DNA of 64,000 nucleotides from Pseudazoarcus pumilus (GTDB lineage: Bacteria; Pseudomonadota; Gammaproteobacteria; Burkholderiales; Rhodocyclaceae). Where the stretch lies: the NCBI RefSeq assembly GCF_002872475.1, contig NZ_CP025682.1:2294001-2358000 (forward strand), given 5' to 3'. Made by a program: the position numbers and the translations under genes. Positions 1 through 64,000 of the stretch are shown here, piece by piece; the first letter of the stretch is position 1, and each line of letters opens with the position of its first letter. The notes below the pieces were generated by a model. The model was given only the letters and a program-made list of their open reading frames with translations. It did not search any database and was not told where the DNA came from.

Positions 1-1
1 T

Positions 2-106
2 GATGATGTGCGCCGCGCGCAGGAGCTTCTCGGGCACTCGACCGAGGCCACCACGGCGGGGATATACCGCCGCCGGCGCGGCAACAAAGTTGCGCCGGTG
101 CGGTGA
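2..106 (+). CDS. Tyrosine recombinase/integrase, C-terminal end only
   Basis: Only the last 34 codons are in the window, in frame 2, ending at TGA 104-106. They read as the end of a phage-type tyrosine recombinase catalytic domain: an LLGHST segment followed by a GIYRR segment carrying the probable nucleophilic Tyr, then a basic tail. The LGHS...Y spacing is typical of the family. The gene runs towards the 3' end of the tRNA-Thr gene 70 bp away, the usual neighbourhood of an island or prophage integrase. The rest of the protein and of any element lies to the left of the window. Confidence 0.75.
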   Translation, partial: DDVRRAQELLGHSTEATTAGIYRRRRGNKVAPVR

Positions 107-129
107 GTTTGTAACGCAGTTTGTAACGC
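106..129. repeat. Perfect 12-bp tandem repeat after integrase stop
   Basis: Two exact head-to-tail copies of AGTTTGTAACGC (106-117 and 118-129) begin at the last base of the integrase stop codon. Tandem short repeats between an integrase and its tRNA target could be recombinase or excisionase arm sites. That role is an inference. Confidence 0.6.
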
Positions 130-135
130 GCCCAC

Positions 136-169
136 AAAAAAGCGCGGCTCCCATCTCTGAAAGCCGCGC
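136..169 (-). terminator. Rho-independent terminator of tRNA-Thr
   Basis: On the minus strand an 8-bp GC stem (142-149 with 162-169) is followed by a run of six T (136-141). It lies immediately downstream of the tRNA-Thr gene. Confidence 0.75.
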
Positions 170-175
170 CGATAC

Positions 176-251
<76 letters not shown>

Positions 252-298
252 GAAGGGTCGCAAATATACCCGAGGGCGGGCCCGGCATCAACTGCGTT

Positions 299-988
299 TC
301 AGACGACCTTGAGCTTGAGCCCGCACACGCCCTCGACTGCGCCTTCCATGATGTCGCCGCGCTGGATCGGTCCCACGCCCGCGGGCGTACCGGTCATGAT
401 CAGGTCGCCCGGCTGCAGTTCGAAAAAGCGCGACAGGATCGAAATCTGCTCGGCGGTCTTCCAGATCATCTGGTCGAGGTCGCCACGCTGTCGCAACTCG
501 CCATTGACCCGGAAGACGATCTCGCCCCGACTCGGGTGGCCGGTCAGCGCGACCGGCACCAGTTCCGAACACGGCGCGGAATGTTCGAAGGCCTTGCCCA
601 CGTCCCACGGTCGGCCGAGCTTCTTGGCCTCGGCCTGCAGGTCGCGACGCGTCATGTCGAGACCGACGCCGTAGCCGAACACCAGGTCGAGCGCGCGTTC
701 GACCGGCACGTCGCGACCGCCCTTGCCGAGCGCGACGATCATTTCGAATTCGTAGTGCACGTCGACGCTGCAGTCGGGATAGGGAAAGTTGGCGTCGACG
801 AGCACGTTGTCGGCGCTTTTCTGGAAGAAGAACGGCGGCTCCCGGTCCGGGTCGTGGCCCATCTCGACGGCATGCGCGGCGTAGTTGCGTCCGATGCAGT
901 AAACGCGGTGAATCGGAAAGCGCTGCGGCGTTCCGCGCACCGGCAGGCTCGGCCGGTGCGGTGGCTGGAATACGTAGTCCTCACTCAT
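299..988 (-). CDS. Fumarylacetoacetate hydrolase-family protein
   Basis: This 229-aa protein belongs to the FAH superfamily, whose members hydrolyse or decarboxylate beta-diketo acids such as fumarylpyruvate, acylpyruvates or 2-oxohept-3-enedioate. Visible family signatures are the IGRNYAAHA segment near residue 32, the metal-binding ExE pair in HYEFEMIVAL, the downstream Asp in GLDMTRRDLQ, and the C-terminal GDLIMTGTPAGVG motif. The length matches the short single-domain bacterial form closest to fumarylpyruvate hydrolases. A GGAG Shine-Dalgarno precedes the chosen ATG. It stands alone upstream of tRNA-Thr on the same strand, and no aromatic-degradation genes adjoin it, so the exact substrate is open. 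Confidence 0.85.
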   Translation of the reverse strand: MSEDYVFQPPHRPSLPVRGTPQRFPIHRVYCIGRNYAAHAVEMGHDPDREPPFFFQKSADNVLVDANFPYPDCSVDVHYEFEMIVALGKGGRDVPVERALDLVFGYGVGLDMTRRDLQAEAKKLGRPWDVGKAFEHSAPCSELVPVALTGHPSRGEIVFRVNGELRQRGDLDQMIWKTAEQISILSRFFELQPGDLIMTGTPAGVGPIQRGDIMEGAVEGVCGLKLKVV

Positions 989-1641
989 GGCGAGACTCCA
1001 TCCGGGACGATGCCCTTAGCGACCTCGCATGACGCAACGCGCAAAGACCGGACGAGGCCGGCCGCGGATCATTCGGCATCGACCGACAGGCATGCCCGTG
1101 CGCCCCTGTGATCGCCTCGATGCGGCAACACATGCCGGGCGAAAGGCCTGCGTGAGGAATGTCGCAACGCATCATAGAACGAAGCGCGGATTCCTGTAGA
1201 ACAACCCCTGGATCGGTAAAGCTTTCAGCATGCTTACACGGAAATTGTGCTGTTTCATGATCTTGACGAATCGTTGCAGCACAGTCCAGCTTGCATGTAT
1301 ACGTAGAAGTACTATATTGCAATGCACCAAACAATCTTTTAAAACTCTGACTCCCACACCCGGGTTTTATGTCTTTTACAAGACCTGAGCACCCCGTAAG
1401 GGCCGTTCAGGCATCAGCAGTGCGGATTGCGGACGACCTTCGCAAGCAGCGCGCCGCGACAGACACGGAGACGGCCGACCGGATCGGGTCGGCCCGACAC
1501 CGTCGATCCAGATGTCTTCGCATTCATCAAGGAGCGCTCATGATCCTCGACCAATCCCACGGCCAGCATGCGGACACCGCGACGCTGCCCGACCGAGACG
1601 CGGCAGGCGCCGCACCCCACCACGCCGACCGGAGACCCGCC
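989..1641. other. Intergenic region upstream of glcB
   Basis: About 650 bp lie between the divergent FAH gene and malate synthase. The stretch 1190-1370 is clearly AT-richer than its surroundings and holds the promoter candidate listed separately. An open frame runs in from 1369 in frame with glcB, but the 91-residue extension has no similarity to malate synthase and is taken as untranslated leader. I see no RNA gene or repeat here. Confidence 0.5.
1291..1318 (+). promoter_or_regulatory. Candidate sigma-70 promoter for glcB
   Basis: TTGCAT (1291-1296), a 16-bp spacer and TATATT (1313-1318) lie in the AT-rich part of the upstream region. It would give a leader of about 315 nt. This is pattern-matching only. 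Confidence 0.3.
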
Positions 1642-3828
1642 ATGAACAGCCGTATCCGTTGCGAGCGGCTCGGCGTCGATGCCGGGCTGCACCACTTCAT
1701 CGAAAACGAAGCCCTGCCCGGCACCGGCGTCCAACCGGCGGCCTTCTGGAAGGGACTGTCGGAACTCGCCCATGACCTGGCCCCGCGCGTTCGCGAACTG
1801 CTCGCCACGCGTGACCGCATCCAGGCCGAGATGGACCGCTGGCACCGCGAGCACCCCGGGCCGATCCGCGATGCCGCCGCCTACCGGGCCCATCTCGAAG
1901 CCATCGGTTATCTCGTGCCGCAGCCCGCGCCATTTTCGGTCAGCACCACCGACGTCGACGAGGAAACCTGCAGTATCGCCGGGCCGCAACTGGTCGTGCC
2001 CGTCACCAATGCTCGCTATGCGCTCAACGCCGCCAATGCGCGCTGGGGCAGTCTGTACGACGCGCTTTACGGCACGGATGCGCTGCCAGAGGATGACGGC
2101 ACGGAGCGACGCAAGGGCTACAACCCGGTACGCGGGCGCAAGGTCGTCGAGCGCGTGCGCGAGTTCCTCGACGAGGTCGCACCGCTGGCGTCCGGCAGGC
2201 ACGCCTGGGCGCGCGCCTATCGCGTGCGGGATGGTCGTCTCCTCGTACAGCTCGAGAACGGCTCGGACACGGGACTGGAGCACGCAGAGCGCTTTGCCGG
2301 ATTCCAGGGCGATCCGTCTTCGCCCGAGTGCGTTCTGCTGCGCCACAACGGCCTGCACGTCGAGATTCGCATCGACCCGGAAAGCCCCACCGGCCGCGTC
2401 GACGCGGCCGGGGTGTCCGACGTCATCGTCGAGGCGGCGCTGACCACCATCATCGACCTGGAGGATTCGATCGCCGCGGTCGACGCCGACGACAAGGTGC
2501 TGGCCTACCGCAACTGGCTGGGTCTGATGCAGGGCACGCTCAGCACGAGTTTCGTCAAGGGCGGCGAGACCGTGCGCCGCACGCTCGCGCCGGACCGCGA
2601 ATACACCGCGCCCGACGGCGCAACGCTGCGCCTGCACGGGCGCTCGCTGATGTTCATCCGTAACGTCGGCTCGCTGCTCACCTGCCCTGCGGTGACGCTC
2701 GAGGACGGCAGCGAGATTCCCGAGGAGATCCTCGACGCCGCGGTGACCGTGGCCATCGCGATGCATGACCTGGCGGCGCGGCGCAACTCGCGCACCGGCA
2801 GCATCTACATCGTCAAGCCCAAGATGCACGGGCCAGAGGAAGTGGCTCTCGCCGACGAGCTGTTCGGCCGCGTCGAGGCCATGCTCGGCCTGCCGCGCGA
2901 CACGCTGAAGATGGGCATCATGGACGAGGAGCGCCGCACCTCGGTGAATCTGGCCGCCTGCATCCATGCCGCACGCTCGCGCGTGGCCTTCATCAACACC
3001 GGCTTTCTCGACCGCACCGGTGACGAGATCCACACCGCGATGGAAGCCGGCCCGATGCTGCGCAAGGGCGCGATGAAGGGCACGCCGTGGATCACCGCCT
3101 ACGAGCGCCACAACGTACTCGCCGGCCTGGCCTGCGGCCTGCGCGGTCGCGCGCAGATCGGTAAGGGCATGTGGGCCATGCCCGACCGCATGGCGGCCAT
3201 GCTCGAGCAGAAGATCGCCCACCCGCAGGCCGGCGCCAACACCGCCTGGGTGCCCTCGCCGACCGCCGCGACGCTGCACGCGCTGCACTACCATCGCGTG
3301 GACGTCACCGCGCTGCAGGAGAAGATGGAGCGCGAAAACGACTTCGCCGCGCTGCGCGACGAACTGCTCGCCGACCTGCTCACGGTGCCGGTGGTCGAGC
3401 GCGCCGAATGGTCGGCCGACGAGATTCGCCAGGAACTGGAAAACAACGCCCAGGGCATCCTCGGCTACGTCGTGCGCTGGATCGATCAGGGCGTGGGCTG
3501 CTCCAAGGTGCCCGACATCAACGACGTCGGCCTGATGGAGGACCGGGCCACGCTGCGCATCTCCAGTCAGCACATCGCCAACTGGCTGCGCCATGGCGTA
3601 TGCACCGAACAGCAGGTGCGCGACACCATGCGCCGCATGGCGGCGGTGGTCGACGGCCAGAACGCCGACGACCCGGCCTACCGCCCGATGAGCGAGGACT
3701 TCGAGCACTCGGCGGCCTTCCGCGCCGCCTGCGCGTTGGTCTTCGAAGGCTGCGCCCAGCCCAACGGCTATACCGAACCGCTGCTGCATCACTGGCGGCG
3801 CAAGGCCAAGGCGGCGGCCACGGGCTGA
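1642..3828 (+). CDS. glcB: Malate synthase G
   Basis: A 728-aa enzyme that condenses glyoxylate with acetyl-CoA to malate in the cytoplasm, closing the glyoxylate bypass and glycolate assimilation. The length fits the G isoform (about 720-730 aa) rather than the A isoform. Catalytic landmarks are visible: the Arg in [13 protein letters not shown], the acidic metal ligands in [13 protein letters not shown], the [12 protein letters not shown] segment, and the C-terminal [15 protein letters not shown] region that holds the reactive Cys and base Asp. I start at the ATG of [10 protein letters not shown] because family similarity begins there. A weak GGAG lies upstream. The gene stands alone and ends at a strong hairpin. 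A glyoxylate-type aminotransferase lies 2.8 kb downstream. Confidence 0.95.
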
Positions 3829-3850
3829 GCGACGGCGCTTTTGCACTGTG

Positions 3851-3878
3851 CACGACGGCGCCTGCGGGCGCCGTCGTG
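3851..3878 (+). terminator. Hairpin terminator after glcB
   Basis: A perfect 12-bp inverted repeat with a 4-nt loop (3851-3862 and 3867-3878) lies 22 bp after the glcB stop. Only a short T run follows, so termination efficiency is uncertain. Confidence 0.5.
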
Positions 3879-3950
3879 GTTTGCGCCCATTGCATCGACG
3901 CGCGCACAGGCGGAAACTGACCGGCAACAGTCCCGCCGGAGGTGTTCGCC

Positions 3951-5990
3951 ATGATCCCTGTCTCGGTGCATGACGTCCGCAACATCGCCCTGCTCGGGCA
4001 CGCCGGTTGCGGCAAGACCACCCTCGTCGAAGCGCTGCTCGCCGCAGCCGGCGAGATCGGCGCGGCGGGCAGCGTGGAACGCGGCACGACGCAGACCGAC
4101 TTCGACCCGCTCGAACGCGAGATGGGGCACTCGCTGTCGGCAGCCGTGGTGCATCTGGAGCGCGACGGCCACTGGATCAACCTGATCGACACCCCTGGCC
4201 TGCCCGATCTGGCCGGCCGCGCGCTGTGTGCGCTGGGTGCTGCCGACACCGGGGCGGTGCTGATCGACGCCTCATCGGGCATCGAGAGCGTCACACGACG
4301 CATGATGGCCGCGGCCGCCGACAAGTGCAGACTGATCGTCGTCAGCAAGATCGACGCGGCGGGCTGGGACGCGGCCGCGCTGATGGACGAGATCGCGCAC
4401 AGCTTCGGCCGCGAGTGCCTGCCCATCAACCTGCCCTCGGCCGACGGGACGCGCGTGGTGGACTGCTTCTTGGCGCCCGACTATGAGGCCGACACCGCAT
4501 GCTCGAGCGTGCGCGAGGCACATGACATCCTCGTCGACCAGGTCGTCGAACTCGACGAGGATCTGATGGCGGCCTATCTCGAACAGGGCGAGACGCTCGA
4601 CCCGCAGCAACTCCACGACCCGTTCGAGCGCGCCCTGCGCGAAGGCCATCTGGTGCCGGTGTGCTTCGTGTCCGCGCGCAGCGGCGCCGGCGTGCATGAG
4701 TTGCTCGACATCGTCGCGCAACTCATGCCGGACCCCACCGAAGGAAATCCGCCGCGCTTTTGCGACGGCGAGGGCGCCGCGGCGCGCGCGGTGGATGTCG
4801 TGCCCGATCCCGAGCGTCATGTCGTCGCCCATGTGTTCGCGATCGCCAACGATCCCTTCCGCGGCAAGCTCGCACTGCTGCGCATCCACCAGGGGCGCAT
4901 CACGCCCAACACCCAGCTCTACATCGGCGATGCGCGCAAGAGCTTTCGCGTCGCTCACCTGCTGCGCCCGCAGGGTCGCAATCAGGTGGAGACGCCGGCC
5001 GGAGTACCGGGCGACCTGTGCGCACTCGCGCGCATCGACGAGATCCATCTGGGCGACGTGCTGCACGACTCCCACGACGAGGATGCGCTGCACCTGGTAC
5101 ACCCGCCCTACCCGCAGCCGGTGTTCGGTCTGGCGCTGATCCCGCACAAGCATGGCGACGAGCAGAAACTGTCCGAGGCGCTCGCGCGCCTGGTCGACGA
5201 AGACCCGTGCATCGAGACCGGCTTCGACGCGCAGTCGCGACATCTGGTGGTGCGCGGCCTGGGCGAGATGCACCTGCGCATCGTGCAGGAGCAATTGCGC
5301 AGCCGCTGGAACCTGCAATTCGACACCGCCCCGCCCGCCGTACCCTATCGCGAGACCATCGCCGGCAGCGCCGAGGCGCGCTACCGCCACAAGAAGCAAA
5401 GCGGCGGCGCCGGCCAGTTCGGCGAGGTCGCACTGCGCGTGGAGGCGCTGCCGCGCGGCGCCGGCATCGAACTGGGCAACGAGGTCAAGGGCGGCGCCAT
5501 CCCCACCAACTTCCTGCCGGCCGTCGAAAAGGGTGTGCGCCAGGCGCTCGACGAGGGCGCACTGGCCGGCTTCCCGGTGCAGGACGTGCGCGTGGTGCTG
5601 GTCGACGGCAAACACCATCCGGTCGATTCCAACGAGATCTCCTTCGTCACCGCCGGGCGTGCGGCGACCATCGATGCGCTGCTCGCCGCACGCCCCATCG
5701 TACTCGAGCCACAGATCGAGATCGCGCTCGACATCGACGAGCATCACTTCGGCGAGGTCAGCGCGGAGTTCGCCACGCGGCGCGGGCGCATCACCGGCAC
5801 CGAAACGGCGGCCGACGGGCTGACGCGGCTGGTCGCGGCGATGCCGCTGGCCGAACTCGACGGCTTCGAGGCCCGCCTCAAGGCCATCCTCGCTGGCTCG
5901 AGCACCTTCACGCTCACCGCCGCCGGTTTCGAGCCGGCGCCACCCGAAGTGCAGAAGAAACTCGCCTCCACGCGGGGCAACGGTGGCTGA
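3951..5990 (+). CDS. Elongation factor G-like translational GTPase
   Basis: A 679-aa paralogue of EF-G with the domain order GTPase, beta-barrel, domains III-V. The P-loop GHAGCGKTT is at residues 16-24 and the G3 motif DTPGLPDL is present. The G4 position reads SKID instead of the canonical NKxD, a departure from the main ribosomal factor. The later EF-G domains are complete (YRHKKQSGGAGQFGEV and QDVRVVLVDGKHH segments). The start ATG has a GGAGG Shine-Dalgarno 8 nt upstream. It is not beside rpsL/rpsG/tuf, where the housekeeping fusA normally sits, so it is probably a second EF-G whose role (back-translocation, recycling or stress) cannot be told from sequence. Its end overlaps the next gene. 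Confidence 0.85.
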   Translation: MIPVSVHDVRNIALLGHAGCGKTTLVEALLAAAGEIGAAGSVERGTTQTDFDPLEREMGHSLSAAVVHLERDGHWINLIDTPGLPDLAGRALCALGAADTGAVLIDASSGIESVTRRMMAAAADKCRLIVVSKIDAAGWDAAALMDEIAHSFGRECLPINLPSADGTRVVDCFLAPDYEADTACSSVREAHDILVDQVVELDEDLMAAYLEQGETLDPQQLHDPFERALREGHLVPVCFVSARSGAGVHELLDIVAQLMPDPTEGNPPRFCDGEGAAARAVDVVPDPERHVVAHVFAIANDPFRGKLALLRIHQGRITPNTQLYIGDARKSFRVAHLLRPQGRNQVETPAGVPGDLCALARIDEIHLGDVLHDSHDEDALHLVHPPYPQPVFGLALIPHKHGDEQKLSEALARLVDEDPCIETGFDAQSRHLVVRGLGEMHLRIVQEQLRSRWNLQFDTAPPAVPYRETIAGSAEARYRHKKQSGGAGQFGEVALRVEALPRGAGIELGNEVKGGAIPTNFLPAVEKGVRQALDEGALAGFPVQDVRVVLVDGKHHPVDSNEISFVTAGRAATIDALLAARPIVLEPQIEIALDIDEHHFGEVSAEFATRRGRITGTETAADGLTRLVAAMPLAELDGFEARLKAILAGSSTFTLTAAGFEPAPPEVQKKLASTRGNGG

Positions 5991-6270
5991 GTCGGACGCC
6001 GAGGCACAGCGCCAGCGCGCACTCGCGCGGCACTGGCGTGCCAGCCTGCGGCTGACGGCGGCCCTGCTCGTGCTGTGGTTCGCCGTGGTCATCGTCGCGG
6101 CGATCTACGCGCGCGCGCTCAGTAATTTCAGCGTGCTGGGCATCCCCCTGTCCTTCTACATCTTCGCGCAGGGCGCACCCCTGCTCTTTCTCGCCATCAT
6201 CGGCGTATACGCCCGGCACATGAACCGCGCCGATCGCCGCTTTGCAAAAAAACACCCCCGGTCTGCGTGA
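5983..6270 (+). CDS. DUF4212 small membrane protein (symporter partner)
   Basis: A 95-aa protein with two transmembrane helices (about residues 22-46 and 52-78) and a charged N-terminus. The pattern ALLVLWFAVV...SFYIFAQGAPLLFLAIIGVYA...MNRAD matches DUF4212. This family is usually encoded directly upstream of a large sodium:solute symporter of the acetate/ActP type and is thought to be its small subunit. Here no symporter follows: the next gene is an aminotransferase behind a terminator. The GTG start overlaps the EF-G-like stop by 8 nt, suggesting translational coupling. Confidence 0.75.
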   Translation: MAESDAEAQRQRALARHWRASLRLTAALLVLWFAVVIVAAIYARALSNFSVLGIPLSFYIFAQGAPLLFLAIIGVYARHMNRADRRFAKKHPRSA

Positions 6271-6579
6271 AATTGTCCCTGTGCAAGCTTTCTGTAAGTT
6301 TCGCCACCGATACTGCCTCCAACGACGCAGCAATGCCGGGCTTTCACGACAAGCCGCAAACGGCGGGGCCGGTAACCCGAATCGCTGCTCATGCACAGAC
6401 CACTTCCACTGCGGACTTTTGCCCGCGTGCTTGCAACCCCCGCTTGTCGGGGGTTTTTTTTGTGCATTGCCACGTCGAATGCCGGTAAGGCACGACCATC
6501 AGGCTTGCAAAGTCGGCAATTCATCGGCACTCGATGATATAATCGCACGCTTTTCTCCCCCTGTTTTCGAGGTGCCACC
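6271..6579. other. Intergenic region with possible structured transcript
   Basis: This 309-bp gap holds no convincing gene. CTGTGCA-AGC (6279-6288) can pair with GCT-CA-TGCACAG (6387-6398), enclosing about 100 nt, and a strong terminator follows at 6435-6461. That leaves the outline of a roughly 180-nt structured RNA. I could not match it to 6S RNA, glycine, cobalamin or other riboswitch consensus sequences. Confidence 0.35.
6435..6461 (+). terminator. Strong Rho-independent terminator
   Basis: An 8-bp stem (6435-6442 with 6448-6455), a 5-nt loop and an eight-T run (6454-6461). It lies 165 bp after the DUF4212 gene and 118 bp before the aminotransferase start. Confidence 0.85.
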
Positions 6580-7815
6580 TTGACCCTCGCCGTCCAGCCC
6601 CCGCTCGAGATCGATACCTTCCACCCGCCGCGTCGCATCCTGCTCGGTCCGGGCCCGTCGGACCTGCACCCGCAGGTCAAGTCGGCGCTCGCCCAGGGCG
6701 TGATCGGCTACCTCGATCCGGTCTTCGTGTCGATGATGGAAGAGCTCAAGACGCTGATGCGCTACGCCTTCCAGACGAAGAACGCGCTCACCTTCCCGAT
6801 GTCGGGCCCAGGCTCGGTCGGCATGGAGGCATGCTTCGTCAACCTGGTCGAGCCGGGTGACAAGGTCATCGTGTGCCGCAACGGCGTGTTCGGCGGACGC
6901 ATGATCGAGAACGTGGAGCGCTGCGGCGCCACGGCCATCGTCGTCGAGGACGAGTGGGGCCTGGCGGTCGACCCGCAGAAGCTCGAGGACGCGCTGCGCG
7001 CCCATCCGGACGCGCGTCTGGTGGCCTTCGTGCATGCCGAAACCTCGACCGGCGCGCAGTCGGACGCGCAGACGCTGTGCGACATCGCGCGCCGTCACGA
7101 CTGCCTGACCATCGTCGACGCCGTCACCTCGCTCGCCGGCACCCCGGTGCTGGTCGACGAATGGGGTGCGGACGCAGTGTATTCGGCCACGCAGAAGTGT
7201 TTGTCGTGCACGCCGGGCCTGTCGCCGGTGACCTTCTCCGATCGCGCGATCGAGAAGGTGCGCGCGCGCCAGACGCGCGTGCAGAGCTGGTTCATGGACC
7301 TGAAGCTGGTGCTCGACTACTGGAGCGCCTCGCAGCGTACCTATCACCACACCGCGCCGGGCAACAGCCTGTACGGTCTGCACGAGGCCCTGCGCCTGCT
7401 CGCCGCCGAAGGTCTGGAGCACGCCTGGGCGCGCCATCGCCGCCACCACGAAGCGCTCAAGGCCGGCCTGGACCAGCTCGGCCTGGAGTTCATCGTGCCC
7501 GAGGGCGCACGCCTGCCGCAGATGAACGCGGTGCGCATCCCGGATGGCATGGACGACAAGGCCATTCGTCGCGCCCTGCTCGACGAATACGCAGTCGAAA
7601 TCGGCGCCGGCCTCGGCCCGCTCGCCGGCAAGATCTGGCGCTTCGGCCTGATGGGCTACTCTGCACGCGAGGAGAACGTGCTGGGCGCGCTGTCCGCGAT
7701 GGAAATGGTGCTCGCTGCCAACGGCATGAAGGTCGATCAGGGTGCGGCCATCACCGCCGCCCAGCGCGTGCTCGCCACGCACCACCACGTGCCGGCTTCG
7801 GCGACCTCGGCCTGA
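6580..7815 (+). CDS. Class V aminotransferase (alanine/serine-glyoxylate type)
   Basis: A 411-aa fold-type I PLP enzyme of the alanine-glyoxylate/serine-glyoxylate aminotransferase group. These enzymes move the amino group of alanine or serine to glyoxylate, giving glycine. The Schiff-base lysine is K206 in YSATQKCLSC and the pyridine-nitrogen aspartate is D180 in TIVDAVTS. GPGPSDLHPQV near the N-terminus and the AETSTGA segment are family marks. The start is TTG with GAGG 7 nt upstream; no ATG occurs before residue 52. Malate synthase G in the same region also uses glyoxylate, so a shared role in glyoxylate metabolism is plausible but not shown. Substrate preference is not decidable here. 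Confidence 0.88.
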   Translation: MTLAVQPPLEIDTFHPPRRILLGPGPSDLHPQVKSALAQGVIGYLDPVFVSMMEELKTLMRYAFQTKNALTFPMSGPGSVGMEACFVNLVEPGDKVIVCRNGVFGGRMIENVERCGATAIVVEDEWGLAVDPQKLEDALRAHPDARLVAFVHAETSTGAQSDAQTLCDIARRHDCLTIVDAVTSLAGTPVLVDEWGADAVYSATQKCLSCTPGLSPVTFSDRAIEKVRARQTRVQSWFMDLKLVLDYWSASQRTYHHTAPGNSLYGLHEALRLLAAEGLEHAWARHRRHHEALKAGLDQLGLEFIVPEGARLPQMNAVRIPDGMDDKAIRRALLDEYAVEIGAGLGPLAGKIWRFGLMGYSAREENVLGALSAMEMVLAANGMKVDQGAAITAAQRVLATHHHVPASATSA

Positions 7816-7832
7816 CCGACACGTCGCGCCGC

Positions 7833-7865
7833 AAAAAAAAGCCACGGCATGCCGTGGCTTTTTTT
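7833..7865. terminator. Bidirectional terminator between convergent genes
   Basis: A GCCACGG/CCGTGGC stem at 7841-7857 is flanked by eight A on the left and seven T on the right, so it works in both directions. It separates the aminotransferase (+) from icd (-). Confidence 0.85.
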
Positions 7866-7918
7866 CGTCCGCCGGACAGCCCGCCTGGCGCGCCTTGCGC
7901 CAGGACGGGGTGGGCGCC

Positions 7919-10162
<2,244 letters not shown>

Positions 10163-10604
10163 TGCTTGTTTCTCCCTCATGGTCTGGGTGCGCTGATCGA
10201 CGGATGGCACCCGCAGGCGCCGGCGCTGCGAGAGACACGGGAACAGGCGCCCGGCCGGGCGCGCCCCTCGCGACGGCCTCCCGCCTTGTGTGCAGCCACT
10301 TCCGGCACGAGCACGGGCTGACCGCCATGCGCTGCCGTGCGGCTTCCAGGCGAGTTTGCTGGTGCCATTATAGCGCCGCGAGGGCGTCTGCATGCCAGCC
10401 GCCAAACTCGCTGACAATATAACATTATATATAAGACACAAGACATGCGGGGCGCGGCCACTGTGCGAAAGGTATCGGCGCCCCTGTCCGCAGGAGTCGC
10501 GCCTCACATGAGGTCTCACGCGGCCATGAAAAACGGGCCGTGCGACACAATGGTCACACGGCCCGCCCGGAGGTGTTTTTTGCCGGGCAAAGCCCGGCGG
10601 GCCG
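10163..10604. other. Intergenic region upstream of icd
   Basis: This 442-bp gap between icd and soxB (both minus strand) holds the soxB terminator at one end and the icd upstream region at the other. A perfect TATAAT on the minus strand (10367-10372) and an AT-rich block at 10411-10440 with a second TATAAT are promoter candidates for icd, but neither has a good -35 at standard spacing. I see no gene or repeat. Confidence 0.4.
10529..10565 (-). terminator. Terminator at the end of the sox operon
   Basis: On the minus strand a 9-bp stem (10557-10565 with 10534-10542) is followed by five T (10529-10533), 40 bp after the soxB stop. Confidence 0.7.
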
Positions 10605-12326
10605 TCAGGCCAGACCCGGATTGCCTTCCATGCCCTTGAGCCTGGGCATGTTGATGTCGACCTGACGAATCGTCTTGCGATCGCGCAGGTGGCGCGCCAC
10701 GACTTCCCAGATCGGCGGACCGGAATCGCGCGCCGCTTCCTGCACCGGCGCCCAGCCGGCGACCTTGTAGATCTTGTTCGGATCGATGGGCTTGCCACCC
10801 AGCATCATGTCGCTGATGCGCCCGCCCATGTCGGCCATCGGGTCGCAGGCATATTCGAGACCGCCCACGCGCACCATGTCGCCGCCCTGCTGGTAGTACG
10901 GATCGGGGTTGAAGATGTTGTCGCACACATCCTCGAGCACGGTCTTGATCATCTCGCCGCTCATCTCGCTGACCGTGGTCCACGGATAGGTGATCGCCGT
11001 CTGGTCCATCAGGTGTTCCATCGTGATGGTGTCGCCCGGCAGCAGCGACGTGCCCCAGCGGAAACCCGGCGAGAAGGCGATCTCGGCGTCGAGTTCGGCG
11101 ATCATCGCGTCGACCAGCAGCTGGTCCCAGGAGCCGTTGAAGTTGCCGCGACGGTAGAGCAGGCCTTCGGTGACGGCCAGCGGCTCGGCGAGCTTGTCGA
11201 GGAAGGGTGCGCGCACCTTGTCGATCAGGGCCTGCATCTCGGGGTCGGCCGGCAGCAGGTTGGAAAACACCGGCAGCAGCTTGTAGCGGAAATCGCGCAC
11301 CTTGCCGTCACGCACGTCGAAGTCCATCACGCCGAGGAACTTGCCGTTGGAACCGGCGTTGGTCACCAGGGTCTTGCCGCCGGCGTTCTCGACCACGGTC
11401 GGGGCCGGCACGCCGTCGTGCGTGTGGCCGCCGAAGATGGCGTCGATGCCGGTCACGCGGCTGGCCATCTTGAGATCCACGTCCATGCCGTTGTGCGACA
11501 GCAGCACGACCACCTGCGCCCCCTCGGCGCGCGCCGCATCCACGGTCTCCTGCATCTCGCGGTCGCGGATGCCGAAGGTCCAGTCCGGCGTGAGCCAGCG
11601 CGGGTTGGCCACCGGCGTGTAGGGGAAGGCCTGGCCCACGATGGCGACCTTCACGCCATTGATGTTGCGCATCACGTAAGGCTTGAAGACCGGATCTTCG
11701 AAGTCGGTGGTCTTGACGTTCTGCGCAACGATGTCGACGTGACCGACGAAGTCCTTCTCTTCGATCTCCTTGACCCGATCCGCGCCCAGGGTGCTTTCCC
11801 AGTGTAGCGTCATGACGTCGACGCCGAGCAGCTTGCAGGCGTCGACCATGTCCTGGCCGTCGGTCCACAGCGCGGTGGCCGAACCCTGCCAGGTGTCGCC
11901 ACCGTCGAGCAGCAACGCACCGGGGCGGCTGGCCTTCATGCGCTTGACCAGGGTGGAAAGATGCGCGAAGCCGCCGACCTTGCCGTAGGTACGGGCCGCT
12001 TCGGTGAAATTCAGATAGGTGAAGGCGTGCGCCTCGATGCTGCCGGGCTGGTAGCCGAAATGCTTGAGCAGCGCATCGCCCACCAGGTGCGGCGGCTGGC
12101 CACGCATGCCGGCCACGCCGAGGTTCACGTTCGGTTCGCGGAAATAGATCGGCACCAGTTGCGCGTGGCAGTCGGTCATGTGCAGCAGGCTGACGTTGCC
12201 GAAGGGCGGCAGGTCGTACAGCGCCTCGGCCGATTTCGCGGCGCTGGCGAAATCGCTCGAGAGCGTCATTCCGCCTGCCGCGGCGACCGCGAGGATCTGC
12301 ATGAATTCACGACGGTTCATCGACAT
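10605..12326 (-). CDS. soxB: SoxB thiosulfohydrolase
   Basis: A 573-aa periplasmic dimanganese enzyme of the Sox thiosulfate-oxidising complex. It hydrolyses the terminal sulfonate from SoxY-bound cysteine S-thiosulfonate, releasing sulfate. The N-terminus has a twin-arginine signal (NRREFMQ followed by a hydrophobic stretch). The 5'-nucleotidase-type metallophosphoesterase motifs are intact: [27 protein letters not shown] and GGHTHDG. The C-terminal nucleotidase-like domain is also present, and the length matches known SoxB. It is the last gene of the minus-strand operon, separated from soxX by an internal terminator, so its level may differ from the upstream genes. Confidence 0.96.
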
Positions 12327-12386
12327 GACGTAACCTTTTTCGTTTTATTTCAGTGTCTTGCGATTGACGGACTGAAACTGATGGGT

Positions 12387-12415
12387 AAAAAAAGCCCGCG
12401 GCCTGCGCCGCGGGC
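12387..12415 (-). terminator. Intra-operon terminator between soxX and soxB
   Basis: On the minus strand a 9-bp GC stem (12407-12415 with 12394-12402, loop 12403-12406) is followed by seven T (12387-12393). It lies 12 bp after the soxX stop and 61 bp before the soxB start. It has the full form of an intrinsic terminator, so it could attenuate soxB. Confidence 0.8.
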
Positions 12416-12426
12416 CGGATCGTGGC

Positions 12427-13038
12427 TTACTTGTTGACCGGGGATTCCGGATCGAACAGATAGGCCATCACATGGCGGATCTGCTCCTCGGTGAGGATGC
12501 CGCCGTAGCCGTTGCGCGGCATGTCGCTGCACGCGTGATAGGCCTTGGCGTTGTAGATCTTGCCCCAGGTGTATTTGACGATCTCCTCGGAGCGGCCGCG
12601 GATCTTGGCGTAGCCCTGGAGGTTGACGCCGATCGTGCCGTAGGACATCTCGGCAGGATCGAGGCCGTGGCAGTTGTAGCAGCCGCCGCCGTTGGGCGCG
12701 TCGGGCTTGTCGCGCCAGGTCAGGCCACGACCGCTGAACGCGATCTTGTGCCCTTCCTTCCAGTCGCCGCCTTCCCAGTAGTCGCCGTTCGAAGGCCACT
12801 TGATGGTCTTCATCTCGGCCGCCTCGAGCTTCTTGCGCGTGGCATCGTCGAGCGTGTCCGGACTGGAGCACGCCTTCTGCACGGCATCCTGATCCATGCG
12901 GTCCATGGTCGCCTGACCGTTAGCCTTGAACGAGGACTGGATCATCTTCTCGAGCTTGGCGTCCATGTTTCCGTGCCCGTCGGCCAACGCAAGACCGGCG
13001 AACAGCGCCAGCGGAGCAATCATCAGCATCTTTTTCAT
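12427..13038 (-). CDS. soxX: SoxX cytochrome c subunit
   Basis: A 203-aa periplasmic monohaem cytochrome c that accepts electrons when SoxA couples thiosulfate to the SoxY cysteine. It has a Sec signal peptide (about residues 1-20), the haem site CYNCH at 120-124 and the probable distal Met at 173 in SDMPRNG. The roughly 100 residues before the haem make it longer than minimal SoxX proteins, as in SoxAX complexes with a monohaem SoxA. I start at the ATG at 13038, not the adjacent in-frame GTG, because GGAGG lies 7 nt upstream. It follows soxA by 13 bp. Confidence 0.93.
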   Translation of the reverse strand: MKKMLMIAPLALFAGLALADGHGNMDAKLEKMIQSSFKANGQATMDRMDQDAVQKACSSPDTLDDATRKKLEAAEMKTIKWPSNGDYWEGGDWKEGHKIAFSGRGLTWRDKPDAPNGGGCYNCHGLDPAEMSYGTIGVNLQGYAKIRGRSEEIVKYTWGKIYNAKAYHACSDMPRNGYGGILTEEQIRHVMAYLFDPESPVNK

Positions 13039-13051
13039 CACGTTTCCTCCC

Positions 13052-13858
13052 TTAGCGCTTGGCGGAGGGCGCTTTCATCGTGCCCCCGTTGGCCGTACCG
13101 GCCATATAGACCGACAGGGCGATGGTGACATCCGAACCGTAGATCGGCTCGGCCGTGCGCTGCTGGCGGAAGCAGTCCCACAAGCGATGCTGCATGGTCC
13201 AGAACTGCGAGTTGGACACGCGATAGGCCGGCCAGGAACCCCAGCCAGCCGCCGCGCCTTCGGCCGTGGTCAGGTTGGGCAGGTCCTGCATGCGGATACG
13301 CTTGCCGTCGACGGCGTGACAGGTCGAGCAGGCAAAGTCCATCGGACCGGCACGGTAGAAGAACATCTTCTCGCCGAGTTCGTACATCTCCTTCATCTTG
13401 GGATGATCGAGATTGACGTCGATGGTGTCGCCGCGCGACTGGCCGACCACGTAGGCCACGAGCTCGGCAACCTTGCCGCGCTCACCCTGGCGGAACTTGC
13501 CGTTGATGATTTCCTCGGACGGGATGCCCTGCAGGTTCTCGATACAGGTCATCAGACGCGATTCGAGATCCTGCACGCGCCCGGTGTCCTCGTAGTAGCG
13601 CGGCATTTGCGCGTACGCTCCCTCGACGACGCCTGGGCCGAGGCCCAGGTCGCACTTCTCGAGCGTGGCGTTCTTGGGACCGCGCGGCGTGACCCACAAC
13701 TCCTCGCCGGCCATTTCATACAGTTCGGCGGGGTTGCTGTCCTGCAGCATCTGACGATACTGCTCGAGCGCGGCTGCGGTGTTGTCCTGCGCTGCGACTC
13801 CGGACGACCCCCCAGCGATCGCGGCGGCGACCGCCGCTGTGACGATGCTTTTTTTCAT
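13052..13858 (-). CDS. soxA: SoxA cytochrome c subunit (monohaem form)
   Basis: A 268-aa periplasmic L-cysteine S-thiosulfotransferase subunit that, with SoxX, attaches thiosulfate to the SoxY carrier cysteine. It has a signal peptide (residues 1-23). Only one CxxCH haem site is present (C177-C180-H181). The active-site cysteine that becomes the haem ligand/persulfide is C229 in WDCFRQQR. Where dihaem SoxA proteins carry the N-terminal haem this protein has just C69 and C105, probably a disulfide. The ATG has a GGAGGAGA ribosome site. It lies between soxZ and soxX. Confidence 0.93.
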   Translation of the reverse strand: MKKSIVTAAVAAAIAGGSSGVAAQDNTAAALEQYRQMLQDSNPAELYEMAGEELWVTPRGPKNATLEKCDLGLGPGVVEGAYAQMPRYYEDTGRVQDLESRLMTCIENLQGIPSEEIINGKFRQGERGKVAELVAYVVGQSRGDTIDVNLDHPKMKEMYELGEKMFFYRAGPMDFACSTCHAVDGKRIRMQDLPNLTTAEGAAAGWGSWPAYRVSNSQFWTMQHRLWDCFRQQRTAEPIYGSDVTIALSVYMAGTANGGTMKAPSAKR

Positions 13859-13971
13859 TGTCTCTCCTCCGGGTTTCCTCTGGCTGGTAGTGCGCGATGC
13901 CGACACGACCGGGCTGAGCGGCGCTCGTCCGCGAGGACGAAGGCCGCGACCGGCCCGACGCCGGTCGGGCA

Positions 13972-14283
13972 TCAGCGGATCTGTACCTTGTCGGTACGCG
14001 ACTCGCCCTTGTTGTCCTTCCAACTCACCTCCACGGTGTCGCCGGAAGCGCCGCCCTTGAACTTGAACGACAGATACGGGTTGGTCGACACCGACGGCCC
14101 CATCTCGGCGTTCAGGACGGTCTTGTCGTTGTGCTTGGCGGTCAGTTCGGTGATGTAGTGGGCCGGGATCGGGTTGCCCGAGCCGTCCTTGCGCTGACCG
14201 GTTTCCATCGGGTGCGACATCAGCACGCGCACTTCGGTGACGCCGTCCGCCGTAGCGGCGCGAATTCGCATGGGTCCTGCCAT
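13972..14283 (-). CDS. soxZ: SoxZ sulfur-carrier subunit
   Basis: A 103-aa immunoglobulin-fold protein that dimerises with SoxY to form the sulfur-carrier complex of the periplasm. The VRVLMSHPMETGQRKD segment near residues 17-32 and the C-terminal basic strands match the family. It has no signal peptide; SoxZ is exported together with the Tat-signal-bearing SoxY. A GGAG site sits 8 nt before the ATG. It follows soxY by 30 bp. Confidence 0.95.
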   Translation of the reverse strand: MAGPMRIRAATADGVTEVRVLMSHPMETGQRKDGSGNPIPAHYITELTAKHNDKTVLNAEMGPSVSTNPYLSFKFKGGASGDTVEVSWKDNKGESRTDKVQIR

Positions 14284-14313
14284 GATCTTTCTCCTTTGCT
14301 AATCGGGAACAGG

Positions 14314-14778
14314 TCAGCCGCCGCAGCCGCCGAGCGTGACCTTGATTTCCTTCTTGTTCATGTAGTACTTGTCGCCCGCCTTGACGACGGCGTAGACGTC
14401 CGATGTCTGGCCCATCTTGATGCGGGTCTGCACTTCGCCCATGGTGCCATCGGGCAGCATGAAGTTGGCCGCGACCATGTTCGGGTTCTTCTCGACCATG
14501 ATCGAGACCGACTCGGTGCCCGGAATGTTGCTCAACACGCCCACCGGCACGACCGCGCCGTTCTCGGCGATGTCGGGCGCGATGAGTTGCACGTCGTCGC
14601 TCATTTCCGGCTTGGCCGCACCCATGGCGGTGAGCGCCTCGTCGATGGTCTTTGCGTCGAACACTCGCTGATCCCGCGCCAGCGCGGTACCAGGCTTGAC
14701 CAGGCCGGCCGCCACGAGCATGCCGAAGATTCCCAGTCCGCCCCCGGTCTTGAGGGCACCCCTGCGTTGATGATTCAT
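14314..14778 (-). CDS. soxY: SoxY sulfur-carrier subunit
   Basis: A 154-aa carrier protein whose C-terminal cysteine holds the sulfur intermediates through the Sox cycle. The protein ends in GGCGG (residues 150-154), the conserved swinging arm with the carrier Cys. The N-terminus has an RR-containing Tat-like signal (QRRGALKTGG followed by a hydrophobic stretch). The ATG at 14778 has GGAGAG upstream. It lies between soxD and soxZ and should be exported as a complex with SoxZ. Confidence 0.95.
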   Translation of the reverse strand: MNHQRRGALKTGGGLGIFGMLVAAGLVKPGTALARDQRVFDAKTIDEALTAMGAAKPEMSDDVQLIAPDIAENGAVVPVGVLSNIPGTESVSIMVEKNPNMVAANFMLPDGTMGEVQTRIKMGQTSDVYAVVKAGDKYYMNKKEIKVTLGGCGG

Positions 14779-14804
14779 CCCGACTCTCCTCTCGTTTGTC
14801 GAAC

Positions 14805-15869
14805 TCACTGCGCTTTCGCGCCTTGCTGAATCCACCTGACGAGCAGTTCGACATCCTCGTCCGACAGGTGGCCTTGCGGCGGCATCGGAACATTGCCCCA
14901 GACACCAAAACCGCCTTTTCGAATCTTCTCCGCAAGATATTCGCCGATGTCGGCCTTGTCGCGGTACTTGTTTTCGATCTCGGCAAAGCTCGGGCCGACG
15001 ATCTTGTTGTTGAGCCCGTGACAGGCCGTACAACCGTTCTCCTTGGCCGCGGCATGGCCCGCTTGCGCCTCGCTCGGTGCCTTGCTCGCGTCGTCGGCTG
15101 CCGGCTCCACAGTCTGCTGGCCACGCACCGCCCCGACCACACGGTTCTGGTCGGCGAGGTTGCCGTGGGCGTCGCGTGCGTGTTCGGGCAGGGCCGACAC
15201 CAGTTCGACTTCATCCTTGCAGTTACTCATGCAGGCGACGTTTTGTACATCAGGGATTCCCCCGTTGCCCATGCCTCCGGCCGATGCCGGCGCGCCCGGC
15301 CACATGCCGTGATCGGTGGTCATGCCGTTGCGGTTGGGCATGCGCTCCTGCACTTCGCGGATGGTCTGCTCGTTGAGTTCATAGTCGTAAGGGACGACTT
15401 CGGCCAGATTGAGCATGTAGGCGAGCAGCGCATACACGTCGTCATCGGACAGCGACTTGGGACTGGTCCAGGGCATGGCGCGACGGATGTAGTCGAACAG
15501 CGTGGCCACCGTCGGCACCTTCATCATCGTCGTACGCTGTGGGAAACCGCCCTCGGCCAGCGCACGCACGCGACCGGTCTCGATGTCCTCCTTGGTGGTG
15601 CCACCGACCAGCGGCGTGAACACCTCGTTGGACTCGCCGAAGATGCCGTGACAGGAGGCGCACTGCTCTTCCCACAGGATTTCGCCGTCGGCGGCCGTGC
15701 CCTTGCCGGCGGGCAGACCCTTGAAGTCGGGCCGCACGTCGATGTCCCAGGCCTCGACCTCGGCGGGCGTGGCCTCGCGACCGATGCCCGTATAGTCGCC
15801 GAAAGCTGCGGCCGACCCCGCAGCGAACACCAGCGCCGCCGCGATGAGCGTCTTAGAGTACTTGGACAT
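14805..15869 (-). CDS. soxD: SoxD dihaem cytochrome c
   Basis: A 354-aa periplasmic dihaem cytochrome that takes electrons from the SoxC molybdenum centre during oxidation of the SoxY-bound sulfane sulfur. It has a signal peptide (MSKYSKTLIAAALVF...), a first haem site CASCH in the N-terminal third, an acidic linker with a Cys pair (ACMSNC), and a second haem site CTACH near the C-terminus with a later Met ligand candidate in NVPMPPQG. I start at MSKYSK, which has GAGG upstream; this overlaps the soxC end by 17 nt. Having soxCD means thiosulfate can go fully to sulfate without sulfur globules. Confidence 0.93.
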   Translation of the reverse strand: MSKYSKTLIAAALVFAAGSAAAFGDYTGIGREATPAEVEAWDIDVRPDFKGLPAGKGTAADGEILWEEQCASCHGIFGESNEVFTPLVGGTTKEDIETGRVRALAEGGFPQRTTMMKVPTVATLFDYIRRAMPWTSPKSLSDDDVYALLAYMLNLAEVVPYDYELNEQTIREVQERMPNRNGMTTDHGMWPGAPASAGGMGNGGIPDVQNVACMSNCKDEVELVSALPEHARDAHGNLADQNRVVGAVRGQQTVEPAADDASKAPSEAQAGHAAAKENGCTACHGLNNKIVGPSFAEIENKYRDKADIGEYLAEKIRKGGFGVWGNVPMPPQGHLSDEDVELLVRWIQQGAKAQ

Positions 15870-17190
15870 TGCCCACCTCACCGGATTCCGCAACCTTCCA
15901 CGACTGGATGGCGTTGTTGTGATAGATCGAGGACGTGCCGCGCACCTTGCGCAGTTGCCCGTAGGACGGCTGCACGTAGCCGGTCTCGTCGACCGCGCGT
16001 GACTGCAGGATGTAGGGCTTGCCGTCCCACACCCAGTCGCAGTTGAAGCGGGTCAGCGCCTTGGGCAGCACCGGCCCCTCCAGACGCGCCGGCATCCAGT
16101 TGATGCCGCCGTCGACCGAGACGTCGACGCGCGTGATCTTGCCGCGGCCCGACCACGCCAGACCGGTGATGTTGTGGAAACCCTTGTCGAGCAGCAGCTG
16201 ACCGCCGGACGGGCTGGTGATCACCGACTTGCACTCCTGGATCGACGTGTACTGACGATGCACACCGTCGGGCATCATGTCGATGTAGTGCACCGCCTCG
16301 TCCTTGGCGCCCCACGGCTGATCACCGACCTCGATGCGGCGCAGCCACTTGACCCAGCTCACGCCCTGCACGCCCGGCACCACCAGGCGCAGCGGATAGC
16401 CGTTCTCGGGACGCAGCATCTCGCCGTTCATGCCGTAGGCCACCAGCACCTCGCCGGACTCGACCATTTCCATCGGGATGGTGCGCGTCATCGACGAGCC
16501 GTCCGCGCCCTCGGCGAGGATGTAGCGACCCTTCTTGTAGTCTGCGCCGCACATGTCGAGGATGAGCTTGAGCGGCACGCCGGTGAATTCAGAACAGGAC
16601 AGCATGCCGTGGCTGTACTGCACCGTCGGCACCGCCACGTTGCCCCACTCCATGCCGGTGTTGGCGCCGCACTCGATGAAGTGGATGCGCGAAACCGAGG
16701 GCAGACGCATCAGGTCGTCCATGGTGTAGACCGCCTCGGTCTTGACCAGGCCGTTGATCATCAGGCGGTGACGGTTGGGATCGACGTCGTGCCAACCCTG
16801 GTGATGGCGCTCGAAGTGCAGGCCGGAGGGCGTGATCATGCCGAACAGGCCCTGCAGCGGCGTGAAGCTCACCGACGAGCCGGGCACGCGGGTCAGGCCC
16901 GGGCTCTGGCGACGCACCAGGCCGCGCTCGAATTGCGAGGGCATGCCGTAGGGGTTGGCGGCCACCGGCTGACCCAGCGTGGTGGACCACTCGGGCAGTT
17001 CGAGAATGGCCGGATCGCCCTTGGGCGAGGCGGCGAAGGCCGCCGGCGCGGCAACCGCGGCGCCGGCCGCGGCAAAGGCCTTGCGCAGGAAGCCGCGACG
17101 CCCCGCGGCGACCGCGCGGATATCGTCTTGCGACAGAAAGTTCTCCGGCGCCGGGCGGATGCGCCCAAACCGGGTTTCAGGGGTGGTCAT
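15853..17190 (-). CDS. soxC: SoxC sulfane dehydrogenase, molybdenum subunit
   Basis: A 445-aa periplasmic molybdopterin enzyme of the sulfite-oxidase fold that, with SoxD, oxidises the sulfane sulfur on SoxY. It has a Tat signal (RRGFLRKAF at about residues 31-39). The molybdenum-ligand cysteine lies in HFIECGANTGMEW, and the C-terminal Mo-co dimerisation domain is present (WSGRGKITRVDVSVDGG). The ATG has GGAG 8 nt upstream. It is the first structural gene after the regulator, 33 bp downstream of it. Confidence 0.95.
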   Translation of the reverse strand: MTTPETRFGRIRPAPENFLSQDDIRAVAAGRRGFLRKAFAAAGAAVAAPAAFAASPKGDPAILELPEWSTTLGQPVAANPYGMPSQFERGLVRRQSPGLTRVPGSSVSFTPLQGLFGMITPSGLHFERHHQGWHDVDPNRHRLMINGLVKTEAVYTMDDLMRLPSVSRIHFIECGANTGMEWGNVAVPTVQYSHGMLSCSEFTGVPLKLILDMCGADYKKGRYILAEGADGSSMTRTIPMEMVESGEVLVAYGMNGEMLRPENGYPLRLVVPGVQGVSWVKWLRRIEVGDQPWGAKDEAVHYIDMMPDGVHRQYTSIQECKSVITSPSGGQLLLDKGFHNITGLAWSGRGKITRVDVSVDGGINWMPARLEGPVLPKALTRFNCDWVWDGKPYILQSRAVDETGYVQPSYGQLRKVRGTSSIYHNNAIQSWKVAESGEVGNVQVL

Positions 17191-17223
17191 GCATGGATCT
17201 CCGTTGATGCTCTTTCGATGCGT

Positions 17224-17583
17224 TCACACGGCCTTGCCGTTGAGTTCCTTTTCCAGCCGCTCGAACGAAGCGCGTTGCGGCTGGTTCATGTCGGCACGCG
17301 CGGCGATGGTCACGCACACGGTGCGGCACATGTCCTTGAAGTTCGGATCGACGATGCGGTAGAAGACCTGGCTGCCCTCGCGCCGACGATCGACGATGCC
17401 TGCGCGGTAGAGCATGTTCAGGTGGCGCGAGGTGTTGGCCTGCGTCAGCCCGGACTTGTCGACGATCTCGCTGACCGGCAACTCGACCTCGCACAGCGCG
17501 TGCAGGATGCGCAGTCTCGCCGGCTCGGCGAGCAGGCCGAAGTAGTCGGCCACGCTTTCGAAAACCTTGCTCAGCTCATCCAT
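17224..17583 (-). CDS. ArsR-family regulator of the sox genes (SoxR/BigR-like)
   Basis: A 119-aa winged-helix protein of the ArsR/SmtB family. The recognition helix region is GLTQANTSRHLNMLYRAGIV (about 46-65) and the wing RRREGSQVFYRI follows. Cysteines C31, C86 and C90 fall where the sulfane-sulfur sensors of the BigR/SqrR/SoxR group carry their two redox cysteines (one in the helix before the HTH, one in the C-terminal helix), so polysulfide-responsive repression is a reasonable inference. It heads the sox operon behind a promoter whose spacer is covered by a palindrome, which suggests autoregulation. The start was chosen at MDELSKVF, where ArsR similarity begins; longer starts would extend into the promoter. 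Confidence 0.85.
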   Translation of the reverse strand: MDELSKVFESVADYFGLLAEPARLRILHALCEVELPVSEIVDKSGLTQANTSRHLNMLYRAGIVDRRREGSQVFYRIVDPNFKDMCRTVCVTIAARADMNQPQRASFERLEKELNGKAV

Positions 17584-17616
17584 ACTGTTTATCCGCTCAT
17601 GGCATCCGTTTATTCG

Positions 17617-17645
17617 ACTATATGAGCATGTGCGCATATGGTCAA
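17617..17645 (-). promoter_or_regulatory. sox operon promoter with overlapping operator palindrome
   Basis: On the minus strand TTGACC (17640-17645), a 17-bp spacer and TATAGT (17617-17622) form a near-consensus sigma-70 promoter ending 34 bp before the regulator ATG. The palindrome ATATGAGCA-TG-TGCGCATAT (17620-17639; 8 of 9 positions symmetric) fills the spacer and part of the -10. Binding there would block RNA polymerase. Two GTTTAT(C/T)CG direct repeats lie just downstream (17587-17595 and 17608-17616). Confidence 0.75.
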
Positions 17646-17700
17646 ATAAAAATTTAGCCTGTTTCATCCCGAACGCAACACTGGCGACGTTCCGGCGCGC

Positions 17701-17728
17701 TTGGTAGCCGGGAACAAACCGCTGTAAT
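17701..17728 (+). promoter_or_regulatory. Candidate promoter of fccAB
   Basis: TTGGTA (17701-17706), a 16-bp spacer and TGTAAT (17723-17728) lie about 90 bp before the fccA start, diverging from the sox promoter. Confidence 0.4.
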
Positions 17729-17819
17729 CTCACGACAGGGCGCCCAGAACGCCCGACCGGGAGCGCCGGCGGCACACCTCGCGGCGGCTCGCCCAGAATT
17801 GCTAAAGAGGAGACGGACC

Positions 17820-18119
17820 GTGAAACCACATCATCTGATCGCTGCCTTCTGCCTGGCCGGCTTCGCCGGTCTCGCAGCGGCGGAATACCCCAACGCGGCG
17901 CGCGACCTGGCCGCCACCTGTGCCAACTGCCACGGCACCAATGGCGAAAGTGCAGGCGGATCGGATTCGCTCGCCGGTGTGCCGGCCGACAACATCCTCC
18001 AGAAACTCGAGGAGTTCCGCGCAGGCGACCGGCCGGCGACGATCATGCATCAGATCGCCAAGGGCTATACCGATGAACAACTCAAGCTGGTCGCGGACTG
18101 GTTCGCGGCCCGCAAGTGA
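17820..18119 (+). CDS. fccA: Monohaem cytochrome c, FCSD cytochrome subunit
   Basis: A 99-aa class I cytochrome c with a signal peptide (residues 1-21), one haem site CANCH and a candidate Met ligand in TIMHQIAKGY. Its position directly before a flavocytochrome c sulfide dehydrogenase flavoprotein makes it the electron-accepting subunit. It corresponds to monohaem FccA/SoxE rather than the dihaem form of purple sulfur bacteria. The start is GTG with a GAGGAGA ribosome site; an upstream in-frame TTG lacks one. The flavoprotein start lies 17 bp after the stop. Confidence 0.85.
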   Translation: MKPHHLIAAFCLAGFAGLAAAEYPNAARDLAATCANCHGTNGESAGGSDSLAGVPADNILQKLEEFRAGDRPATIMHQIAKGYTDEQLKLVADWFAARK

Positions 18120-18136
18120 GCCGGGGGGAGAAAACC

Positions 18137-19483
18137 ATGCCAAGCAGACGCGATTTCCTGAAGGGTACCGGCGCATTCGCCGCCGGCAGTGCCATCCTCG
18201 GCCCCGCCCATGCCAGCGACGTCACCCAGCGAGCCATCGAGGCCGGCAAGGAGTTGATGCGTGAATTCGGCGTGACCGACAAGACCGATCGCAAGGACCG
18301 CAAGCCGGCCCATGTGGTGGTGGTCGGCGGCGGCTTCGGCGGCGCCACCGCAGCCAAGTACATCCGCATGTGGAGCGACGGCACGGTCAAGGTCACACTG
18401 GTCGAGCGCAATGCGCAGTTCGTCTCTTGCCCGATCTCCAACCTGGTGATCGGCGGCGTCAAGAACATCGAGGACATCTCCGCCGGCTACGACAACCTGC
18501 AGAAGCAGTGGGGCATCGAGGTCATCACCGATTCGGTCATCGGCATCGACCCGAACACCCGCGAGATCCGCCTGGCGCGCGGCGATACGCTCAAGTACGA
18601 CCGCGCCGTGCTGTCCCCGGGCGTGGACTTCATGCCCGACATGGTGGAGGGCCTGACCGGTAACGAACACCTCGTGCCGCACGCCTGGAAGGCCGGCGCA
18701 CAGACCGTGCTGCTGCGCAGCCAGCTCGAAACCATGCCCGACGGCGGCGTCTACGCCATGCACATCCCGCTCGCGCCCTTCCGCTGCCCGCCGGGCCCCT
18801 ACGAGCGTGCCAGCCTCATCGCCAACTACTTCAAGCAGCACAAGCCCAAGTCCAAGGTGCTGATCCTCGACAGCAACCCGGACATCCAGTCCAAGAAGGG
18901 ACTGTTCACCAAGGCCTGGGAAGCGAACTACCCCGGCATGATCGAATATCGCGCGAACAGCCGGCTGATGGCGGTCGACGCGGCCACGCGCACGGCCGAA
19001 CTCGAGTTCTCGACGGTCAAGGCCGACGTGCTCAACGTCGTGCCGCCGATGCGCGCCGGACGACTGGTCGATTTCCTCGGCGTGGACCTGGCCAACGATC
19101 GCTGGGTCGAGGTCAATTTCCAGACGCTGGAGGTCAAGGGCGTACCGGGCGTGCATGTGCTCGGCGACGCCACGCTGTCGGCACCGGGCATGCCCAAGTC
19201 CGGCCACATGGCCAACCAGCACGCCAAGGTCGCGGCTGCGGCCATCGTCGAGATGCTTGCCGGCCGTTCGCCCAACCCGACGCCGGTGGTGATGAACACC
19301 TGCTACAGCTTCACCGACGAGAAGACCGGCATCCACGTCGCCTCCGTGCACCAGTGGGACAACGAGAAACGCACGCTGCTGCCGGTCCAGGGCGCGGGCG
19401 GCATCTCGGCGGCAGGCAGTTCGCTGGAGGGGCGGCATGCGCTCAACTGGGCGCGCAACATCTGGGCCGACATGCTCACTTGA
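18137..19483 (+). CDS. fccB: Flavocytochrome c sulfide dehydrogenase, flavoprotein
   Basis: A 448-aa periplasmic FAD enzyme that oxidises sulfide to sulfane sulfur and passes electrons to its cytochrome partner. It has a Tat signal (SRRDFLKGTG), the FAD-binding GGGFGGATAAKYI at about residues 62-74, a conserved Cys in FVSCPISN, and the pair expected to form the redox disulfide near the flavin: the Cys of RCPPGPYER and the Cys of NTCYSF. The C-terminal FCSD domain is complete. The ATG follows a GGGGGGAG site. The same protein is called SoxF in some sox clusters. A terminator follows. Confidence 0.94.
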   Translation: MPSRRDFLKGTGAFAAGSAILGPAHASDVTQRAIEAGKELMREFGVTDKTDRKDRKPAHVVVVGGGFGGATAAKYIRMWSDGTVKVTLVERNAQFVSCPISNLVIGGVKNIEDISAGYDNLQKQWGIEVITDSVIGIDPNTREIRLARGDTLKYDRAVLSPGVDFMPDMVEGLTGNEHLVPHAWKAGAQTVLLRSQLETMPDGGVYAMHIPLAPFRCPPGPYERASLIANYFKQHKPKSKVLILDSNPDIQSKKGLFTKAWEANYPGMIEYRANSRLMAVDAATRTAELEFSTVKADVLNVVPPMRAGRLVDFLGVDLANDRWVEVNFQTLEVKGVPGVHVLGDATLSAPGMPKSGHMANQHAKVAAAAIVEMLAGRSPNPTPVVMNTCYSFTDEKTGIHVASVHQWDNEKRTLLPVQGAGGISAAGSSLEGRHALNWARNIWADMLT

Positions 19484-19507
19484 GGGTTTCGCACCCGGCA
19501 ACACAAA

Positions 19508-19532
19508 GGGGCGCCGCGAGGCGCCCTTTTTT
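19508..19532. terminator. Terminator after fccB
   Basis: A 7-bp GC stem (19509-19515 with 19520-19526), a 4-nt loop and six T (19527-19532), between convergent fccB and the c4-type cytochrome gene. A short AAA run on the other side may give weak minus-strand activity. Confidence 0.8.
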
Positions 19533-19550
19533 CATCGGATCATGACAATC

Positions 19551-20153
19551 TCAATCAAGCGAACTGACGTACACCGCCACCGCCTTGATCTCGAGCTCGG
19601 TGAGCTTGCCGGCAATACCCTGCATGACCGGGTCTCCGCCGTCGGCAAAGGACTTGAGGCGATTCTCGATGTAGCGCGGGATCTGGCTCGCCAGCCGTGG
19701 CATCTGCGCGCTGCCGTGGCCGTCCTCGCCATGACAGCTGGCGCACGCGGGCACGCCGGAATACTCGTTTCCGCGGTTGTAGATGAAGCGCCCCACCTCG
19801 AGCAGACCGGCGTCGTCCGTGACGTTGCCGGTGGTGGACTTGTTCTCGAAGAACACGCCCAACGCGAGCATCTCCTGTTCGCTCAGCTCACCGACCACGC
19901 CCTCCATCATGTTGCTCTTGCGCGCACCGCTCCTGAAGGCTTCGAGCTGGCGCACGATGTATTGGTAGTGCTGGCCGGCCAGGCGTGGAAACAGCTTGGT
20001 GGAACTCTCGCCGTTGGGTCCGTGGCACATGAAACAGCTGTCCATGTGGATCGCCTCGGCGCGCGCCAGATCGACCGCCGGCGGCTCGGCCGCCAACACC
20101 GGCCCTGCCACGACACACGCCGCCACAACCGTAAAGATGCGCTTGCTGACCAT
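19551..20153 (-). CDS. Dihaem cytochrome c (c4-like)
   Basis: A 200-aa secreted protein with a signal peptide (1-22) and two similar cytochrome domains, haem sites CFMCH and CASCH. Each has the PRLAGQH/PRLASQI-type segment seen in cytochromes c4, with candidate Met ligands in SNMMEG and DPVMQG. Cytochromes c4 carry electrons to terminal oxidases, so this one could take electrons from the Sox or FCSD systems next door. That link rests on position only. The ATG has GAGGAG upstream. Confidence 0.85.
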   Translation of the reverse strand: MVSKRIFTVVAACVVAGPVLAAEPPAVDLARAEAIHMDSCFMCHGPNGESSTKLFPRLAGQHYQYIVRQLEAFRSGARKSNMMEGVVGELSEQEMLALGVFFENKSTTGNVTDDAGLLEVGRFIYNRGNEYSGVPACASCHGEDGHGSAQMPRLASQIPRYIENRLKSFADGGDPVMQGIAGKLTELEIKAVAVYVSSLD

Positions 20154-20257
20154 CGGTTCTCCTCTTCGACTTGGCCGCGCCGCTCTGCGACGGCCTCGAT
20201 GCTGGAATCGGAAAGCAGATTATCAGAATGCGCTAATGCACTGGCAAGCAGATGCGC

Positions 20258-20692
20258 TCACCAGCCGAGCTCGATGATCCACGGCGACGCGTGCTGCGCC
20301 AGCGCGGTACGAACATAGGCGACGGTGGGCTCGGGCAGCGCGCTGCGGGCATGCCAGGCGAGCGCATCGCATTTGTCGGGTTCGGCGATGTACGGCTCGC
20401 CACTCCAGTGCGAGGCGCGCAGGAAGAAGTCGATGCGGTTGGTGTCCGACTTGCGGTGGATCACGCCCAGCATCTCGAGCGCGTCGTGGACCAGGACGAT
20501 TCCGACTTCCTCGGCCAGTTCCCGGCAGGCTGCCGCGCACAGCGATTCGCCGTCCTCGACATGGCCGCCGGGCAGGCTCCACTGTCCGTCGAAGAAGCCG
20601 GTGCCGGCACGACGCATCAGCAGGATGCATCCATCGTGCTCGAGGAGCACGTGTACACCGGTCGGAATGCCCGCATGAGAGGCTGCGCTCAC
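20258..20692 (-). CDS. Nudix hydrolase (MutT-like)
   Basis: A 144-aa Nudix protein with an intact Nudix box (GGHVEDGE then RELAEEVGI), which binds the Mg2+ and pyrophosphate of nucleoside diphosphate-linked substrates. Segments RRAGTGFFDGQWSLPGGH and the downstream HRKSDTNRIDFFL fit small NTP-cleaning MutT relatives. The GTG at 20692, 10 nt after the dut stop, is my preferred start; a longer in-frame GTG lies inside dut. Its neighbour dut also sanitises the nucleotide pool, so housecleaning is a reasonable guess. Confidence 0.8.
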   Translation of the reverse strand: MSAASHAGIPTGVHVLLEHDGCILLMRRAGTGFFDGQWSLPGGHVEDGESLCAAACRELAEEVGIVLVHDALEMLGVIHRKSDTNRIDFFLRASHWSGEPYIAEPDKCDALAWHARSALPEPTVAYVRTALAQHASPWIIELGW

Positions 20693-20702
20693 CGGACGGC
20701 GC

Positions 20703-21152
20703 TCAGTGCTTGCCGGTGCTGCCGAACCCGCCCGCACCGCGTTCGCTCTCGTCGAAGCTGTCGACGATGTTGAAACCGACCTGCAGCACCGGCACCACCA
20801 CCAGTTGCGCGATGCGCTCCATTGGCTGGATCGTGAAGCTGGCGCGCCCGCGGTTCCACACCGAGACGAAGATCTGACCCTGGTAGTCGGAATCGATCAG
20901 CCCCACCAGATTGCCCAGCACGATGCCGTGCTTGTGACCCAACCCCGAGCGCGGCAGGATCATCGCCGCCAGCCCGGGATCGGCCAGATGGATCGCCAGC
21001 CCGGCGGGTGCCAGCGCACTGTCGCCCGGATGCAGGCACAGTGGCGCCTCCAGACACGCCCGCAGATCCAGCCCGGCCGAGCCGTCGGTTGCATAGGCCG
21101 GTGGATGCTCGCGCAGGCGCGTGTCGAGAATGCGGACATCGATGTGGTGCAT
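20703..21152 (-). CDS. dut: dUTP diphosphatase
   Basis: A 149-aa trimeric dUTPase that hydrolyses dUTP to dUMP and PPi, keeping uracil out of DNA and feeding thymidylate synthesis. All five motifs can be read: GSAGLDLRA (I), [11 protein letters not shown] (II), [10 protein letters not shown] (III), RIAQLVVVP (IV) and the C-terminal Gly-rich [10 protein letters not shown] (V). The length is standard. It lies 20 bp downstream of coaBC, the common proteobacterial coaBC-dut arrangement. Confidence 0.97.
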
Positions 21153-21172
21153 GGGGAAACTCCGGCAATTGT

Positions 21173-22363
21173 TCAGCGATGCGCGAGCAGCGCCGCGATG
21201 CGCGCGACGATCTCGCGTGCCACCACGTCCTTGGACGCGCGCGCCAAAGGATGCGCGCCCTGTTCATCGTATAGCGTGACCTGGTTGTCCTCGGTCCCCA
21301 GGCCGTCCTGCACCAAATTACCGACCACCAGCGCCAGCCGCTTGGCCACCCGTTTGGCCTCGGCATGGCGATCCAGATCGCGGCTCTCGGCAGCGAAACC
21401 CACGCACAGCGGCGCATCGTCGCGTGCCGCGACCTCGGCGAGGATGTCCGGATTGGGCAGCAGTTCGAGCGTCATCGCCGCGCCCGACTTCTTGATCTTG
21501 TGTTCCTGTGCCGCGGCCGGACGGTAGTCGGCCACGGCCGCGACGCCAATGAAAACGTCGCTGCCCGGCAAGGCCGCGAGCACCGCCTCGCGCATGTCGC
21601 GCGCACCGGTGACGTCGACGCGCTCCACACCGAGCGGCGTCGGCTGCGCGCAGGGACCGGCCACCAGCACGACCTCGGCCCCGGCCTGACGGCAGGCACG
21701 CGCCAGCGCGAAACCCATGCGCCCGGAACTGGAATTGGTAATGCCGCGCACCGGATCGATGGCCTCGAAGGTGGGTCCGGCGGTGAGGACCACGCGCCGC
21801 CCGACAAGTCGCTTGGGAGCGAGGAAGGCGACGAGATATTCGAACAGATCCTCGGGTTCGAGCATGCGCCCCATGCCGGTCTCGCCGCAGGCCTGGTCGC
21901 CGGCCGCCGGTCCGAGCAGCATCGCGCCGTCCGCGCGAAGTTGCGCGATGTTGCGCCGCGTCGCCGGGTGTTCCCACATCTGACGGTTCATCGCCGGTGC
22001 CACCAGCAGCGGACACTCGCGCGCGAGCGCCAACGTGGTGAGCAGGTCGTCCGCTCGCCCCTGCACCAAGCGTGCGATGACGTCGGCCGTGGCCGGTGCG
22101 ACGACGATCGCGTCGGCCCCGCGCGACAGGTCGATGTGCGCCATGTTGTTGGCCATGCGCGCATCCCACAGGTCGGTCCATACCGGATTGCCCGACAGCG
22201 CCTGGAAGGTCACGGCGGTGACGAAGCGCGCACCGCCCTCGCTCAGCACCACGTGAACGTCGGCACCGGCCTTGACCAGCAGGCGTACGAATTCGGCCGC
22301 CTTGTAGGCCGCCACCCCGCCGGTCACGCCGACCACGATTCTGCGTCCTGCGAACTCGCTCAT
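21173..22363 (-). CDS. coaBC: Phosphopantothenoylcysteine decarboxylase/synthetase
   Basis: A 396-aa bifunctional coenzyme A biosynthesis enzyme. The N-terminal flavoprotein CoaC decarboxylates 4'-phosphopantothenoylcysteine; the C-terminal CoaB makes it from phosphopantothenate, cysteine and CTP. CoaC marks: [14 protein letters not shown], the active His in NNMAHIDLS, and the APAMNRQMW substrate motif. CoaB marks: the [12 protein letters not shown] dimerisation/nucleotide motif and the lysine cluster HKIKKSG. Only 43 bp separate its start from the divergent radC, so their promoters must overlap each other or the coding ends. An in-frame ATG 21 nt upstream is an alternative start. Confidence 0.95.
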
Positions 22364-22406
22364 GTCGAATGGATTATCATGCAAACATCATCAATGGGAG
22401 GCGACC

Positions 22407-23084
22407 ATGGCGATCACCGACTGGCCCGAGGACGAGCGTCCGCGCGAAAAACTGCTCGCGCGCGGCGCGGCCGCGCTGTCCGACGCCGAACTGCTCGCGC
22501 TGTTCCTGCGCGTGGGCGTGCGCGGCATGAGCGCGGTGGATCTGGCGCGCGCACTGATCGAACGCTTCGGTTCGCTCACCGGCCTTTGCAGCGCCTCGGC
22601 CAGCGAATTCGCCACCGTCCCGGGCATGGGATTGGCCAAGTATGCCCAACTGCAGGCGGTGATGGAACTGGCGCGCCGCGCGCTGGCCGAGCGCATGCGC
22701 GAGCGCGACCTGTTCGATTCGCCGCGCGCGGTGCGCGACTGGCTGCGTCTGAAGATCGGCCCCTTGCCGCACGAGGTGTTCATGGTCTTGCTGCTCGACG
22801 CGCGCAACACGCTGGTCGATGCGGTCGAACTGTTTCGCGGCACACTCACGCAGACCAGTGTGTATCCGCGCGAGGTGGTCAAGCTCGCACTCTCGCGCAA
22901 CGCGGCGGCGGTGATCTTCGCGCACAACCATCCGTCGGGAGCGCGCGAACCCAGCACGGCGGACGAAGTGCTCACGCGCAACCTCAAGCACGCGCTCGAT
23001 CTGGTCGACGTGCGCGTGCTCGACCACTTCGTCGTCACTGCACATGCCGATCCGGTGTCCTTCGCCGAACGCGGACTGCTGTGA
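22407..23084 (+). CDS. radC: RadC/JAB-domain DNA repair family protein
   Basis: A 225-aa protein with an N-terminal helix-hairpin-helix-like region ([21 protein letters not shown], then [15 protein letters not shown]) and a C-terminal JAB/MPN metalloprotease-like domain with the motif HNHPSG followed by the metal Asp in STAD. Length and order match chromosomal RadC. The historical DNA-repair label is weakly supported; the biochemical role is unresolved. The ATG has GGGAGG 5-6 nt upstream. REP sequences start 28 bp after the stop. Confidence 0.93.
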
Positions 23085-23112
23085 TGCACGACCGGCCGTC
23101 AACAACGATGAT

Positions 23113-23144
23113 GTAGGTCGCATCGAGCCGAAGGCGAGTGCGAC
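23113..23144 (+). repeat. REP-like palindrome, GTAGGTCG class
   Basis: A GTAG head (23113-23116) is followed by an imperfect palindrome with ends GTCGCA and TGCGAC. Relatives occur at 33652-33683, 33772-33801 and 63903-63932. It is the left partner of an inverted pair after radC. Confidence 0.75.
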
Positions 23145-23169
23145 ACCCCCGCCAACACCTGCCGCAGCG

Positions 23170-23198
23170 TCGGCCCTCGCTGCGCTCGCCCCGACCTT
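23170..23198 (-). repeat. REP-like palindrome split by the IS110 element
   Basis: The body of a minus-strand REP ends at 23198 without its GTAG head. The two missing head bases lie at 24457-24458 across the IS110 element. Joining the flanks restores a 31-nt REP that differs at one position from the intact copy at 33712-33742. Confidence 0.85.
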
Positions 23199-23200
23199 GT

Positions 23201-23206
23201 ATGTTG
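23201..23206 (+). promoter_or_regulatory. -10 half of the IS110 circle-junction promoter
   Basis: TATGTT lies 4 bp inside the left end. In the integrated state there is no good -35 upstream of it. When the ends are joined it sits 17 bp from TTGACC (24436-24441) at the right end. Transcription would start near 23212, at the foot of the predicted bridge RNA. Confidence 0.7.
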
Positions 23207-23211
23207 AAGGT

Positions 23212-23385
23212 GACTGCCTGAGCAGTCGATGTAGCCGATCACCGGGGAGGCCGTACCGACCCTGAGGCAGCGCGATGCTGACCTCGTATGTAGAGCGGCC
23301 CCCCGCCTCATTGCCGACTTCGAGGAGTATCCGAAAGCCAGCGCTGAGCTGGACTTTGCATCACAAGGTCGAAGTGGCAAAAAGT
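23212..23385 (+). ncRNA. Predicted IS110 bridge RNA
   Basis: This non-coding stretch before the transposase folds on paper into three modules. First, a 5' hairpin: ACTGC/GCAGT at 23214-23218 and 23223-23227. Second, a target-type loop: a 9-bp outer stem 23245-23254/23297-23305 with one bulged A, arms 23255-23264 and 23287-23296, and a capping hairpin 23265-23286. Third, a donor-type loop: an 11-bp outer stem 23313-23324/23370-23380 with one bulged G, arms 23325-23334 and 23359-23369, and a capping hairpin 23335-23358. Both capping hairpins have a 5-nt loop and a bulged A at the same place. Bridge RNAs of IS110 elements direct the transposase to donor and target by pairing of these arms. The 5' and 3' ends are approximate. 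Confidence 0.82.
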
Positions 23386-23443
23386 ACGAGGTCGGGGAAG
23401 CCGGTGTTCACAGGTACCAAATCTTGCGCTGGAGGGAAAGCCC

Positions 23444-24439
23444 ATGTGTGTGGTGGGAATCGATATTGCCGCCAAGAGTTTCGATCTGGTCGTACGCCGC
23501 AACGGCACCAATGCCAAGGTGCGCCGCTTTGAGCAAACCCCTGCGGGCCACGCCCAGGCTGCGGCGCATCTGAAGAAGCTCGCGCCCGAGCGGGTGGTCA
23601 TGGAGGCGACCGGAGTGTATTTCGTGGATTTGGCTGTGGCCCTGCACGCGGCCGGCCTGCCGGTGAGCGTGATCAACCCGCGCAGCTTCAAGCACTTTGC
23701 CCAGATCAAACTCAAAGGCAGCAAGACCGATGCGATCGACGCGGCCTTGCTGGCCGAATACGCCCAGCGCATGGCGCCCGCGCTGTGGGTGCCGCCGGCG
23801 CCCGATCGGCTGGCCTTGCGCGATCTGGGCCGTCAAATCAACCGCCTGATCCACGCCCGCACCCAGGCCAAGAACCGCCTGCATGCGCTCCAGGCACGTC
23901 GAGACGTCTCCGCGCTACTGATCGACGATGAGCGCGAAGGCATCGAACAACTCGATGCGCGCATCGAGCGGCCCAAAGGCGCTGCGCAGCAACGCATCGA
24001 ACAGTGCGCGCAACTGTCGGTGATGGCCCAGCACCTGCGTTGTGCCAAAGGGCTCGGTGCGGCCAGCACGCTGGCGATCCTGGCTGAGTTGTGCGTGTTG
24101 CCCACGCAGATGAACAGCGCGCAGGTCAGCTGCTTTGCCGGACTGGACGTGCGCCTGAACCAGTCGGGTAGCAGCGTGCACAGGCCCGGGCGCCTGTCCA
24201 AGGCCGGGAACGCCTATCTGCGCGCAGCCCTGTTCATGCCGGCCATGGTCGCCGTGCAATCGGACCCCAACGCCAAGGCCTTCTACGAAGCCTTGCTCGC
24301 CCGCGGCAAAAAACGCATCCAGGCCTTGTGTGCGCTCATGCGAAAAATGCTCACCGGAATCTGGGCGTGCATCCGCAATGGAACCCCGTTCGATTCGAGC
24401 CGACTGTTCAGCTGCGCTCAGACTCTTTTAAAGGCTTGA
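23444..24439 (+). CDS. IS110-family transposase (bridge-RNA-guided recombinase)
   Basis: A 331-aa recombinase with the N-terminal RuvC-like DEDD domain and the C-terminal transposase_20 domain. The acidic residues are D7 (GIDIA), E54 (VVMEATG), D96 and D99 (KTDAIDA). The catalytic serine candidate is S241 in NQSGSS, followed by the conserved GRLSKAGNAYLR. Spacing and length agree with active IS110-group enzymes, and no frameshift or stop is seen. The ATG has GGAGGG 7 nt upstream. The element's non-coding RNA lies upstream of the gene, which marks the IS110 rather than the IS1111 subgroup. Confidence 0.95.
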   Translation: MCVVGIDIAAKSFDLVVRRNGTNAKVRRFEQTPAGHAQAAAHLKKLAPERVVMEATGVYFVDLAVALHAAGLPVSVINPRSFKHFAQIKLKGSKTDAIDAALLAEYAQRMAPALWVPPAPDRLALRDLGRQINRLIHARTQAKNRLHALQARRDVSALLIDDEREGIEQLDARIERPKGAAQQRIEQCAQLSVMAQHLRCAKGLGAASTLAILAELCVLPTQMNSAQVSCFAGLDVRLNQSGSSVHRPGRLSKAGNAYLRAALFMPAMVAVQSDPNAKAFYEALLARGKKRIQALCALMRKMLTGIWACIRNGTPFDSSRLFSCAQTLLKA

Positions 24440-24441
24440 CC
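24436..24441 (+). promoter_or_regulatory. -35 half of the IS110 circle-junction promoter
   Basis: TTGACC overlaps the transposase stop region near the right end. The distance to the right core is 13 bp. With CT and two left-end bases it gives exactly 17 bp to TATGTT (23201-23206) in the joined circle. Confidence 0.7.
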
Positions 24442-24454
24442 GTCAACGGAGTAT

Positions 24455-24667
24455 CTACTCGGCGACCAGTTCCACCGATTCACCCCCCAGACTGACCTTC
24501 TGGCCCGCGCGCAGCTTGGCGCGCTTGCGCGTCTCGACCGCACCGTTCACACGCACCTGGCCGGCCTCCACGGCGGCATGCGCCTCGCCGCCACTGCCCA
24601 CCAGCCCGGCTGCCTTGAGCAACTGGTCCAGCCGGATGTGATCGCCCCGCACCGCGAATCTGTCCAC
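24455..24667 (-). CDS. S4-domain RNA-binding protein (YbcJ-like)
   Basis: A 70-aa protein that is a single S4 RNA-binding domain: IRLDQLLKAAGLVGSGGEAH then GQVRVNGAVETRKRAKLRAGQ. Small free-standing S4 proteins of this kind are ribosome-associated or bind structured RNA; the exact role is unknown. The stop codon TAG (24455-24457) lies across the IS110 right core. In the pre-insertion sequence the same TAG belonged to the GTAG head of the REP. Confidence 0.85.
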   Translation of the reverse strand: MDRFAVRGDHIRLDQLLKAAGLVGSGGEAHAAVEAGQVRVNGAVETRKRAKLRAGQKVSLGGESVELVAE

Positions 24668-24696
24668 TGCGGATTCTCCCGCTTAGAATTGAAGCC

Positions 24697-25572
24697 ATGA
24701 CCTTACACGAACCGTCGGGCCTGCCGGATCTGGCCGCGCTCGACGCAGCGATAGAGCGCGCCGAAGGTGCCGGCGCACTGCATGCGATCCGCACCGAACA
24801 GACCTTCATCGAAGATGACGGCATCCGCTTTCTGGTGCGCTGGGCTTCCAGCCTCGCCGCCAAGGACGCCGCGCGCAAGCCGGCGCGACGCGAAGCGGCG
24901 CCGGCGAACCCGTTCCTGCCACCCGAGGCTGCGTTGACGCTCGGCCCGGTCGGTCGCGATCACCTGCTGGTGCTCAACAAGTATCCGGTCATCGCACGCC
25001 ACCTGCTGATCGTCACCCGTGAATTCGCCGAACAGAGTGTGCCGCCGACGCGTTCGGATTTCGCCGCGCTGGCCGGCGTGATGACTGCGTTGGGCGGGCT
25101 GGGCTTCTGCAACGGTGGCGAGGCCGCCGGCGCGAGCCAGCGCCACAAGCACCTGCAATGGATTCCCGAATCCCCGCAGAGCGACTGCCTGCGCGCGATG
25201 ACGGCGGCGCTGCCGACCGGGAGCGCGCCGCTGGAACTGGTCGAACACCCGCGACTGGCCTGGCGCCACGCCTTCGTGCGCCTGCCTGCCGCCGCCGACG
25301 GTGCGGCGCTGCTCGCGGCCTTCGAACGCGCCTGCGCGCACTGCGCGCTGCATTGCGCGGGGGGACTCATGCCGCCCTACAACTTCCTCGCCAACGAGGC
25401 CTGGATGCTGGTCGTGCCGCGCTCGCGCGAGCACTGCGAGGGCATCTCGATCAACGCCCTGGGCTTTGCCGGCTCGATGTTCGTGCGCGATGCGGCGCAG
25501 ATCGAAACGGTGCGCGGGATCGGGCCGTTGAAGATGCTCGCCGCCGTGGCGATGCCCGCCCGCCCGGGCTGA
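24697..25572 (+). CDS. ATP adenylyltransferase / Ap4A phosphorylase
   Basis: A 291-aa HIT-superfamily enzyme of the Apa1/Apa2 type. It splits diadenosine tetraphosphate with phosphate to ADP and ATP, or runs the reverse reaction with sulfate or phosphate. The nucleotidyl-accepting histidine lies in the HxHxQ motif RHKHLQWIP (about residues 148-156). The N-terminal HLLVLNKYPVIARHLLIVT region and the C-terminal PYNFLANEAWMLVVPRSREH domain are complete. It is divergent from the S4-domain gene with 29 bp between their starts. Confidence 0.85.
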   Translation: MTLHEPSGLPDLAALDAAIERAEGAGALHAIRTEQTFIEDDGIRFLVRWASSLAAKDAARKPARREAAPANPFLPPEAALTLGPVGRDHLLVLNKYPVIARHLLIVTREFAEQSVPPTRSDFAALAGVMTALGGLGFCNGGEAAGASQRHKHLQWIPESPQSDCLRAMTAALPTGSAPLELVEHPRLAWRHAFVRLPAAADGAALLAAFERACAHCALHCAGGLMPPYNFLANEAWMLVVPRSREHCEGISINALGFAGSMFVRDAAQIETVRGIGPLKMLAAVAMPARPG

Positions 25573-25617
25573 ACTGCCACGCACGTCGCGCCCCAGCGCG
25601 GTCATGCTCGTCGCAAC

Positions 25618-25977
25618 CTACGCCGCGCGCGGCAGATCGAAACGCGGCAGCGGCGGCAGGCCGATGGTCGCGCGCAGTTCATCGCACTTGGGGTTGGGCG
25701 CGCCATCGTCGAAATACACCGGCAATTCGCGGCAGGGGGTGGGGCGATTGTCGTAGATGGTGCACGCCACGGCGCGGCCGACCTCGCCCGCCAGCGCGCT
25801 GCAGCGTCGTGGCACGCTGTTGCTGCCCTGCATGCAGCGCAGGTGCCCGTTGAGCTTTTCCGTCATGTGCGCGGGCACGAAGCCGCCGGGCGCGTCATCG
25901 CCCTCGGCCCAGTAGAAGGAGATGCGAAAGTGCGTGCAGCAGATGCCGCAGCTCATGCAGGGATTGTGGTCGCTCAT
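25618..25977 (-). CDS. YkgJ-family cysteine cluster protein
   Basis: A 119-aa protein with the N-terminal cluster CMSCGICC (residues 7-14), further conserved cysteines in RRCSAL and VACTIYDNRPTPCREL, and a late KCDELR. This is the YkgJ/UPF0153 pattern, thought to bind zinc or an iron-sulfur centre; function is not established. I start at MSDHNPC, just before the cluster. A second family member lies 0.2 kb away on the same strand. Confidence 0.85.
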   Translation of the reverse strand: MSDHNPCMSCGICCTHFRISFYWAEGDDAPGGFVPAHMTEKLNGHLRCMQGSNSVPRRCSALAGEVGRAVACTIYDNRPTPCRELPVYFDDGAPNPKCDELRATIGLPPLPRFDLPRAA

Positions 25978-26184
25978 CGTCCGGCACCGGATGCGTCGGC
26001 CTGCCCGGCCGGGCAGACCAGCGGATCGACGACGCATCGCGCCTGCCCGACGGCCACCGTAGCGGCGCCAGCGGGCCGGATTGTCGAAGGATCGGACGAT
26101 CGCAGCGCGCGGATTCTAGCGTTTTCCAAAGTCGCCGCAAGAACTTTTTAACCAGTTTTCTCAGTTACTTGCGGACAAATGGAT

Positions 26185-26518
26185 TCAGACCGAGAGCGGC
26201 GGCATGCCGTGACGCCTGCGGGCGTCGTCGCACCCCGGATCGCCGATGCCGAGCGCGGCATAGGGCGCGAAATCGCGACAGGGGCCGGGACGCTGTTCAT
26301 AGATCGTGCAGCGCACCGCCACGCCGACCTCGCCGTCGAGCGCGCAGCATCGTGGCGGCGCCGCGTCGGTACCGCGCATGCGCACGATGTTGCCGATGAC
26401 CGGCACGGTCAGCGCATCGGGCACGCCGCCCTCGTCGCGGCTGGCCAGGCACGAGGCGTGGAAATCGACGATCAGCGACGCGCAGCAGGCGCCACAGGTG
26501 CCGCACACATCCCCGGCT

Positions 26519-26526
<8 letters not shown>
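26185..26526 (-). CDS. Second YkgJ-family cysteine cluster protein
   Basis: A 113-aa protein with the cluster CGTCGACC near the N-terminus, then [25 protein letters not shown] and [10 protein letters not shown]. It parallels its neighbour at 25618-25977 but differs widely in sequence. No ATG is suitably placed. The GTG at 26526 overlaps the stop of the upstream yecA-like gene by 8 nt, which suggests coupling, so I use it. A GTG seven codons later is possible. Confidence 0.75.
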
Positions 26527-27219
<693 letters not shown>

Positions 27220-27223
<4 letters not shown>

Positions 27224-27963
27224 GGGCGGTCTCCGTGGTTGGGGCGAGACTGCGCCATAGCCGCCCAAAGCGCAAGCGACGACGACGGTGCGCGATCACC
27301 GGCGTCGAAGGCAACGCGGTACAGTGGCTGACCCGAATCGCGGTACTTGCGTTCGAAGGGTGTGAGCGGTTTATTCGCGACATAGGACTCCACCGCGATC
27401 GCCCGCCCGGTCGCGACGCCGGCCGCCAGTGCGAACTCATCGGCATACACGCGCCAGTTGGTGCGGCATTCGACCCATCCGCCCGGCGCCAGGACATAGG
27501 GAAACACCGGATGCGCGGGCCAGCGTCGCGCCACATGGCCGATCTTGGGCCATGGGTTGGGATACAGCAGCCAGTGCCGGGCCGGGCGCAGGCCGGCAGC
27601 GTGGAACAGACGCCAGTAATCGACCAGGTCGGCACGCACGAAAACCATGTTGCGCGGAAGCAACGCATCCGGGTAGGGCTTGCGTCGGGCAAGCCGCTCC
27701 TCGGAGCGGTCGACGCCGATCACCCAGTGATCGGGATGGCTGCGCGCCAGTTCGATGGTGCTGTGGCCGACCCCGCAACCGGCATCGAGAATCAACGGTG
27801 CGCGCCCGTCCCAGCCCTCGAGACTGCGCTCGAAGGCGTCGCGATTGTACGGCGCGCAAGGCTTGCGGAAGGGCGTCTCGAAATGGCGCCGCAGGCGCGC
27901 CTCGAGCCCCTCGTGTACACCTTGCTGGGCACTGACCGGAATGCGGGAATTGGCGTAACTCAT
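27220..27963 (-). CDS. trmB: tRNA (guanine-N7)-methyltransferase family protein
   Basis: A 247-aa class I SAM-dependent methyltransferase. The SAM motif is [15 protein letters not shown], followed by [10 protein letters not shown]; the TrmB signature LLYPNPWPK and the C-terminal [12 protein letters not shown] segment fit the m7G46 tRNA methylase. It differs in detail from textbook TrmB (for instance a longer N-terminus), so it may be a paralogue rather than the only TrmB in the genome. It is the first gene of a four-gene minus-strand run with yecA-like and two ykgJ-like genes. Confidence 0.75.
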
Positions 27964-28135
27964 GAAGATGCGGGGCGAACCACGGCAAGGCGCGCACCGG
28001 AACTCGGGTCGGCTTCGGAGACGGCATTATCCCTTGCTTTTGCCGATGACTTGAAGCACAATTGCCGACTTCAAACGAATTTTGCCTGCGCATGGCCTTA
28101 CGGAATGCGTGGCTCGAGACTTTCCGAGGACTTTG

Positions 28136-28354
28136 ATGAAAGCTGAAATTCATCCCAACTACAGTGATGTGCAGGTGAGCTGCTCGTGCGGCAACACCTT
28201 CACGACGCGTTCGACCGTCGGCAAGCCGAGCATCCACGTCGAGGTCTGCTCTGCCTGCCATCCGTTCTACACCGGCAAGCAGAAGATCGTCGACACCGCC
28301 GGCCGTGTCGAGCGCTTCCGCCAGAAATACGGCAACGTCCAGCGCCTGGGCTGA
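28136..28354 (+). CDS. rpmE: 50S ribosomal protein L31 (zinc form)
   Basis: A 72-aa ribosomal protein of the large subunit. The zinc ligands are present (CSCGNTF and CSACH), marking the C+ form that serves as a zinc store and is replaced by the C- paralogue under zinc limitation. The ATG has GAGGA 5 nt upstream; the longer frame into the upstream gap is not part of L31. It is a single gene with its own terminator. Confidence 0.96.
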
Positions 28355-28376
28355 ACCCCGCGCAGACGCATCCCGC

Positions 28377-28403
28377 AAGGGGCAGCCCAGGCTGCCCCTT
28401 TTT
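28377..28403 (+). terminator. Terminator of rpmE
   Basis: A 10-bp stem (28377-28386 with 28391-28400), a 4-nt loop and five T (28399-28403), 23 bp after the rpmE stop. Confidence 0.88.
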
Positions 28404-28486
28404 CGTTGCAGCGCGCCTTGGCGCGCCCGCAAAGCGCCTTCCCGGCTAGAATCGGGGTTTTCCCGCACGCATCCCCGCAGGACCCG

Positions 28487-30127
28487 ATGCCTTCAGCCAG
28501 CACCACCCCGATCCGCTTCGGACAAAGACTCTACGGCCCGACCGGCTTCACGCTGCTGATCCTGCTGTATCTGGTTCCCGGCGTGATCGGGCACGGCCCG
28601 TGGCGCGGCGACGATGTCGAACACTTCGCCATCGTGCACAGCCTGCTGGCCGGCGAATGGCTGCTCTACCCGACACTCGCAGGCCAGCCCGAAGGTGCAT
28701 TCGGGCCGCTCCACTACTGGATCTCGGCCCTCTTCGCGCTTGCATTGGGGTGGCTGCTTCCGGTGCATGATGCCGCGCGCCTGGCGACTCCGGCGATGGC
28801 GGTACTGGCCACCTTCTGGATCGCACGAACCTCGGCTCGCCTGCACGGACGCCAGACACGCGCGGTGGCCGCCCTGCTCATCATCGGCACGCTGGGACTG
28901 GCCGTGCATGTGCACGAGAACCAGCCCATGGTGACGCTGATGATGACCCAGGCGCTGACGCTCGCAGGGCTCGCGCTCACGCCCGAACGACCGCTCCGGG
29001 GTAGCCTGCAGGCCGCCGCCGGCATCCTGCTGGCGTTTCTCGCGGCCGGCGCGGCGGGCATGCTGCTGACCCTGCCGCTGATGCTTGTCGCGGCCACCTG
29101 CGCGGCCGAAACCCGCAACCCGCGCACCAGCGGCGCGCTGATCCTGTCGCTGAGCCTGGCACTGGGCGGATGCGCGTTGTGGCCGCTGGCGCTCGGCAGC
29201 CTCGAGCCGGCCATGCTCGACCTGTGGTGGGAACAGGCCTGGCTGGATCTCGCCCGCGACCCGCTTCACGGCGCGGGCGTGCCACGCCTGCTCGAACTGC
29301 TGGCCTGGTTCACCTGGCCGCTGTGGCCGATCGCGATGTGGTCGGTGTGGCGCGCGCGGCGTCAGCTCGCACGGCTGTCCTGGCTGCTGCCGCTGTGCGC
29401 GCTCACTCTCGCGCTGCTTTGGGTCTTCCTGCAGGGCAGCTTCAATGCCGCGGCGATGTTGCCGCTGGCCCCTCCGCTGGCCCTGCTCGCCGCCGCCGGC
29501 GTGCCCACGCTGCGCCGTGGCGCAGCCAACGCCTTCGACTGGTTCGCGGTCATGACCTTCGCCGTATTCGCGGTGCTGATCTGGCTGGCCTGGAGCGCCC
29601 AGGTGTTTGCCTGGCCGCCCGGGCTCACCCGCAGCCTGGCGCGCATGGCCCCCGAATTCGTGCTCACCGGCACCGCACTGCAGGCGGCCGTGGGCAGCGT
29701 CATCGTGCTCGTCTGGGTGGCGCTGGTGCGCGGCCTGCCGCGCAGCTTCCAGCGCGGACCGACCAACTGGGCATTGGGCATGACCATGCTGTGGTGCCTG
29801 ACGGTGACGCTGCTGTTGCCGTGGTTCGACCATACGCGCAACTACCGCCCCATGGCCGAGTCGCTGGCGCAGGCGCTGGCCGACGAGCGCGCACTGTGCG
29901 TGGCCACGCTGGGCCTGACGAACAGCCATCGCGCCACGCTCGATTACTACACCGGTCTGCGTCCGCAACGGGTGCGCGAAAACGAGACCACATGCCGCTA
30001 TCTCGTCACCTATGACGACGAGCTCAACCCGGGACAGACGCCATCCTGGCAATGGCGCGAGATCTGGGAATACCGCCACGCGGGAGGAAAACGCCTTGAA
30101 GTCTTCCGCCTCTACCGACGCGACTGA
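28487..30127 (+). CDS. ArnT/PMT-like membrane glycosyltransferase
   Basis: A 546-aa polytopic inner-membrane protein with about 12 hydrophobic segments and a soluble C-terminal region (about 450-546). The first periplasmic loop has the acidic pair WRGDDVEHF typical of GT-C transferases that use polyprenyl-phosphate sugar donors (ArnT, PMT and related GT83/GT39). Substrate and acceptor are unknown; lipid A or envelope glycan modification is a guess by analogy. A weak AGGA precedes the ATG. The end overlaps pgi by 32 nt, so the two are co-transcribed. Confidence 0.75.
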   Translation: MPSASTTPIRFGQRLYGPTGFTLLILLYLVPGVIGHGPWRGDDVEHFAIVHSLLAGEWLLYPTLAGQPEGAFGPLHYWISALFALALGWLLPVHDAARLATPAMAVLATFWIARTSARLHGRQTRAVAALLIIGTLGLAVHVHENQPMVTLMMTQALTLAGLALTPERPLRGSLQAAAGILLAFLAAGAAGMLLTLPLMLVAATCAAETRNPRTSGALILSLSLALGGCALWPLALGSLEPAMLDLWWEQAWLDLARDPLHGAGVPRLLELLAWFTWPLWPIAMWSVWRARRQLARLSWLLPLCALTLALLWVFLQGSFNAAAMLPLAPPLALLAAAGVPTLRRGAANAFDWFAVMTFAVFAVLIWLAWSAQVFAWPPGLTRSLARMAPEFVLTGTALQAAVGSVIVLVWVALVRGLPRSFQRGPTNWALGMTMLWCLTVTLLLPWFDHTRNYRPMAESLAQALADERALCVATLGLTNSHRATLDYYTGLRPQRVRENETTCRYLVTYDDELNPGQTPSWQWREIWEYRHAGGKRLEVFRLYRRD

Positions 30128-31745
30128 ACACGTCGGCGGACCGACGCGCCTGCCGGCCTGGTCGGCGCTCGCCGAGTGCGCCGCGCGCCTGGCAGAAACG
30201 CGCACCGACACGTTGTTTCGCGCCGACCCGCAGCGTTTCGAGCGCCACCTCCTGCGTCACGAAGACATCCTCGTCGACCTCTCCAAGCAGCGCATCGACG
30301 CGACCGCGCGCGATGCACTGCTGTCGCTCGCACGCGAGGCACGCGTTGCGGATGCGATCGAGGCGTTGTTCGCCGGCGAGATGCTCAACTTCACCGAAGG
30401 ACGAGCCGCCCTGCACATGGCCTTGCGCGGCAGTTGCGCGATCCCGCCAGCGGACGCGGCCACGCTTGCCGACAGCGATCGGCGCATGCACGCCTTCGCG
30501 CGCGCGCTGCGCGACGGACAGGTGCGTGGCGCGCTCGGCGACCCCATCCGGCGCGTGATCAATCTGGGCATCGGCGGCTCCGACCTGGGCCCGCGCATGC
30601 TCTGCCAGGCCTTGCGTCCTGCCGCCGACACGCATGCGCCTGCGGTCGACTTCGTCGCCAACATCGACCCGCGCGAACTCGACGACGCGCTCGCGCATGC
30701 CGACCCGCGCAGCACGCTGTTCATCGTCTCGTCGAAGAGTTTTACGACGCTCGAGACCCTGGCCAACGCACGCGCGGCGCGCGCCTGGCTGCACGCCGCG
30801 CTGGGCGAGGGCACCACGCTTGCGCCGCACTTCGTCGCGGTCAGCGGCGACACGCAGGCCGCGGCGCAGTTCGGCATCACGCGCGAGCGCATCTTCACGG
30901 TGCCCGACTGGGTCGGCGGACGCTTCTCGAGCTGGTCGGCGATCGGTCTGCCGGTACTCGTCGCGATCGGCGAGCACGCCTTCGACGCGCTGTTCGCCGG
31001 CGCCCGCTCGATGGACACGCACTTTCGCGAAGCCGCGCCCGCAGACAACCTCCCGCTGGCGATGGCGCTGGCCGGCATCTGGAACGACGCCTTTCTTGGT
31101 TGCGAATCGCTTGCCGTTCTGCCCTACGCGCACGGGCTGCGCGCCCTGCCGGCGTGGCTGCAGCAACTGGAGATGGAGAGCAACGGCAAGCGCTGCCGGC
31201 GCGACGGCCAGCCGGTGGAAGCGAATACCGCCCCCATCGTCTTCGGCCACGAGGGCACGGTCGGCCAGCATGCCTTCCACCAGTTGCTCTATCAGGGTAC
31301 CCGCCGCATCGCAGCGGACTTCATCGTGCCGGTGGGCGGGCGCGACGAACGCCAACGCAATCTGGTCGAGAACGCGCTGGCGCAGTCGGCCGCGCTGATG
31401 CAAGGGTTGAGCGACGAAGGCGCGCGCGCCCTGCTGCGTGAAGCCGGCCATTCGCCGCAAGAAGTCGAGCGGCTCGCCCCGCATCTGGTGTGTCCCGGCA
31501 ACCTGCCCAGCACGACGGTGCTGCTGCCGGCGCTCACGCCCCGCGCGCTCGGACAGCTGATGGCGCTCTACGAGCACAAGGTCTTCGTGCAGGGCTGGAT
31601 CTGGAGCATCGACAGCTTCGACCAGTACGGCGTCGAACTGGGCAAGCGCATGGCGCGGCGCATCGCCGAGCCCGGACACCGGCCGTCGCACCCGGCGACC
31701 GCGGCCCTGCTGCAGGCCGTGGAGGCAATGCGCGACGCGAACTGA
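30096..31745 (+). CDS. pgi: Glucose-6-phosphate isomerase
   Basis: A 549-aa enzyme interconverting glucose-6-phosphate and fructose-6-phosphate. Family signatures are visible: NLGIGGSDLGPRM, FIVSSKSFTTLET, VGGRFSSWSAIGLP, the catalytic Glu in LEMESNGKRC, and the C-terminal GWIWSIDSFDQYGVELGK with the catalytic Lys. The length equals that of the E. coli enzyme. The start is TTG at 30096 with GGAGG 8 nt upstream; the frame is open further but has no better site. It overlaps the end of the membrane glycosyltransferase gene. Confidence 0.96.
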   Translation: MKSSASTDATEHVGGPTRLPAWSALAECAARLAETRTDTLFRADPQRFERHLLRHEDILVDLSKQRIDATARDALLSLAREARVADAIEALFAGEMLNFTEGRAALHMALRGSCAIPPADAATLADSDRRMHAFARALRDGQVRGALGDPIRRVINLGIGGSDLGPRMLCQALRPAADTHAPAVDFVANIDPRELDDALAHADPRSTLFIVSSKSFTTLETLANARAARAWLHAALGEGTTLAPHFVAVSGDTQAAAQFGITRERIFTVPDWVGGRFSSWSAIGLPVLVAIGEHAFDALFAGARSMDTHFREAAPADNLPLAMALAGIWNDAFLGCESLAVLPYAHGLRALPAWLQQLEMESNGKRCRRDGQPVEANTAPIVFGHEGTVGQHAFHQLLYQGTRRIAADFIVPVGGRDERQRNLVENALAQSAALMQGLSDEGARALLREAGHSPQEVERLAPHLVCPGNLPSTTVLLPALTPRALGQLMALYEHKVFVQGWIWSIDSFDQYGVELGKRMARRIAEPGHRPSHPATAALLQAVEAMRDAN

Positions 31746-31751
31746 GCGCCT

Positions 31752-32303
31752 TCAGTCCGACAGGCGCAGGAAGTGTTCGCGATAGTGGCGCAACTCGGCG
31801 ATTGATTCGTGCACATCGGCCAGCGCCTCGTGGCGGCCGGACTTCTTGAAGCTCTCGAGCACCTCGGGGCGCCAGCGACGCGCCAGCTCCTTGAGGGTGG
31901 ACACATCCAGGTTGCGGTAGTGAAACCACGCCTCCAGGCGCGGCATGTAGCGCGCCATGAAGCGGCGATCCTGGCAGATGGAGTTGCCGCACATCGGCGA
32001 GGCGCGCTCGGGAACGTAGGCGGCTATGAATTCGAGCATGCGCGCCTCGACCGCCGCCTCGTCCTCGGTGGCCGCGCGCACGCGCGCGGTCAGGCCGGAT
32101 TGACCATGTGTGCGCGTGTTCCACTCATCCATCGCGTCGAGCACCGCGTCGCTCTGATGCACCACCATCACCGGCGCCTCGGCCACCACTTCGAGCGCGG
32201 CATCCGTGATCACCACCGCAATCTCGATGATGCGATCGCGGTCCGGCTCGAGCCCGGTCATTTCCATGTCCAGCCAGATCAGGCGGCTGCTGTCCTGTGC
32301 CAT
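31752..32303 (-). CDS. orn: Oligoribonuclease
   Basis: A 183-aa DEDDh 3'-5' exoribonuclease that degrades di- to pentaribonucleotides, including pGpG from cyclic di-GMP turnover. Catalytic residues are readable: D and E in [10 protein letters not shown] in [10 protein letters not shown] and D in [11 protein letters not shown]. The length is standard. It converges on pgi with only 6 bp between stops and diverges from the cytochrome c-rsgA pair. Confidence 0.96.
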
Positions 32304-32384
32304 AATCGAAGTGCCCTAACAGTCGTGACGAGGCCCGGATTGTGTCACACAACGACAGGGCCCCGTGGCCATAGAGGAGGCTTC

Positions 32385-32696
32385 ATGAATATCCGCAATC
32401 TCGTCATCGCCGGCCTGTTCGCGGCCGGCAGTGCCCAGGCCGATCCGTTCGCCGGTGCCGACATTGAGGCCGGGGGGTTCATTCATGCCGACCAGTGCGT
32501 GGCCTGCCACACCCAGAAGTTCGGCGGCCCCGAAGGGTCGAACGCCTACACTCGCGCCGATCGTCGCGTGACCAGCCCCGACAGCCTGCTGCAGCAGCTC
32601 ACCGCCTGTACCACCGTGCTCAATCTCGGCCTGTTCCCCGAGGACGAGCGTGACATCGCGGCCTATCTGAACAAGCACTACTACAAGTTCGAGTGA
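32385..32696 (+). CDS. Small secreted cytochrome c
   Basis: A 103-aa periplasmic monohaem cytochrome c with a signal peptide (residues 1-19) and a single haem site CVACH. It lacks an obvious Met ligand region after the haem, so the sixth ligand is uncertain. The ATG follows a strong GAGGAGG site. Its stop overlaps the rsgA start (GTGA). The electron partner is unknown. Confidence 0.8.
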   Translation: MNIRNLVIAGLFAAGSAQADPFAGADIEAGGFIHADQCVACHTQKFGGPEGSNAYTRADRRVTSPDSLLQQLTACTTVLNLGLFPEDERDIAAYLNKHYYKFE

Positions 32697-33628
32697 GTCG
32701 CCAGGCGCCCTCCGGCCGGCACGGCGACGCGCTCGCAGGACGCGTGACGGCGTCCTTCGGTCGCAACTACGAAGTCGTCGTGGCGCCGGAGACGCCCGAT
32801 CGCGAAGTCCTCAAGTGCGTCGCGCGCGGCAAGCGCCACGCCTACGCCTGCGGCGACGAGGTGCGCGTCGAGCGCACATCGCCCGATCAGGGCGTGATCG
32901 TCGCACTCGAGCCCCGGCGCAACCTGCTGTGGCGCTCGGACGCCTTCCGCCAGAAACTCATCGCGGCCAACCTGACGCAGATCGTCATCGTCGTCGCGAC
33001 CGAACCGGGTTTCTCGCCGCTGTTCATCTCGCGCTGCATCGTCGCGGCCGAGAGCGAGGGGCTGGCCACCGTGATCGTGCTCAACAAGGCCGACCTCGCC
33101 GACCGCCTCGAGGCGGCGCGAGCACAACTGGCGCCGTTCAGCCAACTCGGCTACCCGATCGTCGAGACCAACGCCCTGGGTGATCTCGCCGAACTGACCC
33201 GGTGTCTGGCCGGCCAGCGCAGCATCCTGGTGGGCCAGTCGGGCATGGGCAAGTCGACCATCACCAATACGCTGATCCCCGAGGCGCAGGCCGTCACGGC
33301 CGAAATCTCGACGGTGCTCGACTCGGGCAAACACACCACGACCTTCGCCCGCCTGTATGGATTCGAAGGCGGCTGGATCATCGACAGCCCGGGCATGCAG
33401 GCCTTTGGCCTGGCCCATGTGACGACCGATGCGCTGCTGGAAGCCTTCGTCGAATTCCGCCCGCATCTCGGACAGTGCCGCTTTCGCGACTGTCGCCACG
33501 ACGCCGAACCGGGCTGCGCACTGCGCGCCGCGCTCGAGGCCGGAGAGATCGAGCCGCTGCGCTTCATTCACTTTCACACCATCCGCGCCGAAATCGAAAG
33601 CGCCGAAAGACAGGCGCGTGGGTGGTGA
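32693..33628 (+). CDS. rsgA: Ribosome small-subunit biogenesis GTPase RsgA
   Basis: A 311-aa circularly permuted GTPase that helps mature the 30S subunit. It has an N-terminal OB fold and then the permuted order: NKADL (G4) precedes the P-loop GQSGMGKST (G1) and the DSPGMQAFG (G3). The C-terminal zinc finger QCRFRDCRHDAEPGC is intact. The start is GTG overlapping the cytochrome c stop by 4 nt. Three REP palindromes fill the space to the convergent thiolase gene. Confidence 0.96.
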   Translation: MSRQAPSGRHGDALAGRVTASFGRNYEVVVAPETPDREVLKCVARGKRHAYACGDEVRVERTSPDQGVIVALEPRRNLLWRSDAFRQKLIAANLTQIVIVVATEPGFSPLFISRCIVAAESEGLATVIVLNKADLADRLEAARAQLAPFSQLGYPIVETNALGDLAELTRCLAGQRSILVGQSGMGKSTITNTLIPEAQAVTAEISTVLDSGKHTTTFARLYGFEGGWIIDSPGMQAFGLAHVTTDALLEAFVEFRPHLGQCRFRDCRHDAEPGCALRAALEAGEIEPLRFIHFHTIRAEIESAERQARGW

Positions 33629-33651
33629 AGCAACAGCCGCGAAGCGGGTGT

Positions 33652-33683
33652 GTCGCACTCGCCTTCGGCTCGACGCGACCTAC
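33652..33683 (-). repeat. REP-like palindrome, GTAGGTCG class
   Basis: A minus-strand REP with its GTAG head at 33680-33683 and ends GTCGC/GCGAC. It is 24 bp after the rsgA stop and nearly identical to the one at 23113-23144. Confidence 0.75.
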
Positions 33684-33711
33684 GAGTTGTCCGCCGCCGA
33701 TGCACAGCCGG

Positions 33712-33742
33712 GTAGGTCGGTGCGAGCGCAGCGAGGGCCGAC
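33712..33742 (+). repeat. Intact REP matching the IS110-split copy
   Basis: A GTAG head (33712-33715) and a palindrome with GTCGG/CCGAC ends. It matches 30 of 31 positions of the REP restored by removing the IS110 element, so it shows what the IS target looks like uninterrupted. Confidence 0.8.
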
Positions 33743-33771
33743 GCGGCGGGTAGCATCCCGTCCGCGCCGGT

Positions 33772-33801
33772 GTCGCACTCGCTACGCTCGACGCGACCTA
33801 C
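33772..33801 (-). repeat. REP-like palindrome providing the thiolase stop codon
   Basis: A minus-strand REP with its GTAG head at 33798-33801. The TAG of the head is the stop codon of the thiolase gene. Same core as 63903-63932. Confidence 0.78.
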
Positions 33802-34982
33802 GCGCGCTCGAAGATCACCGACAACCCCTGTCCGCCGCCGATGCACAGCGTCACCAGCGCATAGCGACCACCGGTGCGCTTGAGTTCATACAACGCCTTG
33901 GTCGCGATCGCGGCGCCGGTGCAACCTACCGGGTGCCCCAGCGCGACGGCGCCGCCATTGGGGTTGGTCTTGGCAGGATCCAGGCCCAGGCCCTTGATCA
34001 CGGTCAGCGCCTGCGCGGCGAAGGCCTCGTTGGACTCGATCACGTCGATCTGCTCCAGGCTCAGCCCGGCACGCGTGAGCGCGAGCTTGGTCGCGGGAAT
34101 CGGGCCCTCGCCCATGATCTCGTTGGGCACGCCTGCGACCGCGTAGGAGACGATGCGTGCCATCGGCGTGTAACCAGCGCTGGCGGCCGCATCGGCCGAG
34201 GCGAGCACCAGGAAGGCCGCGCCATCGTTGATGCCCGAGGCGTTGCCGGCCGTCACCGTGCCATCCTTCTTGAACGCCGGGCGCATCCTGGCGAGCGTCT
34301 CGACGGTGGTCTCGGGCTTGCAGTGCTCGTCGGTGTCGAACACCGTCTCGCCCTTGCGCGACTTGAGCGTGATCGGCACGATCTGCTCCTTGAAGCGCCC
34401 CTCGGCAATGGCCACGCCGGCGCGCCGGTGGGATTCGGCGGCGAAGGCGTCCTGCTCATCGCGCGTGATGCCCCACTTCTCGGCCAGATTCTCGGCCGTG
34501 ATGCCCATGTGGCCGACGCCGAAGGGGTCGGTCAGCACCGACACCATGGAATCGATCATCGTCGTGTCGCCCATGCGCGCGCCGCTGCGCATCGTCGGCG
34601 AAAGGTAGGCGCCTCGCGACATCACCTCGACGCCGCCGCCGACGCCGTACTCGCAGTCGCCGAGCATGATCGCCTGAGCGGTCGACACGATGCCCTGCAG
34701 GCCCGACGAACACAGGCGGTTGACCGCCATCGCCACCGAATCCATCGGCAGGCCGGCCTGCACCGCGGCCACGCGCGCGACGTAGGCATAGCGCGTCTCG
34801 GTCGGAATGCAGTTGCCGACCGTGACGTAGTTGATCTGCTGCGGGTCCGCCCCGGAGCGGGCGACGGCCTCCTTCATCACCAGTCCGGCCAGATCGGCCG
34901 GCTCCAACGAACTGAGCGAACCGCCGAACGAACCGATCGCCGAACGGGCCGCACTCAGTACCACCACATCGCGAATAGCCAT
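33798..34982 (-). CDS. Acetyl-CoA acetyltransferase / beta-ketothiolase
   Basis: A 394-aa thiolase that reversibly condenses two acyl-CoA molecules or cleaves 3-ketoacyl-CoA. Catalytic residues are all present: the nucleophile Cys in NRLCSSGLQ (about residue 90), His in ALGHPVGCTG, and the second Cys in TLCIGGGQG. It could serve polyhydroxyalkanoate synthesis (PhaA/BktB-like) or beta-oxidation; there are no pha genes next to it. The ATG at 34982 has GGGAG 7 nt upstream, preferred over a GTG two codons earlier. Its last two bases and stop codon run into the head of a REP. Confidence 0.9.
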   Translation of the reverse strand: MAIRDVVVLSAARSAIGSFGGSLSSLEPADLAGLVMKEAVARSGADPQQINYVTVGNCIPTETRYAYVARVAAVQAGLPMDSVAMAVNRLCSSGLQGIVSTAQAIMLGDCEYGVGGGVEVMSRGAYLSPTMRSGARMGDTTMIDSMVSVLTDPFGVGHMGITAENLAEKWGITRDEQDAFAAESHRRAGVAIAEGRFKEQIVPITLKSRKGETVFDTDEHCKPETTVETLARMRPAFKKDGTVTAGNASGINDGAAFLVLASADAAASAGYTPMARIVSYAVAGVPNEIMGEGPIPATKLALTRAGLSLEQIDVIESNEAFAAQALTVIKGLGLDPAKTNPNGGAVALGHPVGCTGAAIATKALYELKRTGGRYALVTLCIGGGQGLSVIFERA

Positions 34983-35003
34983 TTCCACACTCCCGAAACG
35001 CGT

Positions 35004-35900
35004 TTAACCACCAACCCTGCCGGCGATCGCCAGCAGCGCCAGAACCAGTACCAGCAGCACAAGCACGCGCCATACCAGTCGTGCGGCACGTGGCATGTTC
35101 TCCACATCGACGACGCTTCCCTGGCCGAGCTCCGGCCGATCCACGACTGCGCCGTTCTCGTGCGCGGGCATGCCAAGGCGCATCCCCAGTGCCCCCGCGG
35201 CCGCTGCCAGCACCACGCCGGCGCCCCGATCGGTCCACAACGGTGCCTGCGTGCGCCAGCTCGCCACAGCCTCCTCGAAGTTGCCGATCACCGAACAGGC
35301 CAGCGCCGTCACGTGCGCCGGCAGCCAGTCGATCCATCCGAAGGCGCGCCGCACGAAGGGCGAAGCGTCGGGCGCTTGCGCCAGGTCACAAGCGACACGA
35401 TACATCACCGCGCCCATCGGGCCGGGCATCAGCACGAACCAGAAGATCACGCCGAAGATGCCGCGGTGCGCGCCGAGCACCGCATGCTCGACGGTCAGGC
35501 GCGCGAGTTCCTCCGCACCTGCACCGCTGCGGTCGACGCCGCTCCACGCCGAGAGCCTGCGCGCAGCGCCCTCGACGTCATCGTTGGCGAGCGCACGCTC
35601 GACGTCGGCGAAGGATTCCTCCTCGCGCCGGAAACCGATCAGGAAATAGAGCAGCGCCGCATCGAAGGCGAACGCCAGCGGCGTCCAGAATGAATACAGC
35701 AGGCCGTGCACGACGAGGACGACGAAGCCGCTGCCGAGCACGGCCAGCAGCCACGCCACCCGGCACGCGAACCCGTCGGCGCGACAGCGGCCCGCGGCAA
35801 GATCGCGGATGCGGCCGAACGCGTCGTCGACGCGCGTGTGGCGCGCCAAGGGGCGGAACTGTTCCAGGACCAGGGCGGCCAGCAGCGAAAGAAAGCCCAT
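35004..35900 (-). CDS. CobD/CbiB-family membrane protein
   Basis: A 298-aa inner-membrane protein. It starts with a hydrophobic segment and the motif LLAALVLEQFRPL, and has about four further membrane segments, including one at the C-terminus. The family resembles cobalamin biosynthesis protein CobD/CbiB and AmpE. In betaproteobacteria such genes are found away from cobalamin operons, as here, so a role in B12 synthesis is not supported by context. The start MGFLSLL has AAGGTG upstream. It is 21 bp downstream of the thiolase start on the same strand. Confidence 0.65.
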   Translation of the reverse strand: MGFLSLLAALVLEQFRPLARHTRVDDAFGRIRDLAAGRCRADGFACRVAWLLAVLGSGFVVLVVHGLLYSFWTPLAFAFDAALLYFLIGFRREEESFADVERALANDDVEGAARRLSAWSGVDRSGAGAEELARLTVEHAVLGAHRGIFGVIFWFVLMPGPMGAVMYRVACDLAQAPDASPFVRRAFGWIDWLPAHVTALACSVIGNFEEAVASWRTQAPLWTDRGAGVVLAAAAGALGMRLGMPAHENGAVVDRPELGQGSVVDVENMPRAARLVWRVLVLLVLVLALLAIAGRVGG

Positions 35901-35954
35901 CGCACACCTTATGTTGCAGTGCAACCAATGAGCGCAACATAGCACACAATGGCG

Positions 35955-36554
35955 TCAGCCATCCCGTTCCGGAGGCGCCGCCGAGTGCAGATACCGATGC
36001 AGCGAGACGAGGATGGCCGCGGTCGTGCCCCAGATGTTGCAATCGCCCCAGGGCATCGAATACACGCGTCGCGGCCGCCCCTCGTATTCGGTATCCAGGC
36101 GCAGGTGATTGGCCGGGTCCATCAGGAAGGAAAACGGCACCTCGAAGGACTCGGCGACCTCGAAGGCGTCCAGTCTCAACTCGAAGGGCGGATGTACCAG
36201 CGCGACGACCGGCAGCACGCGAAAACCGGTGCGCGAGAAATACTCCGGCAGCGCCCCGAGCACCTCCAGCCGCTCGGCCGGCAGGCCGACCTCCTCCTCC
36301 GTCTCGCGAATCGCCGCCATCACGGGCGAAGCGTCGTGGCGCTCGATGCGACCACCCGGAAAGCAGATCTGGCCCGGATGGTGGTGCAGGTGCTCGGCGC
36401 GGCGCGTGAGCAGCACCGAAAGACCTTCGTCACGCACGATCAGCGGCACCAGCACGGCCGCCGCCACCGAACTGGGCGAGACCATCTCCGACTCCGGATC
36501 CGTGCCTCCTGTCGGGTAATTGCGGAAATAGTTCCTCAAATGCTCCGGATTCAT
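35955..36554 (-). CDS. Nudix CoA pyrophosphatase
   Basis: A 199-aa Nudix hydrolase of the CoA pyrophosphatase (NudL) group, which cleaves CoA and acyl-CoA to phosphopantetheine and 3',5'-ADP. The CoA-specific upstream motif LLTRRAEHLHHHPGQICFPGG runs directly into the Nudix box (GGRIERHD then RETEEEVGL). The start at MNPEHLRNYF is where family similarity begins; no strong ribosome site is visible. It is divergent from the first pilus operon. Confidence 0.88.
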   Translation of the reverse strand: MNPEHLRNYFRNYPTGGTDPESEMVSPSSVAAAVLVPLIVRDEGLSVLLTRRAEHLHHHPGQICFPGGRIERHDASPVMAAIRETEEEVGLPAERLEVLGALPEYFSRTGFRVLPVVALVHPPFELRLDAFEVAESFEVPFSFLMDPANHLRLDTEYEGRPRRVYSMPWGDCNIWGTTAAILVSLHRYLHSAAPPERDG

Positions 36555-36726
36555 GTTGACCCGTAATTCCCCATCGCCGTAAATGATTTTTCGTCGGCCC
36601 GATCCGGCAATCCGGTAATCCGGCACCTGCGGGCGCGATCGTTCGCAATCTTATCCCAGCGTCTCTCGCCAGGCATGGCGCAGCGCCGCATGCGGATTTG
36701 CCGACCGGCAGGCAGCGGGCACAGTC

Positions 36727-37230
36727 ATGCGCAGCAACAGCGGATTCACGGTGATCGAACTTCTCGTCGCGCTCGCGGTGGCAGCGATTCTGCTCGCGCT
36801 CGCCGCGCCGGCGTTCACCGGCATGTTCGCCAGCTACCGTCTGACCTCCACCACCAACGACCTGATCAACGCCATCGGCCTGACGCGCTCGGAGGCGATC
36901 AAGCGCAATCGCAGCGTCACGCTGTGCCGCACCGACGCGGCAGGGGACGACACCTGCGCCGCCACCGAGGGCGCCTGGAACAGCTGGATCATCGTCGCCC
37001 CCGGAGCGGACGTGATCCGCCGCGGCGAGCCGGGGCTGACCGGCAGCAACCTGCGCATCGAGAGCGCCTTCGCCTCCGAGACCCTGAGTTATGCACCGGA
37101 CGGCAGCCCCAGCCAGAACGCCGCCTTCACGGTGTGCACACCGCTGGATGTGGCCGACAACCGCCGCATCGTCGACATCGGCCCGGGAAGCCGCATCTCG
37201 ACCACGCGCGCCGCAGGGGGCTGCTCATGA
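36727..37230 (+). CDS. fimT: Minor pilin FimT/GspH, pilus operon 1
   Basis: A 167-aa type IV prepilin with a short leader cut after Gly (NSG then FTVIELLVAL, with Glu at +5), a long N-terminal helix and a GspH/FimT C-terminal domain with a cysteine pair (LCRT, DTCAAT) and a late CTP...GGCS. Minor pilins prime pilus assembly and can bind DNA in natural transformation. It opens an operon with pilV, pilW, pilX, pilY1 and pilE. Its stop overlaps pilV by 4 nt (ATGA). Confidence 0.88.
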   Translation: MRSNSGFTVIELLVALAVAAILLALAAPAFTGMFASYRLTSTTNDLINAIGLTRSEAIKRNRSVTLCRTDAAGDDTCAATEGAWNSWIIVAPGADVIRRGEPGLTGSNLRIESAFASETLSYAPDGSPSQNAAFTVCTPLDVADNRRIVDIGPGSRISTTRAAGGCS

Positions 37231-37670
37231 GCAGGCAAGCGCAGTCCGGCATGACCCTGGTCGAGGTCCTCGTCGCCGTACTCGTGCTGGCGGTGGGCCT
37301 GCTCGGTCTGGCGGGCTTGCAAACCAGTGCGCTGCGCAACAATCAGAGCTCGATGGAGCGCAGCCTGGCGGTCATCGAGAGCTACGGCATCGTCGACGCC
37401 ATGCGCGCCGACCGCGCCAATGCCGAGAACGGCGCCTTCGACATCGGCCTGGAAGATTCGCCCACCGGCGGCAGCTTCGCCGGCAACGAACTGACCAAGT
37501 GGCGCAACCGCCTCGTCGCGCAGCTGGGCCCCGGCGCCACCGGCTCCATCGCCTGCAACGGCCTGCAATGCACCATCGTCGTGCAGTGGGACGACTCGCG
37601 CGGCAGCCATGATGCCGCCGATGCGCAGGACGGCGCCGCCCATCAGGTCGTCACGGAGGTCCAGTTGTGA
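37227..37670 (+). CDS. pilV: Minor pilin PilV, pilus operon 1
   Basis: A 147-aa prepilin with leader QSG then MTLVEVLVAVLVLAVGLLG and the PilV-type GLAGLQTSALRNNQ segment. One probable disulfide is SIACNGLQC. PilV, PilW and PilX form the priming complex at the pilus tip with PilY1. Starts inside fimT (ATGA) and overlaps pilW by 4 nt, so expression is tightly coupled. Confidence 0.88.
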   Translation: MSRQAQSGMTLVEVLVAVLVLAVGLLGLAGLQTSALRNNQSSMERSLAVIESYGIVDAMRADRANAENGAFDIGLEDSPTGGSFAGNELTKWRNRLVAQLGPGATGSIACNGLQCTIVVQWDDSRGSHDAADAQDGAAHQVVTEVQL

Positions 37671-38698
37671 GTTCGCCGCACCACACCCTGCACCGCCAGC
37701 GTGGCCTGACGCTGATCGAACTGATGATCGCCCTGGTGCTCGGCCTGCTCGTGGTGCTGGGCGTGATCAGCGTGGTCGTCGCCAACAGTCAGGCCTATCG
37801 CACCAACGAGGGCTTGTCCCAGGTGCAGGAGGCAGCCCGTACCGGCTTCGAGGTGCTCGCGCGACGCATCCGTGAGGCCGGCACCACAGGCTGCGGCAAC
37901 GAGCGCATCGCCAACACCGTCAACGACGTCGCGGCCTGGTGGCAGATCGACGACTGGGAGAGCGAACCGTGGCCGGTGATCCGCGGCTACGACGGCAACA
38001 CCGCGGGGCCGGTCGCATTCGGCGATGACGATTCCGACGTGAATCAACGCGTACCCGGCACCGGGGCTCTGCTGCTGCAGGGGCTCGACGACATCGGCGT
38101 GTTCGTCGTCGACCACAACCCGCCGTCGGCGCAGTTCGAGATCAACGTCGCCACGCCACTGATCGACGACGGCGACGTCCTGCTGGTGTGCGACTTCGAC
38201 CACGCCGCGATCTTCCAGGTCACCAACTACAACTCGACCAACCGCACCGTAGTACACAACACCGGTACCGGCACACCGGGCAACTGCTCCAAGGGCCTCG
38301 GCTTTCCGACCGACTGCGAGGACACCAACGGCAACGCCTATTCCTACGGCGAGAACTCGATGATCTTCCGCCTCGCCATGGAGGCCTGGTACATCGGTTT
38401 CAACGGTCGCCCGGCCGAGGGCGGGCGTTCGCTGTTCCGCCAGCGCCTCGGGCTCAACGGCACGACCGTGGTCGAGGAGATGGTCGCCGGCGTCACCGAC
38501 ATGCAACTGGCCTTCCGCGAGGAAAACGACGCGAGCTTCGCCGCCACGCCGGGCAACTGGAACAACGTCAACGCCGTCGAACTGACGCTCACGGTCGCCA
38601 GCACCGACGCGCGAGTCAGCGTCAACACCGCCGTCGACCAGGGGCGCATCGCGCGCGATTTCACCACCGTCGTCGCCCTCAGGAATCGCCTGCCATGA
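37667..38698 (+). CDS. pilW: Minor pilin PilW, pilus operon 1
   Basis: A 343-aa prepilin with leader QRG then [19 protein letters not shown] and the PilW-type segment VQEAARTGFEVLARRIREAGTTGCG. The large C-terminal domain (about 270 aa) is usual for PilW. GTG start overlapping pilV by 4 nt; stop overlaps pilX by 4 nt. It is the largest minor pilin and probably sits close to PilY1 at the tip. Confidence 0.9.
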   Translation: MSSPHHTLHRQRGLTLIELMIALVLGLLVVLGVISVVVANSQAYRTNEGLSQVQEAARTGFEVLARRIREAGTTGCGNERIANTVNDVAAWWQIDDWESEPWPVIRGYDGNTAGPVAFGDDDSDVNQRVPGTGALLLQGLDDIGVFVVDHNPPSAQFEINVATPLIDDGDVLLVCDFDHAAIFQVTNYNSTNRTVVHNTGTGTPGNCSKGLGFPTDCEDTNGNAYSYGENSMIFRLAMEAWYIGFNGRPAEGGRSLFRQRLGLNGTTVVEEMVAGVTDMQLAFREENDASFAATPGNWNNVNAVELTLTVASTDARVSVNTAVDQGRIARDFTTVVALRNRLP

Positions 38699-39279
38699 GC
38701 GCACGCCACCCCGTCACCCAACAAGCCCAGCGCGGCCTTGCGCTGGTGGTGTCGCTGGTCCTGCTGGTCGTGGTCACGCTGCTCGGCGTGTCGGGCATGC
38801 AGGGCACGGGTCTCCAGGAGCGCATGAGCGGCAACCTGTACGACCGCTCGCTGTCGATGCAGGCCGCCGAAGCGGCGCTGCGCGCGGCCGAAGCGGCGAT
38901 CCGCAACAGCGAGAGCGGCGACATCGGTTCCGATTGCGCGGCCGACAGCGGCAACCTGTGCCCCACCATCCCGGCGGACACCTTCACCGGCGGCGCCGAG
39001 GAGGACGACCCGTGGACCAATGCCACCGCGGCCTTCACGGTCAACGAGGGCATCGGCTCGGGCACGCCGCAGTACTTCATCGAGATCGTCGGCGACGGCG
39101 CCATCGACGATCCGCTCGGTCAATCGAGTTCCTACAACTGCCTGCAGGACGGTGACAGTTGCGCCACCGCCGACGTCCGCTACTACCGCATCACGGCACG
39201 CAGCCACAATCCGGCCACGGTCGGCCTCGAGAACCGCGCGCTTGTGGTACTGCAAGCGACGGTGCAACGCTCGCTGTGA
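38695..39279 (+). CDS. pilX: Minor pilin PilX, pilus operon 1
   Basis: A 194-aa PilX. The leader is QRG then LALVVSLVLLVVVTLLGVSGM; PilX proteins normally lack the +5 Glu, and so does this one. The family motif LQERMSGNLYDRSLSMQAAEAALR follows the helix. The C-terminal part has Cys pairs (DCAADSGNLC and NCLQDGDSC). It is followed by pilY1 after 29 bp. Confidence 0.9.
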   Translation: MSARHPVTQQAQRGLALVVSLVLLVVVTLLGVSGMQGTGLQERMSGNLYDRSLSMQAAEAALRAAEAAIRNSESGDIGSDCAADSGNLCPTIPADTFTGGAEEDDPWTNATAAFTVNEGIGSGTPQYFIEIVGDGAIDDPLGQSSSYNCLQDGDSCATADVRYYRITARSHNPATVGLENRALVVLQATVQRSL

Positions 39280-39308
39280 ACCCGTCGCGCCCTCCGGGAA
39301 GCCTCGCC

Positions 39309-42300
39309 ATGAAACCGACCCTGCTCCACCCGCAACGCATCCTGCCCTTCGTCGCCCTGCTCGCGTCCCTGGCGACGCCCGCCGCAGCGCAAGTCCCCGG
39401 GGTAGCCCAGTCGCCGCTGCACGTGGCCGGCGCCCTGCCGGGCAACCTGGCGCTGGTGCCATCGGTCGAGTATCCGACAATCATCAGCGTCGCCAACCTC
39501 GACACGGTCTATGACGAGAACACGAGCTACGTCGGCTATTTCGATTCGGGAAAGTGTTACCAGTACCACTACAGCAACACCGAATCGGAGCGGCACTTCT
39601 ACCCGGTGCGCACCACCGCCAATCACCGTTGCACGGCATCCGACGCCCCATGGAGCGGCAATTTCCTGAACTGGGCCGCCACCCAGACCATCGACCCGTT
39701 CCGCAAGGCGCTGACCGGCGGCTATCGGGTACGCGACGAGCCGAGCGACAACGCCGCCGTGCGCCTCAGTGGTACCTGGCTGGAGAAAGCTCGCCACGAC
39801 CGAGACGACTACGGGCTGTACCCCAATCGCTCGATCCAGTCGGCCGGCGGCTCAGACGTGATTTCCGGCGCCACCCCGTTCGCCGACGGACAGTACGTCT
39901 GGGAGCAGGATTGGCGCGGTCGCTGGCGGCAGGTCTGGAGGTACAACACGCTGCACCTTCGCATCGCTGGCCTGGACAACCGCATGCGCTTCCGCCTCAA
40001 CAACAGCGACGTAAACCACGACGTCGGCAACTACGATTCGAACGACGACTGCGACGACGACGCCTGCCAGGTGGTGGTGCGCGTGCGCGTGTGCGTGCCC
40101 GGCCTGCTCGAATCCAACTGCAAGCCCTACGGCAGCCACTGGAAACCGGAAGGCACTTTGCAGGAATACGCCGACCGCATGCGTTACGCGGTAATCGGTT
40201 TTCTCAACGACAGCGACGTCAGACGAGACGGCGGAGTTCTGCGCTCCGCGATGAAATTCATTGGCCCGACCATACGTGGCGACCAGGGCCCGATGAGCAA
40301 CCCCGACAACACGGCCGAATGGGACGAGAACACCGGCGTGCAGATCGCCAACCCACATCCCGGCGAGGCGAGCGCGACCGGTGGCGCAACCATCACCAAC
40401 AGCGGTGTGATCAACTACATCAACAAGTTTGGCCAAATGACCAACGAGGCACACAAAAGCCACGACCCGGTCGGCGAACTCTACTACACGGCGATCCGCT
40501 ATTTTCGCGACCAGGGCAACGTGCCGTCCTACTCGAACGAACTGACCTACAACCGCGCCGACGGCTTTCCGGTACTTGCGAACTGGGACAATCTGCCCTC
40601 TCCCGTGCAGCACTGGTGCCAGGCCAACGTGATCCTGGGCATCGGTGACATCTACACCCACCGCGACAAGAACCTGCCCGGGGCGAGTTGCTCCGACGGC
40701 AACGAACCGACGATGCCGACGGAGGTATCGAACGATGACCGTGTCGATGTCGTCGCGGCGACCAATCAGGTCGGCCAGATGGAAGGCATCGGCAACGTCG
40801 GCAACAGTTGCGACTTCACCGGTCGCGGCAACTCGGCCTTCATGGCTGGACTGGCCTGGGACGCGCGCACGCGCGACAACCGCCCGGATCTCACCGGCGG
40901 CAAGACCACCATCTCCACCTACTGGGTGGACGTGCTCGAAGCCCAGTCGCTCGAGGGCATGGGCCGTAATCAGTACGCGCTGGCGGCCAAGTATGGCGGC
41001 GCGCGCGTACCCATCGACTTCGACCCGGACGACTGGGGCACGACCGTGCTGCCCGACTACTGGTGGCACACCAACGGCGAGACGCTCACTCCCTTCGGAG
41101 ACCGCGGCAACGGCCAGGCTGCCTTCAGGCGCCCGGACAACTTCTTCGTCGCGGGCGAGGCCGAGCAGATGGTCGACAGCCTCACCCAGGCCTTCTCCAA
41201 CATCGCGGCGGAGCTGACCGGTTCGGGCACGTCGCTGGCGACCACGTCGACGCGGCTCGACGCGAGCACGCGCAGTTTCCGCGCCGAGTTCTACAGCGGT
41301 TCGTGGCGCGGCGAGCTGTTCTCCAACGCCATCGACCAGCAGACCGGCGCACTGATCGAGCCGCCGGAGTGGATAGCCGGCAACAAGCTGCCCGACTGGG
41401 ACACGCGCAATATCCGCTTCCACGACCCTGAGGGCAATAACCAGGGGCAACTGCACAAGCTGTTCACGCGCGGGAATCTGAACGCAAGCCAGCGCGCGCT
41501 GTTCGGCGCCAACGAGACGGAACAGACGCGTGTCGTCAACTTCCTGCGTGGCGACCGCTCCAACGAACAGTCCGAAGGCGGCACGCTGCGCACGCGTACC
41601 GGCATTCTCGGCGACATCGTGCATTCCGAGCCGGTCTTCGTCGGCGCGCCCAACCCGCGTGCCTTCGTCGGACGCAGTTTCACCGGCTCCAACACGTACG
41701 CGAACTTCGTCAACACCCGCGCAGGACGCCGGCCAATGGTCTACGTCGGCGCCAACGACGGCATGCTGCATGGCTTCGATGCCAACACCGGCGTCGAGCG
41801 CTACGCCTTCATCCCCCATCAGGTCATGCAGAACGGCCTGGCCAACCTGGCCTTGCCCGATTACGAACACCGCTTCTTCGTCGACGGCGAGCTGACGCAG
41901 CTGGAAGTCTATTTTTCCGGCAACCCGGGCAGCGGCTGGAAATCCGTACTGGTCGGTTCGCTCGGGCGCGGCGGCCCCGGCCTGTTCGCGCTCGACGTCA
42001 CCGACCCCGACAACATCCGTTTCCTGTGGGAGAAGACCGCAGCCAGCCTGGCCTCGGCCGGGGCCGACGTGGGTGCGAACATCGGCAAGCCCATCATCGC
42101 CCAGATCGCCGATGGCGACTGGCGCGTGCTCTTGGGCAACGGCCCCAACGCCGCCGGCACGGCCGAGCTGGTCATGATCGACGTCGAGGACGGCAGCGTC
42201 GACGTCATCGATTCGGGTGCTACGGGCGCCAACGGCCTGTCCGCGGTGTATACTTGGGACACCACCGGCGACGGCTTCACCGACTCGGCATACGCCGGCG

Positions 42301-43064
42301 ACCTGCAGGGCAACCTGTGGCGGTTCAACGATCTGGCGGGCTCTCCCTCGACGACGCTGTTGTTCAGTCAGGCGCAACCGATCCAGGCCGCCCCGCTGGT
42401 CGGGCGCAACCCGGCCACCGGCGTGCGCTGGGTGTTCTTCGGCACCGGCCGCTATCTCGACGACCCGGACAAGGCCGACGATACCGTGCAGACCTGGTAC
42501 GGGCTGATCGATTCCGGCGCGGTCGAGAGCGGACCGCTGATCGCCTCGCGCGACGATCTGGTCGAGCGCGAGATCGTCGCCGAAGGCGCCATCGGCAACT
42601 TCACGGCACGCGTCATCGAAGCGGGCTCGGCCGCCGACTTCATCGACAAGGACGGCTGGTACATCGACCTCGAATCCCCGGTCAACGGTGCCGAGGGCGA
42701 GCGCATGGTCGTGCCCAACTTCTTCGAGGATCAGGTACTGATCGGCACCACGCGCATTCCCGACGCCAGCGACGTGTGCCGCCCGTCCGGCCGCGGCTTC
42801 GTCATGGCCATCAATCCCTTCACCGGCGCGCGACTGACGCGCACCTTCTTCGACATCAGCCTCGATGGCAACTTCGACGCAGCCGACCTGCTCGACGGCG
42901 CCATCGTCTCCGGCGTGGGCTTCAACAGCGGGCCCAACAATCCGACCTTCGTCGGCGACTTCATGCAGACCGTGCTCGACGACGGCCGCGTGGTGAGCAT
43001 GCGCACCAACGTCGCCACCGCCGATACGCGCCGCATGTCCTGGCGCGAAATCATCGGAAACTGA
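39309..43064 (+). CDS. pilY1: PilY1/PilC-type pilus tip adhesin, operon 1
   Basis: A 1251-aa secreted protein with a signal peptide (residues 1-27). The N-terminal half is of the betaproteobacterial/Neisseria PilC type ([46 protein letters not shown]) and shows no DxSxS metal-ion site near the start. The C-terminal half is the PilY1 beta-propeller ([18 protein letters not shown]). A calcium loop in [15 protein letters not shown] corresponds to the site that controls pilus extension and retraction in Pseudomonas. PilY1 sits at the pilus tip as adhesin and assembly factor. It is the longest of three paralogues in this window. Confidence 0.92.
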
Positions 43065-43066
43065 CC

Positions 43067-43486
43067 ATGACCCGACATCCGCTTCCGCGCCAAGCCGGTT
43101 TCACGCTGATCGAACTGATGATCGCGGTGGCCATCGTCGGCATCCTGCTCGCGGTGGCCTTCCCGTCCTACCAGCAGCATGTCGCCAAGTCCTATCGTGG
43201 CAAGGCGCTGGCCTGCGTGGTCGAACATGCGCAGTTCATGGAGCGCTTCTACACCAGCAACATGACCTACGTCGGCGCCGCGCCCAACCTGGGCTGCACC
43301 ACCGAGAACGACCTCGATACGCGCTATACCCTCGCCGTCAACATCGTCGACCAGCGCAACTACACCGTGACGGCCACGCCGCTGGGCCAGCAGGCCAAGC
43401 TGGAAGCACGTTGCGGCACGCTCTCGCTCGACCAGTCCGGCCAGCGCGGCGCGAGCGGTTCGGCCGGCGTTGCCGGCTGCTGGTAG
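43067..43486 (+). CDS. pilE: Type IV pilin-like protein PilE, operon 1
   Basis: A 139-aa prepilin with leader QAG then [28 protein letters not shown], Glu at +5, and the short C-terminal domain of PilE-type minor pilins with Cys pairs around ALACVV...LGCTT and ARCGT...AGCW. It follows pilY1 by 2 bp. Its role in linking the tip complex to the major pilin fibre is inferred from the P. aeruginosa fimU-pilVWXY1Y2E operon. Confidence 0.88.
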
Positions 43487-43560
43487 CCGCAGCCGCTTTT
43501 CCGTACCCGCACCTCCGCGATCACGGGAGCCGGCCCAGAGCCGGACCCCGTGATGCGCCT

Positions 43561-43585
43561 GCATGCCCACTTTCATTGGGCATGC
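43561..43585 (+). terminator. Hairpin after pilus operon 1
   Basis: A perfect 9-bp inverted repeat GCATGCCCA/TGGGCATGC with a 7-nt loop, followed by a mixed AT stretch rather than a clean T run. It could terminate operon 1. Confidence 0.35.
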
Positions 43586-43614
43586 ACTATTTCATGCATA
43601 TCAGTTAATTCTAT

Positions 43615-43643
43615 TTGCATCCTGAAGATCGACAGCGGATAAA
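43615..43643 (+). promoter_or_regulatory. Candidate promoter of pilus operon 2
   Basis: TTGCAT (43615-43620), a 17-bp spacer and GATAAA (43638-43643) lie in the AT-rich gap 28 bp before the pilV start. Pattern only. Confidence 0.3.
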
Positions 43644-43670
43644 GCGCATACATGCCATACGTATACGCTT

Positions 43671-44261
43671 ATGACATACAAGGCACTCCTGCATGGTCGG
43701 TCGTTTCCTCCACGCTCGACACGTCGCCGCGACGAGCGCGGTGCGAGCATGATCGAAGTGCTGGTCTCGATGTTCGTGCTCGCGCTCGGTCTGCTGGGCT
43801 TTGCCGGCATGCAGATGGCAGGCATCAAGAGCAATCACAGCGCCCAGGTGCGCTCGCAGGCCACGCTGCTGGCCTACGACCTGGCCGACCGCATGCGCGG
43901 TGCGCGCGACGCGGCCCTGGATGGCGACTACGACGACGATGGCAACAGCGAGGATCGCCGCGACTGGAACGACGAACTCGTGCGCCGCCTGGGCGCCGGG
44001 GCCTCGGCCAGCGTCACGCGCAACGAGGCCAACGTCACGATAAGCATTTCCTGGAACGACCAGCGCGGCGACATCCGGGTCGCCCCCGCGACCGACGACG
44101 GGGGCGAGGGCGAAACACCCCCGGAAGGCGACACCCCGTATCCGGGCACCGATCCCGACATCGCGATGGCGCAGGCCGAGGCGGCCCCGGATGAACCCGA
44201 ATCCGACGACGAATCGACCGAGGACGATCACGTCATCTTCGCCTACAGCACGGAAATCTGA
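43671..44261 (+). CDS. pilV: Minor pilin PilV with acidic tail, operon 2
   Basis: A 196-aa prepilin. A long basic leader (about 24 aa) ends at ERG, followed by ASMIEVLVSMFVLALGLLG and the PilV segment GMQMAGIKSNHSAQVRSQATLLAYDLADRMR. Residues about 140-196 are a low-complexity tail rich in Asp, Glu, Pro and Gly, absent from the other two PilV proteins here. No clear ribosome site precedes the ATG. Its stop overlaps pilW by 1 nt (TGATG). Confidence 0.85.
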   Translation: MTYKALLHGRSFPPRSTRRRDERGASMIEVLVSMFVLALGLLGFAGMQMAGIKSNHSAQVRSQATLLAYDLADRMRGARDAALDGDYDDDGNSEDRRDWNDELVRRLGAGASASVTRNEANVTISISWNDQRGDIRVAPATDDGGEGETPPEGDTPYPGTDPDIAMAQAEAAPDEPESDDESTEDDHVIFAYSTEI

Positions 44262-45271
44262 TGCGGTGCGCTCAGCACGGCCTCTCGCTCACCGAACTGA
44301 TGATTGCGCTGTTGCTGGGCAGCATCCTGGTGGTCGGCAGCGTCTCGCTGTTCACCGGGGCCAGCACCACGCATCGCGCCACCGAAGCCCTGTCGCGCGC
44401 CCAGGAGAGCGGGCGCATCGCCATCGACCTGCTCGGCGCGGAACTGCGTCAGGCAGGCTACAGCGCCGCCTGCGACGAGCCCAACAATCTGCTGGACAAC
44501 GAATCGGAAGCCTGGCGTGCCGAGGTCTTCGACCTCACCCGCGCGGTGTTCGGCTGGAATGGCGACCCGGACGGGCTCGGCCTGAGCCACCAGCTCGCCG
44601 ACACCGGCGCCCTGCTGATCAAGCATGCGGCGGCATCGTCCGGTGCCATGGTCAGCGGCGAGACGGCAAGCAACCACAGCAGCGTCAACCTCACCGGCGC
44701 CAGCGGTGTGAACGAGGATCAGATCGTGCTGATCGCCGACACGCAGGGCTGCGACCTGTTCCAGAACCGCAGCAACGAAAACGCCAGCGCCCTGTCGCGC
44801 GGGGTCGGCAACAACCCCGGCAACAAGATACCGGGCAGCAATGCCTTCAGTCACGCCTATGGCGAAGACATGGATATCCAGCTTTTCAGTTCCAACGTCT
44901 ATTACGTCGGCCGCAAGGCTGGCCAGGCACCGGCGCTTTGGCGCAAGCCCTTCTCGCGCGGCGCCTCACCCGTGCAGGAGCTGATCGAGGGCATCTCGCA
45001 CCTGTTCGTGTGCTACGGCATCGACGCCGACGAGGACGAACTCGTCGACAGTCTTGCCTCCGTCGATGCCGTGGACGACTGGGACCGCGTGCGCTCCGTA
45101 CGCATCACCGTCGTCGCGGTCGGCCCCAACCCCGGCACGGCCGAGCAGCCGCAGGCCGTCACCATCGCCGGCTGCGACGGCGATGACGAGATCGTCGACA
45201 TCCCGGAGCGGCGCCACGCCGCGGTGTTCTCCACCTCCTTCGCCTTGCGCAACCGCCTGCCCGTGCTATGA
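44261..45271 (+). CDS. pilW: Minor pilin PilW, operon 2
   Basis: A 336-aa prepilin with a very short leader (QHG then LSLTELMIALLLGSILVVGSV) and the PilW motif AQESGRIAIDLLGAELRQAGYSAAC. The large C-terminal domain ends in FALRNRLPVL, the same closing strand as in PilW of operon 1 (LRNRLP), which supports common descent. Stop overlaps pilX by 4 nt. Confidence 0.88.
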   Translation: MRCAQHGLSLTELMIALLLGSILVVGSVSLFTGASTTHRATEALSRAQESGRIAIDLLGAELRQAGYSAACDEPNNLLDNESEAWRAEVFDLTRAVFGWNGDPDGLGLSHQLADTGALLIKHAAASSGAMVSGETASNHSSVNLTGASGVNEDQIVLIADTQGCDLFQNRSNENASALSRGVGNNPGNKIPGSNAFSHAYGEDMDIQLFSSNVYYVGRKAGQAPALWRKPFSRGASPVQELIEGISHLFVCYGIDADEDELVDSLASVDAVDDWDRVRSVRITVVAVGPNPGTAEQPQAVTIAGCDGDDEIVDIPERRHAAVFSTSFALRNRLPVL

Positions 45272-45849
45272 CATCCGCCCGCCTACCGCTCGCCAACCGC
45301 GGCATCGTGCTGGTCACCACGCTGATCCTGCTGCTGATCATGTCGGTGCTCGGCATCAGCGCACTGCGCGCGACCACGCTCGAGGAACGCATGTCGGGCA
45401 ACTGGCGCGACCGCAACCTCGCCCTGCAGGCGGCCGAGGCCGGTCTGCGCGCTGGCGAACGCTTCATCGGCCCGCTCGCCGTCGCCCCCACCCCGCGCGC
45501 CTACCCCTGCCCGGCCGACCAGTCATGCGAAGTGTTCGACCCGGCCGACAGCGCCAAACGCCCCACCGAAGACGGCCTGATGTCGTCCAACCCGGCCGAC
45601 CGCGAAGAGTGGGTCGAACAGTCGCGCGAATACGACAGCAACGACGACGGCCGCGACGTACCGGGCGTGGCCGCCCTGCCCCGTTACCTGATCGAGCACC
45701 GCGGCCACATCCGCGACCATCTCGTCACCGGCTTCGGCTCCGCGCACGAAACCGGGCGCGACCAGTATCGCATCACCGCGCGCGGCACCGGTCAGACGGC
45801 GGTGGCGCGCTCGGTCCTGCAATCCCTCTACATCAAGCGCTACAACTGA
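45268..45849 (+). CDS. pilX: Minor pilin PilX, operon 2
   Basis: A 193-aa PilX with leader ANRG then IVLVTTLILLLIMSVLGISAL and the family motif LEERMSGNWRDRNLALQAAEAGLRAGE. It lacks the +5 Glu, as usual for PilX. One Cys pair (CPADQSC). pilY1 starts 3 bp after its stop. Confidence 0.9.
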   Translation: MTSARLPLANRGIVLVTTLILLLIMSVLGISALRATTLEERMSGNWRDRNLALQAAEAGLRAGERFIGPLAVAPTPRAYPCPADQSCEVFDPADSAKRPTEDGLMSSNPADREEWVEQSREYDSNDDGRDVPGVAALPRYLIEHRGHIRDHLVTGFGSAHETGRDQYRITARGTGQTAVARSVLQSLYIKRYN

Positions 45850-45852
45850 CCG

Positions 45853-48800
45853 ATGCCGACCCTGCGCCCCCTCGCCCTCGCCGCCGCCATCGCCCTGCCC
45901 GCCCACGCCGGCCCGCTGGCCCTGTCCGATGCGCCGCTGGGCATCTCCAGCTCGATCGAGCCCAACGTGATGCTGCTGATGGATACCTCCGGCAGCATGG
46001 AATTCATACTGTGGGCGGCGGACTACGACCGCGGAACCAAGTACACGCCATGGCAATACCGCTCCGGCCGAAATTGGCGAGATCTGGGCACCAGCGGCAC
46101 CATCACCCCAGACGACGTTTCCACAAGTTCCTGTGACGACGGCTTCAAGCGCTTTCGCAAAGACAGTGACACAAGTTCAGTGTGCATCAAGCTGCCGGAC
46201 CCGGTGGGAGGCGGCGAAACCCGCTATCACGTCAATTACCTGAACTACCTGCTCAACACCTACGAGAACAACGCCAGTCTGAAAGCGGCTATCGACAACG
46301 GAACCGTTCCGGATCTCGACCGCATGTCGGTCGCGCGCAATGTTGCGGACCACATCGTGCGGAACACACATGGGATGCGCTTCGGCCTCGCGCGCTTCAA
46401 CCGCTACCAGGGCGCAAGAATCCTCGCCGACTGCGGCGCAACCACCGACACTCTCACGTCGACCATCGGCGACATGCGCGCCGAGGGCTTTACGCCACTG
46501 GGCGAGAGCCTCTACGAAGTCACCCGCTATTTCCGCGGCATCGACAGCCACTACAACAGCGACACCAAATACACCAGTCCCATCCAGTATCGCTGTCAGA
46601 AGAACTTCACCGTCGTCATCACCGACGGCATGCCCACCTACGACAGCAGCTATCCGGACGACGACCCGGCCGACCCCGAGGGCAAGCTGCCCGACTGGGA
46701 CGGCCTCAGCCCCGAGACCTCGAGCAGCGACTTCCCCGACTTTCCGCAGTACTCGGACGGCTTCAATCCCGCCAGCAACACCAGTGCCGAAGGCCATGCG
46801 CTGTTTCTCGACGACATCGCCAAGTTCGCGTGGGACATCGACATGCGCACCAGCGGCACGGACGCGGCCGGCATGAGCTTCGACGACCCGCAGTTCGCGC
46901 GTCAGAACATGCACACCTACACGGTCGGATTCCTGGCTGCCAACCAGATGCTTCGTGATGCGGCCGAATACGGACATGGCCAGTACTACACTGCGAACGA
47001 CGCCGAGGAACTCAGCACCGTACTCGAGCAAGCCCTGCGCAACATCCAGGCACAGACCGGCTCGGCCGCCTCGGCGGCGGCCAGCACGGGCTTCGTCAGC
47101 ACCGGCACGCGCCTGTACTTCGGTGGCTACAACAGCGCCGACTGGAGCGGCGATCTGGTGGCGTTCGACATCGAGAGCGATCTCGCCAGCGCGAACTACG
47201 GACGGCCCGTGCACATCGCGTGGAGTGCGGCCGAACAGATGCCTGTCGCGGATGCACGCACCATCGTCACACAGGTCGACGGCGAAGCCGCAGCGTTTCG
47301 CTGGGACAGCTTCGAGCCCGAGCAAAAGGACGCGTGGTTCCAGAACAACCCGACCTTCATCGACTACATCCGTGGCGTCCACCAGGCGGGCCTGCGTCCG
47401 CGGGCATCGAAGCTCGGCGACATCATCCACTCCGCGCCGGTGTTCGTCGGCGCGCCCAACATGCGCTACCCCGACGGCCTGGAAAGTGGTGCGTCCTACG
47501 ACCAGTTCAAGCGTGACAATGCCAACCGCCCGGAGATGATCTACGTCGGCGCCAACGACGGCATGCTGCACGGATTCGACGCCGAGACCGGCCAGGAACG
47601 CCTCGCCTTCGTCCCCGAAGCGGTTCTGCCCGAGCTGCGCCATCTGGCCGACCCCGATTACCGCCTGAACCACCGCTACTACGTCGACGGCTCGCCCACC
47701 GTGGCCGACGCCTACATCGGTGAGCGCTGGCGCACGCTGCTGGTGGGCGGGCTCAACAAGGGCGGCCAGTCGGTGTATGCGCTCGACGTCACCGAACCGC
47801 AGAACTTCGCCGAGAACGCAGCCGACGACATCGTGCTGTGGGAGTTCACCGACCCGGATCTGGGCTACAGCTTCAGCCAGCCGGCCATCGTGCGGCTGCA
47901 GGACGGTACCTGGGCGGCGGTGTTCGGCAACGGCTACAACAACACCGAAGAGGACGACGACCCCAGCGCCACCGGCAACGCCGTGCTGTTCGTCGTCGAT
48001 CTGGCCAGCGGCGCGCTGATCCGCAAGCTCGACACCGGCGTCGGCATGGCCGGCGACCCGAGCGGGGACGATCGCCCCAACGGGCTGGCCACGGTGGCAC
48101 CGGTCGACGACACCGGAAACCGTCGCATCGACTTCATCTACGCCGGGGATCTGTTCGGCAACCTGTGGCGCTTCGATCTGCGCCAGGCCGCGCCCGCAAG
48201 CTGGAGCCTGCGCCGACTGTTCCTCGCCTGCAGCAGCCAACCGTGCGACGACGCCGACCGTCAGCCCATCACCAGCCGACCGTCGGTGGTCCGCCATCCC
48301 ACCGGGCGCGGGCGCATCGTGCTGTTCGGCACCGGGAAATATCTGGAGCCGGCCGACAAGATCGCCGCCGACACCGGCCTGCAGAGCTTCTACGGCATCT
48401 GGGACGAGGACAACAACGTCGGCGCCAGCCGTGGCAACCTGCTGACGCAATCCATCCTCTCGGAACAGACACTCAGCTTCACGACCCCGCAGAACAGTAC
48501 CGTGTCCTACCGGCTGCGCGCCACGACCAGTGAGCGGGCAAGCTGGAGCGAACATCGCGGCTGGCTTCTCGACTTCCAGTCGCCCGCGGGCACGCTGCAC
48601 GGCGAGCGGCAGATCACCCACTCCATCGTGCGCAACGGCCGCGTGATCTTCACCACGCTGATTCCCAGCGAAGACCCCTGTCGCCCCGGTGGCGACAGCT
48701 GGCTGATGGAACTGAACGCCGCCAGCGGCGGGCGACTCAGCTACGCCCCGTTCGACCTGAATCTGGACCGGCGCTTCACGATTGGCGACCACATGAGCGT

Positions 48801-49002
48801 GGGCGAAGGCGACGACGCGGTGTGGATGCCACCCTCCGGCCTGCTCGTCGATGGCGGCGCGACCGCCACACCGGCCGTGCTGGTGGGCGAGGACGGCGCC
48901 GAATACAAGCAGTTGTCCACCGCCAGCGGCCTGCGCACGGTACGCGAGAACCCCGGCCCCAACGACGTTGGCCGCCAGAGCTGGCGAGAAATCATCCAAT
49001 GA
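45853..49002 (+). CDS. pilY1: PilY1 tip adhesin with von Willebrand A domain, operon 2
   Basis: A 1049-aa secreted protein with a signal peptide (about 1-19). The N-terminal third is a von Willebrand factor A domain with an intact metal-ion site DTSGSM (about residue 45) and the later FTPLGESLYEV and FTVVITDGMPTYDSSYPDDD segments. The C-terminal part is the PilY1 propeller ([17 protein letters not shown]) with a calcium-type loop DDTGNRRIDFIYAGD. A vWA domain is the mechanosensing and adhesion module of P. aeruginosa PilY1. Of the three paralogues only this one shows an N-terminal DxSxS site. Confidence 0.93.
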   Translation: MPTLRPLALAAAIALPAHAGPLALSDAPLGISSSIEPNVMLLMDTSGSMEFILWAADYDRGTKYTPWQYRSGRNWRDLGTSGTITPDDVSTSSCDDGFKRFRKDSDTSSVCIKLPDPVGGGETRYHVNYLNYLLNTYENNASLKAAIDNGTVPDLDRMSVARNVADHIVRNTHGMRFGLARFNRYQGARILADCGATTDTLTSTIGDMRAEGFTPLGESLYEVTRYFRGIDSHYNSDTKYTSPIQYRCQKNFTVVITDGMPTYDSSYPDDDPADPEGKLPDWDGLSPETSSSDFPDFPQYSDGFNPASNTSAEGHALFLDDIAKFAWDIDMRTSGTDAAGMSFDDPQFARQNMHTYTVGFLAANQMLRDAAEYGHGQYYTANDAEELSTVLEQALRNIQAQTGSAASAAASTGFVSTGTRLYFGGYNSADWSGDLVAFDIESDLASANYGRPVHIAWSAAEQMPVADARTIVTQVDGEAAAFRWDSFEPEQKDAWFQNNPTFIDYIRGVHQAGLRPRASKLGDIIHSAPVFVGAPNMRYPDGLESGASYDQFKRDNANRPEMIYVGANDGMLHGFDAETGQERLAFVPEAVLPELRHLADPDYRLNHRYYVDGSPTVADAYIGERWRTLLVGGLNKGGQSVYALDVTEPQNFAENAADDIVLWEFTDPDLGYSFSQPAIVRLQDGTWAAVFGNGYNNTEEDDDPSATGNAVLFVVDLASGALIRKLDTGVGMAGDPSGDDRPNGLATVAPVDDTGNRRIDFIYAGDLFGNLWRFDLRQAAPASWSLRRLFLACSSQPCDDADRQPITSRPSVVRHPTGRGRIVLFGTGKYLEPADKIAADTGLQSFYGIWDEDNNVGASRGNLLTQSILSEQTLSFTTPQNSTVSYRLRATTSERASWSEHRGWLLDFQSPAGTLHGERQITHSIVRNGRVIFTTLIPSEDPCRPGGDSWLMELNAASGGRLSYAPFDLNLDRRFTIGDHMSVGEGDDAVWMPPSGLLVDGGATATPAVLVGEDGAEYKQLSTASGLRTVRENPGPNDVGRQSWREIIQ

Positions 49003-49016
49003 CTTGGAGGCCCGTC

Positions 49017-49304
49017 ATGTCCAAGCTCGTCATCGCAATCGCCGCCGCAGTGTTCGCCGCCAGCGCTCATGCGCAAACGCAACTGCCCGGGCGTATCGAA
49101 CACGTCGATCGACAGGCCCGCACTCTCGTCGTCGATGGCACGGAATACACCGTATCGGCCGGAGCGCCGATACGCGGCACGCCCACCGAGCCGGGGCGCT
49201 TGGACGAGCTCGAAGTCGGCATGGACGTGGTCGTGACCGTGCTCGAAGCCACGCCGGGCAGCCACCGCGGCCTGATCACGTCGGTGGCGGTGCGTCCGCA
49301 ATGA
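49017..49304 (+). CDS. Small secreted PilY2-like protein
   Basis: A 95-aa protein with a signal peptide (residues 1-20, cut after AHA) and a single small beta-rich domain (PGRIEHVDRQARTLVVDGTEYTV...DELEVGMDVVVTV). The fold looks like a short OB-type barrel. Its place between pilY1 and pilE matches PilY2 of Pseudomonas, whose function is poorly known. Operons 1 and 3 lack it. The ATG has TGGAGG upstream; the stop overlaps pilE by 4 nt. Confidence 0.65.
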   Translation: MSKLVIAIAAAVFAASAHAQTQLPGRIEHVDRQARTLVVDGTEYTVSAGAPIRGTPTEPGRLDELEVGMDVVVTVLEATPGSHRGLITSVAVRPQ

Positions 49305-49729
49305 CGCGCAGCGCCCGAAGACGGGGCGGCTTCTCGCTGATCGAGCTGATGATCACCGTGGCCATACTCGCGATCATCGTGGCGATCGCCTGGCCCACCT
49401 ACACCGAACAGATCCGCAAGAGCCGCCGCGTCGAGGCCCAGCGCGCATTGCTGGAACTGGCCCACCACCTCGAACGCGAATTCAGCCGCAGTGGCAGCTA
49501 CGCGAACGCAACCCTGCCGTTCGACCGCGTGCCGTTCGACATCCCCGGTCCGTATTACACGATTGCCTTCGTCGGGGAGTTGCAAGCCGATTCGTGGACC
49601 CTCGTCGCACAGCCGGTCGGGGTCATGCGCGACGACCCCTGCGGCAGCTTCTACGTCACCCACACCGGCCGCCGCGCCCAGGGCGACGCCCCCTCCAACC
49701 CGCTCGACCCCGAGTGCTGGTCGAACTGA
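49301..49729 (+). CDS. pilE: Type IV pilin-like protein PilE, operon 2
   Basis: A 142-aa prepilin with leader RGG then FSLIELMITVAILAIIVAIAWPTYTEQI, Glu at +5. The C-terminal domain is of the PilE minor-pilin type, with a single late Cys pair (DPCGS, PECWS). It ends the second operon, overlapping the PilY2-like gene by 4 nt. The next gene is a toxin-antitoxin pair. Confidence 0.88.
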   Translation: MTRSARRRGGFSLIELMITVAILAIIVAIAWPTYTEQIRKSRRVEAQRALLELAHHLEREFSRSGSYANATLPFDRVPFDIPGPYYTIAFVGELQADSWTLVAQPVGVMRDDPCGSFYVTHTGRRAQGDAPSNPLDPECWSN

Positions 49730-49792
49730 GACGGCCCAGCAATCGCCGGGGCGTCAATCTCGTCATACGGGCTGAATTCATGTTGCTCACTT

Positions 49793-49814
49793 TACAACGA
49801 TCACGCATGTTGTA
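49793..49814. promoter_or_regulatory. Inverted repeat abutting tumE start (probable TA operator)
   Basis: TACAAC (49793-49798) and GTTGTA (49809-49814) form a 6-bp inverted repeat spaced by 10 nt, ending 2 nt before the toxin ATG. Toxin-antitoxin operons are usually autorepressed at such palindromes. No clear ribosome site exists for the toxin, so occupancy here could control both transcription and start. Confidence 0.5.
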
Positions 49815-49816
49815 GG

Positions 49817-50107
49817 ATGAACAACACGCACGCCGTTCCAATCCTCAAGGAACGCATCCGCGTCGGCGATGACCGCTTCATCGAGATCGTCATCTGGTCT
49901 GCACCCATGCCGATTCCGCCGACCACGCATGGCTACAAGTACCGGCTGGCGTTCGTGGTGGGCGAAACCTGCGTGGTGCGCTACGACAACGAACGCGGCA
50001 AGGGTGACCACAAGCACATCGGTGCGCTGGAAACGCCCTATGCGTTCACTACGCTCGATCAACTGCTCGAAGATTTCTGGGCGGACGTTGGGCGATTTGG
50101 AGGCTGA
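49817..50107 (+). CDS. TumE-family toxin (DUF6516)
   Basis: A 96-aa protein of the TumE/DUF6516 toxin family: ERIRVGDDRFIEIVIWSAPMP near the N-terminus, then HGYKYRLAFVVGETCVVRYDNERGKGDHKH, with the conserved YDNE..KGDH..H pattern. Members are toxins of two-gene systems with an HTH antitoxin; the molecular target is not well known. The antitoxin follows after 1 bp. The pair sits between pilus operons 2 and 3. Confidence 0.85.
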   Translation: MNNTHAVPILKERIRVGDDRFIEIVIWSAPMPIPPTTHGYKYRLAFVVGETCVVRYDNERGKGDHKHIGALETPYAFTTLDQLLEDFWADVGRFGG

Positions 50108-50108
50108 A

Positions 50109-50468
50109 GTGGACGAAACCACCCTGACCATCGGGATCGACAACATGGCGGGCGCAAAGCAGCGCATCCTTGCCACGCTGCGCAGCGGACAATCCGCCGC
50201 CACGCCCCGATATACCTTTGAGTCTGCCGAGGACATGGCGCGCACCCTCACGCCGGGCCGCTGGGGGCTGATCGCGGCGCTTACCGGCGCGGGGCCGCTG
50301 GGTGTGCGCGAACTGGCCCGGCGCGTGGGGCGCGACGTGAAGGGCGTGCATACCGACGCTCAGGCACTTGTGCTGTGCGGCCTGGTGGACAAGACCCGCG
50401 ACGGCAAACTGTCGTTTCCGTACCGGCACGTGAAGGTGCAATTCGAGTTGCACGCGCGGGCGGCGTGA
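50109..50468 (+). CDS. HTH antitoxin of the TumE system
   Basis: A 119-aa protein with a helix-turn-helix (about residues 60-85: GPLGVRELARRVGRDVKGVHTDAQ), matching the transcriptional-regulator antitoxins paired with TumE. It probably neutralises the toxin and represses the operon. The GTG start has GGAGG 5 nt upstream, lying within the end of the toxin gene. Antitoxin downstream of toxin is the usual TumE order. Confidence 0.82.
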   Translation: MDETTLTIGIDNMAGAKQRILATLRSGQSAATPRYTFESAEDMARTLTPGRWGLIAALTGAGPLGVRELARRVGRDVKGVHTDAQALVLCGLVDKTRDGKLSFPYRHVKVQFELHARAA

Positions 50469-50548
50469 CTCGGCCTACGGGCCACTATCGCTGATCAACG
50501 AGCTGCAGGCAGCCGACCACGGCCTCGGACCTTTCCGCACGCCAATCC

Positions 50549-50580
50549 GTAGGGCGTCAATAAGCGCAGCGCATTGCGCC
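50549..50580 (+). repeat. REP-like palindrome, GTAGGGCG class
   Basis: A GTAG head (50549-50552) and a palindrome with GGCG/CGCC ends. It is of the second REP class also seen at 61059-61136. Confidence 0.65.
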
Positions 50581-50632
50581 GTATGAGCCGAACCTCAGGC
50601 ACCATCCAGCCAAACTAAACTCAGCTGTGGCC

Positions 50633-50659
50633 GGGCGGATTAGCGAAGCGTAATCCGCC
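50633..50659 (+). repeat. REP-like palindrome without GTAG head
   Basis: GGCGGATTA and TAATCCGCC form a 9-bp inverted repeat around GCGAAGCG. It is the same body as the REP at 61059-61088, but the head reads GCCG instead of GTAG. Between 50469 and 50748 I see only these two repeats and no gene. Confidence 0.65.
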
Positions 50660-50748
50660 GCATGCACGCCCGATACGGCGCATGCCTTTCCGACATTTTC
50701 CCTGCGTCTCCGGCTGACCGAACCGACCGAGCCGAGGGCTCCTGCCCG

Positions 50749-51174
50749 TCAGCGCGTCCAGCAGTCGGGCTGGGCCGCACCCTTCACGCCATTGTGGGTC
50801 AACGTCAACACCCCGCAACGGTCATTCGCCTGCGAGCCTTGCGGCTCCGCCCTCAAAGTGAACTCCGTTTCACTCGGATCAACAATGTCTATATCGTAAT
50901 ACCGATCAGGACCGTCCTTGGGTGACTTGTCCGCGAACGGCACGCCGTCATAGGTGTTGGCGGTCATGTAGAACCGCTCGAGCGCCTGCGCGTTCTCCAG
51001 CAGCACCGTCTGTGCGTCGGCCCGGCGCGTCTTCTGCAGATAGTTCTGATAGGACGGATAGGCGACGCCGATCAGAATGCCGATCACCGCGACCACAATC
51101 ATCAGCTCGATCAGCGTGAAACCTCGCGGCAGCGCTGCCCGCCGCTGCGGGTACCCGATTGCGTGCATGCTCAT
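50749..51174 (-). CDS. pilE: Type IV pilin-like protein PilE, operon 3
   Basis: A 141-aa prepilin with leader PRG then [28 protein letters not shown], Glu at +5, and the short PilE-type C-terminal domain with a final disulfide pair (DRCGV, DCWTR). The ATG at 51174 has GAGGTGAG 7 nt upstream. It is the last gene of the third pilus operon, 5 bp after pilY1. Confidence 0.88.
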   Translation of the reverse strand: MSMHAIGYPQRRAALPRGFTLIELMIVVAVIGILIGVAYPSYQNYLQKTRRADAQTVLLENAQALERFYMTANTYDGVPFADKSPKDGPDRYYDIDIVDPSETEFTLRAEPQGSQANDRCGVLTLTHNGVKGAAQPDCWTR

Positions 51175-51179
51175 TCGTC

Positions 51180-54100
51180 TCACCTCGGCACCAGGTCGAT
51201 CCACGTGCGCCGTCCGGGCACGAAGTTCGGTCCGCGGATGGGGTTGTCGTCCTGCGTTATGTCCTCCACCTCGGCCGGCGTCTGGTCGTCGGCAACCGCC
51301 CCGCCACCGCCTTCTCCGAGACGCTTGTCGATCTCGAGCAGGTGCTGCACGGGCACGACGCCGGGCGCATAGAAACGCAGGCGGTGGTAAGCCATCAGCG
51401 CGCCGTCCTGCAGCAAGGTTCCCAGGTTGACCAGCGCGTCGGCAACGGCGACCTCGTCACCGGCAGCAAGCGCCAGCGAGAGGTCTTCGAGCGCACCGGC
51501 ATAGTCCTCTTCGATCACTTCCTGACCGGCATCGTCGATCAGCGACTGGTACTGCCCGAGGTTGATGCCACGGATATCGATGGCGGTGTTGGCGCTGTAG
51601 ACCGAATCTCCGTAACACTTTGGCTCTTGTCCCGACTGCTGGAAATCAAACATGTCGCCGTGGTGCCAGAACATCGTCAGTTCATAGAGCAGCCCACTGA
51701 CATTGCCGTTGAGCGGGGTGACGACGTCGCTGCCCTTCACCTTCGTGACGGTGAATCCCGCGGCATAGGCACCCCCATGAATGGTGTCACCGCGCAGTTT
51801 GTAGGTCGGTTGGCCCGCCCCTTGCAGGGTGTAGGCTGCCGTATTGTCGTTGTTGACCTTCAGCAGTTGCGCGGTCAGCGCCCCGTTGCGCCAGCGGAAT
51901 CCGTTGCCCGACGACTCCTGTACCGGGGTGATGTGCCAGATTTCCCCGGCACTCTTGGCCTCCCCGTCCCAGTTCGTCGTGTCGTTGACGCAACCCGGCA
52001 AGGTGGCATGCAGCACCCCGTCCTTGCCGACGCGGTCGATCACGGTCAGGCGCAGGGTGCCACTGGTGTCGCCGCAATCGGCGTTGAGGATGTCGTCAAG
52101 CGTGAAGATCAGCGACGCGTTGCCATGGTACGTATCCTGCAACTGGGACGGAGTACGCCCCAGATTGACCAGTTGATGCGCGATCATCGCCTGATACTGC
52201 GCCGCGTTCCAGGTGCGACACCCGATCTGCAGATCCACACCTTGGGACAGATCCGCGTTGGTCAGCGTGACGATGAACTTCTGGCTGTTGCCGAAGCCGA
52301 CCGTCGATGTACCCGGAGCATTCACCTCGGTGACACGGTTAAGCTCACGCTCGATGGCGATCGCGTTGCCGCTGCCGTCGAGAGCAGCGTCCAGCCGCCA
52401 CATGCCGCGGCGCGGCTCCAGATCGAAGAAATCGACGTACTTGACGTTGTGCAGCTTGTCGTAGCCATGCACGTGACCATCTACGTTGTTGCCGATGCCG
52501 TCACCCGCCGGATAGATGGCATCCGGATTCGGATACCCCGGAACCTTGGACACCACCGGCCCGCTCGGGCTGTCGGTCGTGACGTCGATGTTGCCGCCGA
52601 AGATCAGCTCCGCCCCCACCAGAGGCGCGAACGGCAACAGCAGACCGTTGATGTAGGACACATCGATGCCCTGACTCAAGCGCAGCAGCACCGGCTGCGA
52701 GAAGTTGCCGTCGCCCAGATAGCGACCCACCGGGTATTTCTGGCCGACGTCCGCGATCGTGACGGCGTCGGATGAATCGAGCGCACCGTCGCCGCTGATG
52801 TCGAACAACGCGGTATCGCTGCTCGCCCCGGACAGGTAGTTGAGTTGCATCAGCCATCCGGCGGGGTAGTCTCCGGAGGTGATGGTCGTGACGAACTGCA
52901 GGCGCCCGCCACGCACCTGCGGCCGGCCGATCAGGCGTTCGCTGGTCACGGGAAGATCGACCTTCCATCCGGCCGCCTGGTCGTAGTCGACGACATTGTC
53001 GGTGGCCACGCGCAACTGCTTTTCGTAGGCGGACTCGACGGAGAGCGTCTGGGCAACCAGATCGTCTGTGCTCACTTCGCCAGTGCGCAGATCACGAATA
53101 CCGAAGATGGTCTGCTGATCCTCGTTCGCGGCATCGGCCATGCTCAGTACGCTTCCGGTGCCGAAATACACCATGATGCCGCCAAACGGATGACGCGCCA
53201 CGTCGGGAGCCGCAGTGATCGGTTTGGACACGCCGGCGGCGAAAACCTTGCTGACGGAATTCGCATTCAGGTCGAAACGCCACAGATTGCCTTTCAGATC
53301 CCCCGCGTAGGCGTAGTCGACCAGTCCGTCGTTATTGAGGTCAAGCAAGGTCGGAGCGCCCAGGCCGTTTGCGGGGCCGCCGTCGGCGACGATGGAAGAC
53401 ACCGTGCCGTCGAGCGCGATACGCAAGAGCACGGCGCGTCCGTTGGCGCTACCGAAACCGTTGCCGGTCACGACGTAGGCCGCTGAAGCCGCGAGCGTAC
53501 CGCCAATGCGCGCTACGGCCGGCCGGCCGTGGATTTGGCCGATGTCGTTGCCCACACCGGACGTGGAAGCGTGAATTTCCCACAGCACTGCGGGTTCATC
53601 CGGCGAATCGACGTCGAGCGCGAACAGCCCTTTGCCGCCAGCGCCCAAACCGGCCGTGAGGATACGCTTGCGAACGATGTTGTCATCGGCATCGTAGCCC
53701 GTCACGGCATTGGAATAGCGCGTTTCCCCGTCGACCATGTAGACGATGTCGTAGGGAACATCACCGTGCCGCGAAAGTTTCGGGATCAGCATCGACGGGA
53801 CGTAGGCCCAAACCTCATCGCCCGTCTTGGCGTTGAAGGCATGCAGCATGCCGTCGTTGGCGCCGACATAGACGCGTTCCTTCGCATAGGGGTCGCCGTC
53901 GGCCGGATAGGCGGCGTAGGACGGCGTGGAATTGATGATCGCACCGAGCAGGTTGTAGCGGATGCGGAAGATACCGCCGGCCTTGTCGCGCTCGAGGCTG
54001 CGGTCGCCCCGCAGATAGTTGAGCACCGGGCTGTCGAAGGCGCCGTTGAGCGAGGCGTCGGCGGCGGCTTCCGGGTCGAGCGCCGCCTTCTGCGCTGCAG

Positions 54101-54527
54101 TCAGTTCGTTCCACAGGAAGCTGATGCGCGTGCCCAGGCCGCTGCCGTTGGTGGAGTAGACGCTGCGTCCCTGCCACCAATCCGCGTTCGCGACGGCCGC
54201 GGCATCGAAGCGCGCACGCGCACTCCAGTTGGTGACGCCCCCATCGGCCGGGTTGTCGCCGACGAGCACATCGGTCGTACGTACGCCATCGGTCGCAAGC
54301 GTGTACTGGATCAGATCACCCTGCCAGGAACCGTTCTCGAACCACGGCCGATAGGCGTAGGTCTGCCCCACTGAGAGGTCATCGCTACGCGCGACGTACG
54401 GCGCGAGCACCAGTGCGGGCTGGGTTTCGGGGTCGATCACCGGTGCCGATGCGACCGGCGCCGACGCGAGGCCGGTGACCAGATACAGGCCTGCCAGCAG
54501 GACATGGATGTGGAGCTTGTTCGACAT
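51180..54527 (-). CDS. pilY1: PilY1 paralogue without N-terminal adhesin domain, operon 3
   Basis: A 1115-aa secreted protein with a signal peptide (about residues 1-27). Unlike the other two paralogues it has neither a PilC-type N-terminal half nor a von Willebrand A domain. After about 200 residues it enters the PilY1 propeller ([18 protein letters not shown]) with a textbook calcium loop DLNNDGLVDYAYAGD. About 400 further residues follow after the propeller, with several Cys (IGCRTW, NADCGD, LPGCVND) that I cannot assign. The ATG follows a GGGAGGC site. The added C-terminal region could be an alternative adhesive domain. Confidence 0.85.
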   Translation of the reverse strand: MSNKLHIHVLLAGLYLVTGLASAPVASAPVIDPETQPALVLAPYVARSDDLSVGQTYAYRPWFENGSWQGDLIQYTLATDGVRTTDVLVGDNPADGGVTNWSARARFDAAAVANADWWQGRSVYSTNGSGLGTRISFLWNELTAAQKAALDPEAAADASLNGAFDSPVLNYLRGDRSLERDKAGGIFRIRYNLLGAIINSTPSYAAYPADGDPYAKERVYVGANDGMLHAFNAKTGDEVWAYVPSMLIPKLSRHGDVPYDIVYMVDGETRYSNAVTGYDADDNIVRKRILTAGLGAGGKGLFALDVDSPDEPAVLWEIHASTSGVGNDIGQIHGRPAVARIGGTLAASAAYVVTGNGFGSANGRAVLLRIALDGTVSSIVADGGPANGLGAPTLLDLNNDGLVDYAYAGDLKGNLWRFDLNANSVSKVFAAGVSKPITAAPDVARHPFGGIMVYFGTGSVLSMADAANEDQQTIFGIRDLRTGEVSTDDLVAQTLSVESAYEKQLRVATDNVVDYDQAAGWKVDLPVTSERLIGRPQVRGGRLQFVTTITSGDYPAGWLMQLNYLSGASSDTALFDISGDGALDSSDAVTIADVGQKYPVGRYLGDGNFSQPVLLRLSQGIDVSYINGLLLPFAPLVGAELIFGGNIDVTTDSPSGPVVSKVPGYPNPDAIYPAGDGIGNNVDGHVHGYDKLHNVKYVDFFDLEPRRGMWRLDAALDGSGNAIAIERELNRVTEVNAPGTSTVGFGNSQKFIVTLTNADLSQGVDLQIGCRTWNAAQYQAMIAHQLVNLGRTPSQLQDTYHGNASLIFTLDDILNADCGDTSGTLRLTVIDRVGKDGVLHATLPGCVNDTTNWDGEAKSAGEIWHITPVQESSGNGFRWRNGALTAQLLKVNNDNTAAYTLQGAGQPTYKLRGDTIHGGAYAAGFTVTKVKGSDVVTPLNGNVSGLLYELTMFWHHGDMFDFQQSGQEPKCYGDSVYSANTAIDIRGINLGQYQSLIDDAGQEVIEEDYAGALEDLSLALAAGDEVAVADALVNLGTLLQDGALMAYHRLRFYAPGVVPVQHLLEIDKRLGEGGGGAVADDQTPAEVEDITQDDNPIRGPNFVPGRRTWIDLVPR

Positions 54528-54544
54528 GATGCCTCCCGGGCGAA

Positions 54545-55060
54545 TCAGGGCCCGCGCAAGGTGGTGTAGACAGACTGGACCATGCGCAACGAGGCGCGGC
54601 TACCGTCCTCGTTGCTGCGCGCGCTCACGAGGTGGGCATGCACCTTGCAGCCCGTGGCCCCTTCTTCCCAGGCGGCGGTGCAGCCGGGAATGTCGCGCGG
54701 TCCGATGTATTCGATGAGGTACGAACCTGCCACTGCGCCCTCGACTACTTCGGTGTTGAACCCGCTCCAGTCCCGCAGCTCGGTCTCGAGCGGATCGGTA
54801 CCCCCGTCGTAGTGGTTGTAGTAGTAAGAGGTCGCATCCGCCGACGAGGTCACCACCAGGTCCTCCAGATCCGATTCGCCAATACGCAGCACGTTCTCCG
54901 CAGTGGCGAGAGACTGCGTCTGGCGCACCGTATTGAACGACATCAGCACTTCGAGCACCGAAGTGTTCATCGCGGCAAAGCCCAGCAAGGTCAGCAGCAG
55001 CAACATGATCAGGCTGACCACGAGTACCGCACCGCGCATTGAAGCGGCAACCCTGTTCAT
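54545..55060 (-). CDS. pilX: Minor pilin PilX, operon 3
   Basis: A 171-aa PilX-like prepilin: MRG then AVLVVSLIMLLLLTLLGFAAMNTSVLE, without the +5 Glu, then SFNTVRQTQSLATAENVLRIGE, a diverged form of the PilX motif. A Cys pair (GCTAAWEEGATGC) lies in the C-terminal domain. Start overlaps pilW by 4 nt. An in-frame ATG seven codons later is possible. Confidence 0.82.
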   Translation of the reverse strand: MNRVAASMRGAVLVVSLIMLLLLTLLGFAAMNTSVLEVLMSFNTVRQTQSLATAENVLRIGESDLEDLVVTSSADATSYYYNHYDGGTDPLETELRDWSGFNTEVVEGAVAGSYLIEYIGPRDIPGCTAAWEEGATGCKVHAHLVSARSNEDGSRASLRMVQSVYTTLRGP

Positions 55061-56067
55061 GAGGCCTCTCCGTCAGGGGGAGGATCGGTCACCTCGCCGT
55101 CGTCCTCTCCATCGTCGTCTCCTCCCCCACCGAAAGCGTCCTCGCCCGAGGGGCGATTGCGCAACTGCACGGTGGCCACGCTGAGTTGGCGACGGAAGTT
55201 GTCCGCGGGCGTGTAGGCGGGAGACAGGTCGCCCATGGCATACGAGAAGGAATCGCTGTGCCCACCCTCCGGGCATTCGCTGCGTGCGAGCACCCACACC
55301 CGCGCGGCGATCACCTGATCCCAGTCGGCCACGGCGCCGGCGCTTACATAGTCGTCGACCGAGCGGTCGCCATCGGTATCCACACCGAGCAGAACCTGGA
55401 ACTGCTCGACACCTGGCACCAGTTCCTGCGGTCCGTCGGGCGACCCGTCGGCGTCCATGGCCACCACCCACAGTGACGGGATGTCCTCCCCCTCGCACTG
55501 CCGGCCGGAATTTGCCACGTAGTAGGCACGCGCGGTCATCGCGCGCACCCACTGCGGCTCGTCAACCACGGTGTTGGTCTCAGGCGGCACGGTGAGTTGC
55601 CCCTCGAACAGTGATGTGCGCAAGTACAGCCTGCCGTCGGCGGGCGTCTCCACAATGGGCGCTTCGGCATAGCGGATCACCAGCACGTCGCCACGCAGAT
55701 GGTTGTCGATGCAGTCGTAACCCGCGGCGCTATCGTTGATCGCGAAAATACGGCGACCGATACGCTTGCCCCAGGCTTCGTCGGTGCAGGAGGGTTCGTT
55801 GTCCGGATCGTCGGCGCCGGTGATGGTTTCGACGTCGGCATTGCCCCCGAGATAGCCCGCACGTCGCAGATCCTCGACTACCGCCTCCATCGCGAAACGG
55901 GAGCTCTCCTGCAGGCGGGCCAGCCGCTCCTGCGAGTCATAGCCCTGACGACTCGAAAGGAATACGTAGAGCACCGATGCGAGCAGCAGCAGGCTGAGGG
56001 CGATACCGATCATCAGTTCGATCAGCGAGACGCCGCGCTGGTCGCGCGGAAAATCGATGCGGCTCAT
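55057..56067 (-). CDS. pilW: Minor pilin PilW with acidic tail, operon 3
   Basis: A 336-aa prepilin with leader QRG then VSLIELMIGIALSLLLLASVL and the PilW motif LQESSRFAMEAVVEDLRRAGYLGG. After the closing strand VATVQLRNRPSG there is a roughly 25-residue tail of Gly, Asp, Glu and Pro not found in the other PilW proteins here. Overlaps both neighbours by 4 nt. Confidence 0.88.
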   Translation of the reverse strand: MSRIDFPRDQRGVSLIELMIGIALSLLLLASVLYVFLSSRQGYDSQERLARLQESSRFAMEAVVEDLRRAGYLGGNADVETITGADDPDNEPSCTDEAWGKRIGRRIFAINDSAAGYDCIDNHLRGDVLVIRYAEAPIVETPADGRLYLRTSLFEGQLTVPPETNTVVDEPQWVRAMTARAYYVANSGRQCEGEDIPSLWVVAMDADGSPDGPQELVPGVEQFQVLLGVDTDGDRSVDDYVSAGAVADWDQVIAARVWVLARSECPEGGHSDSFSYAMGDLSPAYTPADNFRRQLSVATVQLRNRPSGEDAFGGGGDDDGEDDGEVTDPPPDGEAS

Positions 56068-56525
56068 AGCTGCACCCTCAGAGCGAGTTCGCCATCGGTT
56101 CCGCCATCCTCGTCGGCTTCGCGCTCGATCCAGCGCACGCTGATGTCGTAGACGTCGGTCCCGGCCACACGCGCAACGCTGCCGTTGCCTTGGGGCAACA
56201 CACAGGCCAGGGTATTGAGCCACTCGGCCACGTCACGTTGCGGCAGGGTGCCGGCGGGCGCCAGCGCCCGATCACACGCAGGCCGCGGATCGGGCAGCGC
56301 GAACGCGTAGTCCGGCGCGCTCTCGCGATTGGCGCGAAGCCGGTCGCTCATGTCGTAGGCCAGTTGCGCGGCCTGCGAACGCAGATAAGCGCCGTGCCCA
56401 CCCTTGAGGCTGGTCATCTGCAGGGCGGCCAACCCGAGCAGACCGAGCGCCAGCACGACGATGGCCACGAGCACCTCGAGCAGGCTCATGCCGCGCTGAC
56501 GCGAATTCTTGGCGGGGCGCGTCAC
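56064..56525 (-). CDS. pilV: Minor pilin PilV, operon 3
   Basis: A 153-aa prepilin with leader QRG then MSLLEVLVAIVVLALGLLGLAALQ and the PilV segment GAYLRSQAAQLAYDMSDRLRANRES. I use the GTG at 56525: GGAGG is 7 nt upstream and the overlap with the preceding stop is the GTGA type seen throughout these operons. The ATG two codons earlier sits too close to the ribosome site. Confidence 0.85.
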   Translation of the reverse strand: MTRPAKNSRQRGMSLLEVLVAIVVLALGLLGLAALQMTSLKGGHGAYLRSQAAQLAYDMSDRLRANRESAPDYAFALPDPRPACDRALAPAGTLPQRDVAEWLNTLACVLPQGNGSVARVAGTDVYDISVRWIEREADEDGGTDGELALRVQL

Positions 56526-57016
56526 GGACATTCCTCCAAAACCTCGGTGGCCACGCGCCCGAGCGGGGCAACTGCAATCGAACGCACTGTATCCGCGCGT
56601 CCAGCAAGGCAGAACGTCAGATCGCCAGCGCCACCAGTGCGTCGGCCGGTCGCTTCAAAGGTGACCTCCTCAACCTCGGTGTCGACCGTGATGTCGCCCA
56701 TCGGGTCGCCCACCCGTACCGCGTCGGCGACCCCGTCGGCGAAGACGATCCAGCCGTCGGCCCAGTCCTCGTCGTCGCCGCACACCGGATCACCGTCGTC
56801 GTTCTCGCTGCGCGAGCACAAGGTCGCAAGCCGCGCGCGTTTGACCGCCTCGGAGCGCGCGAGATTGACCGCCCCGACCAGACCCGACGACGCGGAATCG
56901 AGCCGCGCGCGTGCGAGGGTATCGAGGAAGGCCGGCGCGGCGAGCGTGAGCAACACCGCCGCCACCGCGAGCGCGATGAACAGTTCGACCAGGGTGAAAC
57001 CGCCGGATTTGTGCAT
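56522..57016 (-). CDS. fimT: Minor pilin FimT/GspH (second copy), operon 3
   Basis: A 164-aa prepilin with a six-residue leader MHKSGG cut before FTLVELFIALAVAAVLLTLAAPAF, Glu at +5, then a GspH-type domain (GAVNLARSEAVKRARLATLCSR) with Cys pairs. It is 79 bp downstream of another FimT-type gene; operon 1 has one and operon 2 none. Stop overlaps pilV by 4 nt. Confidence 0.86.
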   Translation of the reverse strand: MHKSGGFTLVELFIALAVAAVLLTLAAPAFLDTLARARLDSASSGLVGAVNLARSEAVKRARLATLCSRSENDDGDPVCGDDEDWADGWIVFADGVADAVRVGDPMGDITVDTEVEEVTFEATGRRTGGAGDLTFCLAGRADTVRSIAVAPLGRVATEVLEECP

Positions 57017-57095
57017 GCGGCCACGATGGCCGCTTCCGGCGCGGTGGACAAGGCAGCGACGACGAGCGGCGCGCGCGCCGCGATCAGTGGTCGGG

Positions 57096-57692
57096 TCAGC
57101 CCTCTTCGGGGTAGGGGGCGAAATCGTCGGGGTCGACGGGTTCGGGGGATGCCGGGGTCGATGCCTCGCATTCGACGTGGTCGTGCCGGATGCGTCCGAC
57201 CACGGAAATGACGATGCTGCGGCCCACGTGCTCGCCGACACCGCCACACAGGCCGATCGTGCCGGCCTGGCGTGGCTGACCGGTGGCGGCGAAGGAGATG
57301 GACGTCTTCACCGGCCCGTTGCCGCTGGCCTGCAGCCCGCGCAGAGGATTGCCGACCTGCAGTATCTCCTCGTCGTCGTCGAGGACATTGTCGCCGTCCT
57401 GATCAGCGAACATGAGCCACCCCCCGTCCCAGCCAGCCGCGGAATCGCCGTCGACGCACGTCAGCAGATTCTGGCTGACGCAGAGGTTGACCCGATGTCC
57501 GCGCCGCACGGCTTCCGAGCGCGCGGTCTGCAGCGCACCCATGAGTTGATTGGTACCGGTGGCGATGCGGTTGTCGCGCACGATCGCCGCGAAGGACGGC
57601 GCGGCCAGCGCAATCACGATGGCGAGAATGGCGATGGTGACGACCAGCTCGATCAGGGTGAGGCCCTGCGGACGTGCGGGAAAGCTGCGCAT
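57096..57692 (-). CDS. fimT: Minor pilin FimT/GspH (first copy), operon 3
   Basis: A 198-aa prepilin with leader PQG then LTLIELVVTIAILAIVIALAAPSFAAIV and the GspH signature LMGALQTARSEAVRRGHRVNLC. The C-terminus carries a short acidic Pro-rich tail (residues about 178-198). It is the first gene of operon 3. The 146 bp upstream, up to hepT, hold no obvious terminator, so read-through from the toxin-antitoxin pair is possible. Confidence 0.86.
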   Translation of the reverse strand: MRSFPARPQGLTLIELVVTIAILAIVIALAAPSFAAIVRDNRIATGTNQLMGALQTARSEAVRRGHRVNLCVSQNLLTCVDGDSAAGWDGGWLMFADQDGDNVLDDDEEILQVGNPLRGLQASGNGPVKTSISFAATGQPRQAGTIGLCGGVGEHVGRSIVISVVGRIRHDHVECEASTPASPEPVDPDDFAPYPEEG

Positions 57693-57838
57693 GGTCGGCT
57701 CATGACGAACCCTGGAAAATGACGAAGGTATACCTCGCGAGCCGTGTACGCAATACCGATGTCATCGACCACGTGCGAATCCGCACGCTGCCCAGCACCA
57801 AACCCCTGATTTCACGATCGCCGAACTCCTGCGCCGGA

Positions 57839-58228
57839 TCAGTCAGAGTGATCGCGACCGGTAGTTTCCGGAGGGTCGGCACGGAGCGCCTGAAGTTGAC
57901 GTTGATAGGCAGGCAATTCGGCGGTGATCGTCTTCCAGACGACGCCAAAATCGACCTGAAAATATCCGTGCGCGACGGCATTGCGCATTTGATACGCGGA
58001 CGCCAATGGCAACTCGGGATGTGCCAACGCGAAATCGGGAAACCGAACCGAAATGTTGCGACGGGCTTCACCGATGATCTCGAGATTGCGGACGACCGCG
58101 TCCTGTACCAGTTCGTCGCGGAGAAACGCATCGGCGTCCATACTCGCCGTGTAACGTTCGATGCGCCCGATCGCCTCGGATATGTGACCAAGGTAGTCGT
58201 CGAGCCTTCGAACGTCCTTGGGGCTCAT
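57839..58228 (-). CDS. hepT: HepT-like HEPN-domain toxin
   Basis: A 129-aa all-helical DUF86/HepT protein. The HEPN ribonuclease motif RX4HXY is intact: R82, H87 and Y89 in MRNAVAHGY. In characterised systems HepT cuts RNA and is silenced when the partner nucleotidyltransferase adds AMP to the motif tyrosine. The partner gene lies directly upstream and overlaps by 4 nt. The pair sits just upstream of pilus operon 3 on the same strand. Confidence 0.9.
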   Translation of the reverse strand: MSPKDVRRLDDYLGHISEAIGRIERYTASMDADAFLRDELVQDAVVRNLEIIGEARRNISVRFPDFALAHPELPLASAYQMRNAVAHGYFQVDFGVVWKTITAELPAYQRQLQALRADPPETTGRDHSD

Positions 58229-58515
58229 ACCGGCCGCGCTTCCCCAATCACCTGGGTACGGAACTTCTCTGGCAATGCATCGGGCGTCAGGACATCCACC
58301 GGCACGCCGAGCAAACCCAGCAGTTCGTGGCGAATCGCGCCGATATCGAAGAGCGTCGTGTCGGGCGTGGGATCGACGAGCAGATCGAGATCGCTCGACT
58401 CCGTATCCTCGTCATGAAGTACCGAGCCGAAAACGCGAGGATTGCGAGCGCGGTGCGATTCGACGATCCGGCGAATCTCGCTACGATGCAAGGCAAGTGC
58501 CTTGGAAGGTTTCAT
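58225..58515 (-). CDS. mntA: MntA-like nucleotidyltransferase antitoxin
   Basis: A 96-aa minimal nucleotidyltransferase. The catalytic pattern GSX10DXD is exact (G30 S31 ... D42 L D44), with the third Asp expected in VDVLTPD. It should act as antitoxin by adding AMP to the HepT tyrosine. I start at MKPSKALAL, where MNT similarity begins. Confidence 0.88.
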   Translation of the reverse strand: MKPSKALALHRSEIRRIVESHRARNPRVFGSVLHDEDTESSDLDLLVDPTPDTTLFDIGAIRHELLGLLGVPVDVLTPDALPEKFRTQVIGEARPV

Positions 58516-58650
58516 GGCGGCGACAGCCTTCATCAACAAATGCACGAGAGTGGCACGTAGCGGGATTCTGCGCCAACAGACGCCGGCCAGGCAACGGGCC
58601 AGCCACGAGCTGTTGTGCCCGAGCACCCGCGGCGCATGCCTGAGCCCACC

Positions 58651-59136
58651 TCAGTCGCGGAAATTCCCGTACTGCAGCGGCAGGTCGGTGACTTCCTTCT
58701 TGACCAGCGCGATGGCGTCCTGCAGCACGTCGCGCTTGGCGCCGGACACGCGCACGGCCTCGCCCTGGATGGCGGCCTGGACCTTGAGCTTGCTGTCCTT
58801 GAGGATGCGCACGATCTTCTTGGCCGGCTCCTGCTCGATGCCCACGCGCACCTTGAGCTCCTGCTTGACCTTGTTGCCGCCGACCTTCTGCACTTCGCCG
58901 TGCTCGAGGCAGCGTACGTCGACCTTCTTGCCCGTCATCTCGGGCAGCAGGATGGCCATCATCTGTTCGAGCTGGAAATGGCTGTCGCCGATGAGCGTGA
59001 GCAGCTTGTCGGCCTGTTCGATGGTGGCGCTGGTGCCCTTGAAGTCGTAGCGGTTGGCGATCTTGCGGTTGGCGACTTCGACCGCGTTCTTGAGCGCGAC
59101 GAGGTCGACTTCGGAAGTGATGTCGAAGGACGGCAT
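58651..59136 (-). CDS. yajQ: YajQ-family nucleotide/cyclic di-GMP-binding protein
   Basis: A 161-aa UPF0234/YajQ protein with two ferredoxin-like repeats: it opens MPSFDITSEVDLVALKNAVE, then RYDFKGT, and ends VTDLPLQYGNFRD, as in nearly all members. Some relatives bind cyclic di-GMP and act with a LysR-type regulator on virulence genes; others bind nucleotides or tRNA. Whether this copy binds cyclic di-GMP cannot be told from sequence. Confidence 0.95.
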   Translation of the reverse strand: MPSFDITSEVDLVALKNAVEVANRKIANRYDFKGTSATIEQADKLLTLIGDSHFQLEQMMAILLPEMTGKKVDVRCLEHGEVQKVGGNKVKQELKVRVGIEQEPAKKIVRILKDSKLKVQAAIQGEAVRVSGAKRDVLQDAIALVKKEVTDLPLQYGNFRD

Positions 59137-59171
59137 GGCAACCCCCTGGAAAGCTTGCGGCCGGCGACGGC

Positions 59172-59495
59172 TCAGCCGTAGTGGCAGATGTAGTGGAACG
59201 GCTCGTCGGCCACTTCGATGTCGAAACCGGAATTCTCCGGGATGCTGAACATCTCGCCCGGCGAGCACGTCTTCCACTCCGACGCGCCCTTGAGCAGGTA
59301 GCGACAGCCGCCCGCGACGCACTCCATGACTTCCGGCTTGGATGTGCCGAAGGTCAGCTTGGCCGGCAACACCACGCCGACCGACTTGTGCACGCCGTCG
59401 GCGGTGACGAAGTCGTGGCTGACGCACTTGCCGTCGAAATACACGTTGCCGGCGGTCGTCAGTTCCACGCCGGAATACTTTTCGGTGATGCTCAT
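59172..59495 (-). CDS. ppnP: Pyrimidine/purine nucleoside phosphorylase PpnP
   Basis: A 107-aa cupin of the UPF0345/YaiE family, which phosphorolyses a wide range of nucleosides to base and ribose-1-phosphate. The NVYFDGKCVSHDF, GVVLPAKLTFGTSKPEVMEC and FDIEVADEPFHYICHYG segments are characteristic. Length is standard. It is 35 bp upstream of yajQ in transcription order. Confidence 0.93.
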   Translation of the reverse strand: MSITEKYSGVELTTAGNVYFDGKCVSHDFVTADGVHKSVGVVLPAKLTFGTSKPEVMECVAGGCRYLLKGASEWKTCSPGEMFSIPENSGFDIEVADEPFHYICHYG

Positions 59496-59505
59496 TCGGT
59501 TTCCT

Positions 59506-59736
59506 TTACTCGATACCGAGAAAACGCTGGATCAGCGGTTTGGCGACAAAGCCCAGAAAGCCTACGCCCAGTGCCACGAACAGCCACACCGTGCCGTACT
59601 TTCCGGCCTTGGACTTCCACGCCAGATTGCCGATGATGAACAGCATGTAGAGGATCAGCGCGGTCAGCAGCACCTTCAGCGAGATCGCCTCGAACTCGGC
59701 GACCGTGAGGCCGAAGATGGTCGGCGGAGTCTCCAT
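59506..59736 (-). CDS. DUF2788 small membrane protein
   Basis: A 76-aa protein with two membrane helices (about 22-40 and 48-66). The pattern NLAWKSKAGKYGTVWLFVALGVGFLGFVAK matches DUF2788, a small proteobacterial family without a known function. It lies 24 bp after argG and 10 bp before ppnP, so it is probably co-transcribed with both. Confidence 0.75.
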   Translation of the reverse strand: METPPTIFGLTVAEFEAISLKVLLTALILYMLFIIGNLAWKSKAGKYGTVWLFVALGVGFLGFVAKPLIQRFLGIE

Positions 59737-59760
59737 GCCGCGCTACCGCCCGCCTTCCCC

Positions 59761-60990
<1,230 letters not shown>

Positions 60991-61058
60991 CTGTGTTCCC
61001 GATTGGTTCGGCGCGCGATGCGCCTTGGTTGATTCGAATTAACCGCCCAACGCATCCC

Positions 61059-61088
61059 GTAGGGCGGATTAGCGCAGCGTAATCCGCC
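61059..61088 (+). repeat. REP-like palindrome, GTAGGGCG class
   Basis: A GTAG head (61059-61062) and a GGCGGATTA/TAATCCGCC-type inverted repeat. It is the left partner of a facing pair between argG and argF. Confidence 0.75.
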
Positions 61089-61105
61089 GAATGCTTGGCC
61101 AATCC

Positions 61106-61136
61106 GGCGCAATGCCCTTCGGCCATTGCGCCCTAC
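61106..61136 (-). repeat. REP-like palindrome, GTAGGGCG class
   Basis: A minus-strand REP with its GTAG head at 61133-61136 and a 9-bp GGCGCAATG/CATTGCGCC stem. It begins 4 bp after the argF stop codon. Confidence 0.75.
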
Positions 61137-61140
61137 TTTG

Positions 61141-62064
61141 CTACGAGTCGACCCGCCCCAGCAGCAGATATTCCATGAGTGCTTTCTGGGCATGTAGCCG
61201 GTTTTCAGCCTCGTCCCACACCACCGAATGCGGGCCATCGATGACCTCGGCCGTGACTTCCTCGCCGCGGTGCGCCGGCAGGCAGTGCATGAACAGCGCG
61301 TCGGGCCTGGCCACGGCCATCATGTCGGCATCCACGCACCAGTCGGCGAAGGCCTTCATACGCTGCTCGTTCTCGGCCTCGAAGCCCATCGAGGTCCACA
61401 CATCGGTGGTCACCAGGTCGGCGCCGCGGCAGGCGTCGATGGGGTCGGCGAATTCCTCGAAGTGGTCGGTGCCGTAGAGGTTGGCGCGCTCGGGCTCGAC
61501 CTCGTAGCCCGGCGGCGTCGACACGTGCACGTTGAAGCCCAGCACCTCGGCTGCCTGCAGCCAGGTGTTGCACATGTTGTTGGAGTCGCCGATCCACGCC
61601 ACGGTCTTGCCCTGGATGGGGCCGCGGTGCTCGATGTAGGTGAAGATGTCGGCCAGGATCTGGCACGGGTGGTATTCGTTGGTCAGGCCGTTGATCACCG
61701 GCACGCGCGAATAGGCGGCGAAACGCTCGATGATCTCCTGCTCGAAGGTGCGGATCATCACCAGATCACTCATGCGCGAGACCACCTGCGCAGCGTCTTC
61801 GACCGGCTCGCCGCGGCCCAGTTGCGAGTCGCGCGTATTCAGGTAGATGGCCGTGCCGCCGAGCTGGTGCATGCCGGCCTCGAAGGACAGACGCGTACGC
61901 GTGCTGGCCTTCTCGAAGATCATCACCAGCGTGCGATCGAACAGCGGGTGATAGGGCTCGTAGCGCTTGAACTTGTCCTTGATCCAGCGCGCGCGCTCGA
62001 ACAGGTAGTCGTATTCGTCGCGCGAGAGGTCACGGAACTGCAGGAAATGCTTGAGCGTACTCAT
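61141..62064 (-). CDS. argF: Ornithine carbamoyltransferase
   Basis: A 307-aa enzyme making citrulline from ornithine and carbamoyl phosphate. Signatures: the carbamoyl phosphate loop EKASTRTRLSFE, HPCQILADIFT, the ornithine segment TDVWTSMGFE and the HCLPAHRGEEV loop. Length is standard. It lies 10 bp after argD in an argD-argF-argG order on the minus strand. Confidence 0.97.
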   Translation of the reverse strand: MSTLKHFLQFRDLSRDEYDYLFERARWIKDKFKRYEPYHPLFDRTLVMIFEKASTRTRLSFEAGMHQLGGTAIYLNTRDSQLGRGEPVEDAAQVVSRMSDLVMIRTFEQEIIERFAAYSRVPVINGLTNEYHPCQILADIFTYIEHRGPIQGKTVAWIGDSNNMCNTWLQAAEVLGFNVHVSTPPGYEVEPERANLYGTDHFEEFADPIDACRGADLVTTDVWTSMGFEAENEQRMKAFADWCVDADMMAVARPDALFMHCLPAHRGEEVTAEVIDGPHSVVWDEAENRLHAQKALMEYLLLGRVDS

Positions 62065-62074
62065 CGGTCCGGTC

Positions 62075-63250
62075 TCAGTTCTGCCGCAGGAAGTCGCGGA
62101 GCAGCGGCACCAGCCGCTCGAGCAGCGCGTTCGCCTCTTCGCGGCCGAAGGTCAGCGGCGGCAGCAGACGCACCACGCGCTCGCTGGTGACGTTGATCAG
62201 CAACCCGGCTTCCAGCGCCTGCGCGACGAGTACGCCGCACGGCCGGTCCAGTTCGATGCCGATCATCAGGCCGCGGCCACGAATGTCGCGCACTCCGGCC
62301 ACGCCCTCGAGCCCCTGCGCAATGCCGTTGCGGATGAACTCGCCGATCTCGACGGCCCTGCCCATCAGGCCCTCGTCGTCGATGACCGCCAGCGTCTCGA
62401 GCGCGGCGGCGCAGGCGAGCGGATTGCCGCCGAAAGTCGAGCCATGGTTGCCCGGCCCGAACAGGCCCTTGGCGCGGCCGGCGGAAATACACGCGCCGAT
62501 CGGCACGCCCGAACCCAGGCCCTTGGCCAGCGTGATCACGTCCGGCGCGATGCCCGCGTGCTGGAAGCCGAACCACTTGCCGGTGCGCCCCATGCCGCAT
62601 TGCACCTCGTCGCACATCAACAGCCACTCGCGCTCGTCGCACACGGTGCGCAGTTCGCGCTGGAAGGCCTCGTCGGCGATGTTGATGCCGCCCTCGCCCT
62701 GGATGATCTCGAGGAACACGGCAACGATGTTCGGATTGTGCTCGGCCACCTTGCGGATGGCGTCGATGTCGCGGTAGGGCACGCGCACGAAGCCCGACAC
62801 CAGCGGTTCGAAGCCGGCCTGCGACTTGCGGTTGCCGGTGGCCGACAGCGTCGCCATGGTGCGGCCGTGGAAGGCGCCTTCCATGACGATGATCGTGGGG
62901 TTGGCGACCTCGCGCTTGTGGCCGTACATGCGCGCGAGCTTGATCGCGGCCTCGTTGGCCTCGCAGCCGGAATTGCAGAAGAACACCTCGTCCATGCCCG
63001 ACATCGCGGCCAGACGGTCAGCGAGTTCTTCCTGCAAGGGAATGCGGTACAGATTCGAGGTGTGCAGCACGCACGCGGCCTGGCCGGCGATCGCGCGCAC
63101 CAGGCGCGGATGGTTGTGGCCCAGGGTCGACACCGCGATGCCCGACAGCGCATCGAGATAGCGCTTGCCGGTTTCGTCGAACAGCCACGCGCCCTCGCCA
63201 TGCGTGAAGGCGACCGGCATCCTGGCGTAGGTGTTCATCACGTGCGACAT
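62075..63250 (-). CDS. argD: Acetylornithine aminotransferase
   Basis: A 391-aa class III PLP aminotransferase converting N-acetylglutamate semialdehyde to N-acetylornithine; ArgD often also works in lysine synthesis. The PLP lysine lies in TLAKGLGSGVPIGA, with GAFHGRTMATLSATG and LMCDEVQCGMGRTG upstream. The start MSHVMNTYARMP is the first ATG where family similarity begins; a second ATG four codons later is possible. It opens the arg gene run. Confidence 0.94.
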   Translation of the reverse strand: MSHVMNTYARMPVAFTHGEGAWLFDETGKRYLDALSGIAVSTLGHNHPRLVRAIAGQAACVLHTSNLYRIPLQEELADRLAAMSGMDEVFFCNSGCEANEAAIKLARMYGHKREVANPTIIVMEGAFHGRTMATLSATGNRKSQAGFEPLVSGFVRVPYRDIDAIRKVAEHNPNIVAVFLEIIQGEGGINIADEAFQRELRTVCDEREWLLMCDEVQCGMGRTGKWFGFQHAGIAPDVITLAKGLGSGVPIGACISAGRAKGLFGPGNHGSTFGGNPLACAAALETLAVIDDEGLMGRAVEIGEFIRNGIAQGLEGVAGVRDIRGRGLMIGIELDRPCGVLVAQALEAGLLINVTSERVVRLLPPLTFGREEANALLERLVPLLRDFLRQN

Positions 63251-63385
63251 CGCAAAACCCCGATCGGATAGGTCCAGAAACACGCACGGCGGCAGGCGCC
63301 GCCGTGGGGATTCAAGCGGCCGATTTTAAGCGAATGCGCCTGCGAAGTACAGAATGCGGGCGATCTGCCGGCGCGCAAGCCCAAC

Positions 63386-63410
63386 AAAAACGGCGACCGA
63401 AGTCGCCGTT
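63386..63410 (-). terminator. Terminator of rpsT
   Basis: On the minus strand a 9-bp stem AACGGCGAC/GTCGCCGTT (63402-63410 with 63389-63397) closed by a UUCG loop and followed by five T (63386-63390), 22 bp after the rpsT stop. Confidence 0.88.
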
Positions 63411-63431
63411 TCAATGCGCGCGATGCGCGAA

Positions 63432-63698
63432 TCAGGCAGCCATCGACTTGACTGCAGCCGACAGGCGGCTCTTGTGCCGCGAAGCCTTGTTCTTGTGGAT
63501 GATGTTCTTGTCCGCGATGCTGTCGATGGTGCTCATCGAGGTGCTGAAAACCGTCTGCGCTGCAGCCTTGTCGCCATCGGCGACGGCCTTGCGCACGGCC
63601 TTGATGGCGGTACGCAGACGCGAGCGAAGGCTGGCGTTGTGGCCGCGGGCCTTGACGGCCTGGCGGGCGCGCTTGCGGGCTTGTGCCGAGTTGGCCAT
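63432..63698 (-). CDS. rpsT: 30S ribosomal protein S20
   Basis: An 88-aa, very basic ribosomal protein that binds 16S rRNA. It opens [21 protein letters not shown] and ends [20 protein letters not shown], the usual S20 helices. It is a single gene with its own terminator, head to head with murJ, an arrangement common in betaproteobacteria. Confidence 0.97.
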
Positions 63699-63843
63699 GT
63701 ATGTTCTTCCGTGTTAATGGGTTCTACGAAACGCGGAATGTTACCCCGACATGCGGCGACTTGCAAGCAACCCGCCACACGCCGGGAAGTTTGAAGCTTG
63801 AAGCGGGAAGAAATACCGCTATCCAAACCTCCGCCTTCCAGAG

Positions 63844-63876
63844 GTAGGTCGGAGTGAGCCGCAGGCGAAGTCCGAC
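63844..63876 (+). repeat. REP-like palindrome, GTAGGTCG class
   Basis: A GTAG head (63844-63847) with GTCGGA/TCCGAC ends, between rpsT and murJ. Confidence 0.72.
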
Positions 63877-63902
63877 GTCGCCGTCAGGATGCGAGGGGGG
63901 GT

Positions 63903-63932
63903 GTCGCACTCGCTACGCTCGACGCGACCTAC
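63903..63932 (-). repeat. REP-like palindrome, GTAGGTCG class
   Basis: A minus-strand REP with its GTAG head at 63929-63932, identical over its length to the one at 33772-33801. It faces the REP at 63844-63876. Confidence 0.78.
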
Positions 63933-63978
63933 GACGAAGCCCCCGGTATCATGGCGCCTTTTAGCCCACGCCCGCCGA

Positions 63979-64000
63979 ATGAACCTTCTCCGCGCCCTCG
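63979..64000 (+). CDS. murJ: Start of murJ (lipid II flippase), cut by window end
   Basis: Only seven codons (MNLLRAL) are in the window. The reading is based on this typical MurJ/MviN N-terminus and on the rpsT-murJ divergent arrangement common in betaproteobacteria. MurJ flips lipid II across the inner membrane for peptidoglycan synthesis. Confidence 0.55.

Follow-up and report, generated by a model that had tools for sequence, protein, structure and literature searches.

A predicted operator palindrome encloses the arsR–soxCDYZAXB promoter, and its ArsR-type regulator carries a displaced, plausibly sulfane-sulfur-sensing cysteine set

The locus lies in a 64,000-nucleotide stretch (the window) of the 3.2-Mb, single-contig genome of Pseudazoarcus pumilus. 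On the minus strand, the gene of a 119-residue ArsR/SmtB-type regulator with the cysteines C31, C86 and C90 (arsR, 17224..17583; named by domain, NCBIfam match and predicted fold) is followed by soxC, D, Y, Z, A, X and B. SoxC (15853..17190) starts 33 nt past arsR and scores 613 bits against TIGR04555, with a cut-off of 420. SoxD (14805..15893) has two cytochrome c domains and was named from these Pfam domains and synteny, while soxY (14314..14727; TIGR04488), soxZ (13972..14283; TIGR04490), soxX (12427..13041; TIGR04485) and soxB (10605..12326; TIGR04486) each lie above the cut-off of their model. SoxA (13052..13900, approximate start) was named by eye from its place between soxZ and soxX and the conserved order. 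In the opposite direction, on the plus strand, an fccA-like cytochrome c gene (17820..18119; Pfam Cytochrom_C above cut-off, name taken from its place before fccB) and fccB, encoding a flavocytochrome c sulfide dehydrogenase (18137..19483; Pfam FCSD_central and FCSD-flav_bind), diverge from arsR across an intergenic region of 236 nt. The closest named relative by regulator sequence is an Azoarcus-labelled MAG, 96% identical. Elsewhere in the window, an IS110-family transposase is located at 23444-24439, and a strong A/T-flanked hairpin, perhaps a two-way terminator, at 7830-7869.

In the region 17400-18000, the promoter scan finds a single sigma-70-like site, exactly the one proposed by the initial annotation: a -35 hexamer TTGACC (17640..17645) and a -10 hexamer TATAGT (17617..17622), both on the minus strand and separated by 17 nt, against a shuffle mean of 0.0. 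This whole promoter is enclosed by a 42-bp imperfect inverted repeat (17609..17650) with 20-nt arms and a 2-nt spacer, in which 17 of the 20 arm pairs are complementary. Dinucleotide shuffling of the 236-nt intergenic region, repeated 1000 times, never gives 17 arm pairs, the maximum being 15. Furthermore, among inverted repeats with 20-nt arms and spacers of 0-4 nt, the score of this repeat is the joint top of the 64-kb window, tied by two other places, including the hairpin at 7830-7869. A 20-bp palindrome had been described at 17620-17639; it is real, with eight of nine arm pairs, but forms only the core of the longer repeat. Similarly, the two reported GTTTAT(C/T)CG repeats are present on the plus strand: GTTTATCCG (17587..17595) just ahead of the arsR start, and GTTTATTCG (17608..17616), which itself makes up the outer end of the palindrome arm. 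Among 13 named relatives, both repeats recur only in L033, of the same genus.

Inverted repeats can also fold as hairpins, and the palindrome might serve as a hairpin or terminator instead of binding a protein. Such a role is extremely unlikely in view of the loop of only 2 nt, the conserved place on the promoter and the scan of 17400-18000, in which no terminator-like site was found. Judged from its sequence, the shuffles and the core shared by the relatives, the 42-bp palindrome is instead the predicted operator of the adjacent ArsR-type regulator. Its central part, ACTATATGAGCA-TG-TGCGCATATGGT (17617..17642), which is also delimited by an alignment of 14 sites, forms a 12-2-12 inverted repeat at the promoter, the usual pattern of SmtB/ArsR operators at promoter elements according to the available part of PMC8790569.

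Among 160 pattern-matched stretches from a scan of named genomes, 13 are relatives. In all 13, arsR is followed by soxCDYZAXB in the same order, and the site is located upstream of arsR with unchanged spacing and with TTG(A/C) at the -35 position; divergent fccA and fccB are present in eight. A weight matrix was built from the 14 sites of the window and these relatives, 12 of them distinct. An order-wide sample of 399 genomes, overlapping in part with the organisms of the named set, yielded 73 regulator matches in 67 genomes at E 1e-20, and all 73 were fetched. A sox gene lies within the fetched stretch of 38 of them; five of these loci duplicate training sites, leaving 33 further sox-linked loci, some of which fall in training genera. 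At each locus, the best matrix score was compared with 200 first-order Markov simulations of the locus's own upstream region. The site exceeds all 200 simulations at 29 of the 33 loci, 27 of them at 18 bits or more; the weak passes are L080 (3.4 bits) and L068 (5.2 bits). By the same test no site is found at the other four, L082, L100, L105 and L106, where 53, 1, 175 and 1 of the 200 simulations, respectively, are as good.

Together with the five training repeats, 34 sox-linked sites beat all simulations, and TA opens the -10 in all 34, TA...T is present in 30 and TTGA stands at -35 in 23, counts that lean upward because the matrix itself favours such letters. At members lacking C31, TA stands at the start of the -10 in 5 of 28 best sites. 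In L075, L096 and L101 the TTGAC hexamer is gone, yet the ATATGC..GCATAT core is still symmetric; thus, the symmetry is not a mere by-product of the promoter. Specificity for sox is not a property of this operator type: all simulations are also beaten at 17 of the 28 members without C31, and no sox gene was fetched with any of the 28. In 13 of these 28, the best site is of the ATTTG type, a related operator. Seven members with C31 likewise lack a sox gene within the DNA fetched; two of these (L081 and L115) exceed all simulations and five show no site. At L042-L045, near 8875-8900, where the arsR frame starts, an in-frame ATG is located 8 nt past the -10, and the regulator has an N-terminal extension from there; the mRNA is possibly leaderless. 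Of these loci, L044 comes from a MAG labelled Bordetella parapertussis; since L042 (Burkholderiales bacterium LSUCC0115) and two other loci have a similar regulator and sox operon, the MAG may be misnamed.

The regulator could be an activator or lack an inducer, with the palindrome as its site and sox controlled elsewhere; according to the available text of PMC10509353, an inducer site is absent from some ArsR proteins, and HlyU regulates positively. The site is, however, centred between the -35 and the -10, where a dimer would block polymerase, and an activator or inducer-less regulator of this kind is very unlikely.

In the search for the same palindrome elsewhere in the genome, called for by the initial annotation, a 20-nt half-site pattern with up to three mismatches matches only its own two arms, and a backward-read control of the pattern gives one genome match. 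Across 16 regulator-bearing genomes, a 26-nt pattern (up to three mismatches) occurs in eight, at one place per genome and adjoining arsR; in the other eight the site has diverged or is absent, and the pattern finds nothing. An 18-base core (up to two mismatches) was searched in 11 regulator-bearing genomes and five without a regulator match at E 1e-20. It occurs at 11 places in nine of these 16 genomes, nine at arsR and two upstream of ccmA, and has no match in G409 and G099, both regulator-bearing, or in any of the five genomes without the regulator. The ccmA-upstream copies, one in each of the two genomes of the genus (G000:C1:92060-92079, or L052 1501-1520, and L161 1169-1188), have two mismatches and are flanked by a CBS-domain gene on one side and a ccmA-like gene on the other, the gene names being assigned by eye; no T-run follows the core. 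Since the two sites are orthologous, in a stretch 87.6% identical, they count once and remain a lead: cytochrome c maturation may belong to the regulon of the sox regulator in this genus.

The regulator matches the HTH_5 domain at 50.8 bits, with a curated cut-off of 22, which places it in the ArsR/SmtB family. The only NCBIfam model above its cut-off is 'metalloregulator ArsR/SmtB family'; against the BigR model NF040642 the regulator scores 53.8 bits, below the cut-off of 155, a cut-off that the genome's canonical BigR-type protein also misses, at 98.6. The predicted model (pLDDT 81.4) shows the order of helices and two strands of the ArsR/SmtB fold, alpha1-alpha4, wing and alpha5, and is weak past residue 90, with a mean pLDDT of 72 for residues 81-90 and 55 for residues 91-100. 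Among the matches listed in the fold search, the Z-scores are 14.5 for NolR with DNA, 13.9 for BigR, 13.8 for AntR, 13.3 for SqrR and 13.2-13.7 for HlyU, and the best PDB sequence match is Rv0081.

C31, C86 and C90 are numbered correctly in the initial annotation, which had them placed as in sulfane-sulfur sensors; this placement does not hold, because the sensor pair aligns to H28 and A94. The two other ArsR proteins of the genome, one BigR-type (L046) and one SqrR-type (L047), carry the canonical ILC...FC pair, and in the sequence alignment with them the canonical cysteines correspond to H28 and A94. In BigR, the sensing cysteines are residues 42 and 108. Gapless structural alignments superimpose residues 1-96 of the regulator on BigR 15-110 and residues 1-95 on Vibrio cholerae HlyU 11-105, so that BigR 42/108 and HlyU 38/104 fall on positions 28/94; alignments with SqrR contain small gaps and agree with 28/94 within about a residue. 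For HlyU, the available text of PMC10509353 gives the sensing pair as C38/C104 and once prints Cys101. Position 94 rests mainly on the sequence alignment, since the model is weak at residues 91-100. Thus, C31 is located three residues after the first canonical position, and C90 and C86 are located four and eight residues before the second.

This displaced set is shared by the relatives. None of the 73 has a cysteine at position 28 or 94, while C31 is present in 45, C86 in all 73 and C90 in 68. Every one of the 38 sox-linked members has C31 and C86, and 33 keep C90; the minimal conserved pair among these 38 is therefore C31/C86. The five exceptions (L060-L064), all from one genus (g62), bear Ser90 with C31 and C86 kept and form a natural experiment. 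As a guess, C31 and C90, each about one helix turn off the known pair, could meet if helices 2 and 5 run antiparallel. The BigR-type gene of the genome (G000:C1:1413435-1413707) lies beside a YeeE-like gene and a gene for a metallo-beta-lactamase-fold protein, and the SqrR-type gene (G000:C1:900224-900487) beside a rhodanese-like gene, as judged by eye. In addition, two sox-containing stretches encode another ArsR, which has the first of the canonical SqrR/BigR-type cysteines and FC near its end, at L045 4158-4559 (minus strand) and L143 9348-9692 (plus strand).

In a sample of 398 genomes of the phylum, the family was found in nine, all of the same order (E 1e-25). A quickly built, midpoint-rooted tree of 79 proteins, based on few columns, separates six SqrR/BigR-type proteins, among them the two of the present genome, as a clade (SH-aLRT 95). 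The 28 members without C31, together with L115, which has it, form a clade (SH-aLRT 96) nested among the C31 members, and, with the midpoint root, a supported branch places five C31 members (L103-L106 and L110) on the side of SqrR; the C31 set is therefore not one clean clade. The first idea, that C31 was added to an older CX3C, was dropped in view of this nesting, and loss of C31 in the branch lacking it may be as likely as gain or likelier, to judge from this tree. In this branch, C31 is replaced mostly by Arg, and the CX3C of helix 5 is retained. A sox gene is found near 38 of the 45 members with C31 versus none of the 28 without (Fisher p about 5e-14). Only two changes of C31 are needed on the tree, where an independent-pairs test has no power, so the association is not independent evidence; C31 was rejected as a marker of sox linkage and the p-value was not relied on. 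Furthermore, the fetched flanks range from about 1.5 kb (L053-L082) to up to about 4 kb (L096-L138), so that absence of sox is not equally tested across loci.

The neighbours of four loci without C31 were inspected. RND-type efflux genes, recognised by eye, are present in L112 and L113, and neither these nor sulfur genes were recognised among the neighbours in L111. In L109 (3078-5129), a regulator with Asn31 and the helix-5 CX3C is encoded between a metallo-beta-lactamase-fold protein and a TauE/SafE exporter, a neighbourhood that hints at sulfur sensing without C31.

These efflux genes, at two of the four loci, and the CX3C kept without C31 are part of the case for an operator-bound repressor that binds a metal, a metalloid or haem through the thiolates of C31, C86 and C90, with sox responding to this ligand. 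Three cysteines conserved in the regulator, the metalloregulator model as the sole NCBIfam match above cut-off, and a fold close to metal-sensing ArsR proteins and the antimony repressor AntR point the same way. Nevertheless, no metal transport gene was seen in the arsR–sox operon by Pfam and NCBIfam scans, a sox gene lies near most C31 members (38/45), and C90 is Ser in five sox-linked members. In addition, helix 3 of the regulator contains no cysteine, hence no CXC of the main metal/metalloid cluster. On balance, a thiolate site of this kind is unlikely. A search for an AntR-like site from one member without C31 covered its first 70 residues, short of helix 5, and a literature search for an AntR-like metalloid site found no paper with Cys103.

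Similarly improbable is a general redox switch, in which a simple disulfide formed under oxidation, or the oxygen status, would make sox follow the respiratory state and not sulfane sulfur. It draws on the match to Rv0081, which according to the available part of PMC10509353 belongs to a hypoxia-related ArsR cluster that is for the most part uncharacterised, and on the SoxR of Hyphomicrobium, which can form a disulfide as well, according to the accessible text of PMC10451225; the linkage of the regulator to sox and in part to fcc speaks against it.

The sox linkage makes sulfane sulfur the most likely signal, as does the release of alphaproteobacterial SoxR, a sox repressor, by sulfane sulfur or polysulfide, which is described in the available part of PMC10451225. 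Of the earlier repressor reading, the repressor site on the arsR–sox promoter is supported by the conservation of site, register and gene order, as far as sequence comparison can indicate, but the sensor-like placement of the cysteines is not. Since the palindrome fits the 12-2-12 pattern of ArsR/SmtB operators, the regulator most likely acts as a local autorepressor of sox, and perhaps of the divergent fccAB too. The site, its promoter register, the synteny and the conservation of site and cysteines are observed directly, and from them we infer the following mechanism. A bound dimer would span the -35, the spacer and the -10 and shut out RNA polymerase; with the dimer across the promoter, arsR and soxCDYZAXB, presumably co-transcribed, would be repressed together, and the divergent fccAB would possibly be affected as well. 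During oxidation of reduced sulfur, sulfane sulfur would reach the cytoplasm and modify the dithiol formed by C31, just after helix 2, and C86 in helix 5, probably helped by C90; a C31-C86 bridge may result. The modified dimer would change its shape and release the DNA. Altogether, an operator-bound repressor of arsR–soxCDYZAXB, released by sulfane sulfur through the C31-C86 dithiol, is the reading we consider probable, and sensing through the displaced cysteine set is plausible. Only tentatively can it be proposed that sulfane-sulfur sensing by the sox repressors of this order follows a route of its own, in an ArsR lineage outside SqrR/BigR with a displaced C31-C86(-C90) dithiol.

If displaced-cysteine sensing is true, there would be more than one way for the same ArsR fold to carry sulfane-sulfur chemistry, a family present in many genomes of the order would escape annotation that relies on the SqrR/BigR pair, and the sox operons of the order would gain a defined operator and a sharp mutational test. 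A literature search, with subscription papers mostly outside its scope, found no title or opening of an abstract describing this regulator group, and no discussion of the cysteines of this order's members was found in the available text of PMC10451225. The SoxR of Cupriavidus metallidurans (PMC2864759) was considered as a counterpart and rejected, being, by the available part of that paper, the MerR-type oxidative-stress SoxR.

Compared with known systems, the regulator resembles SoxR of Hyphomicrobium denitrificans, Paracoccus and Pseudaminobacter, which are likewise ArsR-type, encoded with sox and presumed repressors of sox. The linkage to SoxYZ and/or catalytic Sox genes, by which the available text of PMC10451225 recognises SoxR, is found here and at all 13 named loci. 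In the same text, sox-linked soxR is reported only in Proteobacteria, with Burkholderiaceae named among the Sox families, and the SoxR systems have repeats in the intergenic promoter regions, as here. Elsewhere, soxR occurs in a soxSRT arrangement with a YeeE-like SoxT (available part of PMC11582611); unlike this arrangement, the three YeeE-like (Sulf_transp) matches of the present genome all lie outside the window. As in SmtB/ArsR operators described in PMC8790569, the site has 12-nt arms and a 2-nt spacer at promoter elements; in contrast to other such operators, its core is ATATGCGCA-NN-TGCGCATAT, and that of relatives without C31 is often of the ATTTG type (13/28).

The sensor site also differs. 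According to the available part of PMC10451225, SoxR of H. denitrificans (Cys50/Cys116) and P. salicylatoxidans share the SqrR/BigR cysteine pair; the present regulator instead has His28 and Ala94, compared through the BigR positions that the same source equates with Cys50/Cys116. All known ArsR persulfide sensors belong to one sequence cluster, characterised by a single pair of cysteines located in helices 2 and 5, as the available part of PMC10509353 presents them; that pair of SqrR, BigR and HlyU (cluster 4) is replaced here by H28 and A94, and the regulator shares 27 and 30% identity with the BigR- and SqrR-type proteins of the genome. An ordinary operator architecture is combined with a possibly new sensor-site variant in the sox regulators of this order: as in BigR, SqrR and HlyU, the same fold carries a cysteine in or close to helix 2 and cysteine in helix 5, but, unlike in these proteins, the cysteines are shifted by +3 and -4/-8.
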